A model generated the notes under the pieces. It saw only the letters and a program-made list of their open reading frames with translations. It was not told the DNA's origin and searched no databases. This document shows, in pieces, positions 1 through 64,000 of a DNA stretch of 64,000 nucleotides. The stretch spans positions 36,395,727 to 36,459,726 of the forward strand of contig OZ029916.1 of NCBI GenBank assembly GCA_964023275.1, given 5' to 3'. Each line of letters opens with the position of its first letter. Position 1 is the first letter of the stretch. The position numbers and the translations under genes were made by a program. Source of the DNA: Norana najaformis (Eukaryota > Annelida > Clitellata > Crassiclitellata > Hormogastridae).

Positions 1-1540
1 TCTGCACTAGGAATTTTATTAAAGCTTATGGTTTAGGCCAAAATTGTTGCACTTCATAAATTATCACCCTAAATTATCCACTCCCAGATACAATGTAGTC
101 GAGCATAACCTACAAAAGTTTCATGTAAAAATATGTACTGTAAGTTAATATATTAGATTAATTTTTAAAATTCATAAATGCAATTAGTTGAACTTCAGGG
201 TGGTATCCAGGCATTTCTCTCTGAAAATTACCCCCAGATGTTTCCCCCGAACATATCATACGGGACTTTCCCCCGTAAGGCATATCCAAGGCATATTTCC
301 CGTTCTCATGCATATGGTCTATAGCTACAAAGTACTAGAAAAATATATGCAACCCGCTGGGAGAAAAGATATCGAAGGTGGGGTTTCGAAACTGAAAACG
401 CTCTGAAGTTTATTACTATGTACACAGACACGCTATCAACAGAGTGCCATGAAGTAGGATCCTTCACTAGAAAAGTACTTTAATTGGGTGGGGTTAAGGT
501 AGTCAATGAAAGTCCTAATTTCGTTCATGCTTGTCTAACGTAGGCAACAACCATCCTAGTTTCATGAACATAACACAAAACAAAGACTAAATAGCAGTAA
601 TTCACATTTAAGTGTTAAATCATATCTTAAATTGTTTAACATTAACCACTGAATCTATTCTATATAGGCTATACTGTCAGTAGACAAGGATAACTTATGA
701 AACGTATATTTGTTAGCATTACAAGACTAAGTCTAGACTAACTAGTTTTGAGCGTTAATTGCACCTGTTTTTGTGTAGTAAAAGTCCATACATAGGCCTG
801 GCTTTTGTACACAAGGTGCCTTACTGCAAGTTCACAGCTGCAAATTATGCTCTATAAATCAGACTCGATCCTTGCTCAAAGTCACGCACAGGGTTCACAA
901 TTCGTGCATTGCAGTTTCTATGTTTTTTGTTTGCTGCACAATTTGGCAATCAGTGTGCTGGTCGAAAACGCTGTTTCTAATACACATTTCGGAACTGTCA
1001 GTAAGTGCTAGAAGTTACTCCAGCTGTTGCCGTGTGCATTTTTCTATTCCATACCACTACACACCCTGATGTTGGCTCTTGGCAGCTCGCGATTAACACA
1101 GCTATGGATCTTTCAAATTTTCATTTTTTAACTTTTAGGAGAGCCCACTATTGTACTGATCTTGCGCTGAATGACAGAATCGTCGCCTTTTAATACATGT
1201 ACTGACTGTATTTGGCCTAGTGCGTATTTGCACCTATCCTACGCATGTGATTTTATCACTTTTACTGCTTGTAAATACGACAGTTTTATTATACATATGT
1301 CGGGTGGGAAACGACCAGGAAGGACTTGCCCGGTGAGACGTCCTAAAAACCGATGAAAAATATTCTTTAATTACAGTTTATAATCACTTTTTTCGTCCAA
1401 ACCTCAGCTTTTAAAGCCACATAACTCTGTTTTATAAAACTTCATCTGCTACCTCTCATGCAGCGGCAAATTACCTTTTCAGCACACGCAAAAGGTCACC
1501 CATTGACCTACTAGCGACAATATCTGATTGCAACATAATT
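1..1540. other. Intergenic sequence, no gene recognised
   Basis: AT-rich sequence with only short scattered open frames on both strands. None shows a family signature, a splice-linked continuation or a coding-like composition. I see no RNA gene and no clear repeat here. Confidence 0.5.
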
Positions 1541-1549
1541 CCTAATGTC

Positions 1550-1656
1550 TTAATTAAATTAAGGTAACTTATCTGTTTAATCACCTAGCTGTCGCCACTT
1601 CCATTACTTAATTAAATTAAGTTAACTTATCTGTTCAATCACCTAGCTGTTGCCAA
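1550..1656. repeat. Two-copy direct repeat, 58-bp period
   Basis: A unit beginning TAATTAAATTAAG and continuing through AACTTATCTGTTYAATCACC occurs at 1551 and again at 1609. The copies differ at a few positions only, so this is a fairly recent local duplication. No coding role is visible. Confidence 0.8.
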
Positions 1657-1849
1657 TTTTATTATCATTTCCTACCAAATCTCTCCTCAGAATTATACAC
1701 TATTACCCATTTCCAGTCCTGGTAGCAACTAAACTTCAAGTTGTTTAAAATGGCATCTGATCTTTACTCCCTTCTTCTGACTGAAATTACGGTTGACCTT
1801 CAGATCTTAGGCCTAACTAAAAACTCATCTCTTGCTGCATAGGCTGTTT

Positions 1850-1990
1850 TCTGGTGTTCTTGGATTTCCCTCTTGTTTTTCACCGGACTTAGCTTTGGCT
1901 TGCAAACCGATTTTGCTTAGTAGTGACACTCTACTGATGCCTTGAGTATTGCTACACCGGGGCTATAGGAATTTTCACATTTTTATTGTA
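1850..1990 (+). mobile_element. LINE 3'-end remnant leading into an ATT microsatellite
   Basis: The end of this stretch (CTGATGCCTTGAGTATTG then GGGCTATAGGAATTTTCA) matches the end of the LINE fragment at 7590-7920 and other copies near 20870, 27850, 35640 and 48440. The ATT array follows directly, so the microsatellite may have grown from the tail of this element. The element name is not known. Confidence 0.45.
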
Positions 1991-1992
1991 AC

Positions 1993-2155
<163 letters not shown>

Positions 2156-2159
2156 GATA

Positions 2160-3186
2160 TTGAATCATAGCGTGGTGTCGTTTCTACGTAATTTACGTAA
2201 TCTTCTTAGAACAAATAATTATGCTGAAGGGTGACATCGTGCTTTCCAGCAAACTGCCGACTGTCACCACCCAACGGTCTACAAACTAGTGGAATGTGTA
2301 CGCTCTGGACAGGATTTAGTTGAACAAAGACTAGAGCGTCACTAGGCAGGAGAGGTCAGACAGCCTGGCACCAAGAATAAATAATATGCAAATAAATCGT
2401 CCAATACAGGCTGTAACACAAGCTTACAGACAGTTCAAATCACTATCTTCGGAGAATTTCTCACAATTTGGAACTGTGACGGTTTACTATTTTTGAACTA
2501 TTTAAAACAGTATTCAGATTGACATAGGCCTACTGCTTTTAAAGAAAAATTCTGTTAGGTGAATGCGTTTTTACGTAATTATTATTCTTGCATGCCTGTA
2601 ATTTATTTTATATCTTTCGGACGGGGCGGGGCGCTTTTGTCGGGACCCTTTTGTCAGAGGCGCTTTTGACGGTCCACCTGGTAATTTAATGTTATCTGCA
2701 GGCATAACATGATACGGATTGTTCTCAGAACCCATCGGTACTTTTCCACAGTGAAATCCTCCTTGTTTAAGTCTGAAATTATCGGCTCTGGTGTCGGGTT
2801 TACACTGCCAATAAATAATTCTTACTGTGCCCAAACAATGTCGCCTATATCGCTCCATGGGTTGTGCGGTCATGCATGGTAGCCTGTGATCACGGTCCTC
2901 AGAGTTTTTCTCACGTCATGTATGGCTTAATGACCAAAGGATGATTTGCTACGTCTGACGTACAGGCTTGATCTTTGTGCATAGACTAGACCAGAGTACA
3001 TAGACTACCTTGCATGCACTATATACAATTGTAATATTGCAAGGAATAGATAGCCTAGCCTTTCTTCCCCCATTATGTACTTATTCAACGTACACAAGCT
3101 CTCTACATCATGCGTAGAGGTGTTTACAGGTAAGACTCGATTCAAAATTTAGAATAGAAAAATGAAGTTCTGCCTCGACTCGTAAC
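2160..3186. other. Region upstream of the fucosyltransferase gene
   Basis: No gene is recognised. The 100-residue minus-strand open frame at 2571-2873 has no family signature. On the plus strand, about 2682-2725 resembles the start of fucosyltransferase exon 2 and is listed separately. The promoter of the fucosyltransferase must lie here or further upstream, but no core promoter motif is distinctive enough to call. Confidence 0.4.
2682..2725 (+). pseudogene. Possible decayed copy of fucosyltransferase exon 2 start
   Basis: An acceptor-like TTATCTGCAG is followed by sequence matching roughly three quarters of the first 32 or so bases of the real exon 2 at 4688, including the shared core GATTGTTCTC and a CATC block. 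Similarity fades after about 40 bp. It could be chance, but the exon start and acceptor line up and a clearer copy lies at 4588. Confidence 0.3.
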
Positions 3187-5060
3187 ATGATATCGAAACA
3201 ATTTTTCAGTTCTAAACAAAAAGCAATGGATTGTTATCGATATAGGTATTTTCGTGTAAGCCTTCTAATACTGAGCTCAGGTTTAATTACAGTGTTTTAT
3301 GAGTATTTTAAACTGACAAGAGCAACACATACGGCACTGATCAGTTCAAAGGGAACCAATAGTAAACTGATTTCGTCTGAGCAAATGTTACTCCAACTGG
3401 GATTCATTTGGCCGAGGAAAAGTAGCGAAACGAATGATCGTATCTCAAATCAAATCAACTTTATGACTCGGTTGAATTATTCCGGCAAATTTAAGGCAAC
3501 AAAAGTAAAATTAATATATCATGTGCCTCATTCTAATTACGGGAATCCACCGCCCGAAGGTCAGCATATATTTGTATCTCAGGGATGTCCGATACAGTCC
3601 TGCAGCCTGACAAGAAACCTGGATGATGTTAGGAAAGCTGATGCTGTTCTTCTCCAGGGATTTCAGGCTTCTATGCTGAAGGATATGTTGCCGAAGCCAC
3701 CAAATCAAATTTGGATCATGACTGGTGGAGAATCACCTCCACTGACTGCCCGCATGAACATACTAGATGCACGTGCATTGAAAAACCTTGTCAACTGGAC
3801 AATGATCTACCGCAGAGACGCCACTATATCAATGCCTCGTGGCAAATTTGAGACCTTTCCAAATTTCACTCGCATAGAGAATTACTATTTGGCGGATGGA
3901 GTCAATTACGCCGGGGGAAAGACAAAGAAAGTTGGCTGGTTCGTCAGCAACTGCAACTTCTCGATGAACAGTGGCCGAGGAAACTATGCCAGAGAACTGT
4001 CCAAGTTCATTGATGTCGACATCTATGGACGATGCGGAAATCTGCGCTGTCTCAAGGACAAATCGACTACTTGTCTTGAGCTGCTTCGGAAAGATTACAA
4101 GTTTTACCTGGCTTTTGAAAATAATTGTTGCCGGGGTTACATAACAGAGAAGTTCTTTAAGAACTCATTAACGTAAGTATATAATGCGAAACGCTTCAAA
4201 TTTTAAGAAAGAAAATGGTACTTTTTAAAAAAGATATAAATCTTTGGCAATGTTTCTACCTCAAAGTACTGCAGGTTGGCCTGAGTGATCTGATCTAGTA
4301 TTCGGGCTTGAAAGGTTATGCATCAAACGGTTAAAATAACATGCAATAATTAAACGTGAAAACTTTTGACTTTTAATTATTGCATTTTAGTTTTTTCTTT
4401 CATGTTGTTCCAATAACAATACTTTACTGTGAGCTGTCCGCTAACGTCCAAATGATTGGCCTAACCAAAATGGAAATGCCTTTACTATATCATGCATTCA
4501 AGTGGTCTTGGTCTTGGTACAAGCGCCTTGGCAAAATCATACTAAGGGTTTGCTATCAAATTAATTGATTCATCAATGGTGTTTTAGAATTACGTCATAT
4601 CGATTGTTCTCGGGGAGTCTCCACAAGATTTCAAGGCATTTGCTCGGTCTTGATCGAAGCCTAATTTTGATATAATTCTATCTTCAGGAATGACGTCATA
4701 CCGATTGTTCTCGGAGCGCATCCAGACGACTACAAGGCCTTGGCTCCACCCAGTTCCTACATTCACGTCGACGACTTTGAAAGTCCGAAGGAACTTGCAG
4801 AATACCTCCATCTTCTCGATAAGAACGATACACTATACAACGAATACTTTCGCTGGAAGAAAACTGGAAGGTTCATTTCCACATCCCCTTGGTGTCGGCT
4901 GTGTGCTCTTCTGCAAGCTAATGACGACAGAAGCTATGTACACTGGTACCCCGACTTCCACAAATGGTGGGAAGAGGGCGTCTGTCTAAAAAAGGTGACT
5001 GATGGTCGATGGCAGTCGTGGAAAACAGATAATAGCTATAACTACAGTTCATCTATTTAA
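3187..5060 (+). CDS. Alpha-1,3-fucosyltransferase (GT10 family), two exons
   Basis: Golgi type II membrane enzyme expected to transfer fucose from GDP-fucose to N-acetylglucosamine of glycans. Exons are 3187-4172 (donor AC|GTAAGT, phase 2) and 4688-5060 (acceptor TTCAG), giving 452 residues. A short basic N-terminus is followed by a membrane anchor at about residues 23-40, then a stem. Family hallmarks in order are PPNQIWIMTGGESPP (region around the ExP motif), NWTMIYRRDATISMPRGKF, and the GDP-fucose-binding block FENNCCRGYITEKFF. Exon 2 supplies the C-terminal part of the catalytic domain, including VIPIVLGAHPDDY and the terminal cysteines. The usual FENS is FENN here, a mild change. The first Met gives a good anchor; a second Met at residue 15 is a less likely start. 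The exact linkage made is not deducible. Confidence 0.93.
4588..4660 (+). pseudogene. Decayed tandem copy of fucosyltransferase exon 2 start
   Basis: Located in the intron about 100 bp before the real exon 2. TTTTAGAATTACGTCATATC and the following bases match exon 2 (GAATGACGTCATACCGATTG onward) over roughly 65 bp. The translation matches VIPIVLGAHPDDYKAL as VISIVLGESPQDFKAF. The copy ends at a stop soon after the homology fades. Using its own AG would shift the frame, so it looks like a dead duplicate, though a truncated alternative terminal exon is possible. Confidence 0.75.
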
Positions 5061-5480
5061 GTCCTATGAAAATGGCTTTTCATTTAGTTGACGGGAAAAG
5101 TTGGCGAAACTGAAATCTACTTTTCATGTTTTGTTAGTCGAATTCTATGTCAATTCATGTTTTGCGGTGAATGCAAGACTAATCTGCCACTCTTGTACAT
5201 TATGTGGTTCGACAGGAAACAGGTCGGGTCTGTCGAAAATTCTAACCATAACTGGAAATACATATTGGAACACTTTTGATATTTACGTGGTGAAACTTGT
5301 CAAAGCATTATAGAACACCATCGACCGTATCCGTCTGACTGCCTGAATCTTAGGTGTTAACTTGAAACCTATTCTGACCCTTCATGCATATTGATTTTTT
5401 TTTGACAGAGCGACTTTTGACTGTGAATGAATCCGTGACTTAGCTTTCGTTAAGCCCTGTAAAAATCTCGAGTTTACGAT
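5061..5480. other. Probable 3' flank of the fucosyltransferase
   Basis: No canonical AATAAA follows closely after the stop. The stretch ends at about 5450-5495 in a tail-like motif (AAATCTCGAGTTTACGA then GATTACGATT) shared with 46370-46403, and in weaker form with 63220-63250. That is a repeat tail rather than gene sequence. Confidence 0.4.
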
Positions 5481-5484
5481 CATG

Positions 5485-6080
5485 ATTACGATTCCCACAT
5501 GAAACTGGACGTATACCTAAACCTAGGCATAACACCGGTCACCCAAGCCGCAACATTAGACAGATTGCATTGCAGCTGATTAACGCGGGAAAGAGTATCG
5601 CATGCATGAATGTATTTGCCATAGATAGTGAACCCTGCATGATGCAGATAAATGCGTACAGCAGGTTCGTGGCTGCTTGAGTTAAAAGCCAGCGGCGTAT
5701 TGGGCGATCTGGACGATGGTAGTAGAAGTATTTGCGACATAGGGCCTAAGTTACTCACGTTATCGGAGAGGGCCAATTACTGGTCCATGGTCACATCCAG
5801 ATTACGAATATAAGTGAAAAAAGAGACTTTAGGCATTCGGGAAGAAATGCTGCAGATTAAGAAAATCGATTTTGAAGACCTGCTCACGACTATCAGGCCG
5901 GATGAACCGGATTTATCTAGGTTCAGCAGGAAGCAGTTGGACGACATCCAGGAATCAAGCACTTTCGATACCTGAAGCATTTTCCCACTAAGCAGATCGT
6001 CTCTGCAGCTGAACCATGGACATATGTCTGAGTGTCATCAGCAAAGTGATGAACTGCGACCCCTAAAGAAGAAAAGCCCA
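5485..6080 (-). mobile_element. LINE reverse-transcriptase fragment (CR1/L2-like)
   Basis: Reading the minus strand from about 5980, the translation shows LDSWMSSNCFLLNLDKS followed by VRNLDVTMDQ-like sequence (read as IRNLDVTMDQ), which is typical of the C-terminal half of CR1/Rex/L2-type reverse transcriptases. It continues in a second frame with DTLSRVNQLQCNLSN. Frame changes and stops show it is dead. The catalytic YADD block is not present here. Confidence 0.7.
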
Positions 6081-6159
6081 AGCTTAAATCTGCGGGGTAC
6101 AGGATCTATAATAGATTACCTAATTATTATTTCTGCATTTATTAGGCGCCACTTTCTAA

Positions 6160-6308
6160 TGACTTGACACCAATGGATGGTGTCGAGCAATTGTGAGTGA
6201 AGGAGTTGCCCAAGGTCCCTACACAGTAATTGTTTCAGAGGAGTGTTGAACCCGTACTCTACGCATTACAAGCCGAGCACTCTCTCCAATAGGCTACCGT
6301 GCCCCACT
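6160..6308 (-). mobile_element. tRNA-derived SINE, copy 1
   Basis: On the minus strand it starts GGGGCACGGTAGCCTATTGG (A-box-like) and carries GGGTTCAACAC (B-box-like) about 40 bp later, followed by a body with CTTGGGCAACTCCTTCACTC. Closely related copies are at 54425-54600 (+) and 51858-52005 (-), with partial copies at 10530-10625 and 59180-59310. Family name unknown. Confidence 0.75.
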
Positions 6309-6384
6309 AAGATAGAATCGTGTGCGAAATCTAGTGGAACGAAGAGCTAGTAAGACCGTAAGAAAAATTCACAGCTTGGCGACG

Positions 6385-6565
6385 TAATCGTAATCGTAAG
6401 CAAACTCGAAATTTACAAAGCGCTACTTAAAGCTAAGCGCATGGCGCCAGCTATTCACGAGCTCCGCATCAAAACAGTGGGAATGTCCAAAGATGCCATG
6501 TCATGAACCAAGTCGAGTTGCCAAAAAACCAGAGAAAGAAGAGGGAAAGGAGCTGTTAGGGTGGA
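6385..6565 (-). repeat. Dispersed repeat, family R1, copy 1
   Basis: GTAATCGTAATCG, then AAAGCGCTACTTAAAGC and a body containing TGTCCAAAGATGCCATGT. A second copy with similarity of roughly three quarters lies at 15325-15480. Shorter relatives sharing CCAGYTTATTCACAGGCGCTC occur at 25415-25455 and 44785-44870. The repeat-like end at the low coordinate suggests an element inserted on the minus strand. Confidence 0.65.
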
Positions 6566-6597
6566 TTGTGTGCATCATAAGTGCAAAAAGCACCCTA

Positions 6598-6695
6598 CAA
6601 AAGTCGCCGCTGACTGCATGTTTTCACATCTAAAACCTACTTGACAGGCACATGAAAGACCGCGAGGGCATCGGCGAGAGGCCTCAACTCACCGC
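6598..6695. repeat. About 95-bp direct repeat, first copy
   Basis: The block AAAAGTCGCCG through ACCGCGAGGGCATCGGCGAG and GAGGCCTCA is repeated at 7172-7263 in the same orientation with only a few differences. The open frame at 6652-6966 starts inside it and resembles no known family. Confidence 0.85.
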
Positions 6696-7171
6696 CATGC
6701 CAGGGGAGGGCAGAAATACCCCACAGTTCCAGAACTATCACAAGCAAATGCGCGCGCTAGACTATCTACGCCGACTTCGAGGCTCCCAGTGGCAGCTGCG
6801 CCGGAAACCCAGAGACGAGCAAAGCAGGTCCCATGTAACTACGGCTAGGCTGTGGTCCGCTGCGATGGCGAAACCAAGAGGCCAGTCCTGTACTGCGGGG
6901 GAGATGCGGCACAATCCATCATTACTTTGCTATGCACAATACAAAGCAAATGCTAAAAATCGTTAATTTACCAGCAACTCTCATAGCATGGCTTTAATAT
7001 GTTAGCAGTAACCGCTAAAATTATAAGAAGCTTCCTCTACTCACAAGTAGGCCTATACAAGCAAGATTTTACAAATCTGATTTAGTAAAAAAAAGAGGTA
7101 AGTAAGAATCAATTATTGAATATTAGGCTATATAATATCAACAAAGCTTGTATCTGTGCTTGTAAAATTGA

Positions 7172-7263
7172 TACAAAAGTCGCCGATGCCTGCATGTTTT
7201 CACGTCTAAAACCTACTTGACAGACACAAGAAAGACCGCGAGGGCATCGGCGAGAGGCCTCAG
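7172..7263. repeat. About 95-bp direct repeat, second copy
   Basis: Near-identical copy of 6598-6695, about 575 bp away. The sequence between the copies is not repeated, which suggests two termini or two fragments of the same element, or a segmental duplication. Confidence 0.85.
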
Positions 7264-7589
7264 CCTCAAAACGTCCGTTCTCTCCCAGGAGTTTACCAGG
7301 ATTGGCCCGTTCCTTAAATTAAGGGATGCAACACTGTAATGCTCCCTCTCCTGATGTTACTTTGTCTCGTCTGCGGTCGCCGGGTGGGCAACGTTGTAAG
7401 CATAAACTTTTTTATCAGAAGAGAATTTGTTTTCTTACCGGCAATAGGCCTACTCGTTCCTTTTGTGTGCCTCCTTTACTTGTGTACTTCTTTACGGGCT
7501 TTCTCTTAACCAACATTCTACATTATTATTTTGTACCCGAAGTATGTAGCCTATGACCCATCAGGACGCTGACTCCCAAGACTTGCAAC

Positions 7590-7920
7590 TACAAGGCCAT
7601 GTCCTCTGACTGTTTCACTCTTACAATGCTCAGGACAAGGGTAGCTCTTGGTGAATGGGTGAGTGTGTTTTCTCAGTTGCTGACCCCACTCTGGAACTCT
7701 CTTCCGGCAAACTTTCGCTCTGCAGAATCGGTGTTGAGCTTTAGATCTCGCTTGAAACCTATCTTTTTCTGGACTCATGTCCTCAGTAGACTATTATTAT
7801 GTCTTCTCGGATTTCTCTCTTGGCTTTTGACCGTAATCACCCTGGAAATTAGCAGCGACCATCGATGATGCCTTTAGCATTGTAACAGTGGCGCTAGAGA
7901 AGTTCTTGAAATATCATGAT
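7590..7920 (+). mobile_element. LINE C-terminus and 3' end
   Basis: The translation at 7680-7760 contains LWNSLPANFRSAESVLSF followed by RSRLK, the hallmark C-terminus of CR1/L2-like LINE ORF2. It is followed by a 3' end (GATGCCTTTAGCATTG then GGCGCTAGAGAAGTTCTTG). Stops and frame changes upstream show truncation. Other copies of this 3' end are at about 1925, 20870, 27850, 35640 and 48440. Confidence 0.75.
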
Positions 7921-8371
7921 TATTATAAATGGCCCGATCGTGGCTTATTTCAGATATATGAATCTCGCGCTAGCAGGGTCCATACACGGGGACCTTAAAT
8001 GGCGTGATGCCCAATTCAAACGCTCAGCGGTGATAGATTTTGGGATACAAATGGTAGACCGAAAAAGGACCTAGGTCCCGCTAAATTAGGGCCGCCTATT
8101 ACAAAACGATGCATGAAAGATGAAAAATCTCACCCGATTAATTCTCTGATAAATGAGCAGGATGGAGGTCGCTATAAAAACGTGTACGTTTACATTTACT
8201 GTTTCATGTTTAGATGATGTTAAAAGTCTAGCGCACCATAATGGGTCGCTCTAGCTCCTCTTTGGCTCTATAGATTCAGCGGCTGAAGGCCGCAGACAGA
8301 TTGTTGATGATCGGGAAATATTGTAGATTCAATTTAAAACCATTTCGTTGTTTTCTAATTTATTTATTATA

Positions 8372-11300
8372 ATGAATAGACGATCCGTTGTGTTGCTTAG
8401 TGCTCTTTTGTGCATGGGTGTGATCGGTATGTTCCCAGGTACATTGAATCGTCGGCATTTCGAGAATATTCGCAGTTGTTTATTGCTATTGTGGCATCCC
8501 GTCTTCTCTCTTGCTCCCTTCTCCATGATTATCCTGTGATTATTTATTCGTTTTCACCGAATTTTTTCGTTTTTTAAACTTCTAAAATCCCATTTTAGCG
8601 CCAGTTCACTGCCTTTTTTACGTGAGTACTGGTCTTTTAGACGCTTATACTGGGTACTGTGAAATTATTAAAGGAATTGGATTGCAATTGTTTGACCAAA
8701 TGTGTTGTAACATTTTCTTACTCCTTTTACCGACAGAGCGACTTACACAGAGACACTCATTTTGAATAACTTTCACACTTCAGAGTTATTCTTTTTTAGG
8801 TTTGTGTGGCCTCACATTCAGGGAGGTGGGCCTGTTGTGGGAGAATTGTGCAACAAATTACTTTTTTCTTGCCAAACTTACAATACCATACCTTTTCTGT
8901 TACTTCTTTTAGCAGCATTACTGTTTTATGTTTTAGGATTTGTTGAGAGTGAAGATGTATTGGCTAAACCATTTGACAATACTGTGCTGTATTGTTATGA
9001 CAAAGATGGGATAGTGCAGTGGTATGGGCCAGATGAAAAAGAAATAAAGGAAGACAAACAGAAATACACCCTTGCCAATAATTCACTGACCATATCAAAG
9101 ACAGGTATGTAAAGTAGCAGAAGTTTGAGGTAAGGGATGGTTGTTGTCAATGCGCTCAGCAGCCGTAAGATGTTGGTAATCACTGGCATGCATCTTGTAA
9201 CTGTTATCTTTAAGTAATGTAATGTTATACATGTATGTATCTTGGTATCTTCTTTGGTAATTAAGCTTTAAAAGTTCTGAAAGATTTTTTTAACACAGAC
9301 TGAAAAATTCACCATGTTACTACATTATTACTTCGCTGTTCATATAATACAATCCAGAAGTGACTAACTTCTCTTAATGTGCTGAGATTAACATTCTGAT
9401 CCCAAAGGGAAATGTACATACGATAATGACTAACACCAGACTTCCTGATTGAGACTTACATTATTTTCTGTAAACAATGATTAATGTCTGATTTCTTAAC
9501 AGGAGAAGCAGATATTGGAGAATATCGCTGTCAGACACCATTCGAAAACAAAACTTTTGTGGTTTTCTGTAAGTTCTAGTTGAAGTAATTATTTAAATTC
9601 TGAAGTGTTAAATGAGGTATTTTTTGACTGTTGACATGTACTTTTGCACCAATGCAACCTCCAAAGTTTTAAATCCAAACTTGCTTGCTCTAACGTCAAG
9701 TAGGTATGGGTATTTGTTAATCCGCCTGTTTCTTTAAGGAGCCATTTCTTATCGATGTTGATACATGTTTACAATCATGTTTCATTATATAATTTAATTT
9801 TAAGGCATTTATGTGGCAACTTTTTTGTTGAGTTCTTTATGGTCACAGATATGATTATATATTGATAGGGGTGTATGTTTCTATTGCAAATTGACATGCA
9901 GACTTTTGTAACACAAGACCAATCAAGTCAGGATTAATCTTGTCAGGATTAACACTGAAAGAGGCTTGTAATAAATGATCAGTTACCTTGCCTTACCTTT
10001 GTTAGCTTTTTGTTCAGCTCTTCCTTACATTAAGCCGCTCGAAAAGTCAGTGAACTTGGTTCAGGGAGACAAGCTGGAGCTAACATGCAATGCTTGGGGA
10101 AATCCGAGTCCAAAGATCACGTGGATCAAGAACTGGGAAGTAGAAAACCTGGAGCTCGCTACAACTGGCCACGTTTCATTGGGCAGTGATGGAAAGCTAG
10201 AAAATGCACAGCTTAACATCACAGAAGTCACTTACGATGATTACGGATTTTACACTTGCAATGCAACCAACGAATACGGCTCGGTTCAGTTGACCATTAA
10301 AGTCCGTGTGAAAGGTTGGCTTAAATTAATTTAAAGTAAATTGGTAAACATGGTATCCTGTTGTAATTTTTTTAAAGGAGTAAATGAGTTTTGCTATTCA
10401 GACAAACCTTAAGTTTGAAAAAAGTATAGATTAAAAAATTGAATTTTATGTGATATGCAGAGGTTTGTTGTTGTAATTTCGACATTACAATATCATTTGT
10501 AATGTAATGTGAGAGTTGGTTACTCTGTTGGAACCTTAAGCAAGTCCTTCATGTAGAGTTGCTCAGCATAGGCTGATGGTTAGTCGTTAGATAGTGACAG
10601 CTGATGAGTACAGAAATAAACATAACATTATCTTCTCTCCAGACTGATTTTACAGAACCTTCGGATGCATAGTGCCTTGGAGTAAAAAATTTCTTAAAGA
10701 ATCAAAATGACTTCACCCACATGACCAATATCTCAGATGTGCCCAGTGTGCTAGAACTTTCTCCATTTACCTGAGAGCATTGTTCTTCTTGAGCTTTAGC
10801 ATCGTTTAGGCTAAGCAGAAGAACCTCAAGATGTTCGTAAAAGACATACATACAAACAAACATGCATACATACTTGCTTACATGCATACATACAAACAGG
10901 AAGGCATGCATGTACATGTTTCTGTATGTATCTGGCTATTTATATAGTGCCTTTTGAGTATCTTACAAAGTGCTTCATACTGACATATGCATATAAATGC
11001 AAGTCGTGCATAAATACATTCATTTTGATTGTGATGTAGATAAGTTGGCTCCACTTTGGCCATTTATTGGCATCTGTGCTGAGGTGCTTGTACTCGTAAT
11101 TGTCATCATCATCTACGAAAAGCGAAAGGCAAAGCAGAACTATGATGAAGATGCCAAAGAGGAAGGCAGCAACCAGTAAGTTCTTGACATCAACTTTTGG
11201 CATAGATGGAAAAGGACAAAGGAGTTCATCTGAACTTCTTTAGGGAGTAAATTTTCCAGATCTTTTGAATATTTTGAATTTGACAATCACGTTTTACTGT

Positions 11301-11677
11301 ATTTGTTAAAAGACACTTTACTTCAGGAGATAAAGTGTTTTGTTGTTGCTGAGTTTTAATTTGTTTTAATTCATTTTGGTCTAGAACTAGCAAATATATT
11401 TGTTGTTCTTTTGCTGTGTTTTAAAATATTTTTTCTTCTCAGTTGTTTTAATAAAATTCTTTTATTATTTTTATTTATATCTGAAAGTCATTCCTTTATT
11501 TCTTATAATATATTAAATTCTGTGGTTCTGCTTTTGTTTTAAGAAAAACTTCAAAACTTTTATTAAAACTTTGTAATTCTTCTATTTATTATTTATAAGC
11601 GTATCTTGCTTCGTGTTTGTTGCAGAACCAACACAAATGATCACCAGGATAAGGAGAAGGTGAGGCTAAGGAAGTAG
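8372..11677 (+). CDS. Basigin/neuroplastin-like Ig membrane glycoprotein, six exons
   Basis: Cell-surface two-Ig protein; vertebrate relatives escort monocarboxylate transporters and other pumps to the plasma membrane. Exons 8372-8426, 8937-9104, 9503-9568, 10018-10314, 11040-11175 and 11626-11677 join in phase to 257 residues. Exon 1 encodes a signal peptide (MNRRSVVLLSALLCMGVIG). Ig domain 1 (about 20-98) shows LYCY, VQWYG and the DxGxYxC-type ADIGEYRC. Ig domain 2 (about 99-195) shows LTCNAWG, ITWIKN and YDDYGFYTC. Potential N-glycosylation sites include NNS, NKT, NIT and NAT. The membrane helix LWPFIGICAEVLVLVIVIII keeps the buried Glu typical of basigin and neuroplastin, followed by a charged tail (YEKRKAK then acidic residues). 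It cannot be assigned to basigin versus neuroplastin because invertebrates usually have one shared ancestor-like gene. Confidence 0.93.
10530..10625 (+). mobile_element. Partial SINE, same family as 54425-54600
   Basis: GAACCTTAAGCAAGTCCTTC, TTGCTCAGCATAGGCTGATGG and GTTAGTCGTTAGATAGTG correspond to the 3' body of the tRNA-derived SINE at 54425-54600; the tRNA-like head is missing. It lies in an intron of the basigin-like gene. Confidence 0.6.
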
Positions 11678-14600
11678 ATGGCACAGTCGGCCAAGTACTC
11701 AACATCAGTAGTTTTATCCTGCTTTGTCTTCTCCGTCTTCTTCCTGACATCCCGGAGTGCATACAGCATCACAAAAGTGCTTGAAGAAGCACAGTTTATT
11801 GGATGTTTGGTGTGTAGTGTGATATGCTTATCTACTTTGGATAATTCAGGGTTGCAGATCCAGCCTTTTTTCAACAAGATTTACCCTTTTCTTTATGCAC
11901 AGATTTGATGGTGTAGTACTTGGAATTTTCTGGAAATCTGCACAGAGTTAGTTTTTAATGTGTAATTTATTATTATAAAATGTTTTTGTTATGAAAAATT
12001 TATGTTATCACCTTTGAGCATCATGACTCAGGGTGTGCTAATACCCAGAAATACTGTTATGCTTAATATGAATTACAGACATTCAGAGTATAATAGTTTT
12101 ATAATTAAACTATATGTGAATTGACCTATCAGACTATTAGTGAATTGGCTATATATTCACTTTCCAAAGTCACAGTTGTTAAACTTTAGTATTTATGGAA
12201 TCTTGCATAAGGTTTTATTTATGCAAAAAGAAATGTCAGTCATTTGCTGAGATTTGGGAAGAAGGCAGGTCAGCATTTACTATATGTGAAAAGATTTTTG
12301 TTAATCACAGAATCGTTTTTACACAACTGAAAATTTATTACTGATTTTTTATTCGGGTGACAAATCTACTAGCGCCCCTGTTGAGTTTATTCTCTAAGAG
12401 GTGCTTTGTAAATCTTAAATTACAATCTGAAATTAGTTACAGTGACCATGGATCTGCAGCTGCATGTCATTTTTGTTTTCTTTGGTGTTCTGTAAAGTAT
12501 TTTGATAAGTATGATTTTTATGCACTTGTGGCACTTTATTAAATCCACTGATAAAAACGTGACTGACAGTAAATGATTTTGCTATTGAGATGGATTTTAT
12601 TTGTGGTAATTTCATTGTGGACAGCTTTAGTGATGATGATGATGATGATGTGCCATGAGTTGTTTTTCATTTAGTTTTGAAAAATACAAATTTTATGCAT
12701 AAAAGTTTTATTCTGTTTGCACAACACCTTGCACAAAATGTTCACTTGGTAAGTAGTGAAACAAAGATTTTCTTTCAGTGGTTTTTGTTGTTAGTTTGCA
12801 GTAAATCTTTTTATTGTGCATAACCTCTTGCTGCGGGTTAGCTTGAAATAGCACTGTATGAATGTCTGATTACATCAGAGCTTATTAGAAGGGGGCCAGC
12901 AAGGCCATTTGGCCCGAGCCTCACATAGAGAATGTGCCTCAGATTTTAAAAAGTTTTTATGTATTATTAATATTTATTTCTCTATTAGGCGTATGATGTG
13001 CATGTTTTGAAATTGGGGCCTTGTATTTGCAGTGGCCTGGGCCTCTGAATCTCTGAAAGGCCCTGGATTACATCACAAGATTTTCCTAGAGTAAACAAAG
13101 TTTGAGATAAGCATTTATGTAGCACCTTTAATCCATCCAAAAGCCCTATGTACATGGCTGCCAGTAGGTTGGGAAAATGGGTGACAAGTTATTGTACCGT
13201 CACTCAGAGTATAACTGCGTAACTGACACTCGCTACCCTGAGCAAAAGGGCTTTGGGTATAAACCTAACAACTGCACGACATTAAAGCTTTCCTAGCAAC
13301 TTGTGTGAAACTTGGTTGGTCTTCAAGATCTGTGTTCCAAATAATCGAAATAACAATGTCAGGCAATAATGCAGTTTAAATTCTGAATAGGCTCAGTCAT
13401 GCAAATAGCTAACGTAGAAGTGCTTAAAGCAAAATTGTAGAAGCAAGGATTCTGTCAAGTTCATTTGGTGCTCAGAATCTAGATGGGAAATGAGTACAGA
13501 GTTGTTGTGAATTGGTTGGACATTGGTATTTTCACATGTCTCAGATCTACATACTTTGCACTTTGTGTGATCACTTGTGACAGTGTTTCGTCATAATCCT
13601 GTATTTATTGATTTATTGTTTTTATGGTGAGGTGTTAACAATGTGTCTGGTTTTGAGACACCATTTTGGTCTGATTCCTCTAGTCAGTTATGTGATTGTA
13701 TTTTTGTATGTCTCTTTTTTCTAAAGCCAGTTATTTGAAAGTTTTGTAGCATCAGAACAAGTTGGTAAATGCTTGGAGTATCACTGGGAAATATCAGTCT
13801 GCTGGCTTTGAAGAATGAATTCTGAATTTTGTGTCAAATGACTAAATTTTGCATAATTTATTTCAGTTATTGTTTTCAGTTTTTGGCATTCAGCTTTTCT
13901 TTGGGCTTTTAATGGTATTTTAATTTATTTGGTGTGCGTTTTTAACAAAAATAAACCATCGAATATGTTCAATAGCTTTGTTATGAAAGTTATTTGGCTT
14001 CTACAAGAAATGGCCTTTTTCAGCACAAGTGGAATGTACACAATTTCTGGCTTTACTTATAGTTTCATATCATCTGGCAACCTTGCATAATACATATTTG
14101 TATATTGCCTTGTAAGAATATTTTCTTACTCTTGCTATAAGGTATGTGAATTGTGGGTTACCTCGGATATGCATATATGATACAGTACTATATTTTAGTA
14201 TAGAATAGTAACAGTAAGATGCACACTAGAAATGCTGCACTGGTAAAGAGTCTAACATACCAACAGAACTAATGCTGTGGAGAATTTCTAGTGTGCCTCC
14301 TTGAACAACTGTGTTAGCCAGAAGTGTATTACAGGATGCTACAGTCAGGAAAGCCAAAAAAAGGTCGTCCAGATGCTTCTCACAGTACTTTTGACCTCTG
14401 CTAGAAATAAAATTGATATCTTCATAGTAAATTTTATTAGTAGTGAGGAAATTTCACAAACCAACCAATTCTGTTGGGTACTAACATAGACTTCTCCAAA
14501 CATTTGAGTATAACAATATAAAAAAATTATGTTCACTAAAACGCAACAACAGCAATCGTGTAAAAAATGCTCAAGAAATGTTCACTAGATTTGCAATCTT

Positions 14601-16185
14601 TCATAAAATTATCGACAAAGATATGTTCACCAAAAACTGAGTAACTCTGGAACAACAAACATACAGAACAACTAACAAAGTGCAAACTGTTCCTACAGAT
14701 ATGAATCAGTGATCCAAAGTTCATTGTGCTGAAGAAAAGGAATAATCGTTTTGCATTCTATGCTTAGAACTATAAATAAATACAGCGGCAGTGATAATAA
14801 GAATGTGAAATTAAAATACTGTTGGTAAATCAATAAATTAGCAAAATAACATCAACTGTTCATAAATCTGTTGCTTTAATTTGTTAATTAATCTGTAGTA
14901 GTTAACCAACTTAAGAAGGTTATGAGCAATCATTTCCAAGTATGAAAACAACAACAAATTTTGGAATCCTCGACATTACTGACTGATTTTAAAAGCTTAA
15001 AACAATTTAAAAGAGAATGTGGCGAAGTATGCCGAGACCTAACCCATGATACCTTAAGATAAAACTTCATCAGAACGAAAGCAAATGTACTTCACCATTA
15101 CTTTGTTTGTCTGAATAAATTCCTCTTCGTTTCTGTCTACACGTTTTAAAATGTGGGAATAATTTTAGTGCTAAAAGCATATTATATTAAACTGTCTACT
15201 TCAAGCCCTCTGGGGGTAATTCATTACAAAAAAATTCAATATTTAATGACACAAAACTCTCGGATGTCTTAAATTTTGTTCTAAGCAAACCAATAGCTTC
15301 AATGCTCATAATTGTAATTTCCAAAATACAAAAGTGCTACTTAAAAGCTAAGTGCAGGGTACCAGCTTATTTATGAGCGCTGCATCAAGTCAGTGGGGTT
15401 GTCCAAAGATGCCATGTAAGGAACTAAGTGCTGTTGCCAGAAGAACAGAAAGAGAAGGAGAAAAGGAACTGTTAGTTGGGTTATGTGCAAAACTGAATCT
15501 AATGACTTGATTGGTCTTACATGACCAGTTGCAGGCCCTCCAAAATCCTAGCCACAAGTCTCCTTACATTATTCATCAGTGGGAAGCACACAGAAGATGA
15601 CAGCTAACAAGACCAAAAGGATATCAAAATCCCCACTTAGCCAATAAGAGCGCAGTTTCAAAACCAAACAACTAAATCTTTCACTACCATCTAACAAATA
15701 AAGGCTGAACACGTTCTTTACCAAGACTTGTTAACTTAAGCTACACGGTTCTGAGTATAAACTTAACAAGTGGAAACTGCTAAAGAAATTTCTTAAACAA
15801 GATCATAAATGGAGTCTAATACATTCCAATCATCGATGCATATCTGTATGAAGAAATGTTATCAATGCACATAATAATGCAGAGCAAATGTACACCAAAA
15901 GAAACTGCTATAACTGATTTAACATAATTTTAATATCAAACACAGAAAAATTGCTGATCTTAAAAAATCTCAAAAAAAGAAGGCTAAAAGTAAAAATGTA
16001 TCCAAACCTCCATAAAACATTACAAAAATGCAGTTATAATACTCCAAAATGAGAAACTTTTCAGATGCTTCTAAAAGTTCAATGTAACTTTACTGGAAGA
16101 GCCAAATTCAGCATTTCCTGTGTCTTGCTTACGAATGTCTGGGTGCAAATTCAGCAGCAGGACCAAAGACTCAGCCACTGGGAAA
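11678..16185. other. Convergent intergenic region and 3' UTRs
   Basis: This lies between the ends of the plus-strand basigin-like gene and the minus-strand bHLH gene. It is AT-rich with no coding signature. AATAAA at about 13950 could end a long basigin-like 3' UTR, and TTTATT at about 14427 (AATAAA on the minus strand) could serve the bHLH gene, but both are far from the stop codons. It also holds a GAT trinucleotide run near 12634-12650, a tail-like ATTTATGTAGCACCTTT at 13108 and the R1 repeat at 15325. Confidence 0.4.
15325..15480 (-). repeat. Dispersed repeat, family R1, copy 2
   Basis: AAAGTGCTACTTAAAAGC, a body with TGTCCAAAGATGCCATGT, and a purine-rich end match 6395-6565 in the same orientation with roughly three quarters identity. 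Confidence 0.65.
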
Positions 16186-19100
16186 CTAAAGGCTCAGAAG
16201 ACAGGCAACACCCCGTCCAAAGAGAGGACTGTACTGCCCGAGGTACTCTGGCTGATCCAAGGTCATCGAGCTAACGTCACCTTCATACAGTGACATATCT
16301 GGCTAAAACAACATGAAAAGCCTGTTATCTTTCTTGTTCTGGTATAGGGATGGGAAGAACTATACTAAATACCTTACAGCATTTTTATTTGCAGCTTGTC
16401 TTAAGGCACACCTTTGTAAAGATCCATTTTCAATACCACTGACAGGTTCTCAAATGGCGCTCAGTAAGGAAACATACATACATTTAAGCTGAGGGATATA
16501 AATACGACGACACAATTAATGCACACCTTGCTGAAGGATGTTACACAACATGTGCTCAACAGGCTCAACTCTGTAACATGGCATGTACATTACCAATACA
16601 GCAAAGAACTCGTTCATTATAAGAATTTCTATAGGTCCCTGTAGGGTATCAGCCAAGAAGAGCTCCAAGTCGAATTCATAAAAATAATAATAATAAAAAG
16701 AGATCAACTTGCCAGATGTCAAACTTCAGTCAGAGGCAAGGACAGTTGCCCATGGGAGGGAATACATGCATGGAGAAAAGATGAAACTAATTAACTGAGT
16801 ACTGTACATACTGAATAAAACGTTTTGAGTTTGGTAAAACTTTAGAAAGTAAATAAAACTAACCAGCAGGGGCTTTACATCAAAATCAAGGTCAGTATAT
16901 GGAGATGGTGCTACGTAGCCCTCACTTCCTTCGGAACTGAAGTTGCCATTTACCGGGACTGACTGCAGACAACTCACTTGACTGGTGGAGTTGAAGCGAT
17001 CATCCAAGTTTGCACTGAATGCTGAAGAAGTCTGGGAAAGCTGAAATGGATCGAAGAGAAACTGAGGCTCTCTTGGGAGGTTCACGAGAACAGTTACTTA
17101 CAATTTCAGTTAATTACAGGGCAAGTAACATTCATATAGTGCCTTTGCAAGGTTCCTAAAAGGCGTCATATAAATAGCCACATACATACACACACATACA
17201 TGTCTGCTTCTGTCATAAACTAGACCCTCCTTTACAGTTCTTAACAAACTACATATATAACTAAAGATGCAATGTGAAAGACTTAAACACAATGATCGGC
17301 CAGCAGGGCAATGTAAAATAAGATCCGGTAATTTTTTAATCTCTTAGAGGCCTGGTCAGTGATTGAAAAATCTGTTGGCCGAAGCGCAAACATAGTGACA
17401 GCAGTCTAACAAACCAACCTTTCCTTACCGGTTATATGGCTCAACAAAGAGTTGCCAATTTCATCTGCATCAGGATTAGAATCCCAGACACAGAGGTGAA
17501 AGGCAAATGCATTAGCAATCTGCTACAGTGCAAATTATCATTCTAGCACAGCGAAAAATAACTACCGTACCAGAGGAGAATCATCTCTCCACGGCACTGA
17601 AGTTGAGGCATCCTGTGAAGAAGAAGGTAGTTGGTCCAGGAAGCAGAACTCCGTCTCAAATTCCTTCAGTGACTGTTCATCATACAAGTCAGTCTCTGAC
17701 AAAGAAAGCAGTGGATTTCTGTCTGAAAAAATAAATTCTCAATTTTTTAGTTGCAACACAATAATAATACAACAGCATTAAATTGTATTATGTAGTAGTA
17801 GTTCCAATGTTTAACGACATCTTATGGCATCAAAGGCTGTTGATATTGTTCTCCTCCTTTATCCAGGCTTGTGACTAGCACCACCTGGGTACAGCCATGG
17901 AGGAGTTTATATGACAGGTTATGTTTACATATATAATAAATAAATATATATATATACTCATTTATATAGAGTCTTGGAAGAACTTCTCTGTAATGTAGCC
18001 TATGACTCAAGTTAAGCTGACATAAGTAGTGTAGGCCAGATAGGTAGTCATTTGTATTGTAACACAGTGTACTTAAATCCAAGCCTCTCTCTTCAACAAT
18101 TACAGGTCACCAAAGAACTTCTGATACTGCCAGAGAGAAGTTAGAGAAAGTTTCCGAGAGGTACTTAAAAGGTGCTAAGGATGCATCCACATACATAAAT
18201 ACATACATACATACACATACATACATACAAGGGATTACATATACTGAAGTCCGTACAGTTTCTGTTTTCATAAAGTTTGCATAGATTCTGTTTGAGCAAT
18301 CAATCGTTGCTCCCTAGTTAAACTGGTTATAAAACAAAGATTGCTACCAAACAAATCCTCCTGCTTGCAGAAAGGAAGGTCATATACCATTTTTCCAGCC
18401 GTCCATTCATCTCTGCAAACAAATAAAATCTGAATCAACTTCACACAAGTTGTTGAGAATATATACAGAAAGCAAAAAAATCCTAAATCACATAGGAGAA
18501 ATTTGCTGGTTGACCCTAGTGCGACACGCTGGCTGAAACTGAATACAGAATGCGTGTTTATGCCATTTCTTTCACTAAGCAACATTTACCAAGCATAAAT
18601 TTTGAATAAATCTGTATTTAAGTATATGGACATTTATATACCGCCTTTAGATAACAAAGGACAGATTGGATTGTGTGTATCTTGACATTCATAATAGTGC
18701 CTTTTAAGATCTCTTAAAAGCACAGAATAACAAATAGCTCATAGATTAAAAGGCAAGTTATCTATTAGTACCTATTACCTTACCTACCAGTAAGCTTACC
18801 TTATCACACTTATGAGGAGGCCAGCGATATAACTAGACAAACTTTATAAATAACTAACTGATACTTGCAGATTTAAGGCTCTGCAACACTTCACCGTTTC
18901 CTTGGCGCGACTTTCTGCCTGAACCTTCTCGTGCTGTTGAACGCTGAAAAGAAGAGAAGCAATTCACTCATATCATCACATTTAATGCTCTTCTTGGTAA
19001 TTCATAAGCAAAGGAGGGAATATGTAGAAAGTTGAGGTGCCAAATAGAAAAAAGGATGGAATTTTACAATTTGCTTGGAAGACGATGTCCAGTTACTGAA

Positions 19101-22100
19101 TAGATGCTCTATTCTTTCAGATCTCTGCCTACCCAGATTCACCTCCTGAATTTTTTAAAACAGTCACTTTCCCCTGCTGTGCTGCAAGCTTTTCTGAGTT
19201 GATACACTGAAGAGATGCAGCATAAACCATTGTCCGTCACATTACATAACAGTGCATTACATTATAGCATATGAATTACCTGTAGGCAAAAATTGATGCT
19301 GCACTGTCTTCTTCCAACCTGCGTCTCCCTTTCCTCGGTCCGCGGCTGCACAAACCCTTCGATTTGCGTGACTTCGGTGTTTGGTGATTTCTACAAATTC
19401 AAGACAATCATCAGAAACTCAAAACTACAGCCATTAACCAACTTCTTGTCAGTTGTGTTTTTTATCTATACAATACAACTTATATTTATAAAGCGCTTTA
19501 ATAAAACAAATGTCTTACTCAAAGGACACGTTACAACATAATAATTAGTTATAATACTGAGAGAATAAATGAGTCTTAAGTTTTAATTTAAAAGTATCTA
19601 TTGAAGATTGAAGATCTCTCTGCACCTCATATTCAGACTTACTGACTTTGTGCATGTAATTAGTGTCAATAAATAAATTGAGCACTATTATAATAGAATA
19701 AATAAATAAAATGTTGTACAATGATGTTATTCACTGCATACAAAGTTCATTCATTGGAACTGGGCAACTCTGTTAATGGTTTATGTTAGTTCCTTCTGAG
19801 TTTTCCTTCTGACATCTTGCTAAGTGATGTACTGCATTCTTTGCAATTATAAAATACTGGTGCTCAGGATCTACAGTTCAGTTCTGTTCAAATAAAATTG
19901 CTTCACTATCTAAACTATTAGGCTTTACCACTTGTAAAAATACTGTTGTTTTAAACTAACCTAGCAACAGAAGCATCCTCGTCGTCTGACAACCACATTC
20001 GTTCAGTACACAAAAGTTGTTGCGTTCCATTGTCTCGATTATCTTCCTCCTTTACAAACACCGACTAACACAAAGCACGCCTCTTATAAAAATGAAACAG
20101 TGGTACAAATTACATAAGTTATAAACAGCTGAGAAGCTAGCAGCAGTAGCACCATTTACTTTCAGTGATTTTGCTACAGAATTAATTGTATTAATTAGCT
20201 GCACAGCATGCACCCTCAATCAAACCTCGAGCTTTGGAAAACCACCAGTAGAGGTGCTATATAAATTTACTTAATGAATGAATAACAAGGATTTTCAACA
20301 GGTTCTATTTCCACTTCACAAGTGCAACTTTCCAGGAAAGAGGAACACCCTGTTTCCAGGAGGCCAGGACCCTTGACTTCCCTCTGGAACTTATGCTTCT
20401 CCAACCTGAGTCATGCTTCCTGTGTAGTCGCCAAAAATCCCAGTGACATCCAAGGTTTCAAAGTTCTTGATTGGCGTATGAGCCCAGCATCTTGATGGTG
20501 GAAGCTTGACTGGAGTAAATCCTATCGCTGGTCCAGCATCCTTTAACAAAATTAAACAATTAAAAACCAAAAGAATTTACCACTGTTCAACAATTATTTG
20601 TTTGTAAAATGCACATTGTTTTGCACAGGATTCATATAATCAGCAACTTAAGAAGTCTTAAAAGGTGCTAGATAAATGTCCAGATACATACAATCTAATC
20701 TGACCTGTCCAGTCTAATCTGTTCATGCAACATGGGGTGCAAATTACCAATCTTTTCCAGTCTTCTCCATATAAGCATTACCACTGGAGGTATTACCATC
20801 ATCTTGAGACGACTAAAACGATTATGGATCTTCACAGCAACCCCAAATGATTTCTGGCGAATTAATCTAATGGCGCTATAGAAGTCTTTAGAATAGATTA
20901 GGCCATTACCAACATCAGCACAGGTGCAACTATAAAAATATGGCAGAAGCAAAAAGTTCATTCATTCCTTCAGTCCATTTAAAACAACAGCAAGAGGCAG
21001 CCATCGACAAGAAATGTTGCGACTTCATTTTTCCTGCCTCACTATACGAGTTTAGGTCATAAAAATCAGCATACTAAGCTAGCACAGGTTAAGTAGATTA
21101 TTCATTTAAGATAAGAAACTATGAGATAACAAAGTCCCTACTCCTTCACTCTTCACTGGGGTCAATTCCAACGACTTGACATTGGCGGCTGTTCTTCGGC
21201 CACTAGGCCGGTTCACACCAGACGTCTCGGTCATTCCATCAACCTGTAGAAAGCCAGAAATTCATGTCAAGTATCAGTTGATGACCTGATTATTTATTTT
21301 GATTAATTAACGTTATGGTAATTTATTTTCGATTAACTAGGGTATGAAATTAGTACCATGACTGTACATCGTCAAGGAAGATAAGAAGGCAGAGGAGAGG
21401 ACTGGTCACCTGCCCTTATATGCAGAGGCTTTGAACATGAAATTGCAAACGCTACACCCACGGCTGTCTCTAACGGTTAACTTCATAGTCTGTACTTCTT
21501 TTTATTATAATTGTTATCCACATCATCATTATCATTAATTAGTCTTTAATTAGGTTCATATGACTAGGACAAAAACAAGACATGACAAAATCGTCATTCA
21601 ACGTGAAACCGTTATTCACAATCATAACAGAGTAGAAAGGTTCAATTTGACAGGTCAGAGACTCCAGGAAAAGGTTAAAGGGGCATGCAAGCTCAGTATC
21701 TTGGTTTTGAAGTCTGTATATCGAAAGCCTCTGCTTGCCTCTTTGTCGAGTCCGCTGCAGATGTACCTTGTGGGATCACGGGCATTCTTATGGTCTCTGG
21801 TCGCTTTCCTAACACGGAAACATTAAAGAGCTTTAAAAAAGGTGTAGAGCAAATGAAGAATAAGAAATGGAACAATGTACATCAGAAAATCTTCAATCTT
21901 GGGGATTCAAAGGGACTTGGGATTCAAAGGGACTTGGGAATTCAGAGGAATTTGGGGATTCAGAGATGCATAAAGCACATATACCCCACCTAAACTTGAT
22001 GAAACGACATTTCTCAGAATTGCTGTTTCTAATTATGTCCCAGACGCCACTATTCTTCACCTCATGCTTCAAATCCTGGGTCTAGTCCGATATTTCTGAT

Positions 22101-24619
22101 TATTCCTGTTTTATGGCATGTAATGCATTCTAAAGGTTCAAATGTGCCACATAAATGTCCAGATAAAAGGTATGCTTATACTTATAAATTTAATGTATGG
22201 ATTCAGCACACACTAAAGCAGCCACAACTTTCGAAAGCATAATTATCTGGTAATGAAGGACATTCACTGTAGCCAATGAGCAGATAGTAATGAATAGCCT
22301 TTGTAGTAATCCAAAAACGATGCCTGGCAGTAGCTGAACCCCCAACATGGTAATGAACCTCACTGTACTTAAATACTGGGTTTTTCTTGTAAGATACATT
22401 GTTATAGTGTGAATTCTGATGTAACGTGGTCAGTTAAATAGATCCAAAATTTAATCCAGCATTTTCATGCAACTGGGTTCAAAAACAACTTCAATACAAT
22501 AGTGTATTTGATGTTGCTCCCAAAACTTAGCGTTATAGAGACTAGCGGTCTACAGGACCTTGTTAAATTAACGTATTTGATATTGCTTCCAGAGGTATAA
22601 ATGCAATATCTGACTGTTAGCTCAATCAACAATATAGCTGCAAATGCAATATCTGACTGTACTAAATGCACAAATACAGCAAACATTCACCTACACCTTA
22701 GGTTCAGATTTACTGACTTTGCGCACAAGATAAGTGCTTTAAATAAATACATAAACAAATACTTACTTTGAGGCTGTTGTATTCTGCTGCTTCTGGGCAA
22801 CAACAAAGCTCTCCTGTAACTGGTTGACCTTTTTTGTACACCAGCGGTTAATGTTCTTAATGCCTTGCTTCTCAGCTACAAAGTTTTGACAATATGTTGG
22901 GATTCAACATCAGATTTAATCTTTGTAAATTACTTGTAAAACTTGTAATAGTACTTAAATATTTGTAAACCTTGACAATCAAATTTAATGAATAATACAA
23001 ATACTGATGTTATCAGTAACTTAGATTAAAAATTTCTATGTTACTGAAAACAGGAACTACCAAGATCTATTTGGGTAACATGGTGGGTAAAAATACAACA
23101 AGTAAGAATACTACATGCTTGTTTATGCCCTTCTATAGAGACTCTTGAGAAAAGAGATCCTTAGGTTGAAGGATCGTTTGAATGAGATGCACATACAATC
23201 GCAATACAATAGGACACCAGGTGTGCCTCAGAACTCGTATGGGGACCTCAAAAGGACAGAGGCCGAGTGGGCACCAGTTAGTAATTAACGAATGGTTACC
23301 CATCCAAGCTCTGATGTTACTTAAGTTGAATGCATTTGCCAGTGCTTTTTGAACAGCAACAAGTGGCCATCCAAGCAAAGTAGCATAGCATTATGCTTTT
23401 TAATTCACACATTAATAACACACACAATTTTGGTAGTATGGAGGGAGATTTCTGATATGTTTGCCTTCCAACTCTGTGTTCAAAGTTTGAAACCTGGTGC
23501 ATCGTTTGAAATCTGTGATTTCTTGTTAAGCCATTCAATCCTTAATGAAATGTGCACATTGCCCATTTGCAAACTTATTGTATTCATGCTTGTGCTACAG
23601 CCAAAAGACCCTTCAACCACAGGATAGTGCCTCTGAGTACCATTTTGTCAGAGGTGGCAGTGTATACTGTAAATAGAATAAAATTTATCAACTAAATTAA
23701 ATAATATTATTTGAAAGATTTGTCTAAAGTCAAAGCCAAGAAAATCACTCATACAAACCTTTCTCCTCCAACAAAGTGACCACCATGCTCTCCAGAAAGT
23801 CAATGTGCTTGGCAGTTTCCTTCAGAATTATCGCCTGGAGAAAATCAGTATTATTGCAAAGGTATTAAAGCTTACTCTGATTTGTTGTCCCTTCCTCAGT
23901 TTAAGCACACTGATTCAGAAAGCCATCTCTTAGACAGCCATTTCCCCATAGCTTGTGACAGGTCCTTAAAAGGTCTGTTTAAATGCTTGAAATACTTATG
24001 CACATACACATTTATGTACTTATGACTGAAGACTTACTTCTTTTCAAAATAACGGTTTATTTTATAAATAAATTTAAAGTTCACAAATTGTTTTTCACGT
24101 ATTTATACTGCCTGCTAGCAAAACAGTCACTGTTATCTACAGCCAGTTATCTCTGATATATTAAATATATTAAAATACTATATATAAAAATCACACAACA
24201 CACTGGAACACCCTTTTAATGCTGTTTTTGGAACCTATATCAAGCAGGTCTACCCTGCTAAAATGAGGCTGTAACATGAGGTCATGTGAAAATTATAGAG
24301 TTCGTCTCAAAGTTAAATTTTCAATCCATATTCCCAACTGCACTGTATCAGTATGCATATCTGAATGATGTACGTCATAAGAAGGACAGTGTATATTATT
24401 AAATGATTATAAGCTTCCCGAATGTTCTATAAGAAATGCTATAACAAAAGCTTCAGAAAATACTTTGGATATCTTTCTCCTGGTTGCTCTCTTTGTGACT
24501 GGAATAATATGTTTCAAGGTCTCGTAACAGCAAGATAAGTTGGCACGCCATCTTGCATCAGATTGTCTGCGGCGCACTCTCATTTGATTTTCATTTGAAG
24601 AATTACGAGAAGACCTCAT
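16186..24619 (-). CDS. Atypical bHLH protein, candidate STRA8/MEIOSIN-like
   Basis: Exons, in transcript order on the minus strand: 24619-24464, 23834-23759, 22875-22767, 21243-21142, 20540-20406, 20064-19961, 19390-19280, 18943-18865, about 18412-18340 (edges uncertain), 17722-17571, 17040-16864 and 16302-16186. All other junctions keep phase except 22767/21243, where an exon is probably missing, and the joins around 18410. Residues about 12-75 form a bHLH: RVRRRQSDARWRANLS, LKHIIP, a loop, then KISKAIILKETAKHIDFLES. The basic region has Asp where E-box-binding bHLH proteins have the key Glu, and S-x-A-R-x-R-A-x-L resembles STRA8 as I recall it. A charged region (PKSRKSKGLC, RGPRKGRRRLEEDSA) leads into ASIFAYSVQQHEKVQAE and EKWYMTFLSAS, which loosely fits an HMG-box layout. 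The C-terminus is acidic and Ser-rich. It is certainly a spliced gene; the family call is tentative. Confidence 0.6.
18181..18232. repeat. ATAC/CATA microsatellite
   Basis: Runs of CATACATACATAC follow the tail-like AGGTACTTAAAAGGTGCTA at 18158. Similar runs at about 10853-10895 and 17178-17200 also sit beside the same kind of tail, so these microsatellites appear to be element tails. Confidence 0.8.
20865..20910 (+). mobile_element. LINE 3'-end remnant
   Basis: GGCGCTATAGAAGTCTTTAG matches the terminal motif of the LINE at 7590-7920 and copies at about 35650 and 48480. It is a short fragment in a bHLH-gene intron. Confidence 0.4.
21895..21967. repeat. Short minisatellite, about 18-19 bp unit
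   Basis: The unit GGGATTCAAAGGGACTTG is repeated about four times with drift (GGGAATTCAGAGGAATTT, GGGGATTCAGAGATG). It lies in a bHLH-gene intron. The open frame across it has no family match and is probably not coding. Confidence 0.75.
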
Positions 24620-25499
24620 CTCCCTTCTAAAACATGTGTAAGCATAAATAAGACTGCCCCAAAATTTAAATCAAAAAAAGCGTGGAGTGGTGAAAACCAT
24701 AAAACTCAGTCAAGACTACACTACATTATATTTATAAGACTATATACGATACTATTAGACTATAAGTAATACACGCTGTAATCAAGACTTGTGAAAAAAA
24801 CAATGAAAATAGGCTTACTTCAGTAAAGTTCAATTAAAAATTATGCAGTTAAAATATCATTGTGATTATACTGGTGAATTTCGCTTAGGCCATACGCAGG
24901 TCAACAAAATTGCGCATAATATGCTGCACGACGGGTAGGCCTAGCTGAAAGTTAACCGAATAAGCGCATTTAGAAAATGAATTCCACTACAAAATGTTCA
25001 CACGACGTTTCAGTCGATTGAAACACAAATGATACCTCCGTTCTTGAAGGAGAAAATAAAGGATTTTCTAACACATAAACATTTCTTACGAAATTCGTCA
25101 TAAATTGACAGGCGCGTCTTGCTCTACAGTTGTCCGGCGAGATGAAACGGCAAAATTGAAAATATTTTATCCGAGGTCCGGCTAGGTATTTAAGCCTGTA
25201 CCGGTATTAGTATAGTGACAAAGGTTTTCGGTTACGTTTTCGGGGCCACTAGAACTAAGTAAAGTAAGTAAGTAAGTAAGTATATTCTTTAATAACCAAT
25301 AGCTAATCGCACATCGGTTTACAAGTATTTAAGAACACAAGAAAACTTAATATTCATACAACATCCTAATAATAAAACATTTACGCGTTAAGTTGTCAGC
25401 AGGAGGCCCAACGAAAGCTAAGTCGCGGGAACCAGCTTATTCACAGGCGCTCAGATGTAGAACAGCTTGTTACAATAAAAACATCAGAAGACTGAAGTT

Positions 25500-25630
25500 A
25501 AGAACTTACGCACCTATTTCAATTTCTGCTTTAATTTTCCATTCAAAACTGAAAACACTCTTCTTCCATAAATCCTATCTTGATTGTAATGTAGATGTAA
25601 ATCTCCGTAAATTCTCCAACTCCGCATAAA
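25500..25630 (+). mobile_element. LINE C-terminal remnant
   Basis: The translation shows ISALIFHSKLKTLFFHKSY, which fits the F-x-SRLKT-LF pattern at the end of CR1/L2-like ORF2. A similar stretch (FTKTETLLFHKCY) occurs at about 46110-46160. Confidence 0.45.
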
Positions 25631-25863
25631 AACCGCAATAGATTAGCTATTTCAAATCAAATCCCCAAGAGCTAGGTTATTTGGTCAGTTTCATGTGCCA
25701 GGTCATAATTCGGGTAGGGAGATCAAGTCGAGACATGGCGCTATGGCAGAAATTGTTGTTTGTCATGAGGAAGGCCTAGTGCAGGAGCGGAAGCAGGCTG
25801 ATATTTCAGTCTGAGCGAAAAGTTGCAGGAGTGCTCTAGGACAAGCAAAATGTATCTGGCTCA

Positions 25864-25897
25864 TATATATATATATTATATATATATATATATACCT
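25864..25897. repeat. TA dinucleotide repeat
   Basis: Interrupted TATATA run of about 34 bp. Confidence 0.9.
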
Positions 25898-26261
25898 ATC
25901 TATAGATAGTTAGGAATTGAAAAGTAGCCTATATCTAAAAGAAACACATTGACGTTGAATAGGCTAATTGTATTTAAGCATTTTCCACATTCAGCATTGA
26001 GTTTTAATCAAAAACAAAACAGGGATACTTCAATCAACTTCGTAAAACAGAAGTAAAACAGAACCAATAAATAAATTATGCACAGATATAATTTAACAAA
26101 TCAAAATTGTCACAGGTTAAAAACTGATTTTCAAAACCCAACAAACTGTAACATTCATGAATTTGCAGCCAAGTTAGCTGTACGGTTGTACACAGTCAAT
26201 AAAAGAAACCAGTAACAGGCCTAAAAGGTAACACTGTGTCATACTTGGCTCGCAGTATAGG

Positions 26262-29200
26262 CTAAATGTTTAGTGTGTTGGTCGCTTGTGCACTAAATTT
26301 GATATCTGGTTTGACAGCAGCATCAGAGGTTGCTTTGGAAACTAATTCAGCTGCAGTATCTTCCGGAGCATCTCTTGTCTCAATAGAGGCTTCTGGGTCG
26401 ACAGCAGCATCAGAGGTTGTTGTGGAAAACTTTCCAACTGCAGAATCTCCTGGAGCATCTCTTGTCTCAATAGAGGCTTCTGGGTCGACAGCAGCATCAG
26501 AGGTTGTCTTGGAAAACTTTCCAACTGCAGAATCTCCTGGAGCATCTCTTGTCTCAATAGAGGCTTCTGGGTCGACAGCAGCATCAGAGGTTGTCTTGGA
26601 AAACTTTCCAACTGTAGAATCTCCTGGAGCATCTCTTGTCTCAATAGAGGCTTCTGGGTCAACAGCAGCATCAGAGGTTGCCTTGGACATCTTTCCAGCT
26701 GCAGAATCTCCTGGAGCATCTCTTGTCTCAATAGAGGCTTCTGGGTCGACAGCAGCATCAGAGGTTGCCTTGGAAACCTTTCCAACGGCGGTATCTTCTG
26801 GAGCACCTCTTGTCTCAACAGAGGTTTCTTCTTCTGGGTTATCACAGCAGCATTGGTCACTTGTTTCTGCTGTCTCCCTCTGTTAATGACAAATTGTAAA
26901 ATTATTGAAGCAAACATATTAATCAAATTAAATAAAATAAATCTCCATCAAGAAAACAAGGAAAACAAAGGTGCTGTCCTGAAGTTGTTATGCCCAATTC
27001 TTAGATCTAAAGTTTTGGCACAAACTTTACTAGAGCAGTCTATCAAGTCACCAATTTACATTTTTGGTGGTTGACAGACCAAGTCAGGATGTTAAATAAT
27101 CTAGTCCTCTCGACTTGCTAATTCGAACACCAAAGTAATGCAGGGTTACAATGAAAGTATGTAACATGCCATGATAGCCTAGTGTTTGCACCTCAGCCAG
27201 TGATTCTTCAACCGGTCCATTGAACTGTGCTTCTGAGGCGTAGCTATAGAGCTGCTCAAACAAGTGTATTACCATTACCTTCTACCGGAATGAATATATA
27301 TACTGGCACATTGAAAGCAAACCTCTGAAAGTTTCTCAAACATTCCAAAATAGGTTTTCTTATCCTTCTGTCGCAAGTCCCACAGCAGGCGCTCATTAAT
27401 GGACAGCTGAAACCGGGCAGTTCGGTTGTCTGGATCAATATTCAGAACAGCTCTGAAGTCCTTCATTGCATCCTCAAAGTTTTGCAGACCATGGTTTGCC
27501 TAAAAGAAAGGACGCACAAATTCACTGATACATGCCAAATCTAATCTAATGATTTCTATAACGTTGCTTAATCATTGTGCACAGAGTATCCACTGGGTGG
27601 CACCCATAATACAAACTCGTAAGCTCGATTGGAGAAGCCCAGTCAAAACCTAATAGGTTAGAGAAACCAAAAGTTAGGCTATAGTAGGTATGCAAGCTGA
27701 AACCGACAAATCTTAAGTTTCAACAGACGAGTCTTAAGCTTAGACTTGTGAGTCTTTGTCTAAACTTCTCATTTCTGACCCACAGAAATTCAACCTGGCT
27801 TCTCCCATGAATTTGGATTTTGATTATTTCACTTGAAGCGATCTTTGAGTGATGCCTTGGGCATAATGATACCCTACAATACTGCCACGGATTCATTTTG
27901 TGGACCCCAGTTATCTGCCATCTGTAGCGAAGGCCAGTCGTGAAACCACCCCTACACCTAGAGGTATGATAAATTACTCGGGACACAAAATAATAAGGCA
28001 CCGGTAACACATTTACTTACTCGCCTCTGGAAACTGCTCAGCAGTGTGGTCCTGAGTTCAAAAGAACTTTCAGCTGACGTGCAAACACAATCACAGCAAT
28101 CCAATGACAGGACACCTTTTTACAATACTGCACAGGTGTCAACATAAGAACAGCTAGATGATATTGAATGAGCAAACTGGACTAACTTGGCCCCTTCTGT
28201 ACAATGCCTTCTCGCATTTTGGGTCAAGGGTTAGGGCCATGTTGCACGCTTCAGCTGCGTCTTTGTATCGGTCCAGTTTCAGAAGGCAGGCCGCTTCATT
28301 GAGGTAAGCCGCCAAGAGCATAGAGTGGCGCTGTTCTTTGGCACTGCCTTCCAGCAATTCTTCAAACTGCAAATACTCGATCACTTTCCTGTAGAACCTT
28401 AATGCCAGCTTTATCTTTCCTGCCTACAAACAATATTCTGAACTTTTACTTGCATATATGCATTCATATCTTTCATTCATGCACACATTTATATAGCACT
28501 ATAACATGAAATAACTCTTCCACGTGTGGGGGCCTAGTTAACTGTTTTTGAAAAAACCGATGTCTCACGACATTTTACAGCAAACTTTGGCCCAAGCAGG
28601 TTGCTTACAGATAAGACTAGGAATATTAGGTGTCCTATTGTTTTCTATTGATGACATCAGTTTTACATGATGCTGACCTTGTAATAGCAGGTGCCTTTCT
28701 CTTTAGTGATGACGGACTGTTTGAGTTTCTCCTCCAGAGTCATATCAAAGAACTCTTTTACCTAATTAGAAATATTAAAAGGCAAAGCAAGAAATTAAAT
28801 GTCTTATTTAAAGTTTGAATTAATCAGTAAATTCAAGTTCTCCAATCTTTTCATATTTCAGACTGTGGACCCTGAAATCTAGGCAAGGGCCAGGGTCTGT
28901 GTGATCCGAAGTGTTGCAGCCCTCCAGTACCAGGCTTGGTCACAGTGTGGGCCAACAAAAGCGGAAGGTGTTGGATAACACATGGGGTGAACATCCCCAT
29001 AAGGGTTTTCCTATTATCAGATAATTCCCTGATTAAACAGATCTGAAAACTTGCATCAAGATTTAATACTGTAATCCTGAAATTGAATCATCCTTCAACC
29101 AAGCTTCTGAGGAGTTCCTACGGAAGTGCATAAACAAGTGTGTTACCTTTACCTTCAGTTTTTATGGCACCCCATTTTCTGCTGACATTCTTTCAATGCT

Positions 29201-32200
29201 TACCCTTTCACAGCTTCTCAGTTCAACTTCGTATACAAGGTCCGTGTTTGGTGGGATAGAAAGTGCTGGACATCCCTCAGCACCATAGGCCAGACCAGAC
29301 TTAACTTTCAGCCTCGATTTCTCTCCTCTAGAAAATCGTTTCAGTGCTATCTCCAATCCCTCCACTAAGCCAACCTCTGATCCTTCACCAAGCTGAAACC
29401 GAACCACTCGATCCTCAAAGACAGCATCGTTGCATCTGCCAACAACGTGAACTGCAAGCAGGAAAGGCAAATCTTTGTAGTGTTTAGCAATATAACAGAA
29501 CATTTATATAGCACCTTCTGAAGGGCTTTATAGAAGCATTCCATGCGTAAAAGAATTTAACCATATTTAACTATTTTTATGCAATCTGGTTAGCAATTTG
29601 AAATGCATAAGGTAGTGTCAGTCATCATTTCACATGCCTCTAAAAACAACAAGTCCTAGAGTTGAAGGATATTTGTGCTTAAGAACACACATTAAACAGA
29701 CAACAAAGAAGATGCTACATGTAGCTATCTGTATGTAATGTAAGACAGCCCAACATTTGTAGACCGTGTGTATGAATGTAAGTATGTATGTGTGGTAGAG
29801 TTCCTTTCTACCGATTGCGATGATTATTCTCGTCCAGTTCGCATTGTACAGTTTTCATCTTTTATTCTCGAAATGTCATTCAGCACTTGAATGTTCTTCG
29901 AATGATTGTTTGACATAACGCGAGCGCGATTCTAGTTCGATTGTGGAGCGAGCCAGAAGCCTAAGACAAACCTTTACTCTATCTTACCTGGTAGTGTCGC
30001 TAAGACACTAGACACTACTCTGACTACATTTCTAACTGCGTTCTATCTCCGAGAGTAGAATCTCAGAGCTAATCGACTGATCTCTATGGTATCTCAAACC
30101 AGACTCTCTTAGTATAGATCCTGTCTGAGGTTCTCTCGTCCGGCGATATGTGTCAGACCCCCATTGGTCAATAGTTATGGAGTTATTCCGGATAGTCTAT
30201 TTGATTGGACGCTAGGATTCTCTTTGTCTGAAATCTTCAGCTTAGTTTGCCTGCGTACCTCTCTCTGTCTGGTTCCGTGTTGCTCTGTTGATCTTGGCGT
30301 GTCCTCTGGCTTGACTCCGTTTCTACCTGCGTCTGTATCTGTACATGTTTGGCCTTATGTATTCTTGCCTGTATCTGCAAGCTCTCTGATTGGGCTGGTG
30401 AGTCAGTTGTATGAAATCTAAGATTCCTCTACCTGTCTGAACCAAGTAATAAATCAGACGCCCTCCTGACTACTCGCTGACCGGGGCCGCTGATGTAAAC
30501 CAGGTGTTGGTATCAGTTCTCTGCGATTAGCTGTCTTCTCTCTTCCTAACCTCCAATAACTTCTATAGTGGCTAGACTTACTGTGTAGTGTAATATACTA
30601 CAATAGCCTACTCAAATTAACTTGGCTATATATGTACATATTTATATATGTAAGTATCTAGATATGTAATGTAGCATCTTTTAAGTGCCTCACAAAAGCT
30701 GCCTACACTAGACTAAGCAGAGTTAAAATTCATTAAGAACAAAATGCTCGTCAGTAAGTAAACAATGCTCGGATGACTAAACAATCATATAGTAATGTCA
30801 CACAGTGACCATGTTTGCATGTGAAATTCTGATCAAAGACTGAATCTAACTTTCACAAGTGGCTCCATCATTCGGAGATCCAATTCCTTCACCCCTCTTC
30901 AGCCAGCTTCTGTAAATACTACCATCTCCTTCCTCTGAAATATCTTCACCTGCACCACAACAAAGCAACTAATCATTAGAATCACAAACGCTACACGTCA
31001 CACGACCACAGATAAAATGAAAATTCCAGCTTGATGCTCCAGTGATCTGGTGCAGTGAGCCCCACATTCGATACATAATGTACTCAGTCAAACTGAACTC
31101 TCTTAAATTCAGTCCCATTTGAGAAGTGATCCAATGACCTCTTGAACAGAGGTGCAACTCACTACAGATGTTAATATCAAAGTCAGGTACACAGCTGTAG
31201 GCTAATAGTATGTCTAACAGTGTCTCTTATAATGCAGTTGTTGTTTTAGCATCACTGCACACAAGACCGTATTCAAATGGGTTAAAGGGTTCAACCCCCA
31301 GAAACTTTTCCAAATTCATCTTCACCAAGTGGGAAAATGAAAGGTTAAGAATAAACTCTGAAAGCAGAAAACTATCATCAAGAATCATGGAAAGCAGGAA
31401 AGTATTAAAGGGTCATATAAAACAGGGGAACTAGCTTAGGTCTTCAATTTATCTGCCTAGGCCTATAATAAACCCAGCAAGGTAAAAATCTGAAACCCCT
31501 TCCTGTACAAATGCTTGACTACCTTAAGTTACACTATACAGTCTAAGGTAATGTAATTTCTAACTTATTCATTTAATAACATGCTTCAAGGAAAGGCAGC
31601 TATTTATAAGCAGCACAGTTGAAATAAAGGGCAAACAGATCAGACCTTGCCAATCCAGCAGTTCAATATCAACCATCAGCAGTGTGTTTGGTGGAATCTC
31701 TGGTGGGCTTCCTTTTTGTCCATAAGCATAGTCCCAATGAACCTGGAAAGCTGCTTGCTCTCCACATTTCATGGACATGACCGCAATGTCGAACATTCGC
31801 AAGTGTGTACCTAAATCACAACAAAAGAGGTCAAACTGAACAAATTGTTACATTCTGGTAGTAAGGAGGCACGAGCGTCCTATTTCACATACAATGTATG
31901 GTGACTAAAAAAACGTTCTGGTGTTTGACCCAAATGAGTTGTTTGACATTATGAAGAAGGTATTTACCGCTTCCGACAGTAAACATGAAAGGCTCCTCTC
32001 CACTCGAGTCGAACACTGTGCCACTCGAGTCGAACACTGTGCCATCTGCTAGCTTTCCCTCATAACGGATCGTGACCGTATCTCCATTAACCGGGCGATC
32101 GCAGCCGCGTCCTTCAGTTCTGACAAACTTTGTTATGCCGCCGTCTTTCTCTGGAGTCACATCAACGTAGGAAGTCACATCTGTTGGAATCTTCCGACCA

Positions 32201-32301
32201 AGTTCGTAGTTATCTGAAAAGGGAGTTTTAAGATTTTCCACTTTTAAAGTTGTGTCGCCTACTGCTAATTCAATTTGGGAAGAACCGACAGACATTTTCA
32301 A
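26262..32301 (-). CDS. FKBP51/52-like co-chaperone with repeat tail, eight exons
   Basis: Peptidyl-prolyl isomerase family protein, probably an Hsp90 co-chaperone. Exons: 32301-31968, 31810-31646, 30949-30851, 29451-29204, 28761-28678, 28423-28187, 27499-27323 and 26879-26262. All phases agree and give 653 residues (651 from the second Met, MSVGSS). FKBP domain 1 (about 30-160) has VTIRYEGKL, DGTVFDSS (duplicated) and DYAYGQKGSPPEIPPN. A linker GEDISEEGDGS leads into FKBP domain 2 (about 175-280), containing VVRFQLGEGSEVGLVEGLE. TPR helices follow (EFFDMTLEEKLKQS, then AAYLNEAACLLKLDRYKDA and ALYRRGQANHG). The last exon adds about 200 residues of acidic 29-residue repeats that vertebrate FKBP51/52 (about 459 residues) lack. 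Introns carry mobile DNA. Confidence 0.93.
26314..26835 (-). repeat. 87-bp coding minisatellite in the FKBP last exon, six units
   Basis: Units start at 26314, 26401, 26488, 26575, 26662 and 26749, all beginning ACAGCAGCATCAGAGGTTG. The 87-bp period is a multiple of three, so each adds 29 residues (DPEASIETRDAPGDS and flanks) to the FKBP tail. The same periodicity opens long frames on the plus strand and in a second minus frame; those are shadows. Central units are nearly identical, the end units more diverged. Confidence 0.95.
27840..27895 (+). mobile_element. LINE 3'-end remnant
   Basis: GATTTTGATTATTTCACTTG, then GATGCCTTGGGCATAATGAT parallel the stretch at 48410-48505. It is a non-coding insert in an FKBP intron. 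Confidence 0.45.
29790..30520 (+). mobile_element. Possible LTR remnant followed by a tRNA-Met primer site
   Basis: This block in FKBP intron 3 differs from its surroundings (pyrimidine-rich, less AT-rich). It contains AATAAA at about 30450 and is followed at 30507 by TTGGTATCAG, the classic initiator-tRNA primer-binding sequence of Ty1/copia elements. The 5' edge is guessed at TGTGGTAGAG. A proper CA terminus and a second LTR were not found, so this is tentative. Confidence 0.3.
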
Positions 32302-33480
32302 AATTATACAGGTCTACTGTGTAATTAACTTAAGAATTATGTATACTTTTAGACGAATATTTGAATTATCAATGCAAATTCGACGTTTAAACGCCAACGT
32401 CTGCTGCTCATTCGCCCCAGTATTATGCCTAATAATTCAGTTAACTTTTCTAGCGCTGCTTTAGAAATCTGCTCTCAGCTTCTCTAAACATTGTTATAAA
32501 AATCGAAGCTTAAAAATCCGTTTGATATACGCATATTACAAATTCTGTGAAACATTTGATTTTTATGTTTTGACCGCTTTGGCTAGAGATGATTCTTTGT
32601 AGCAGTACCTAACCAATGTAACTTGTCACTTTAAAAGTTTATCTTGCATTTCTTGCTGATGATTAACTGGACGTCGAACAGGCTTTGATTTCCGTTTTGA
32701 TCCAAAGGTGTCAAGAAGATAAGGTTAAACACAAATTTAAGGATAAGCCAAAATAACTAAAATTTGTTTCGATGCAGCCAACATACTTATTTGGTGTAAG
32801 ATTGTTGAATTGGTGCTATTGTATGAAATTATTGCCAAATTATTCGGAAATCGAGACCCATGCTGTTTTATCTTCGCAAACTGAATTAATTAATTGGATC
32901 AATATTTGTAGAAGGTGATACTTTTGCTTTTGATTTTCCCCATGGTCTACGCTTAATATTTTAAAGATTTTATGATCAATGTGAGCGATAATGTGCGATG
33001 TTCCACCTCGCCTCTGATATATATGCATATCATAGTGATTTTACTAATGCTACATTATGCATCGTTTCCGTGCGGAATTTTTAAATATGCCGTTTCAGTT
33101 ACACTATCATGTCGATTTATTGATTTTGATCAATGCCATGATAGAACGAGTGCCGATCCTGCGTAAACAGTGATTGGCACTTGACATACTGTTATGTGTA
33201 AATTTATCAAGCATCTCAAGGTACCCATCGAAAAAACGCATTTAAGACTTGCCTGTTGGAAACATACCATAACACTGGGGTTCGTATTTATTTCTAGAAC
33301 TTTCTGGCGTTTGAAGGGTTTAATCACCTCCGATCTAGTATTTAAAAAACTTGTAACTGGTCAGAAGACCTTTTCCTGATATGTACAGACACATCCTTTA
33401 TCCAAAATTGAATTAATAAACACAGAGCCTTATAATCTGGCACAAATTTGTGCATATATATGATTTTTGTGTTTAGAAAA
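32302..33480. promoter_or_regulatory. Head-to-head intergenic region of FKBP and MRE11 genes
   Basis: Divergent start codons at 32301 (-) and 33481 (+) are about 1.18 kb apart, so both promoters must lie here unless upstream untranslated exons extend further. GTGTTTAG just before the MRE11 ATG could be an acceptor after a non-coding first exon. No TATA box or CpG-rich core is obvious. Confidence 0.45.
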
Positions 33481-36400
33481 ATGAGTGTTGAATCTGGAGT
33501 CGACGGTGATTCTTTGGGTGACACGATGAAGATTCTTATTGCCACGGACATCCACCTTGGCTACATGGAAAAAGATGGAGAGCGCACAAATGACTCTATA
33601 AATTCATTTGAGGAAATTCTGGAAATAGCTGAGAAAAATGATGTTGACTTTATCCTCCTAGGTGGTGACTTATTTCATGAAAACAAGCCATCACGGAAGA
33701 GTATTTATGGCTGTATCGAGCTATTGAGGCGATACTGTTTAGGTGACAAGCCTTGTTCTGTGGAATTTCTCAGCGATCCTTCGATTAACTTTGGCCATAC
33801 ACATTTTCCTGTGGTGAATTATGAAGATCCAAACTTCAATGTTGCCATTCCTGTCTTCTCAATTCATGGTAACCATGATGACCCAGCAGGTCAGGGAAAT
33901 CTCTGCTCACTTGATCTCTTGCATGCTGCCGGTTTTGTGAACTATTTTGGTAAGGTGTTGTCATTAGAAAACATAGAAATCAGTCCTCTGTTGATGCAGA
34001 AAGGCTCGACGAAACTGGCCTTGTATGGCCTCGGTTCAATACGAGACGAGCGACTGCATCGCACCTTTTGCCAGAAGAACGTTAAGATGCTCAGACCAGT
34101 TGAGGACAAGGATGATTGGTTCAACGTCTTTGTGCTTCACCAGAATCGAGCTAAGCATGGCCCAACAAACTACATTCCCGAGCAATTTCTTGATGATTTT
34201 CTAGACCTCATCGTATGGGGTCATGAGCATGAGTGTAAAATTGAGCCATCGTGGAACGGCGTCCAGAATTTCTTCATCACACAACCTGGTAGTTCCATAG
34301 CAACATCACTCAGTGATGGAGAAACAAAAGAGAAGCATGTTGGGCTTCTCTTCATCAACAAAAAGACATTCAAACTGAAAAAGATCAGGCTCCAAACAGT
34401 GAGACAGTTTTATCTAGAGGATATTGTGCTGAGCGAGACACATGTTAAGCCAGAAGATCCGAATTCAGTTAAAAAGATCGAAGCTTACTGCAGTGAGAAA
34501 ATGGAGGAACTTCTGGAGCAAGCTGGTGAGAATTTTCATTTGTTATGAAAAGTAACCCAGCTGTTGTCATAGTGTTGAGAATTCAGTATTGCTCCTTCTA
34601 AGGGCTTACAAAAGACCTTGCAAACGATATATAAATTCTGTGTTATTCGGCAGATGTTGACAAAATGATTGTCTTTTAGAGTCTTAATTTGACCAAAAAC
34701 TATGTATTTTCATCTCTGCTCGTCACATTCAGTGCATTAAAGTCGTTAGATTTAGGCATTTATAAGTGCAAAAATGCCAGATTTAAGTGAAAATGTATAG
34801 ATTTGGATATGTTTGACCAAAATATGTTAAAAAGTCAGTATACATGACCTCAGCTGAAAACGCCTTTCCGACTCATTTTTGGAAAATTATGTGGTGTGAC
34901 TTAAGACTAATTTAGTCAGAGCGGGTCACATAAAAGGACTTGTCAGCACCTTTGAGAGGCCGTTAAAAGCACTATAGGAGTGTTCATGTATCATAGTTCC
35001 ACCATTAACTATAAACTATTTGGAGACTGTTTTGATTTGATTAAAATTCTTATTGTTATGAGTATGATTTGATGTCTCTCCGCCTTCATTTGAAATTGAG
35101 TTTTGTGTTTCCTTTAAATGGCACTATATAAATTTATGATATGCTGTATTACATTCCTCTTGGTTTGTTTGCTAGAGAAAGAGAGAATTGGAAATCGAAG
35201 AATTCCTGAAAAGCCGTTGATTCGGCTTCGAGTTGACTACAGCGGAGGTTTCGAGGTCTTCAGTAACAACAGGTAGAAACATTTCTAAGCTTGTGAACGT
35301 ATAATTTAACTGATTCTTTTATTTTCCACAGTTTATATTTAGTGCCATTATTAATGGCAAGAGTGACTTTGCATTAATAACATTGATCATTCTAGCATAC
35401 AGCTGTGTGCACTTCCTAGCCTTTAGTGAACTGCTTGAGACATGGGGTAAAGGGTGCATGCATTCCCACATAGTTATCTGGTCATGCTTATGGAATATGT
35501 GTTGGTCTTAAATCTATTTCTCCTTAGGGTTTTTCTGTGTCTTTCCAGATCACCTATCTAGTTTTTGACCTGATCAAGCCTAGATTTTGACATTTGCTTA
35601 AAACGTATCTATCTGTGACCTTCATTTTATGCCTTTAGCTTGATTACAGTGGTGCTATAGAAATTCTCAGATCAGATGAGATAACTGTATTGTGTTTGTA
35701 TGATGTGTTTGTTGTATTTCGGGAGTTTGTGGTTTTCCTGTTGAAATCTGTTTTGCCTAGATTTGGTCAGAAGTATGTGGATCGTGTGGCCAATCCAAAA
35801 GACATCATCTATTTTCACAGGCGAAGATTCATGAATGCAGATCGACTGTCCTCGAAAGCAGGTCTCTATCATGCTGAGAATTGTATTGGGGAACAGGAAA
35901 CTGCCTCTTACCAGTTAAAACTATCTACCACTGAAGATAAATTTTGCCCATATATTTTGCTGCAGCATGCAGGTCTTTCCTCACGATGTTTACAACAACT
36001 GAAGGGCTCCCTGGTCTTCTTTTCAGAATACTCAAGTTACTCACACCTTTAAAATCACATGATATGATCTTTGGTTGAGGTCTTTTTGTTCTTTATGGTG
36101 TATATTGTGGGTCATGCTTTATTCTTTAGATTTTCTTTAATTCTTTAGCTTAGCTTAGCTTAGCCAAACATCAATTCATGAATCTGAATGAAATAAGTCA
36201 TATTACAGTAAAAGTTTGGTAGGGCACATTCCATTAATGCGCTAATTCAGTTAATGCAGCAACATCGAGTCTCCCAACGATACCAAATTAACACGCAAAA
36301 TTCATGGCGAACAGCAGTTCGTGTACATCCAACAATATGCTGTAAGGCATTTCCTGCTTTTTATGTTTGCCAGTACTGGTGGGATGTATCACTTATATAT

Positions 36401-39400
36401 TTGTACTGTCGTGCTGTCACTATTTTATGTACATGTAAGTATTTATAGACATATGGTATATATAAGATATATTAAAAGAGGCCAACATTTAATGATCTCA
36501 TACACAAAGAGGTAGTAAACAACTATTACTTCGACATTAAAAAGTTATTTGAGGCAGCTTCACTGTAGGCTCTTTGTACACGATATATATAGAGTCTGCT
36601 AATAAACCATGTGGACTAGTTTTAATCTAACTTGAAAATATTGTTGTAAAACAGTATTTCTAATATCTTTTGCTGCTTAAATATGCATGGTTTAAACCAG
36701 TTTAATGATTTATTGTGTATTTAGTGTTTGTATTCACATTTTTATTTATATTTTTTTAAATGAAGTGAAAGGTCTGTGTACATTAAGAATGTTGTAACTG
36801 CACATAAGAAAAAACAGACCTATATATGCACATGTGAAATGCCAATTCTGAGATTTTTCAGCATATTTCAGTAGCACACGTTCCACTATCATGCAATTCT
36901 CACAGCTTGACTCCCATCAATGGCACATTACAGGACTTTTACTGTACTAAATGTACTCTTGATTTGACTCTAGAATTGCAAGTGGGAGCATGTGTTTATG
37001 TTACAGCTCCTGTAACTATTGACGTTAAGGCTGAGTCTTTGGACAGTACCCGTGTTGAAGACATGGTTCGAGAGTATTTCCTTAAAGCTGATAAGGTGCG
37101 TAAACTTCCTCCTGTAAAATCAAGTAATTAGTTCCAATGCTTTTAATAGCATACTGACTGACATCTTTTGCAAGTTTGCTGCTAAATATGCTGCTAATAC
37201 TACAGCATTTCATGTGCATCTCCATGGTGACACTGTAGAATTACTGAGAATAGATTCATGTGGAAAAATGCTAGCATTTGAGTGCAGCATCTGGAGTTCA
37301 AATGTTAGGTATTGTAATCTAATCTACACTGCACCATTTCACGAAATTCCTTACAGCACAAAACTGTTTACATGTATTTTTTTATCCAATGATGAAAAAA
37401 GATAAAAGGGTAAAAAACTCTCGTTGCTTGTGAACAAGAAACCAGAGCAGTGAACTGGTGATCTACTCTTGCACATACTGGTAATCGCAGCTTAATTTGT
37501 TACACCAGTTTCATATTCATGTTACAGTTAAAGGTTTCCTAGTTGAATTATAAATCGGTTTCACTGATTTCTCTTCCATGTTTGTGTTTCATGCTTGCCG
37601 TGTTTGGCCGATTTTGCAGAACATGCAGCTGAGTCTTCTAACAGAACGAGGTATGAGTGATGCAGTCAAGGAGTTTGTCGATAAGGAAGAAAGAGATGCT
37701 ATTTCAGAACTTGTCAAATACCAGCTGCAAAAAACACAGGTTGTGATCTTCTTTAAAATAGATGACATTAAGAATATATGAGCAATGTTATAAACTGGGA
37801 GGGTTTTGCAGTGCTTTTCTTGGATTACTTGTATTGAATGCTTTTAACAGTAATATCATCCGATCCAAAGAACATGCCTCTAATGAATTTTAGCTAAAAG
37901 AAGTGTAAGGCAGGAGTAACTGCTCTGCTGGATTTAAACCATTGTAATTGTATTGTAATTGTAATCTGACATTTATAAAGTGCCACTTCAAGAATAGACT
38001 CATCAGGGGCGCTCCCGACCCGAACCAGTGAGACCACTGTCGAATAATACAGTTTTCAGGCGCTTGCGAAACTGCGGAAGGGACAAACTGAGGAATGCAA
38101 GCCAGAGCCCTCGGGAAAGGCGATTCCAGCTATTAGGTCCAACATAGGCAAAGCTTCTAGACTGCACTGTAGTAGTGCGCATACGAGGGACAGTCAGGAG
38201 TCCAAGGGAGGCCGACCGGAGAGTGCTACGGCCTGGAACCAAGGAGACCGGAATGCAGAAGTCCCTAAGATATGGTGGAGCTGAGCCAACGAGACAATTA
38301 TGCATAAGCGTTAGGATCTTGAACTGGATACGCTGCTGAATGGGAAGCCAGTGCAGAGTGTCCCGCATAAAGGAAATTATATGGCCATACCTGGGGATGC
38401 CTCCAATAAGACAGGCAGCAGCATTGAGAACAGACTGAAGATTGGAAATATTGGCAAGTGAGAGTCCAGCAAAGATAGCATTACCAAAGTCCACCCTGGT
38501 GCAGATAAGGGCATGAATTAGAGTAGTAACGGCATGAAAGGAGAGGGAGTGGCGGATGTTACGAAGCTGACGAAGGTGGTAAATGCATGAGTGGGAGACA
38601 CTGTTAACATGATCGGTCAAGGAGAGTTCCCAGTCCAGAACAACCCCAAGATCACTGACTTTGGTTGGTTCCTCATGTATTATTACACTGGAGAATTTAG
38701 AATTTTAAAATTAGATTGTCCTACATTACTGTATCAATGGATGATGTTACGGTTGACAGGAGCATCTGAAAAAACGAAATCCAACTGATGATCAACTTGA
38801 TGAAGAGGTTCTGAGATTCAAGGAGGAACGAAGGAAAAATATAAAGGAAGAAGAGGAAGAAGTACAGGAAGCAATCAAAAGAGCACGCTCTAAGCGACCA
38901 GCAGACAATTTGCCAAGCGATGACGAGTCTCGACAGCCACGTAGTGATGACGATGATGGTGATGCCGATCAGTCTAGAGAAATCACAGCTCCATCTCGTG
39001 GTAGAGGGTGTGGAAGAGGTGCTGCTGGATCAGAACGAGGTCGGGGCGGTGGCCGCGGCTCTAGGGGAGGAAGAGGAAGGGGTAAGGCTGCTCCAGCTGT
39101 AACCAATAACAACACGACTTCCATCAAAGACGTATTTGCCAAGTCAGTTTCAAAGGCCAACAAAGTCAATACATCATTTGTGTGAGTATTATTGCTAGTT
39201 TTTTTACAGTACACTCATTCTGGCTACAAACTTTCCCAACTCTTCTCATGACTAGTGATAATAATTAAATGTATTTGGATATATCCGAGCCACTGGCCCA
39301 TAAAATCACACCCTGCTGTCAGTAGATGAGCATAATAAATGAGCAGTTACATTACAATGCCTTGCCTGCCTTATCTGTGGCTGACCACGTAAACTCTCTC

Positions 39401-40270
39401 TGCACGTCCTATTACTACTAGCTGTGTCAGGCACAGATCATTTGTCACAATCTGTAGTTTAGTGCATCCATCAGTGCCCCATCCCTTAGCACAGTCAGCA
39501 GGTTGCATGCCTAATCTAGGCCTTAGCACACGATTTGAGTCCAGACGTCCTCAGCTGTGCAGCATGACTGCTGGCCAATCTGCCCAAGTTCTGTCATATC
39601 GAATTATATTACGAGGGACACACTCCACTGTTTCCCTTTTGAAGAAGGAGTAATGTTCAAGATTCTCCTCCTAGGGCAGGCCTCATTGGCCAGCCCTGCA
39701 CCAGCAATATACATCAGGGAACTTGTGTTCCAGTTTCAAGTCAACCAGTTGGTGATCGTTGCGTTCTGCTGGTATTGGAGATATGCAGGTGCTATGCTTC
39801 TGCACATCAACTGGAGCCCATCTTGCCTTCTCCTGTCTTGTACATACATTGCTGCACTTGCATACTGTTGCATTTGATTCCGTTCAGCAAACCATAAAAC
39901 TTAAAACTGCCATACAATGCACTTGTTTAGGTCGGTTATATGGTCATGATTCATGTGTGCAGCACTACTGTAAGGTACTAAAATGTGCTATATAAAGTGT
40001 CTAGATACACAGATACTTATTTTCAGAGTATCATCAGATGAAGAAATCAGTATAATTGAAGATGACGATGATGGTTGGACTTCCACACGAAAAAATGTCA
40101 AGACTCCCAACAGCTCTCTGTTTCTGCCCAAGGGAAAACCCACTCAAGGAAGTTCATCATCAGGAGGAAGAAAGAATAGCAAGGGAAAACGTGGCGTCAT
40201 GTTCGATGATGAGATCGACGACGACGACGAATTTGACTGTGCTGTGCCAGAGAGAAAGAGGAAGCGATAG
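33481..40270 (+). CDS. MRE11: MRE11 double-strand-break repair nuclease, seven exons
   Basis: Nuclease subunit of the MRE11-RAD50-NBS1 complex, which senses and resects DNA double-strand breaks in the nucleus, including meiotic breaks. Exons 33481-34525, 35176-35272, 35761-35861, 37007-37095, 37620-37739, 38760-39181 and 40027-40270 join in phase to 705 residues, close to the human 708. Phosphoesterase motifs in order: [31 protein letters not shown] and WGHEHECK. The capping domain carries [17 protein letters not shown] and [19 protein letters not shown]50-binding helical region ([19 protein letters not shown]) is followed by a Gly/Arg-rich segment ([20 protein letters not shown]) and a C-terminal acidic stretch ending in a basic KRKR. 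The start at MSVESG is chosen over an in-frame upstream Met at 33448 because the protein family begins there. Confidence 0.97.
35560..35685 (+). mobile_element. LINE 3'-end remnant
   Basis: TTATGCCTTTAGCTTGATTAC followed by GTGGTGCTATAGAAATTCTC matches the 3' terminal motif shared with 7860-7910 and 48450-48500. It lies in an MRE11 intron about 75 bp before exon 3. Confidence 0.5.
37918..38640 (-). mobile_element. CR1/L2-like LINE 3' half, in an MRE11 intron
   Basis: A 205-residue open frame on the minus strand (38620-38003) matches the C-terminal part of CR1/L2-type ORF2: [50 protein letters not shown] and a final [10 protein letters not shown]. It ends with a 3' tail reading CACTTTATAAATGTCAGATT and then ATTACA/ATTGTA units. 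The open frame suggests a young insertion. A near-identical 3' end lies at 55806-55950. Confidence 0.88.
39487..39555 (+). repeat. Dispersed repeat R2, forward copy
   Basis: GCACAGTCAGCAGGTTGCAT, then GCCTAATCTAGGCCTTAGCA and ACGATTTGAGT match the reverse complement of 41800-41868 almost exactly over about 45 bp. Confidence 0.75.
39556..39760 (+). mobile_element. LINE ORF2 C-terminal fragment, in an MRE11 intron
   Basis: The translation shows [19 protein letters not shown] and [10 protein letters not shown], matching the LHWLP-x-x-x-R-x-x-FK-IL and AP-x-YI-x-EL pattern of CR1/L2-like ORF2. It is degenerate and short. Confidence 0.65.
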
Positions 40271-41255
40271 ATTTGGGTTTTTGTAAATAGTGAGGAGACA
40301 AACTGTTTTTGTTGTTTGTGATTTAATTCGTGTATATGTGAAATGATTGGTGCCTTGCAACTAAATCATTCAGACATTTTTATTGAGTTGGATTAGTAAC
40401 ATCTACTTTTTGGCACAGAATGTAGATTGCTTGTTTGAATTATATTTGAATCAGATTTGTAATCCTTGAATAGATGATTCTTGTAGGATTGCTGTCAAGG
40501 TTTTTAAGGAGGCTATATAAATGTTTGGATTCTTAGTGTTGAGGGGTTGTTAGATATTTTCCATGATACAGCAATAGACTCAGACTTTGTACTAAATGCT
40601 GACAGATTTTAGGCATTTTCCCGTTTTTGCCAGCTCCCTGAACTGGCTTTAGAATTTGATTTTTCAAATGATGTAAAATATTTCTTTCATGTAATGATTA
40701 AACTTCTGTGCAGCATTTGGGAGAAAAGGAGAATTTCAGATAACAATGTTATGTGATAATGTAGGATCTTTTTTGTATTGCTTACTAGCTTAGTAGAATT
40801 ATATCTGGACTGATTACATTTGATAAAGTATCGACAGAAATACTGTTACTTTCAAGTATACTGATCATCTGCAAATACATGTACTGTAGTTGAACTTTAA
40901 ATTAGTGTACTGTGTACCTTTCATTTTAATTAATTACCAAGATTTGAGAATTTTCAACTATAATGGATACAATAGTTACACTTGCAAGTTTGAAATGCAT
41001 GGTTTGTGCAAAATATGCAGTTGCGTGAGGTCCCCACTGACAGAGGGTCCCAACTGGAGCCCAGTCTTCCGCCATCACAAAACAGTTAGAATGCATTATA
41101 CTAGCTATTTGTTCATAGCAGTGGGTCATTAGTTTCATTTAAACACAAATTTACATCATGACCATCTTATGAAAAGAAAGTCAGCTGTGCAACCAGCCAC
41201 TCTTATGAACTTTTGTACCCTTTGATTAAATGTAGATGCACAGTTTTCTATAGCT

Positions 41256-41350
41256 ACCGTATGGCCTCGACTCTGCACGGGCGAGACCCTTCGGCACCGC
41301 TGCCTATTTGAATGGGCGCCATGCCACTTACGTTTCCCGTGCACGGACCG
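41256..41350. repeat. Dispersed repeat R3, copy 1
   Basis: Shares TATGGCCTCGACTCTGC, GGGCGAGACCCTTCGGCACC, GCTGCCTATTTGAATG and CCCGTGCACGGACCGT with copies at 42005-42110 and 63250-63360. Confidence 0.6.
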
Positions 41351-41799
41351 TGCTAGCCCAAGATTCAAATCTCTGAAATAAGCCACCTTCAGGTCGTGAA
41401 CTGGGGATCCCTGCATCCAGAGGCTCTTTGGTGTACGAGCCCCAAGTAATCTGGCACTGAATGTGTATAAAACGTTTCCAAGTTATGTTTATCTTGTTTG
41501 ATGGATTTGTATTAGTGGCTAAGTTGTTGGATTTGTATTTGTCTGAAACATGCATGCCCTATTTCACGTTGAAACTTCCAGTTTTCCCAATCACCACAGT
41601 TACAATAAGCAACGTTCACCTGATTACTGCCGAGACTGTTTTAGCCTGTTAACTACATGTAACAACCCTGAACAAATTTTGCATACAATATCGCCTGTTA
41701 TGCAAGGGGTTGTCCATAAAGATGTCTGCAAAAATTACCTGTTCTGGACCCTCCATCCCCTTGTCCACATCTGGCATTACCTGCCCTCATCCTCTTTGC

Positions 41800-41868
41800 T
41801 GACATCTGCACTCAAATGGTGTGCTAAGGCCTAGATTAGGCATGCAACCCTGCCGACTGTGCAGGGCT
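41800..41868 (-). repeat. Dispersed repeat R2, reverse copy
   Basis: Reverse complement of 39487-39555, with near-identity over about 45 bp and weaker similarity beyond. Confidence 0.75.
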
Positions 41869-42004
41869 GACTGTGCCAAGAGATGGAGCACTTCCACACT
41901 GCAATCTCCAGCAAAAAACTTTAATTAGATCCCAGGCTCTACATACTGCGGTCTGACTGAAGTTGGTGTTTACAGCATGTGTAAATGTATATTGTTTTGT
42001 ACAG

Positions 42005-42110
42005 CGACTGTATGGCTCAACCCTGCTCACTTTCCAATGAATTTATTGGGCGAGATCCTTCACTACCGCTGCCCGTTTAAGGTCCCCGTGTACAGACCGT
42101 ACTCGCAGGA
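42005..42110. repeat. Dispersed repeat R3, copy 2
   Basis: TATGGCTCAACCCTGCTCAC, GGGCGAGATCCTTCACTACC, GCTGCCCGTTTAAGGTCC and CGTGTACAGACCGTACTCG. Same orientation as copies 1 and 3. Confidence 0.65.
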
Positions 42111-43484
42111 GATTAAGGCACAGGCAGTACCAAATTTTGATGCTGACGTACACATTGGGCATAACCACTCCTCCCTGCTCCCCATTTCGGTGGCCTTCCT
42201 TGCCCTCTGTGGGCGTCCTTAATGGACGACACCTAACAAATCATGGTAGAGTGCCAATGTATGTCTTTCATCTCTGCATCTGTCAATAGCCAAAACCCAA
42301 CAAGGCATCCAACAATGCAAAATAACATTCATTCAGTGCATTTTCTACTCAAAGGTGCTCCCACCCAATCCCTGCAAAAGAAACTGTTTTCATGTTGATG
42401 CAAGGCACGTGTATCTTCTCTGGCAGGACATGCAGATGCACAGTGAGGCTATTGCAGGTAGATGTTCCAGCAGCTGATACAATGTTAAACATGATCAAAT
42501 TGTGTGTAAAATTAACAAGTTCACCTTACGTAGTGCCATCATTTGTACTCGAATGCTGCTGTATCAAACTCTAGAAAGTCGACGCTTTCCCTGTGCAACC
42601 TTGCGCACAATTTTATCACTACTGTCATGCAACAAATACGCGATTACCCTATACCTTTCCAGTTTCCGTTTAAAATAGCTATTATTTCACTATATCCGAG
42701 TGACAAGTATAGCACTCGCTTTGAAAAATCTATAGCACTGTGGTCTCTGCCCCAACGAATACTGTACTTTTTGTGCAATGGGGTAGCTGGCCAAACCATG
42801 CTCCTGGGATTCGTGTAGATCTGACGATTGTTTAAGTGTCCCCTCCCCAATCAGTGACTACTGCACTATCAATAGATACCTTTACCTACAAGAGTATTTT
42901 CCATGACTTCATACACGATTCCAATCCCGTTTTGACAGTGCGTTGGCTTCCACGGGTTCGCCCGACCTTGTTGGGAACTTTACGATGCTCCCAACACTCA
43001 AACTTTCGACTGTTGTGCCCTAGCGCTCACCGTCTGTCCCCGATTCCCTCAATTTTCAACCAGGTACTAGACCCCTTAGCTTTAAAAGTCACCTACGCCA
43101 CCGTATCTGACCTAGTAATATCAATGGAAAACAGTGTAGTTAATTACACGGACTTACTCGTTTTTGTGGAACAGAATTAGCTTTGTGTATCTTTCCATGT
43201 TAGCATAGGCAGCTTACTAACTGGAGGCCTACATGTTACAGAAGCAGCACAAACATATGTAACCCAACTCATCCTAAAAGCCGTCTTTGGCAAAATGCAT
43301 GGCTTCCATCGCCCCACAGCGGATTTGACAGCACCCCCTCCCCGGTCGTCAGGGGGCTTCGGCACTCGCTGTCCCTATCTCACAATATTTTCATCCAGGT
43401 ACTGGACCCTCCCGGCTATAAGTCGCCTACACCGCTGCTTTCGTGTGCCACAGTTCTAACGAACATCTATCTGTCAGCGTGTAC

Positions 43485-43710
43485 ATATAATGCAAACGGT
43501 TCTGGTGACCCGATAGACGATCATACTCGACGTCCACGTTCTTATAATTTGATCTTATTTCGTACACCCGACTCCCCCAACGCAGACGCTGGTGCGGAAA
43601 CCATAGCCAAAATGCCAGTCGCCGCCACGAGCGTCCCATCGGGGGTCGTCGGGGCTTCACCTCCTCCCGCTAAGCGTCGACCTCACGGCCGACGACTGCG
43701 CGACCGCTAG
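43485..43710 (+). mobile_element. Possible LTR retrotransposon 5' fragment (primer site and start of a structural frame)
   Basis: TCTGGTGACCCGATAGACGA at about 43500 looks like an LTR/primer-site junction of Ty3-type elements. It is followed by a leader containing ACACCCGACTCCCCCAACGC and an ATG at 43611 opening a 32-residue frame rich in Ala, Pro and Arg that ends at a stop near 43709. The region is more GC-rich than its surroundings. No polymerase region follows, so only a truncated relic is present. Confidence 0.35.
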
Positions 43711-45685
43711 CGGAGGATTCACCCTTCTGACCAAGGAAAAGGAGAGGAAAAGCCGGAAACAGTCACCGAAATCGCGAAGAGTTGGCTTTGGAAAGCTAAC
43801 CCATCGCGAAGCCTGTGTTATCGATAGCCGTAGTCAAGAGCCATTGAGTCGAAGTAAGCGGAGTGAATCCTGCGACCTCTCCTGGCTTCGTTCGCCCCAA
43901 AATGGACGTACTCCGCAGAAGAGCAAAACAGAACTGGCTACCAAGGCGAATCGCCTCCTTAAATACACACTAAATTGCACAATCATCACAGGTTATTGTG
44001 CAATGCTGCAACACGCAATCGAAAATTATATTTAGAATGGAAAATTCTAAAGTCACGGTTAATAAATAAATGATTATTTATCACACAGATTTAAAGCATT
44101 GAAAGATTGGTTACTGCCATCTATCTGATGACTGAATACTTGGTAGATAACTGCATTAGACTAAAAATTACAATATAGCGTAATATTTGAATTACTGTGT
44201 GAAAGCATTATGATTATAACGTCTAAATGAAACGTATTGCGTAAAGCATTGGCATTTTCATAGCAAAATTTGTGCAAAAGTTAGTCAGTCACATATTGGC
44301 GCTTGTCACGGAACGTCACGTAATGACGAATCTGCACAGAAATGAATTATGTATGTATTCTGTGATGCTGATGTACGTTTGTTTCGTTCATGTCTAATAG
44401 TTACTATTAATACAGTTACTATTAGTACAGGGTGGTCTATAACAGACAAAATAGGTGTGTTGTATTATTCCGAGGAACACCACCAAATTGTGTCCGGGAT
44501 TTTTCGTATGCAAGTTTTTTACACAGTGGCAACTTAATCATGAGCTAATAATAAAGATGATGATAACAGAGCTGACGATTGTCACAGACAATAGCAAATT
44601 GTAGCGTGTTGTGGGTCGACTCAGCTGTAATTACCAAAGACCTTCGGAGGTTATAAGAAGGAGAATGTCCAGATACAGAGGCAACAGTCAGTAGTCAAAT
44701 ACAGAAACAGGCTAGAACAAGAATTATTCATGTCAAGAATAAATGGTCCGAAGCACCTGCGAAATGCGTAAGCGAATGACATGAAATCGTAATCGTAATT
44801 CCGAGATTTCTACAGCGCCCAACGATAGCCGCGCCGCGGGGACCAGTTTATTCACAGGCGCTCAGTCAAAATAAAATCGATAGGCAACAGGGTTGGGTTC
44901 CAGGTCAAGATCCAAAAGTCAGACGGAGGGACAGCGTGGCAGCTTTCAGCTTTTAGGAGGCCTCTGAGCAAAACGGTTGCAGATCACACAAGAGATATTA
45001 GAGATCTTGGTAAGACTGCAGTAAACCGGAAAAAATATTTTAAAACTTTAATGGAGTGAAAGAAATAGCTGGGTATCGTTACTGAGGGGGCAACGCCATT
45101 GAGTTCCTACAGACTGGTTTGGACATAGTTTGCTTACTAAAAGAAGTCATAGCCTACTAAAAAAAAGTCATAAAATCTCCTGGAAAACTAAAAATTTAAT
45201 AAAATCTCGGTAATTAACATAATTTAAAAAGTTATCAAAATTCTTGGAAATTTTACGAAAATCTGAAGATAGTCTAAGAAAGAAGCTTCCACAAGAAGTC
45301 ACAAAAGATTTTTGCTGAGTCAAAGAAGATCGAATTAGGCCTATCTCAAGACTGGCCTGAAACAGTTTTTGCAGTAATGATTCGATCGACTTTCCATATT
45401 CACTGGTTTTAACTGATTGATTCGCCGGTTTTAATTGATTGATTGTGTTAAATCATTTGTTAAATAATTCGTTGAAAGCGGAAATGTCATCCTATGTGCG
45501 ATAAACAATAGCCTACTTAAACACATAATCGCAACGCAATAACTTGGGTAACATAAAATGATCATTTCATGAAACAAGTCCAGCTTGCTGAGTGAGAACA
45601 TGATCCACTTTTATACTAAGCTACGTCACTATAACTAGGCTATACGGTCGCTATATAAAACTGTGTACATTTACATTTAGCACTG
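43711..45685. other. Intergenic region with repeat fragments
   Basis: No gene is recognised. The 43844-44035 open frame has no family signature. At 44785-44870 there is an R1-like element (CGTAATCGTAATTCCGAG, then CCAGTTTATTCACAGGCGCTC) with a body continuing to about 44960. Confidence 0.4.
44785..44960. repeat. Dispersed repeat, family R1, diverged copy
   Basis: Shares CGTAATCGTAATTCC-like tail, TACAGCGCC and CCAGTTTATTCACAGGCGCTC with 6385, 15325 and 25415. Confidence 0.5.
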
Positions 45686-45859
45686 TTCATGCCCAGACTA
45701 AAGACTACTATCCAACCGCCCAGATTTACTCGATCTTCCTCAGGCATTTCTAAATTTTGGCCTCCAGTCTTCTCTCAGATTCTGGAACCGCTCCAGTTTG
45801 TACTCGGCGCCTGCTGCTTGCACGAACTCCCGCGATCGAAAGACCTCTGTCAGTTCGCT

Positions 45860-46403
45860 CAGCCTCCTTTTCGTCTGTCAAAACGAGCATTCGTCTGCTT
45901 GCTCTATCCTGCAGCTTTTCACTCAAGATTGAAAACTGAACTTTTCAAGCTATTCTACCCTGCTTCCGCTCCAGTACCACCTGCATCATTAAACTCTGGA
46001 AATTGCTCCATAGCACCACGCCTCTGGAAATAAACTCCCGCCAGAATTACGACACTTGTCTGACCCATCCTAGGAGCTCACCAACATTTTAGCCTTGCAA
46101 TCTCTGCCCAGGGCTTTCACTAAAACTGAAACACTCCTCTTCCACAAATGCTATTCTGACTCCTAATCGATTTTCCCCATATCTATCTTGTCACTCCGGT
46201 TTCAAGCACCATCCAGCGTAGCTGTTTGACTGTCCGCCTGTCTGAATCTGGGATCTTGCAATTTAATCTGGCAATTCTTTACAAATCTGACACTTCCTGC
46301 CAAGCGAACTTGGTTTGATCAAGTGCCTAGTGAACAAGCTGGTTCGTGCGACATAGTTTTCTTTGAGTGCTGTAGAAATCTCGAGTTTACGATTACAATC
46401 CCA
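45860..46403 (+). mobile_element. LINE C-terminal and 3'-end fragments
   Basis: AAFHSRLKTELFKLFYP (about 45905-45960) and, in another frame, LQSLPRAFTKTETLLFHKCY (about 46095-46160) resemble CR1/L2-like ORF2 ends. The block finishes with GTGCTGTAGAAATCTCGAG and TTTACGATTACAATCC, a tail shared with 5450-5495. Either two fragments or one rearranged copy. Confidence 0.5.
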
Positions 46404-46412
46404 TGACCACCA

Positions 46413-46865
46413 TCACCAACGATTTCCACCGTTATAGGCTGTCTTCCCGGCTTGACCCCAGATTCTGACTTGGCACCAAAATTGGTCAAACAACCTGACT
46501 CTTGCGATCTTTATTTTATATAACGCAGGTAAATAAGCTGGGACCCCTGACGCGGCTTTGCGTAAAGCTGAGAAATTTCGGTGTTTTACATTTATAATTA
46601 CGTTTAAACACGGGTTTTTTAAAACCGGTTTAGCGGTTTGAAGCATATGATCAACTTTTAAGTGTTGAATACAAGTAGACCTGAAGAAAGAAGTGAAACC
46701 GTTTCCAGACAATTCAGACGTTTTTTCCGACTGGAACAATTTTTTCAATAAAAGAGACCTGAAAATGATGAAAAGTACAATTTCAACCGAAAAGGTTATA
46801 GTGAACAGGTTATAATTATTTGACCAGTTACGCCACCGTATTACGGTTGACTTGCGTAGCGACAT
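46413..46865 (-). CDS. Unrecognised 150-residue open frame, divergent to TM9SF3
   Basis: The start at 46865 lies 126 bp from the TM9SF3 ATG on the opposite strand. It has a basic N-terminus (MSLRKSTVIRWRNW) and a hydrophobic stretch (NLFTITFSVEIVLFIIF). No family is recognised, and no splice continuation was found. It could be chance, a divergent promoter transcript, or a taxon-restricted gene; chance is the most likely. Confidence 0.15.
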   Translation of the reverse strand: MSLRKSTVIRWRNWSNNYNLFTITFSVEIVLFIIFRSLLLKKLFQSEKTSELSGNGFTSFFRSTCIQHLKVDHMLQTAKPVLKNPCLNVIINVKHRNFSALRKAASGVPAYLPALYKIKIARVRLFDQFWCQVRIWGQAGKTAYNGGNRW

Positions 46866-46991
46866 CTTGCAAGTGATTGGGATCGCTACAAAGTCGACGA
46901 CGTGGCTAGGTTTTCTCTGGACTGCAGGCGGCCATTTTGCAATTGTCGGAAAAATTGCTGCGGCTTGTTTATTTTATTCAAAACACTTAAA

Positions 46992-49900
46992 ATGTCGAAT
47001 TGGAGGACGATAACACAAAGTGTCCGGCTTCTTGCCGGATTTCTCCTGCTAATTCCGCCTATTCTGGCGGACGAACACAACCACATTGTAAGATTTTGGT
47101 TGCATGTTGAAAGTTCACCTGCTTAGGAACCGCCGATCTCGTTTAACCCATTAATTGCTGCCCAACATGCTTATTACACTCGTTACTGATTTGGGGGCCT
47201 ATAGGACCACTGTAGTATAATTCTGTTGTGTGCAGTAGCGTGCCTTCAAATTCAGTTTCCGAAGCCGCGGTGACTACACGCTCGTATGCTACCAGTACAG
47301 GTATAAACCCACTGCGGCCTGATAAGTCCATTCCCATGTGCTGGATTCAGAATATAAGAGTCATTCTCTTTTACACCACTACGAGAAATATGAATTCTAG
47401 ATAATTAGGAGAAGAGCAAGTGGAACGCTGGAATATGTTCATATATATTTTGCCCAGCAAGATGCCTTCTGGATTTCTGCAAGGTACAGATGCTGTGCTC
47501 ACGACATATACAAATGTATTTTGTGGTGCTTAGCCCAAAGTTGCTGTATGATAATTTGTGTGACCACGGTGTCCACAGCTGTGATATGTTTTTAAATCAT
47601 AGAATAGCTCATATGAAGTTCAAAAAATGATTATTAAATCCCACTGACATTCGAGAAGTCTTTGTGAAACACTGACATAAAATGTGGATAAATAACTGTC
47701 CTCAGTTTTGGGATTTGTCCTACTATTTCTTACCTTAATTTCTTAAAGCATTAATTAATTTAGAACTGTACCATACATTACTTTCTGTACAATGTGTAAC
47801 CTTATCATAGCAGTACTGATTACTGGTGTTGGTAATGAACAGTATGAGGACAAGGAGGAAGTGGTTCTGTGGATGAATACGGTTGGACCATATCACAACC
47901 GTCAAGAGACATACGCCTACTTCTCGTTGCCGTTTTGTGAGGGACCAAAGAAGGACATCAGTCATTACCATGAAACCCTAAGTGAGGCGCTACAGGGAGT
48001 GGAATTGCTCTTCAGTGGCCTTGATATTGACTTCAAAGGTTATTGACCTTCACTTACCAATTATTTTTGCAGTAGTTAGATTCAGCTTGAACTATGTGTC
48101 ACTTAATTTTCCTTTTATGTTGCTATTATCAACATCTGCAATTTTCAGCTTTTAAATTTTGATAGATTATTGCTGTATTTGATTTTGAACTCATTACTGC
48201 CATCCTCAGCTGAAGGTGGCAGTACAGGCCCTCAGGGAACATTATTCAGTCATGGGCTTACACAATGTTCTGCTTGGAGACAGTCAGATCATGTTGCACT
48301 TTTATAGCAGCACTTTTGAAAAATTCTACAAGAATGCTACACATGTATTGTAAATACCGTAGCCTGGTTTCTCGTTTCTCTGACCTATTGGAATTCAACC
48401 AGACTTCTACACCCGATTATGATTTTGATTGCGATTTTCGCTTGAAGGGACCATCGACTGATGCCTTGGTCATTATGATAACGGTACTACAGAAGTCTTT
48501 AGACTATTAGATTATAATGTGTTCAAGTTGAATGCGTGTACATATGCATGTAAAAAGTTTATATACACACATGTGCTTGCTTACACCAATCAGGTTATTG
48601 ATAATTTATGAAGTTTCTGTTTTATCAGCGAATATGTCAAAGACGAAATACTGTGAAGTCACTTTGACAGAAAAGAATTACCAAGCGTTTGTCTATGCTG
48701 TTAAAAATCACTACTGGTATCAGATGTACATAGATGACTTGCCAATATGGGGTAAGTTGATTTCAGGGTCAGTTTTTTGTAATTTCTTGCTGCCATCTGT
48801 TTTCTTGAGGTTTGCCACTTCTGAAGAAGTGGATTATTTTAGTTGGGTTATTCCCATTGAGTTATTCCCCTTGGGTTATTCCCATTAACTTTTCAAATGA
48901 AATTACCTGGAAGTTAGTGTTATGGGCCATTTGCTTCTGGCATGAAATTTGAAATGTGATTCTGTGGGCACTGAAAATCATTACATAACATACCTAACAC
49001 CTGTACTGATGCAATAATTTTGGCAGGCCTGCAGTGGTCTGAATGTGTCAGAACGAAGGAATAGACTAAGGTCACAGATGAGTCGACTGATACATTTCAT
49101 TGAATAACCCCGATCTGTTGCAGTGGATAGAAGCAGAACCTATATAGATTATTCATTGGTATAGGATGAGTTACTTGTATGATTACAGTTTTTTGTATCT
49201 GTATAATTGCATGGCTTTTGTTGCATTTTATTATAACTTTTTTCTCAGATGTTTGCACATACGTTTGCTTCGTTCCTAGACCTATGCTCTGAACTGGGTA
49301 CAACTTTTTCTTGTTTGGCCTGTCTCATTTGATTGCCATGCAGATCAGAAAATGTGAGCTGGTCAAGAACCGTGTTGGCCTGGCTCAGTACTGCTATGAT
49401 TAGGTCATTGTGTTGAGAAGTGGGTGTAAAGATGCTGGTAATAAGATAATTGTAAGATTGCTGCCTGACAATTGAATTAAAATAAGGTTTTTTCTGTGGA
49501 ATTTCCATATTCATTAATCCATGTTGCCACCCATTGAAACTTCCTGCATTAAACTTTGTCACTGAGATGAATAAATGTCACCTTGTCACCTTGTGCTGTC
49601 AGCTCTTTGAGCTCTAGCGACCGTCATGATCAATCTTCTCCATTTCTTTCTTTCCAATGTCGCGTCCCTTAGTTGTGCCAAGTTCATTCCAGTTGCTTCG
49701 TGTATCTTGTCCATCCATTTTTTCCTTGGTCTCCCTTGTTTTCTCTTTCCCTCTCCACAAGCCAGCATCATTTCTTTTTCCAATCCATCTGATCTCATAA
49801 CATGTCCAAAGAACCTCAGCTTTGAATAAATGTAGAAAATTTAAATAAATAACAAAATATTATGAATGATATATTGAAGGGATTGTGGGTGAAATTGGGA

Positions 49901-52900
49901 AAGGTGGAGATTCCTACTACATGTGGACTCACAAGAAATTTGACATCGGTTACAACGACAAGAATATTGTCGACGTCAACCTGACCAGCGAGGCCAAAGT
50001 GAAACTGGAGCTAAATGCCAAAATTGATTTAACCTATGAGGTAAGCTATAATTTTAATTAATTTAAATTGTTTCGTCATATTTCTGCAGCACCATTATCA
50101 AAGGCACCAATGATTGATTAATGTTGATAGGGTGAGTCAAGTACAGGCTCAGGGTTGCTAACTAGTACTAGTAACCAGGTCATTAGAGCTCTGAACCTGT
50201 GCATGATCTATCTTAAGAATTAAGTTGTCAGCTTATCTTCTGTATTTATGCTAGCAGCTTTGGGCTAATTTAAAAATATTAGATATTTTCCTGACATCCA
50301 TTGTCTTTAATACAAAGGCTCATTAAATAAACTTATATTGTCAGTGTGTCGCATTGTGTTTAGTATTATTTGTGAGAAAGATTTCCAAAGGAGTGAGGCT
50401 TAACAGCTAAATCACGAAAATTTATCTAGGTAACTGTTGATTATAAATTATAAAACTCATCAGTGGTAACACACAGTTTCCACAAAATTACATAAATACA
50501 TTAAGTTTTTGAGCTTATGGAACGGTTTTGTTATTGCTTGAAAAGCTTATGGTAATTTCTTTTGTGTAAGGAAAATATTGGCTATGCAGTTTTCTTGCAA
50601 ATTACGTACAGGTGTAGCGTCTACTGTTTTCAGGTGATATGGCAACCTTCATCCGTCAAATTTGCTGACCGGTTTGATAAATATCTGGATCCAAACTTCT
50701 TCCAGCACAGAGTAAGCATATTGGAGTACTAAATCTAATAACGGTTATCAAGTGTACTTTTGTATTCTAGTTTTTTCTGCAGTTATAATCTTCTCTTGTA
50801 CTGATCTAAGTTAGGTGTGAGGGAGAAGTGCATTGCAAGATCTGTGCAGTGTAGTAAAATTGGTATAAAGTTGTATTTTTCTCAATTTTTTCTATATTTG
50901 AATTTAGGTGATTTAGTTTTGTGTGTTTCTCTTTGTCAATTACTTTTTGCAATTACTGAAAAACTAAAAATTCATTGTTGCTCATGATTTTGTAGATTCA
51001 CTGGTTTTCTATATTCAACTCGTTCATGATGGTAATTTTTCTGGTGGGATTGGTCAGCATGATCCTGATGCGTACACTTCGTAAAGATTACGCTCGTTAC
51101 AGCAAAGAGGAAGACGTGGATGAAATGGTATAATTACTTTCCATCTGGTTTTTATGGCTTAGCATTAAATTTTGATAACACAAATCTCTGGAAACTGGAC
51201 ACAGAGGGGAACTCAGGCAAGAGGCAGTTTTACCAAAGAATCTTTTCTTCATTTTCATATAATCTAAAGTGTTGAGCAACCACGGATGCTATAAAATGAA
51301 AAGAAAACGTACCTGGAACAGCTGAGCTTATTCCTATTTTAATTTTGAATTTATGTAAACCTCTTAAAAGCTTAAGATTTGCAATGAGTTTGCTTGAAAT
51401 AGTGATGAGTAGGTTTCCTTGACATGATAAATTGAAGGTAATGTGAAGCATTTGCTAATGTTCAAGCTGCTCATCTAAAAAATCCAAAATTGCAATTGAA
51501 TGTAATGAATTCTTTGTGTGTAGATAATTTAGGCTGAGTTCTGTAAATTACTTGTTAGGATAGAGACCTTGGTGATGAGTATGGATGGAAGCAGGTCCAT
51601 GGAGACGTTTTCCGCCCTGCTGCACATCCCATCCTCTTCTCTTCGCTAATTGGCTCTGGATACCAAATTGGAGTCGTTGCCTGCCTGACGATAGTCATTG
51701 CGATGGTTGGCGAAATGTACACGGAGTGAGTGTCCAAGAGAATTTTTTGGATATATGTATTAAGAAACTTGGTTAGAGCACATTTTAAGGACCTCTGAAT
51801 GCAACTGAATTTGATATTGCCCTCCTTCCAAAGGCCAAAAGGGAGTCTACAACCATACGACAGAGCATCGATTGTGCTGAGCAGTTGTGCCTGAAGAACT
51901 TGCCCAATGTCTGTACACAGTAACTGCTTCAGGAGAAGCTTTCATCCATACTGTCTGTGTTACAAGCTGAGCACTGTAACCAACTGGCTCTTCCATGCAC
52001 TAAAACGCCCTAGGACCTCTCAAATTTTAGTAATGTACAGTTAAATTACAACGTTCCCCAGCTTAAAACTGGATGATGTATTTATTAAATTACTTTATTA
52101 GAAACATTGTTTATTATTATGAGAATGGTTGGTGTTTCCATGTAAACGTCCTTAAAATCTGAAAATGAATGCACTATCCTTTGACTTTATGATTGATTTC
52201 TGAGAGAGACTTTTTGTACCAATGAAGCAAATTGAAACTTTGGACCAGCCACCAATAATGCCAGGAATATAGTACTGTCTTGGTTCAGATATTTTTTACG
52301 TGTCAAGTATGACAAGATTTGATGGAGTGCCTAGACCATTAGAACAGTTTTGAAAGTGTGATGTAGAAAATGTTGGTCATTGAGCACAAATTAATTGGAA
52401 GCATTTATCGATTGTCTTCAGTTTCTTTGCAGATGCCTGTTTTGATTCTGAATGGGTCAAAGAAAAACCATTTTCATGATTTTGATTTTTCATTTCATGT
52501 AGACGTGGGTCGTTCCTGAGCACTGCGATATTCATTTATGCAGCCACTGGGCCTGTCAACGGTTACTTTGGTGGAAGCCTGTACTGCAAGATGGGAGGTA
52601 AGATAGGCTTTCATTTATTTATTTCACCCCTCTTTACCGGTATTAACAGACTTCTTGAAGCACAAGCACAACAACTGGACAATGTGTCCATGCTGGTATA
52701 TTCCTAGGCAGTACATTGTCAGTTTCCTCGGAGTCTAATCTAGTATAGTCTAATAGCATCACTATCATAACACAGAAAATGTCGGTCAGTGGTTGCTGCA
52801 AATTACATAGTCTGTCAACAATTTGGATGGGAATTCGTTGGTTGGGTTTTTCTTGTGAGAGAGCATGCCAGTATTGACTTTTCTATTAATCTGAGCATTG

Positions 52901-55900
52901 TTTGAGTAACTTTTTCCTTTAATTTTCTGTTCAGTTTTTTTCTGTTTAATTTTGTTTACACTTCAGGTAAATAGCTGTTCTGAAAGAGTGATTTTTTCGA
53001 TTTCTTGCAGGGAAACTATGGATAAAGCAGATGTTGACAGGTGCTTTCTTGGTTCCGGCAATGGTCTGCGGAACGGCTTTCTTCATAAATTTCATTGCTA
53101 TCTACTACCATGCTTCTCGTGCCATACCTTTTGGCACCATGGTGCGTACAATTTTGGGTGATAGTTGTGGTTGATCTATGGTTATAAAAATTAAGTTTAA
53201 CTGTTAGCAATTATTTATTGGATGTTGAATTAGTATTTATAAATGTTAGCGTTTTGGTTGGTTTGTTGACAGATTTATTCATTTTTTTCAAACTGGTGTG
53301 TTTATTTATTCATTCACTGATTAATTCACTTTTTCCGTGATTTTATTTTTTTGTTGATTTATTGTGTATAACTTTTCGCTTAGTCCTTGATATTCACAAA
53401 TTAACTGACAGTGTGATTGACTTGAGTATTTGATGACAGTGCTTTGCATTGATTGACTGATTGTTGACAGGTGGCTGTTGCTTGCATCTGTCTCTTTGTG
53501 ATTTTGCCTCTGAATCTGATTGGCACTGTCATTGGCCGCAACTGGGCTGGGCACCCCAACTTCCCGTGTCGGGTCAACGCCGTTCCTCGACCTATTCCTG
53601 AGAAGAAATGGTTAGTCACCATTAGCGTTCTTAGCTCTAGAATCCTGTTATTAATAAATTGTGAATGGCTGTATCGTTTTATGCAGCTCATTTTATACAC
53701 TGATGTATCTAATTTGATTACTACTGTAGCTCTGTTATCATAATGCTTAAGACATTAGTTGCTCCAAAGGGAAACTGTAGTTGTTAGTAAGTGACCTTGT
53801 GGGTCCAGGTCATGTATGCGGAGGTGCCACTGTAAGTGTCTAGGTATTTATGTAGCACCTTTTGGGAATCTTTCACAAGTGCTTAGTTGATCGCTGCTGC
53901 ATGACCTTTAACAAAGAATGAAGTTTCGTACTTCTGTGCTCCGTATGAAAATGTCTACCATATTTTTGATGCCTTGTTTGCGTTATCATGTATCAGTATC
54001 AGAAATGAGATGGCTGCAAATATTTATGAGAATCTGGTCAACTGTAGGTACATGGAGCCAGGAGTTATCTCAATCCTTGGTGGAGTTTTGCCATTTGGTT
54101 CCATTTTCATAGAAATGTAAGTTGATTTGCAATATCTTTACCATTGGCATGACTTATCTAGTTATGCATTTAACTGGAATTGCTAATCAGCATAATAATT
54201 TTAAGTGAGTGGTGTGGTGTAGTCTTACTGAACCTTCAGCCCAAAGGTTAGAGTTCAGTTTTCTGCCTTTGTGTTGCATCATCAACTCATAAAACCAAGT
54301 GCAAACAATAGTGTGTTTATATATTGAATATTTGATCCAGCTGTTTGTACACACATCAGTATTACATGAATTTTGATATTTATAATGAAGTCAATTCAAT
54401 TGAATTCAGCTTGACAGTGTTATTGGGGCACGTTAGCCGATTGGTTAGAGTGCTCGGCTTGTAGTGAGCCTCCCCTAGGCGTTGCTGTGTACGGACCTCG
54501 AGCAAGTCCTTCACTCACAATTGCTCAGCGTCATCTATGGATGGTTAGTCATTAGATGGTGGTGCCTAATAAATGCAGAAACAATATTGATACTATTACA
54601 ACTACTACTACTACTATGAATAATGATAATAAGTGTGACCTTATTATAACACTGATTCATTGTAACCTGGTAGCATGCTATGGCTTCCAGTGGCAGCATT
54701 ATAATGAGGTTCAGGTGTAATAATGTTTCTAGTAATGTTTATCTGATGGTATTGTTTATGGGTGACAGTGTTTATGCTTAGGTATTTTGTATTTACATCG
54801 TTCTGGGCTTACAAGATCTACTATGTCTATGGGTTCATGTTGCTCGTGTTCGTCATTCTGGCAATCGTAACTGTATGTGTCACCATTGTCTGCACCTATT
54901 TCCTTTTGAATGCTGAAGACTACAGATGGTCAGTATCATGTGCAACTTCTTGCTAAGTTTTATTCATGCTAAGTTTTATAAACTGTAACTGTTACTCTTG
55001 TTAATGTTATGTGTGGCTTATGTAGCAGCCATTGATGTGACATGCATCTACTGGTATTTCCTCTTTAATGCTGAAGACTACAGACTGTCAGTATCATCAA
55101 CAAGAACTGGCAGCATTTTTAAAATTATAGTTATCATTAACTGTCAGAGTAGTGGAATATTTAACTTAGCTACTGGAATATGTAAATGTCAGTAATGCTT
55201 GTAAATTAGTTGTAAGTAATTAGGTGAACCACTTAGAGTTACCTTGTGTCCCTTTGTTGTCACCTATCAGCTGTCAAAAAATGAACTGCAATTTGACAGT
55301 TGTGTGGCATTCAATAAATGCTTTAATCAGTCAGTCAGTTACAGCAGCCTTGGTTGCTACATGCATCATTTGTTATTGCATTACTGAACATTAAATACCA
55401 TGTTGGTTAAGGTTTGTTTTCTGGAATTTACAGGCAGTGGACAAGCTTCATGGCTGGAGCATCGACGGCTGGCTATGTCTACATCTATTCCTTCTACTAC
55501 TTCTTCTTCAAGACCAAGTATATGCCAGTTTTGAAAACATTTCTTTGCCATGTGCTAGTTTTTGCAGCTGATAACAGGAGCAAATGAAATATTTTTTGTT
55601 TCTTTATTGTTTGAACATTTTCATATTTGTTGATTCATTTCAAATCAAAGAATAATGAATAAATAAATGACTTTAAATGAGTTTGTGTTGCATTTGACCT
55701 TGAATTTGTTGTGTTTACAGGATGTACGGACTCTTTCAGACAGCCTTCTACTTTGGATACATGGCTCTGTTCAGCCTTGCTCTTGGCATCATGTGTGGTA
55801 AGCTGTTGTAATTGTAATTGTAATCTGACATTTATAAAGCGCCACTTCAAGAATAGACTCATCAGAAGCGCTCCCGACCCGAACCAGTGAAACCACTGGC

Positions 55901-56576
55901 AAATAATACAGACTTCAGGCGCTTGCGAAACTGCGGAAGAGACAAACTGTTGATCACTTAAGCTGCCCAAAAACTTCCCAGATACACAGGTAGCATAAGT
56001 TAATTGACCCTGTGGCACAGAGCTCTATTCTGTAGTGTGCTGCATCTGTAATCCAGTGATTGCAGGTTTGAAACTGCTGAGCGGATTCCATACAACGACC
56101 CCAGAGTTTGTTCATGCATGCTTTTGCCTCCGATTCAGATTTACTGATCTTGCAATAAATGAAAATGAAGTGCAATAAATTAAATAAATAGATAAATTAC
56201 CAGCTATATATTGCTGCTATGGCTTTCAGAGTTGCGGTCTAGGATGGTTTGTTTATACACCACAAGATAAAAATGAGGCTTTTGCTGCCCATTTTGATGG
56301 GCTTTCCTTCTGATACATGAAGCTTGATAACAAATAGGAAAACATTTTGTGGAGTTGTGATATGTTGCTTTTGGGTAGAGAGTTACTTTTACACTTATAG
56401 TTTCTGATACGATATCTTGAAACCTAATTGCAGGGGCTGTGAACCTCAGTTGCATGGGCATGGTGCATATTTATATTTAACTGCAAAATCTGATTTTGTT
56501 AACTGTAGGTACTGTGAGCTACATCGGGTCCAGCTACTTTGTCAGAAAAATCTACTCCACTGTGAAAATCGATTGA
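46992..56576 (+). CDS. TM9SF3: TM9SF3, nonaspanin (EMP70 family), 15 exons
   Basis: Golgi/endosomal nine-span membrane protein. Exons: 46992-47087, 47843-48038, 48629-48751, 49880-50040, 50634-50711, 50996-51127, 51559-51725, 52503-52597, 53011-53141, 53471-53610, 54048-54116, 54782-54928, 55434-55517, 55721-55797 and 56509-56576. Every junction is GT-AG and in phase, giving 587 residues (human about 589). A signal peptide ([16 protein letters not shown]) is followed by a lumenal domain with [20 protein letters not shown] and [15 protein letters not shown]. The membrane region starts near [18 protein letters not shown] and includes [56 protein letters not shown] and YRWQWTSF. It ends VKID: the KXD form retains this family in the Golgi through COPI. 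No disruption is seen. Confidence 0.97.
48395..48510 (+). mobile_element. LINE 3'-end remnant
   Basis: CGATTATGATTTTGATTGCG, CTGATGCCTTGGTCATTATG and GTACTACAGAAGTCTTTAGA match 27840-27895 and 7850-7910. It lies in TM9SF3 intron 2. Confidence 0.5.
49590..49840 (-). mobile_element. LINE ORF2 C-terminus of a second type, in TM9SF3 intron 3
   Basis: On the minus strand the translation reads [20 protein letters not shown], then [18 protein letters not shown] and [10 protein letters not shown]. This is the FGH...R-x-RGRP-x-x-W...W-R ending found in many non-LTR retrotransposons, distinct from the CR1/L2-like ends elsewhere. It is 5'-truncated and ends about 40 bp before exon 4. Confidence 0.8.
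51858..52005 (-). mobile_element. tRNA-derived SINE, diverged copy
   Basis: The reverse complement shows AGAGCCAGTTGGTTACAGTG, GCTCAGCTTGTAACACAG and a body with TGTGTACAGACATTGGGCAA. It matches 6160-6308 and 54425-54600. It lies in TM9SF3 intron 7. Confidence 0.65.
53206..53312. repeat. Dispersed repeat R4, copy 1
   Basis: TTAGTATTTATAAATGTTAG, GGTTTGTTGACAGATTTATT and TTTCAAACTGGTGTGTTTAT match 62497-62612 at roughly 85% over about 110 bp, same orientation. It lies in TM9SF3 intron 9. Confidence 0.8.
54425..54600 (+). mobile_element. tRNA-derived SINE, best-preserved copy
   Basis: GGGGCACGTTAGCCGATTGG with TTAGAGTGCTCGGCTTGTAG forms a tRNA-like head (A-box-like TTAGCCGATTGG). The body is ACCTCGAGCAAGTCCTTCAC, TTGCTCAGCGTCATC and GGTTAGTCATTAGATGGTGG. 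It ends GGTGCCTAATAAATGCAGAA followed by ATACTATTACAACTACTACT. It lies in TM9SF3 intron 11. Confidence 0.8.
55806..55950 (-). mobile_element. LINE 3' end, near-identical to 37935-38085
   Basis: Begins TTGTAATTGTAATTGTAATC and continues through TGACATTTATAAAGCGCCAC, CAGAAGCGCTCCCGACCCG and CTTGCGAAACTGCGGAAG, matching the 3' end of the LINE in MRE11 with only a few differences. It starts 8 bp after the exon 14 donor of TM9SF3. Confidence 0.88.
56010..56190 (+). mobile_element. Probable SINE of another family
   Basis: A tRNA-like B-box candidate (GCAGGTTTGAAACTGC) is followed by a body and the tail TTCAGATTTACTGATCTTGC with AATAAAT units. The tail is shared with 19625-19680 (TTCAGACTTACTGACTTTGT) and 22700-22752 (TTCAGATTTACTGACTTTGC). 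It lies in TM9SF3 intron 14. Confidence 0.5.
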
Positions 56577-57779
56577 CTACAATCGACAGAATTTGGCTGA
56601 TCAACAATACTAATTCTATGTAGGCTGAAAGAAACTTCTTCAGAGCAGTCTCTCTTTGTCTTGCTGTTCTTGTACCATTCGGTTGATTGTTGGTGTCCAG
56701 GGGATATTCTGTAAATATTTTGTTGTAAATAGCTGTGCTGTCCATGAAGTTAATCTATCCAGAATTTGTTTTATTTTTTTTTCTTGTGAACTCTGTTCCT
56801 TCTCTTCTTCCATTTTGTTTTGCTTACCTTCTTCGTCATTCACCTGTGTTTGTCATGCCGTTAACTGTTTAATTTTTTCACCTGACTCGGCTTAATTTCT
56901 TTGATTAGCTGCGATCTTTAGGGAACTGTCGTCGGACATTAGTACTTTTTCTTGTCCATGCATGACTCGTCACCTGGATCTTGCTGGTAATCATTCATTT
57001 GGTAATCATTCATTCATTCATCTGTGACATACTGTCATTCTGTCCTTCTGCTTGGTAGTAGCTAGACAAATGTTCGTTTGGCGTGTGTGAAGTTCTAGGG
57101 ATTTTCAGTCATATCAGTACAGTGACTAAGATCAGACTGCTCTGAATGGTTAGTTCCAAGCAGAAAGATTTACAAGATCCTGTAAATATAGGATTTCTGG
57201 GAAAGACTGATGAATGCTTCAAGACTCTTTGTGATAGCCTTTGCTATGTATTGGTTCAAATGTTGGTCTGATTAAAAACAAAAGATGAAAGCATACGTGT
57301 GGTTTGTCGAGTGCTTAAAGCTTCCTGGGTTTTGGTCAAGTCCCTTTTGCAGATGGTAACTGCCTTGCACATATGGTAGTTGCTGCATCATCTTGAAATG
57401 GTAATCGCCCAGAATATGAAGACGATGTTGGCCTAGGCATCCTGTGACGGTAATTGCCTTCTGCAGGTGGTAATAGTGCAGCAGCATGAGATGGTGATTG
57501 TCCAAGCATCAGTCAATTGTGAGTTGGTGATGGCATTGTATAAGAATTGTGTGTAGTCTCTGTAAAAGACATTGGTATGTTATTCTTTTTAAGGTGGTAA
57601 AATATGTTTGTTAAATGTTCTTTGGGGATGGTCATGTAAAAAGTCGTGAAGTTTCACTGTTTCTCAGCACTGCTTGATAGCTTTAGGGGGGAAAACAAGC
57701 GTTTTTACCAGTCCTTGACCAAATGTCTCCTCTTCAGGTGAATTTGTATCTGGTTACAAGAAGAATCTGTACCAGTGTG

Positions 57780-57850
57780 GTGCGAGTTTGCCCTAGTGGT
57801 TACGCGGCCTTCTGCTGCTACGTCTAGGTTTTAAATCCTGGTGTGAAATG
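57780..57850 (+). mobile_element. tRNA-like SINE head
   Basis: AGTTTGCCCTAGTGGTTACG then TAGGTTTTAAATCCTGG are spaced like A and B boxes. No cloverleaf with a paired acceptor stem is evident, so an intact tRNA gene is unlikely. Confidence 0.4.
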
Positions 57851-59179
57851 AAAATGGCGGCCCTAAGGAAAAGGTTTTATGTGGACTTGCTGAAAGTTCG
57901 TTGAGCAGATCGGGCTTTGCCTTTGATGATTGTGTTGGAAGTGGGTAATAATTGGTGGTTACATTTTCTTGCATAACATTACCTTTTAATCTTTTCCTTT
58001 GAAATGAAAGTTTAAAATTGCAAGACCAGCAGAAATTGGTGAACAAAACTCAACAGTGCCTACACTTAGAAACTGTTGCTGTGATTAATTTTATAATATG
58101 CTGACTACTTGCTTGTTTGTTTGGTCTTGTATATTAAGTTGTAGATAATTTAGTAAGAATGTTGTTTCATAGTTGTACTTATTTTAACCAGTCTACCTTT
58201 CCTGATTGGAATCTCCTCCCAGCCAATTGTAGGGCTTCTGGAGGTAAGATGCCGTGCACCTTACCAGGTGCTGACATTTATCATGCAGCTGCAGAATATT
58301 ATGTCCTTCCTAAGAACCAAGGTCAGTCAACAAAGGCATTTTATTCACTGCTACTAGAAATTTGTAAACATAATTTTAAGCCTGTCTGCTATGCATTAAT
58401 GAATAATTTCTTTCCACCCAAAATTTATGCATGAAAATTACTTTTGTGCTTGTTATGAATGTATTTTTTTGTACAAGCTGTTTATGGAATATGGGTGTTT
58501 AGGAATTAACTTTAATTTGTTTGTGCGCATTACTGGTGTACAGAAAATTTATTGATTCTCAATATCTCTTGGATGATGCTTGAATTTGCTAGAAATGTTA
58601 TATTTACAACAGACACTGAACAGAATAGAATAAGAAGCAGATGCTTTTATGGCATTTTTAGCATTTGCCACGTGTTTTCTTTTGTTGTAACTCAGCATAA
58701 CATTTTCCATGACTGGAATGTTTGCCAGAACGGTTTTACTTTGTAGGCGGTCAGAGTAATCTAGCTCAGCTTAAGGTAAAAACATCTTGGTGTTGATGTA
58801 AGTAATGACTAGCGGCATTATTCAGAAGGTATGTACTTTGGTTGTGGTAGCAATGTTTTAGGGTGTGTCATAATCTCTCATTTGCTTTGTTGTGTGGAAC
58901 CACTTATTTGGATTGGTAATATATTGTGTGTGAAACAAATTGAATACTAGAGGTGGTGTTGTGGTGCCTCGACTAAGCTGCAGGTTTGCTTTGAATTAAT
59001 CTGCGTCTGGTAAAAGAACTATCCACTGCACTGTTACCTTTATGAAATAGATTTAGTAGTCAAGCAGGGAGTTAGCCGTTCAGTCCACAAATTTGGCATG
59101 GAATATATTATTGCTACCTCTGAGATTCTGTCACTGAGCTACTTATTTGAGGACTGCTATGTACTTTATGCATGATGGC

Positions 59180-59310
59180 CAATTGATTGAATGCTTGCCT
59201 TGTATAGGGGCTTGAGTCTTGCCCAAGATGCTCATTGTCTCTTTCAGTTGCTTAGCACCATTAACTGATGCTTGTCATTAAATAGTGGTGCTATATGAAT
59301 GAACAATGAT
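59180..59310 (+). mobile_element. Partial SINE related to 54425-54600
   Basis: CTTGAGTCTTGCCCAAGATG, GTTGCTTAGCACCATTAACTG and TTAAATAGTGGTGCTATATG follow the order of the SINE body at 54425-54600, with strong drift. Confidence 0.5.
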
Positions 59311-61224
59311 AATCTGGAGTTGGACTGTGCTTAGCATTCTGCAGTGAGAACCCTTCTTGTGGCCAAAGGCAACAGCAGACAGACAAGAGCATACTTAAGC
59401 AGCTGAGGTGCAGCTGAGTGCCCATGGTTTGGGTGTTGTCACAAATGTATACCTTTACAATAGTGTGTTATTGAATTTGCTTAGATCTCGTTGTTCACAT
59501 TACGAAGGGTGAGGTGTCCGAAGAGGTTTAACTTGTCAAAAATCCCTGACTCCATCCCTGTTGGCTTTGCCTCTGTTTCTGAAAGACCCGAATTCTTTGT
59601 GCGGTATTGCTCTAAAAGTTGATGGCACCTGCATATGTTGAACCATTCTGCTGAAGTACTTACTACTCTTTTGTCTTTGGTTTGGAAGCACAAAGAATCT
59701 CTTCAGTTGTATATGTACCATCACCTTTGTCTCCATGACAGCAGAACTCAAGAAGTTTGCCTTCCTCTGGATTGCATCTTTTGTGACCGATATGCTTTAG
59801 CACGAGTGAACGGTATTTCTGTCGAGTCTTGTCATGCCTTAATTATAATAGTGATGATAATACTTGCTCAGTATCGTTTGGTTAACTGGTGCAAGGTTGG
59901 TTGACTGTAGCAAGCAAATCTGAAAATTTTTAGTATACAGTATTTGCTTGCTGCTACTTTTACAACAGCCGTTAGTTCTATGTGGGACTGCTGCTAGCAT
60001 CAACTGCACTTTGAATTTTATAATGCACGTGTTTGTGTGGAACATTTTGATTTTTTTGTTGAGGTTTTTGCTTGTGTTTCTGTTGGTCTGCAGAGTGTAA
60101 TGAAGTTGAATCCATAGTTTATGTTTTTGTGTCAAACAAGAAACTGAGGGTTTGGTTTCTAGTTTAGCCACTAGCAGTTAAGGTTTTTACACTTCTGTCT
60201 ATGCAGGATTTAAGGTTTTCCTTTGGCCTTGAAGATTCTATGAGAAGTTTGTGGAGCAATGGATAAATGCAGATGTGCATTTTAGTAGTTTATTGGTACT
60301 GAAGTTTGAAAGATGGTGCTGAATTTTCCACTTATCCCAATATCTTACTGAGCTGTATATTAGGCACAAAAGTGGATCCAGAGGGCCAATCTGGCCTCCC
60401 CATTTGACTTTTGGGGTCACACCATTGAGTTGCCTGCAAACTGGTTTTGGGCGAGGTTTGTCTACTAAAACAGAACGTCAAATCTGGAAAAGTAAAAGAA
60501 AGAATCAGTGAATTTAATAGAAAGTTATCTGAAGTTAATAAAATCCGAAGTTTTGGTAAAGTTCAGTAAATTGATTACTTGCCCTGCCCTCCATTTAAAC
60601 TTCTGATGTTGGGTGACACTGCGATGCCATTTCTGTTTTTCGTGTGATATTCTTACCTTAATTGTTGGGGAAGAGTCTTTTGATGAGCTTGTCTCCGACT
60701 TTTGTGGTGCTGAGAAATTTCAGAGATACACATGTACATTTTGTAAGCCAGAATCTGGAGTTGTTTCCTAAATCTACACTTCCACTGGTCCGTTAGTTGT
60801 CGAACTTTTGTTTTCTGCAAGTGAGTGACGAGAAACGCAATAGAAGAGTCAGAACCAAGTGACACAGACATTAGAGGTCAGTCCTGCTGGCTGTTTTTGG
60901 CTGTGTACATTACGTTTTGAAGTAGGCTATGCATTTCTGTGAATAATAAGCACATTCCACGTTTCTGTTCGTATTTGAGCATGCACGTGTACAACTGGCG
61001 GGCGGGCGGGTGGCCGTCGTTCAAAACGATCAGTCGTCTGGCCGCGTCGTGTTCGAGTTTTGTACACAATAAATTTTGCTTGTAATAAAGCTACTGTTTG
61101 TGGAATTCAGAGATTTTTTTCTACGGAGGTTGGCGATGGTCTATCCCAGACAGCCACCTTTTGGGGCGTGAATTGTGCCGCTGGTTTGGTAAATTATGGG
61201 ACAGATCTTTTCCCAACAAAAGTG

Positions 61225-61292
61225 GCTGTCAGTGCTGTCGTGGTTAGCCTGTTGGATTTTCAACCCAGTGGTCGGGGTACGAATCCCTGACA
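61225..61292 (+). mobile_element. tRNA-like SINE head
   Basis: GTCGTGGTTAGCCTGTTGGA and GTCGGGGTACGAATCCCTGAC resemble tRNA D-arm and T-arm segments at the right spacing. An acceptor stem is not convincing, so a decayed SINE head is more likely than a functional tRNA. Confidence 0.4.
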
Positions 61293-62496
61293 GAAGAGAT
61301 CAAAAGATTTCAGGATTTGTGTGCATTTTTAACGTTCATTAGCGAACTTTGCATCTTGACTGCTAACAAACGGGTGGTCACAGGGAAGTTCCCATTAACG
61401 ATAACGTATCGTTGAAAGAAACTTGAGGTTTTCGTTAACGATTATAACTAAAACTCGGGCATTGACGTTAACGAAAGAAAAGCTAAAATTCAAGAGGCAA
61501 AACTGTAACTAGAGCTACTACAAAAACTCGCTGTACTAATAACGATAATACTTGATGAAAACCACCACAAAAACAAAAATAATGAAAGTTTATGTATGCA
61601 CGTATGTGTTATCATGCGTCTGAATATTTGTATAGCGCTTCTGTCAGAGCTGATTTCTTAAAACAAGCTTCTCGACGTATATGGGAAGCAGTTCTAAAGG
61701 CGTTACATAAATGGTCAGCAACATTACATTATACCAAGCAGAAGAGTTTTCTTGCTCTCTGCCAGATGGCACTAGACCATTCATGTCTCAAAAGTCTTTA
61801 GTTTTCACTACTTTGACAGGGTGAGATGCATATTTTACGTAGCCGAAAGTGTTGAATAAACTTAGAAGCTGAACCAAAGTAGAAATGGTTACAGCTCAGG
61901 AACCGAGCATTAAAAGAAAGAAAACTCGAAACAAATACATTAAAACCAGCAATAATACAAAACGACAAAACTGTCCAATGTTTGTCAGAACCACAGGAGT
62001 AGAAACTTTTATTTTTCATTTTCACGTTTTTAACGCTTTTTATATCTTCTAGAACTTTTTTTGGTTATTTGGCCATAGTGATTTGCTGAGGAAAATGCCG
62101 GATACTTAACGAAGGGATCATCCATAAAGAACGTTCGCAAAAATGACCTACTGGCTCTGTTGCACTACTCAACTACGCAGTCGGCTAGCAAAGTTTCCTA
62201 ATACGTTTGTAGCGGTTTTGTTTCTTGGCTCAAAGTTTTTTACATCTATGGCCAGGGTAGGCCTAGGTGTAAGCTTCCACAATAGCAAATAGAATCGAGC
62301 CCAACCAATGACTAAGGCGCTAGCTGTGCCATGGTTTGAGCCACCCAGACCCACTAGGCCTATTTGCATCAGTTAGCTCCATAAACATGGTCGTTGTTGG
62401 ACTCCTTCCATCTCAGGTCTCGGAGCAACCGGATGACGTTCTTGAAATCGTTAACAGGAAAATAAGTGTAACTGTTATCATTTATTATTTATTATT

Positions 62497-62612
62497 ATTA
62501 TTTGTTAATTATTTGTTGAATGTTGGATTAGTATTTATAAATGTTAGCGTGTTAGTCGGTTTGTTGACTGATTTATTCATTTCTTTCAAACTGATCTGTT
62601 TATTCATTTGCA
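62497..62612. repeat. Dispersed repeat R4, copy 2
   Basis: Same orientation as 53206-53312, sharing TTAGTATTTATAAATGTTAG and the following segments. The open frame at 62336-62668 runs through it and is therefore probably not a gene. Confidence 0.8.
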
Positions 62613-63114
62613 ATGATCAACAATCATCTCAAGACAACAACCTCTCTGACTTGACGCAGAGCGCCTGAATACGCTGGTGATCTGCGCTTAGCTTTCGAGT
62701 ATATCTTCGAGATTAAGACTACTGGTATTGAACAGCCTTCGTCATCGAGCGAACGCATTTGCCTCAGCATGGTTGGTATGGTACAGAGTACTAGCAAGAT
62801 AAGGACGTTGGGTCTCTCCAGGATTTCAGGTGATTTTACGCCAATGTTTCATGCGGGGTAGGTCTAAGGTTTGAGTTTTTGAAAGTTGTATTATGCAGGT
62901 TGGTGTATTATTCCCGGTGTAGTTGAATCCTCGTTTGTAATTTTTAAAAAGCCTTACATGATACATTACGCTTACATGTCAATGGGGTCTGTCGCGAATG
63001 AGCCACGCAATGAAAATGCATTGACACAAGTCAAAGCAATTTCTCTAACGAATGCATTTACTCTCCGTGAGCATTTATCGCATTCTGCGTAACTTCGGAG
63101 CATTTTGAAATCAA

Positions 63115-63166
63115 ACACACCCACACACACACACACACGCACGCACACGCACGCACACACACCAGC
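63115..63166. repeat. AC/ACGC microsatellite
   Basis: CACACACAC runs mixed with CGCACGCAC, about 50 bp. Confidence 0.9.
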
Positions 63167-63214
63167 AAATGCAAATGTACACGGTTTGATATTGCACCTC
63201 TGATGAGGCTACCT

Positions 63215-63360
63215 TGAAGAGGCGCTTTATAAATTTACGATTACGATTGTAACCCTCGACCCTGCTCAATTTTCAGTGAATTAATCTGGGCGAGATCCTT
63301 AACCACCGCTGCCAGTTTGAATGAGCTCCACCCCACTTAAGGTCCTCTTGCACAGGCTGT
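63215..63360. repeat. Repeat tail followed by R3, copy 3
   Basis: GGCGCTTTATAAATTTACGA with TTACGATTG ends one element. R3 then starts: CTCGACCCTGCTCAATTTTC, GGGCGAGATCCTTAACCACC, GCTGCCAGTTTGAATGAGC. Confidence 0.6.
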
Positions 63361-63489
63361 GTACTACCGTTGTACTCGGTCATTGAAGGACAATTTTTAT
63401 AGCGCCAACAATTTTCTCAGCTGTATTTCACAACTACAGGTAAGTCTACTAGAGCGCAGTACAGCAAGTGTCGGAGCCCAGAATGCCTT

Positions 63490-63715
63490 CATTCTAGGCT
63501 TTGTTTAATCAATTCTTTTACCTGGGTTCTGATGTGCATGTTTATAATATTAGGGCATCAGTGAATTATCGTAGTGCTACTGCTAGAACTAAGTTAAAGC
63601 AGTATTCTATTAAATGTACTGGCCCGGCAATATGGAATTCTCTTCCAGATGATGTAAGAAATAATTTTATAATGACTATTAGTCAATTTAAAACTAGGTA
63701 AAAGAAATACTTGCT
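63490..63715 (+). mobile_element. LINE ORF2 C-terminal fragment
   Basis: The translation reads VYNIRASVNYRSATARTKLK, then QYSIKCTGPAIWNSLPDDV and ISQFKTR, the N-T-R-S...R...S-x-x-GP-x-WN-x-LP...F-K pattern at the end of CR1/Jockey-like ORF2. It is 5'-truncated, and an early stop follows FKTR. Confidence 0.8.
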
Positions 63716-64000
63716 TAGTCTGTATTAGCGTGTTCACATGTAGGCCTAATTATAAATGTCTTTTTTGGATTGTGTTGAAAATAATTGTTTGATTTATAAT
63801 AATGTTATTTTTACTGTGTAATCTGTAATCTCTCATATCCATTTAATTTTTGCACAGTTGCCATATGTCAAAGCTTTCATGTTTGTGTAATCGCCATATG
63901 TTAATACTGTAAATGGGCCAGCCGAGTTTCAAGCGGGTCTGTCTGACCCTTTTCGGTTGACCCGTTGACCTGCATCAACAATGTGCATATGCTATGGCTT
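63716..64000. other. Unassigned sequence at window end
   Basis: Probably the 3' untranslated end of the adjacent LINE fragment, then unique sequence. No gene signal is seen. Confidence 0.3.

Follow-up and report, generated by a model that had tools for sequence, protein, structure and literature searches.

STRA8 switches mammalian germ cells into meiosis, and in MEIOSIN (BHMG1) the bHLH is the first domain in order. STRA8 has been called a vertebrate-specific and recent meiotic trigger (PMC4729902). No STRA8 was found in Ciona (PMC9776925), while an amphioxus Stra8 orthologue has already been published on the basis of reciprocal best BLAST (PMC3769385). Among the open-access listings and passages surveyed, amphioxus is the one non-vertebrate report and no protostome orthologue is described. 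STRA8 lacks the first Glu and the last Arg of ERXR in its authors' register (PMC7810945) and binds RB via LKCLE, a motif called conserved in vertebrate STRA8 (PMC10600341). An HMG-box-like domain at residues 216-268 of mouse STRA8 is a Phyre2 prediction. MEIOSIN has been described with bHLH and HMG domains like those of STRA8 (PMC9604137), and RB1 was not co-recovered with it (PMC10600341). Here we describe a gene that may belong, as a divergent protostome (lophotrochozoan) member, to the STRA8 family line of bHLH regulators; this is our best reading, to which we assign, judging from sequence, a probability of roughly 0.45.

Gene structure and sequence motifs

The gene occupies positions 24619-16186 on the minus strand of the window, the 64,000-nucleotide stretch of DNA analysed. 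As the earlier note had claimed, it is a spliced gene, with multiple reverse-strand exons bearing splice signals, and its host is an invertebrate, Hox peptides pointing to a lophotrochozoan. The whole cDNA is a model, in which exon 4 is tentative. The features are as follows.

Exon 1, 24464..24619, minus strand: start codon, basic region and helix 1, VRRRQSDARWRANL...YETLKHIIP; ends with KISK, phase 0
Exon 2, 23759..23834, minus strand: helix 2, AIILKETAKHIDFLESMVVTLLEEK
Exon 3, 22767..22875, minus strand: extension past helix 2, here read as AEKQGIKNINRWCTKKVNQLQESFVVAQKQQNTTAS
Exon 4 (uncertain), 21767..21808, minus strand: falls between 22767 and 21243
Exon 5, 21142..21243, minus strand: first TPVK site (LELTPVKSEG); several options for the 3' end
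Exon 6, 20406..20540, minus strand: GFTPVK and HTPIKNF, the second and third CDK-type [ST]PxK sites
Exon 7, 19961..20064, minus strand: LxCxE-type motif LLCTE, then the acidic run DDED; several options for the 5' end
Exon 8, 19280..19390, minus strand: Lys/Arg-rich block
Exon 9, 18855..18943, minus strand: claimed HMG-like start, unsupported as HMG; 3' end 18865, 18859 or 18855
Exon 10, 18353..18412, minus strand: MNGRLEKWYMTFLSASRR; 5' end ambiguous (18412 or 18410), 3' end weak
Exon 11, 17571..17722, minus strand: beginning of the acidic, aromatic-rich tail
Exon 12, 16864..17040, minus strand: tail; 5' end 17040 or 17031
Exon 13, 16186..16302, minus strand: last coding exon, with the stop codon

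The frame of exon 3 was picked by eye, the best-scoring splice model using a different one, and no version of exon 4 that was tried connects exon 3 in the frame used to exon 5 via good splice sites. A search with the gene's protein showed that its exons occur once in the 608-Mb genome and revealed no paralogue. Two further matches, both on C15 (E 0.3 and 1.9), contain stops and no bHLH and are absent from the 141 genome HLH matches listed.

Exons 1 and 2 join in phase 0, KISK running on into AIIL, to form a bHLH recognized by Pfam HLH (E 3.9e-7, 30.2 bits, cut-off 20.7). The claim that this bHLH is atypical was borne out: because the MAFFT register sets D-A-R-W against the ERxR (E-R-R-R) of TFAP4, the E-box Glu is read as Asp and the next Arg as Ala, although the ERXR register of the STRA8 paper may differ. 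The start of helix 1, S-x-A-R-x-R-A-x-L, which had been likened to STRA8, is found in 3 of the 41 alignment rows, namely the gene and the mouse and human STRA8 sequences. It is present in none of 42 other bHLH-bearing loci of the same genome (39 distinct places, taken from the 141 HLH matches listed).

Further along the protein, LLCTE in exon 7 fits the LxCxE RB-pocket motif and is followed by acidic residues. LxCxE alone arose in 1193 of 20000 shuffles; together with at least four acidic residues among the next ten it arose in 21 of 20000, a criterion set post hoc. Three CDK-type TPxK sites are present, and three [ST]PxK were reached in 46 of 20000 shuffles with a pattern chosen after viewing the sequence.

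From the architecture proposed earlier, bHLH plus HMG plus acidic tail, the first and last elements stand and the HMG box went undetected. The C-terminus is acidic as stated, with a net charge of -17 over 145 model residues. For the HMG-box layout suggested in exons 8-10, all searches were negative: no Pfam HMG match was obtained at E<=10, PDB sequences yielded no HMG chain (one chance match), and a shuffle-controlled, home-made HMG profile placed the claimed region at rank 28 of the 201 rows listed, mostly its own shuffles. This profile is weak, giving STRA8's own box only 5.6 bits, and STRA8 is likewise without a Pfam HMG match. Homology of the tail to that of STRA8 was rejected, the alignment score of 34 being matched or beaten by 70% of shuffles, and nothing past the bHLH resembles STRA8.

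Placement of the bHLH domain

With exon 1 alone, Pfam bHLH_STRA8 (PF23175) ranked above HLH (15.4 and 13.5 bits, both under their own cut-offs). The entire bHLH reached 20.1 bits (E 6.8e-4), 19.5 in another run and 17.6 in the long model, falling short of the curated cut-off of 25 bits in every model; mouse and human STRA8 score 173.6 and 154.6 bits. bHLH_STRA8 was the sole Pfam bHLH subfamily model listed for the gene, and at E<=10 it was listed for none of 17 ordinary bHLHs (for MLXIP, among the best 25 of 28 families). Cross-matches of 21-22 bits do occur in ordinary bHLHs (USF1 to bHLH_ILI 21.9, MLX to INO4 21.0, TFAP4 to COE1_HLH 21.4). By BLOSUM over the bHLH, scored against STRA8 and 29 other vertebrate rows, TFAP4 came out at 76, MLX at 70, TAL1 and BHLHE40 at 64, and STRA8 and ID1 at 62, making STRA8 joint fifth of 30. 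Searches of the genome with mouse STRA8 and, in six frames, with PF23175 (at 0.001) returned nothing. Both are weak because the exons are split, and as the former missed the gene itself, it neither backs the gene nor excludes another.

In the 40-row bHLH tree, built with 28 vertebrate rows besides STRA8, the gene grouped with STRA8 at 97/97 support, and at 95/94 when both mouse and human STRA8 were included (41-row set). The clade was recovered without MLX (97/95), without ID1/TCF3/MXD1 (97/97), without AP4 (97/97), with the basic region removed (99/68) and with the basic region and helix 1 only (93/86); loop and helix 2 alone gave no such clade. Most of the gene's branch turned into a stem common with STRA8 (2.43), with an end branch of 0.25. 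The earlier note had named placement with Myc/Max/Mlx relatives as a finding that would refute it; this was partly seen, as the gene stood beside MLX/MLXIP at 95/82 with STRA8 omitted. Its proposal of a STRA8-like bHLH is favored by the exon 1 Pfam ranking and the trees, but qualified by a sub-cut-off score, by the alternatives that AU tests leave open and by a likeness that ends after the bHLH.

A serious contender, though short of an even chance, is that the gene is a fast-evolving, lineage-specific offshoot of a bHLH-zipper group (TFAP4 or MLX/Mondo) that has lost its E-box contacts, its likeness to STRA8 being due to convergence and long-branch pull. Such an offshoot would pair with its parent family through the HLH or else inhibit it. 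TFAP4 and MLX do give the top scores over the bHLH and over helix 2, the tree without STRA8 favors MLX/MLXIP, and AU tests reject neither gene+TFAP4 (p 0.061, 0.062) nor gene+MLX (0.128, 0.144), nor gene+STRA8+AP4 (0.232). Of 16 trees that included shuffled STRA8 decoys, 3 placed the decoy with the gene, at SH-aLRT of up to 91. The phase-0 intron site after KISK is also that of all three AP4-like genes of the genome, but it is non-specific because two ASCL-like genes have it as well. Against an offshoot, the genome holds ordinary genes of both kinds elsewhere with normal basic regions, three AP4-like ones and an MLX gene (C8:21757310-21758838) whose introns, as read, sit at other sites. Moreover, gene+AP4 is worse by 12.5 log-likelihood units, and S-x-A-R-x-R-A-x-L is explained by neither parent group.

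It is unlikely that the gene represents a MEIOSIN-type instead of a STRA8-type member of the meiotic pair, or a single pre-duplication gene for both. The genome does contain one such gene only, and the bHLH-plus-HMG description of MEIOSIN matches that of STRA8 (PMC9604137), but the HMG signal is absent with Pfam and with the home-made profile, LxCxE is a STRA8 feature, and RB1 was not pulled down with MEIOSIN (PMC10600341). Still less probable is an orphan bHLH of another atypical germline group (SOHLH, TCFL5, FIGLA or similar); these groups are absent from the 28 vertebrate rows of the trees and the 29 of the pairwise set, whereas bHLH_STRA8 is the one subfamily that Pfam lists for the gene.

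Proposed working and the retinoid link

As a member of the STRA8 lineage, the gene product would dimerize through its HLH with a presumed partner. The altered basic region would make the usual E-box reading impossible; hence, as reported for STRA8, the protein may steer its partner to non-E-box sites or take E-box bHLH factors out of action. LLCTE is predicted to bind a pocket protein of the RB family, cyclin-dependent kinases might tune the protein at the TPxK sites, and the acidic tail could activate, so that S-phase entry would be coupled to a putative germline transcription programme. Retinoic acid would have no part in this working. The genome showed no clear RAR DNA-binding domain, which disfavors the link to retinoid-linked meiotic entry that had been raised earlier.

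Should the kinship to STRA8 hold, the meiotic-entry switch would long predate vertebrates, since with a spiralian member its origin would lie in the bilaterian ancestor. It would also offer an animal, perhaps without RAR, for studying STRA8 function apart from retinoid control. The stricter claim is rather doubtful: that an animal without recognizable RAR has a true protostome orthologue, equipped with the RB-binding motif, of STRA8 itself or of the ancestor of STRA8 and MEIOSIN. Were it correct, the RB/cell-cycle link would predate the retinoic acid link, and vertebrates would have brought an old factor under retinoid control.

Comparison with known bHLH proteins

MEIOSIN, compared by description only, shares with the gene a bHLH and differs in its HMG box, which is undetectable in the gene by sequence. 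MLX/Mondo proteins, the nearest group in the full tree, have a similar helix 2 (KLSKAIVL) but an ordinary basic region, other introns and a separate MLX gene on C8; the marks of an MLX/Mondo orthologue (basic region, introns, MLX C-terminal domain) were not found in the gene. TFAP4 gives the top pairwise score, a helix 2 of the same pattern (KxSKAxIL...TA..I..LE) and the matching intron site and phase, but it lacks ANSNERRRMQSINAGF, and in the alignment the AP-4 basic region ANSNERRRMQSIN is absent from the gene. The gene was rejected as an orthologue of MLX or TFAP4 because the genome has those genes elsewhere. Compared with STRA8, the gene has a helix 2 nearer to ordinary bHLHs, a family score below cut-off, no similarity after the bHLH and no HMG signal, the genome is without a clear RAR, and LxCxE lies in mid-protein rather than at the C-terminus. 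With STRA8 it shares RRRxSxARxRAxL in the basic region and helix 1, at equal spacing to [FY]xxL[RK]; both have lost the E-box Glu, and both carry an LxCxE motif and acidic stretches.

Gene structure and neighbouring features

Splice signals flank aligned open reading pieces at 24619-16186 on the minus strand of the window, and the phase-0 junction of exon 1 (24619-24464, basic region and helix 1) with exon 2 (23834-23759, helix 2) encodes an HLH according to Pfam (30.2 bits, E 3.9e-7), bearing out the spliced gene proposed in the earlier note. Three TPxK sites are encoded 3' of the bHLH, as are an LxCxE motif followed by an acidic run, a Lys/Arg-rich block and a tail that is acidic, as previously claimed for the C-terminus. 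In splice modelling, 22767-21243 had no settled exon link and several exon ends had at least two options; the exon 3 frame used was chosen by eye, the top-scoring model reading another frame. A search of the 608-Mb genome with the model protein gave 14 matches, 12 of which lie inside the gene itself (E 9.8e-4 or better). The other two, on C15 of the genome, were weak (E 0.3 and 1.9) and, considered as a second locus of this kind, were read as chance.

Other features of the window
3166-5060, plus strand: GT10 fucosyltransferase gene
26262-27074: several reading frames of both strands stay open, giving repeated peptides such as DAAVDPEASIETRDAPGDS
32313-29165, minus strand: two FKBP-domain pieces, perhaps one gene
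33481-34545 onward, plus strand: MRE11, 355 codons in a single open frame without introns
38006-38704, minus strand: remnant of a LINE reverse transcriptase end, likeness by eye, zero Pfam match
47759-48888, plus strand: TM9SF (EMP70)-like gene pieces, weak Pfam match (17.3 bits, cut-off 27)

MRE11 matched PDB chain 3t1i_A (MRE11A) with 498.7 bits; in vertebrates the matching part is split by introns. Since FUT4 is close to MRE11 in human and the window pair lies ~28 kb apart, the proximity of fucosyltransferase and MRE11 may be an old linkage. By eye, the peptides of 26262-27074 form an imperfect tandem repeat.

Placement of the bHLH

STRA8 has been described as vertebrate-specific (PMC4729902) and as missing from Ciona (PMC9776925), with an orthologue published for amphioxus (PMC3769385); the available portions of the literature on STRA8, MEIOSIN or BHMG1 contained no protostome claim. 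For exon 1 alone, the top Pfam model was bHLH_STRA8 (15.4 bits; second HLH, 13.5). Exons 1 and 2 together reached 20.1 bits, below the cut-off of 25. The model was listed for none of 17 ordinary bHLHs (for MLXIP, among the best 25 of 28 families). Because such bHLHs draw 21-22 bits from other subfamily models, the score alone proves little. RRRxSxARxRAxL is common to the gene and STRA8 in the alignment, and the core S-x-A-R-x-R-A-x-L occurred in 3 of 41 tree rows and at none of 42 bHLH-bearing loci of the same genome (39 distinct places, among 141 HLH matches listed). Ranked pairwise among 30 proteins, STRA8 was joint second over the basic region and helix 1 (level with MXD1, behind MNT), joint fifth over the bHLH (level with ID1, behind TFAP4, MLX, TAL1 and BHLHE40) and 18th over helix 2.

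In the 40-row tree the gene formed a clade with mouse STRA8 (97/97), and with human STRA8 added the values were 95/94. Five of six tree variants retained the clade, two of them (99/68 and 93/86) falling short of one of the two usual thresholds; loop and helix 2 alone did not. In 3 of 16 quick trees a shuffled STRA8 row grouped with the gene, its SH-aLRT reaching at most 91 versus 97 for the real row. An alignment of 63 columns bears a moderate claim at most. The earlier note had named placement in another bHLH group, such as Myc/Max/Mlx relatives, as refuting its proposal: with STRA8 left out, the gene does adjoin MLX/MLXIP, on a long branch (2.71), and with STRA8 included it joins STRA8.

The gene could instead be an offshoot of the TFAP4 or MLX group. 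AU tests left gene+AP4 (p 0.061 and 0.062), gene+MLX (0.128 and 0.144) and gene+STRA8+AP4 (0.232) unrejected, and TFAP4 shares with the gene its helix 2 likeness as well as intron site and phase, K[LM]SK| being present in all three AP4-like genes of this genome. However, two ASCL-like genes carry the same site, which is therefore not a group mark, and the introns of an MLX gene in this genome differ from those of the gene. TFAP4 or MLX orthology was rejected because the AP4-like genes and the MLX gene sit elsewhere. The proposed STRA8 likeness is partly supported, by the exon 1 ranking, the helix 1 motif and the clade, but the score is below the cut-off and the AU tests leave rivals standing. 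We put the probability that this is a real member of the STRA8 lineage at about 0.45, above any one rival and short of certainty.

HMG box, nuclear receptors and homeobox genes

Of the STRA8/MEIOSIN architecture formerly suggested, the bHLH and the acidic tail were found, whereas the HMG-box layout gained no support: Pfam gave zero HMG matches at E<=10, no HMG chain was found among PDB sequences, and in a home-made profile scan the region ranked 28 of 201 rows listed (205 given), mostly shuffles. This last test is weak, because STRA8's own box, in the part of the source available a Phyre2 prediction only (PMC6392498), scored just 5.6 bits in it.

A human RAR DNA-binding domain matched 129 nuclear receptor pieces in the genome. 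The highest identities were 71% (a 24-residue piece, ROR by eye), 70% (23 residues, without family assignment) and 68% over 60 residues (NR2C-like); the best-scoring full-length match had 62%, also without assignment. Eight pieces were read (L057-L060, L065-L068), six as HNF4 (two), COUP, NR2C, ROR and Rev-erb/E75, with L057 and L067 unassigned. As no clear RAR appeared among the 129 matches (8 read), a tie of this gene to retinoids is disfavoured; a RAR may nevertheless exist in diverged form or lie in unassembled sequence. Two HNF4-like genes occur within this large receptor set.

Elsewhere in the genome
C1, C3, C4, C6 and C7 of the genome, loci L069-L084: Antp-class homeobox genes, several separate groups

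Sixteen homeodomain loci were read, of 32 matches listed. KLTGP, which we take to be the Lox5 peptide, follows the homeodomain at one, and QxIKELN, presumably the UbdA peptide of Lox2/Lox4, at five; these peptides point to a lophotrochozoan. Separate groups of Antp-like homeoboxes were seen on C1, C3 (three places), C4 and C6, and the Hox regions of this lophotrochozoan are apparently multiplied. Together with the three AP4-like genes, their scatter suggests large-scale duplication, which is known for clitellate annelids.

Comparison with STRA8

As a bHLH protein, the product would be a dimerising regulator; its LxCxE motif may bind RB, and the TPxK sites could allow tuning by CDK. LLCTE with trailing acidic residues arose in 21 of 20000 shuffles, by a criterion fixed after the sequence had been seen. 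According to the portions available, STRA8 is missing parts of ERXR, binds non-E-box sites and can hamper factors that act through E-boxes (PMC9604137, PMC7810945), and its LKCLE is the route of binding to RB1 and p107 (PMC10600341). The basic region is altered in both proteins; STRA8 carries LKCLE, and the window protein carries LLCTE with acidic residues after it.
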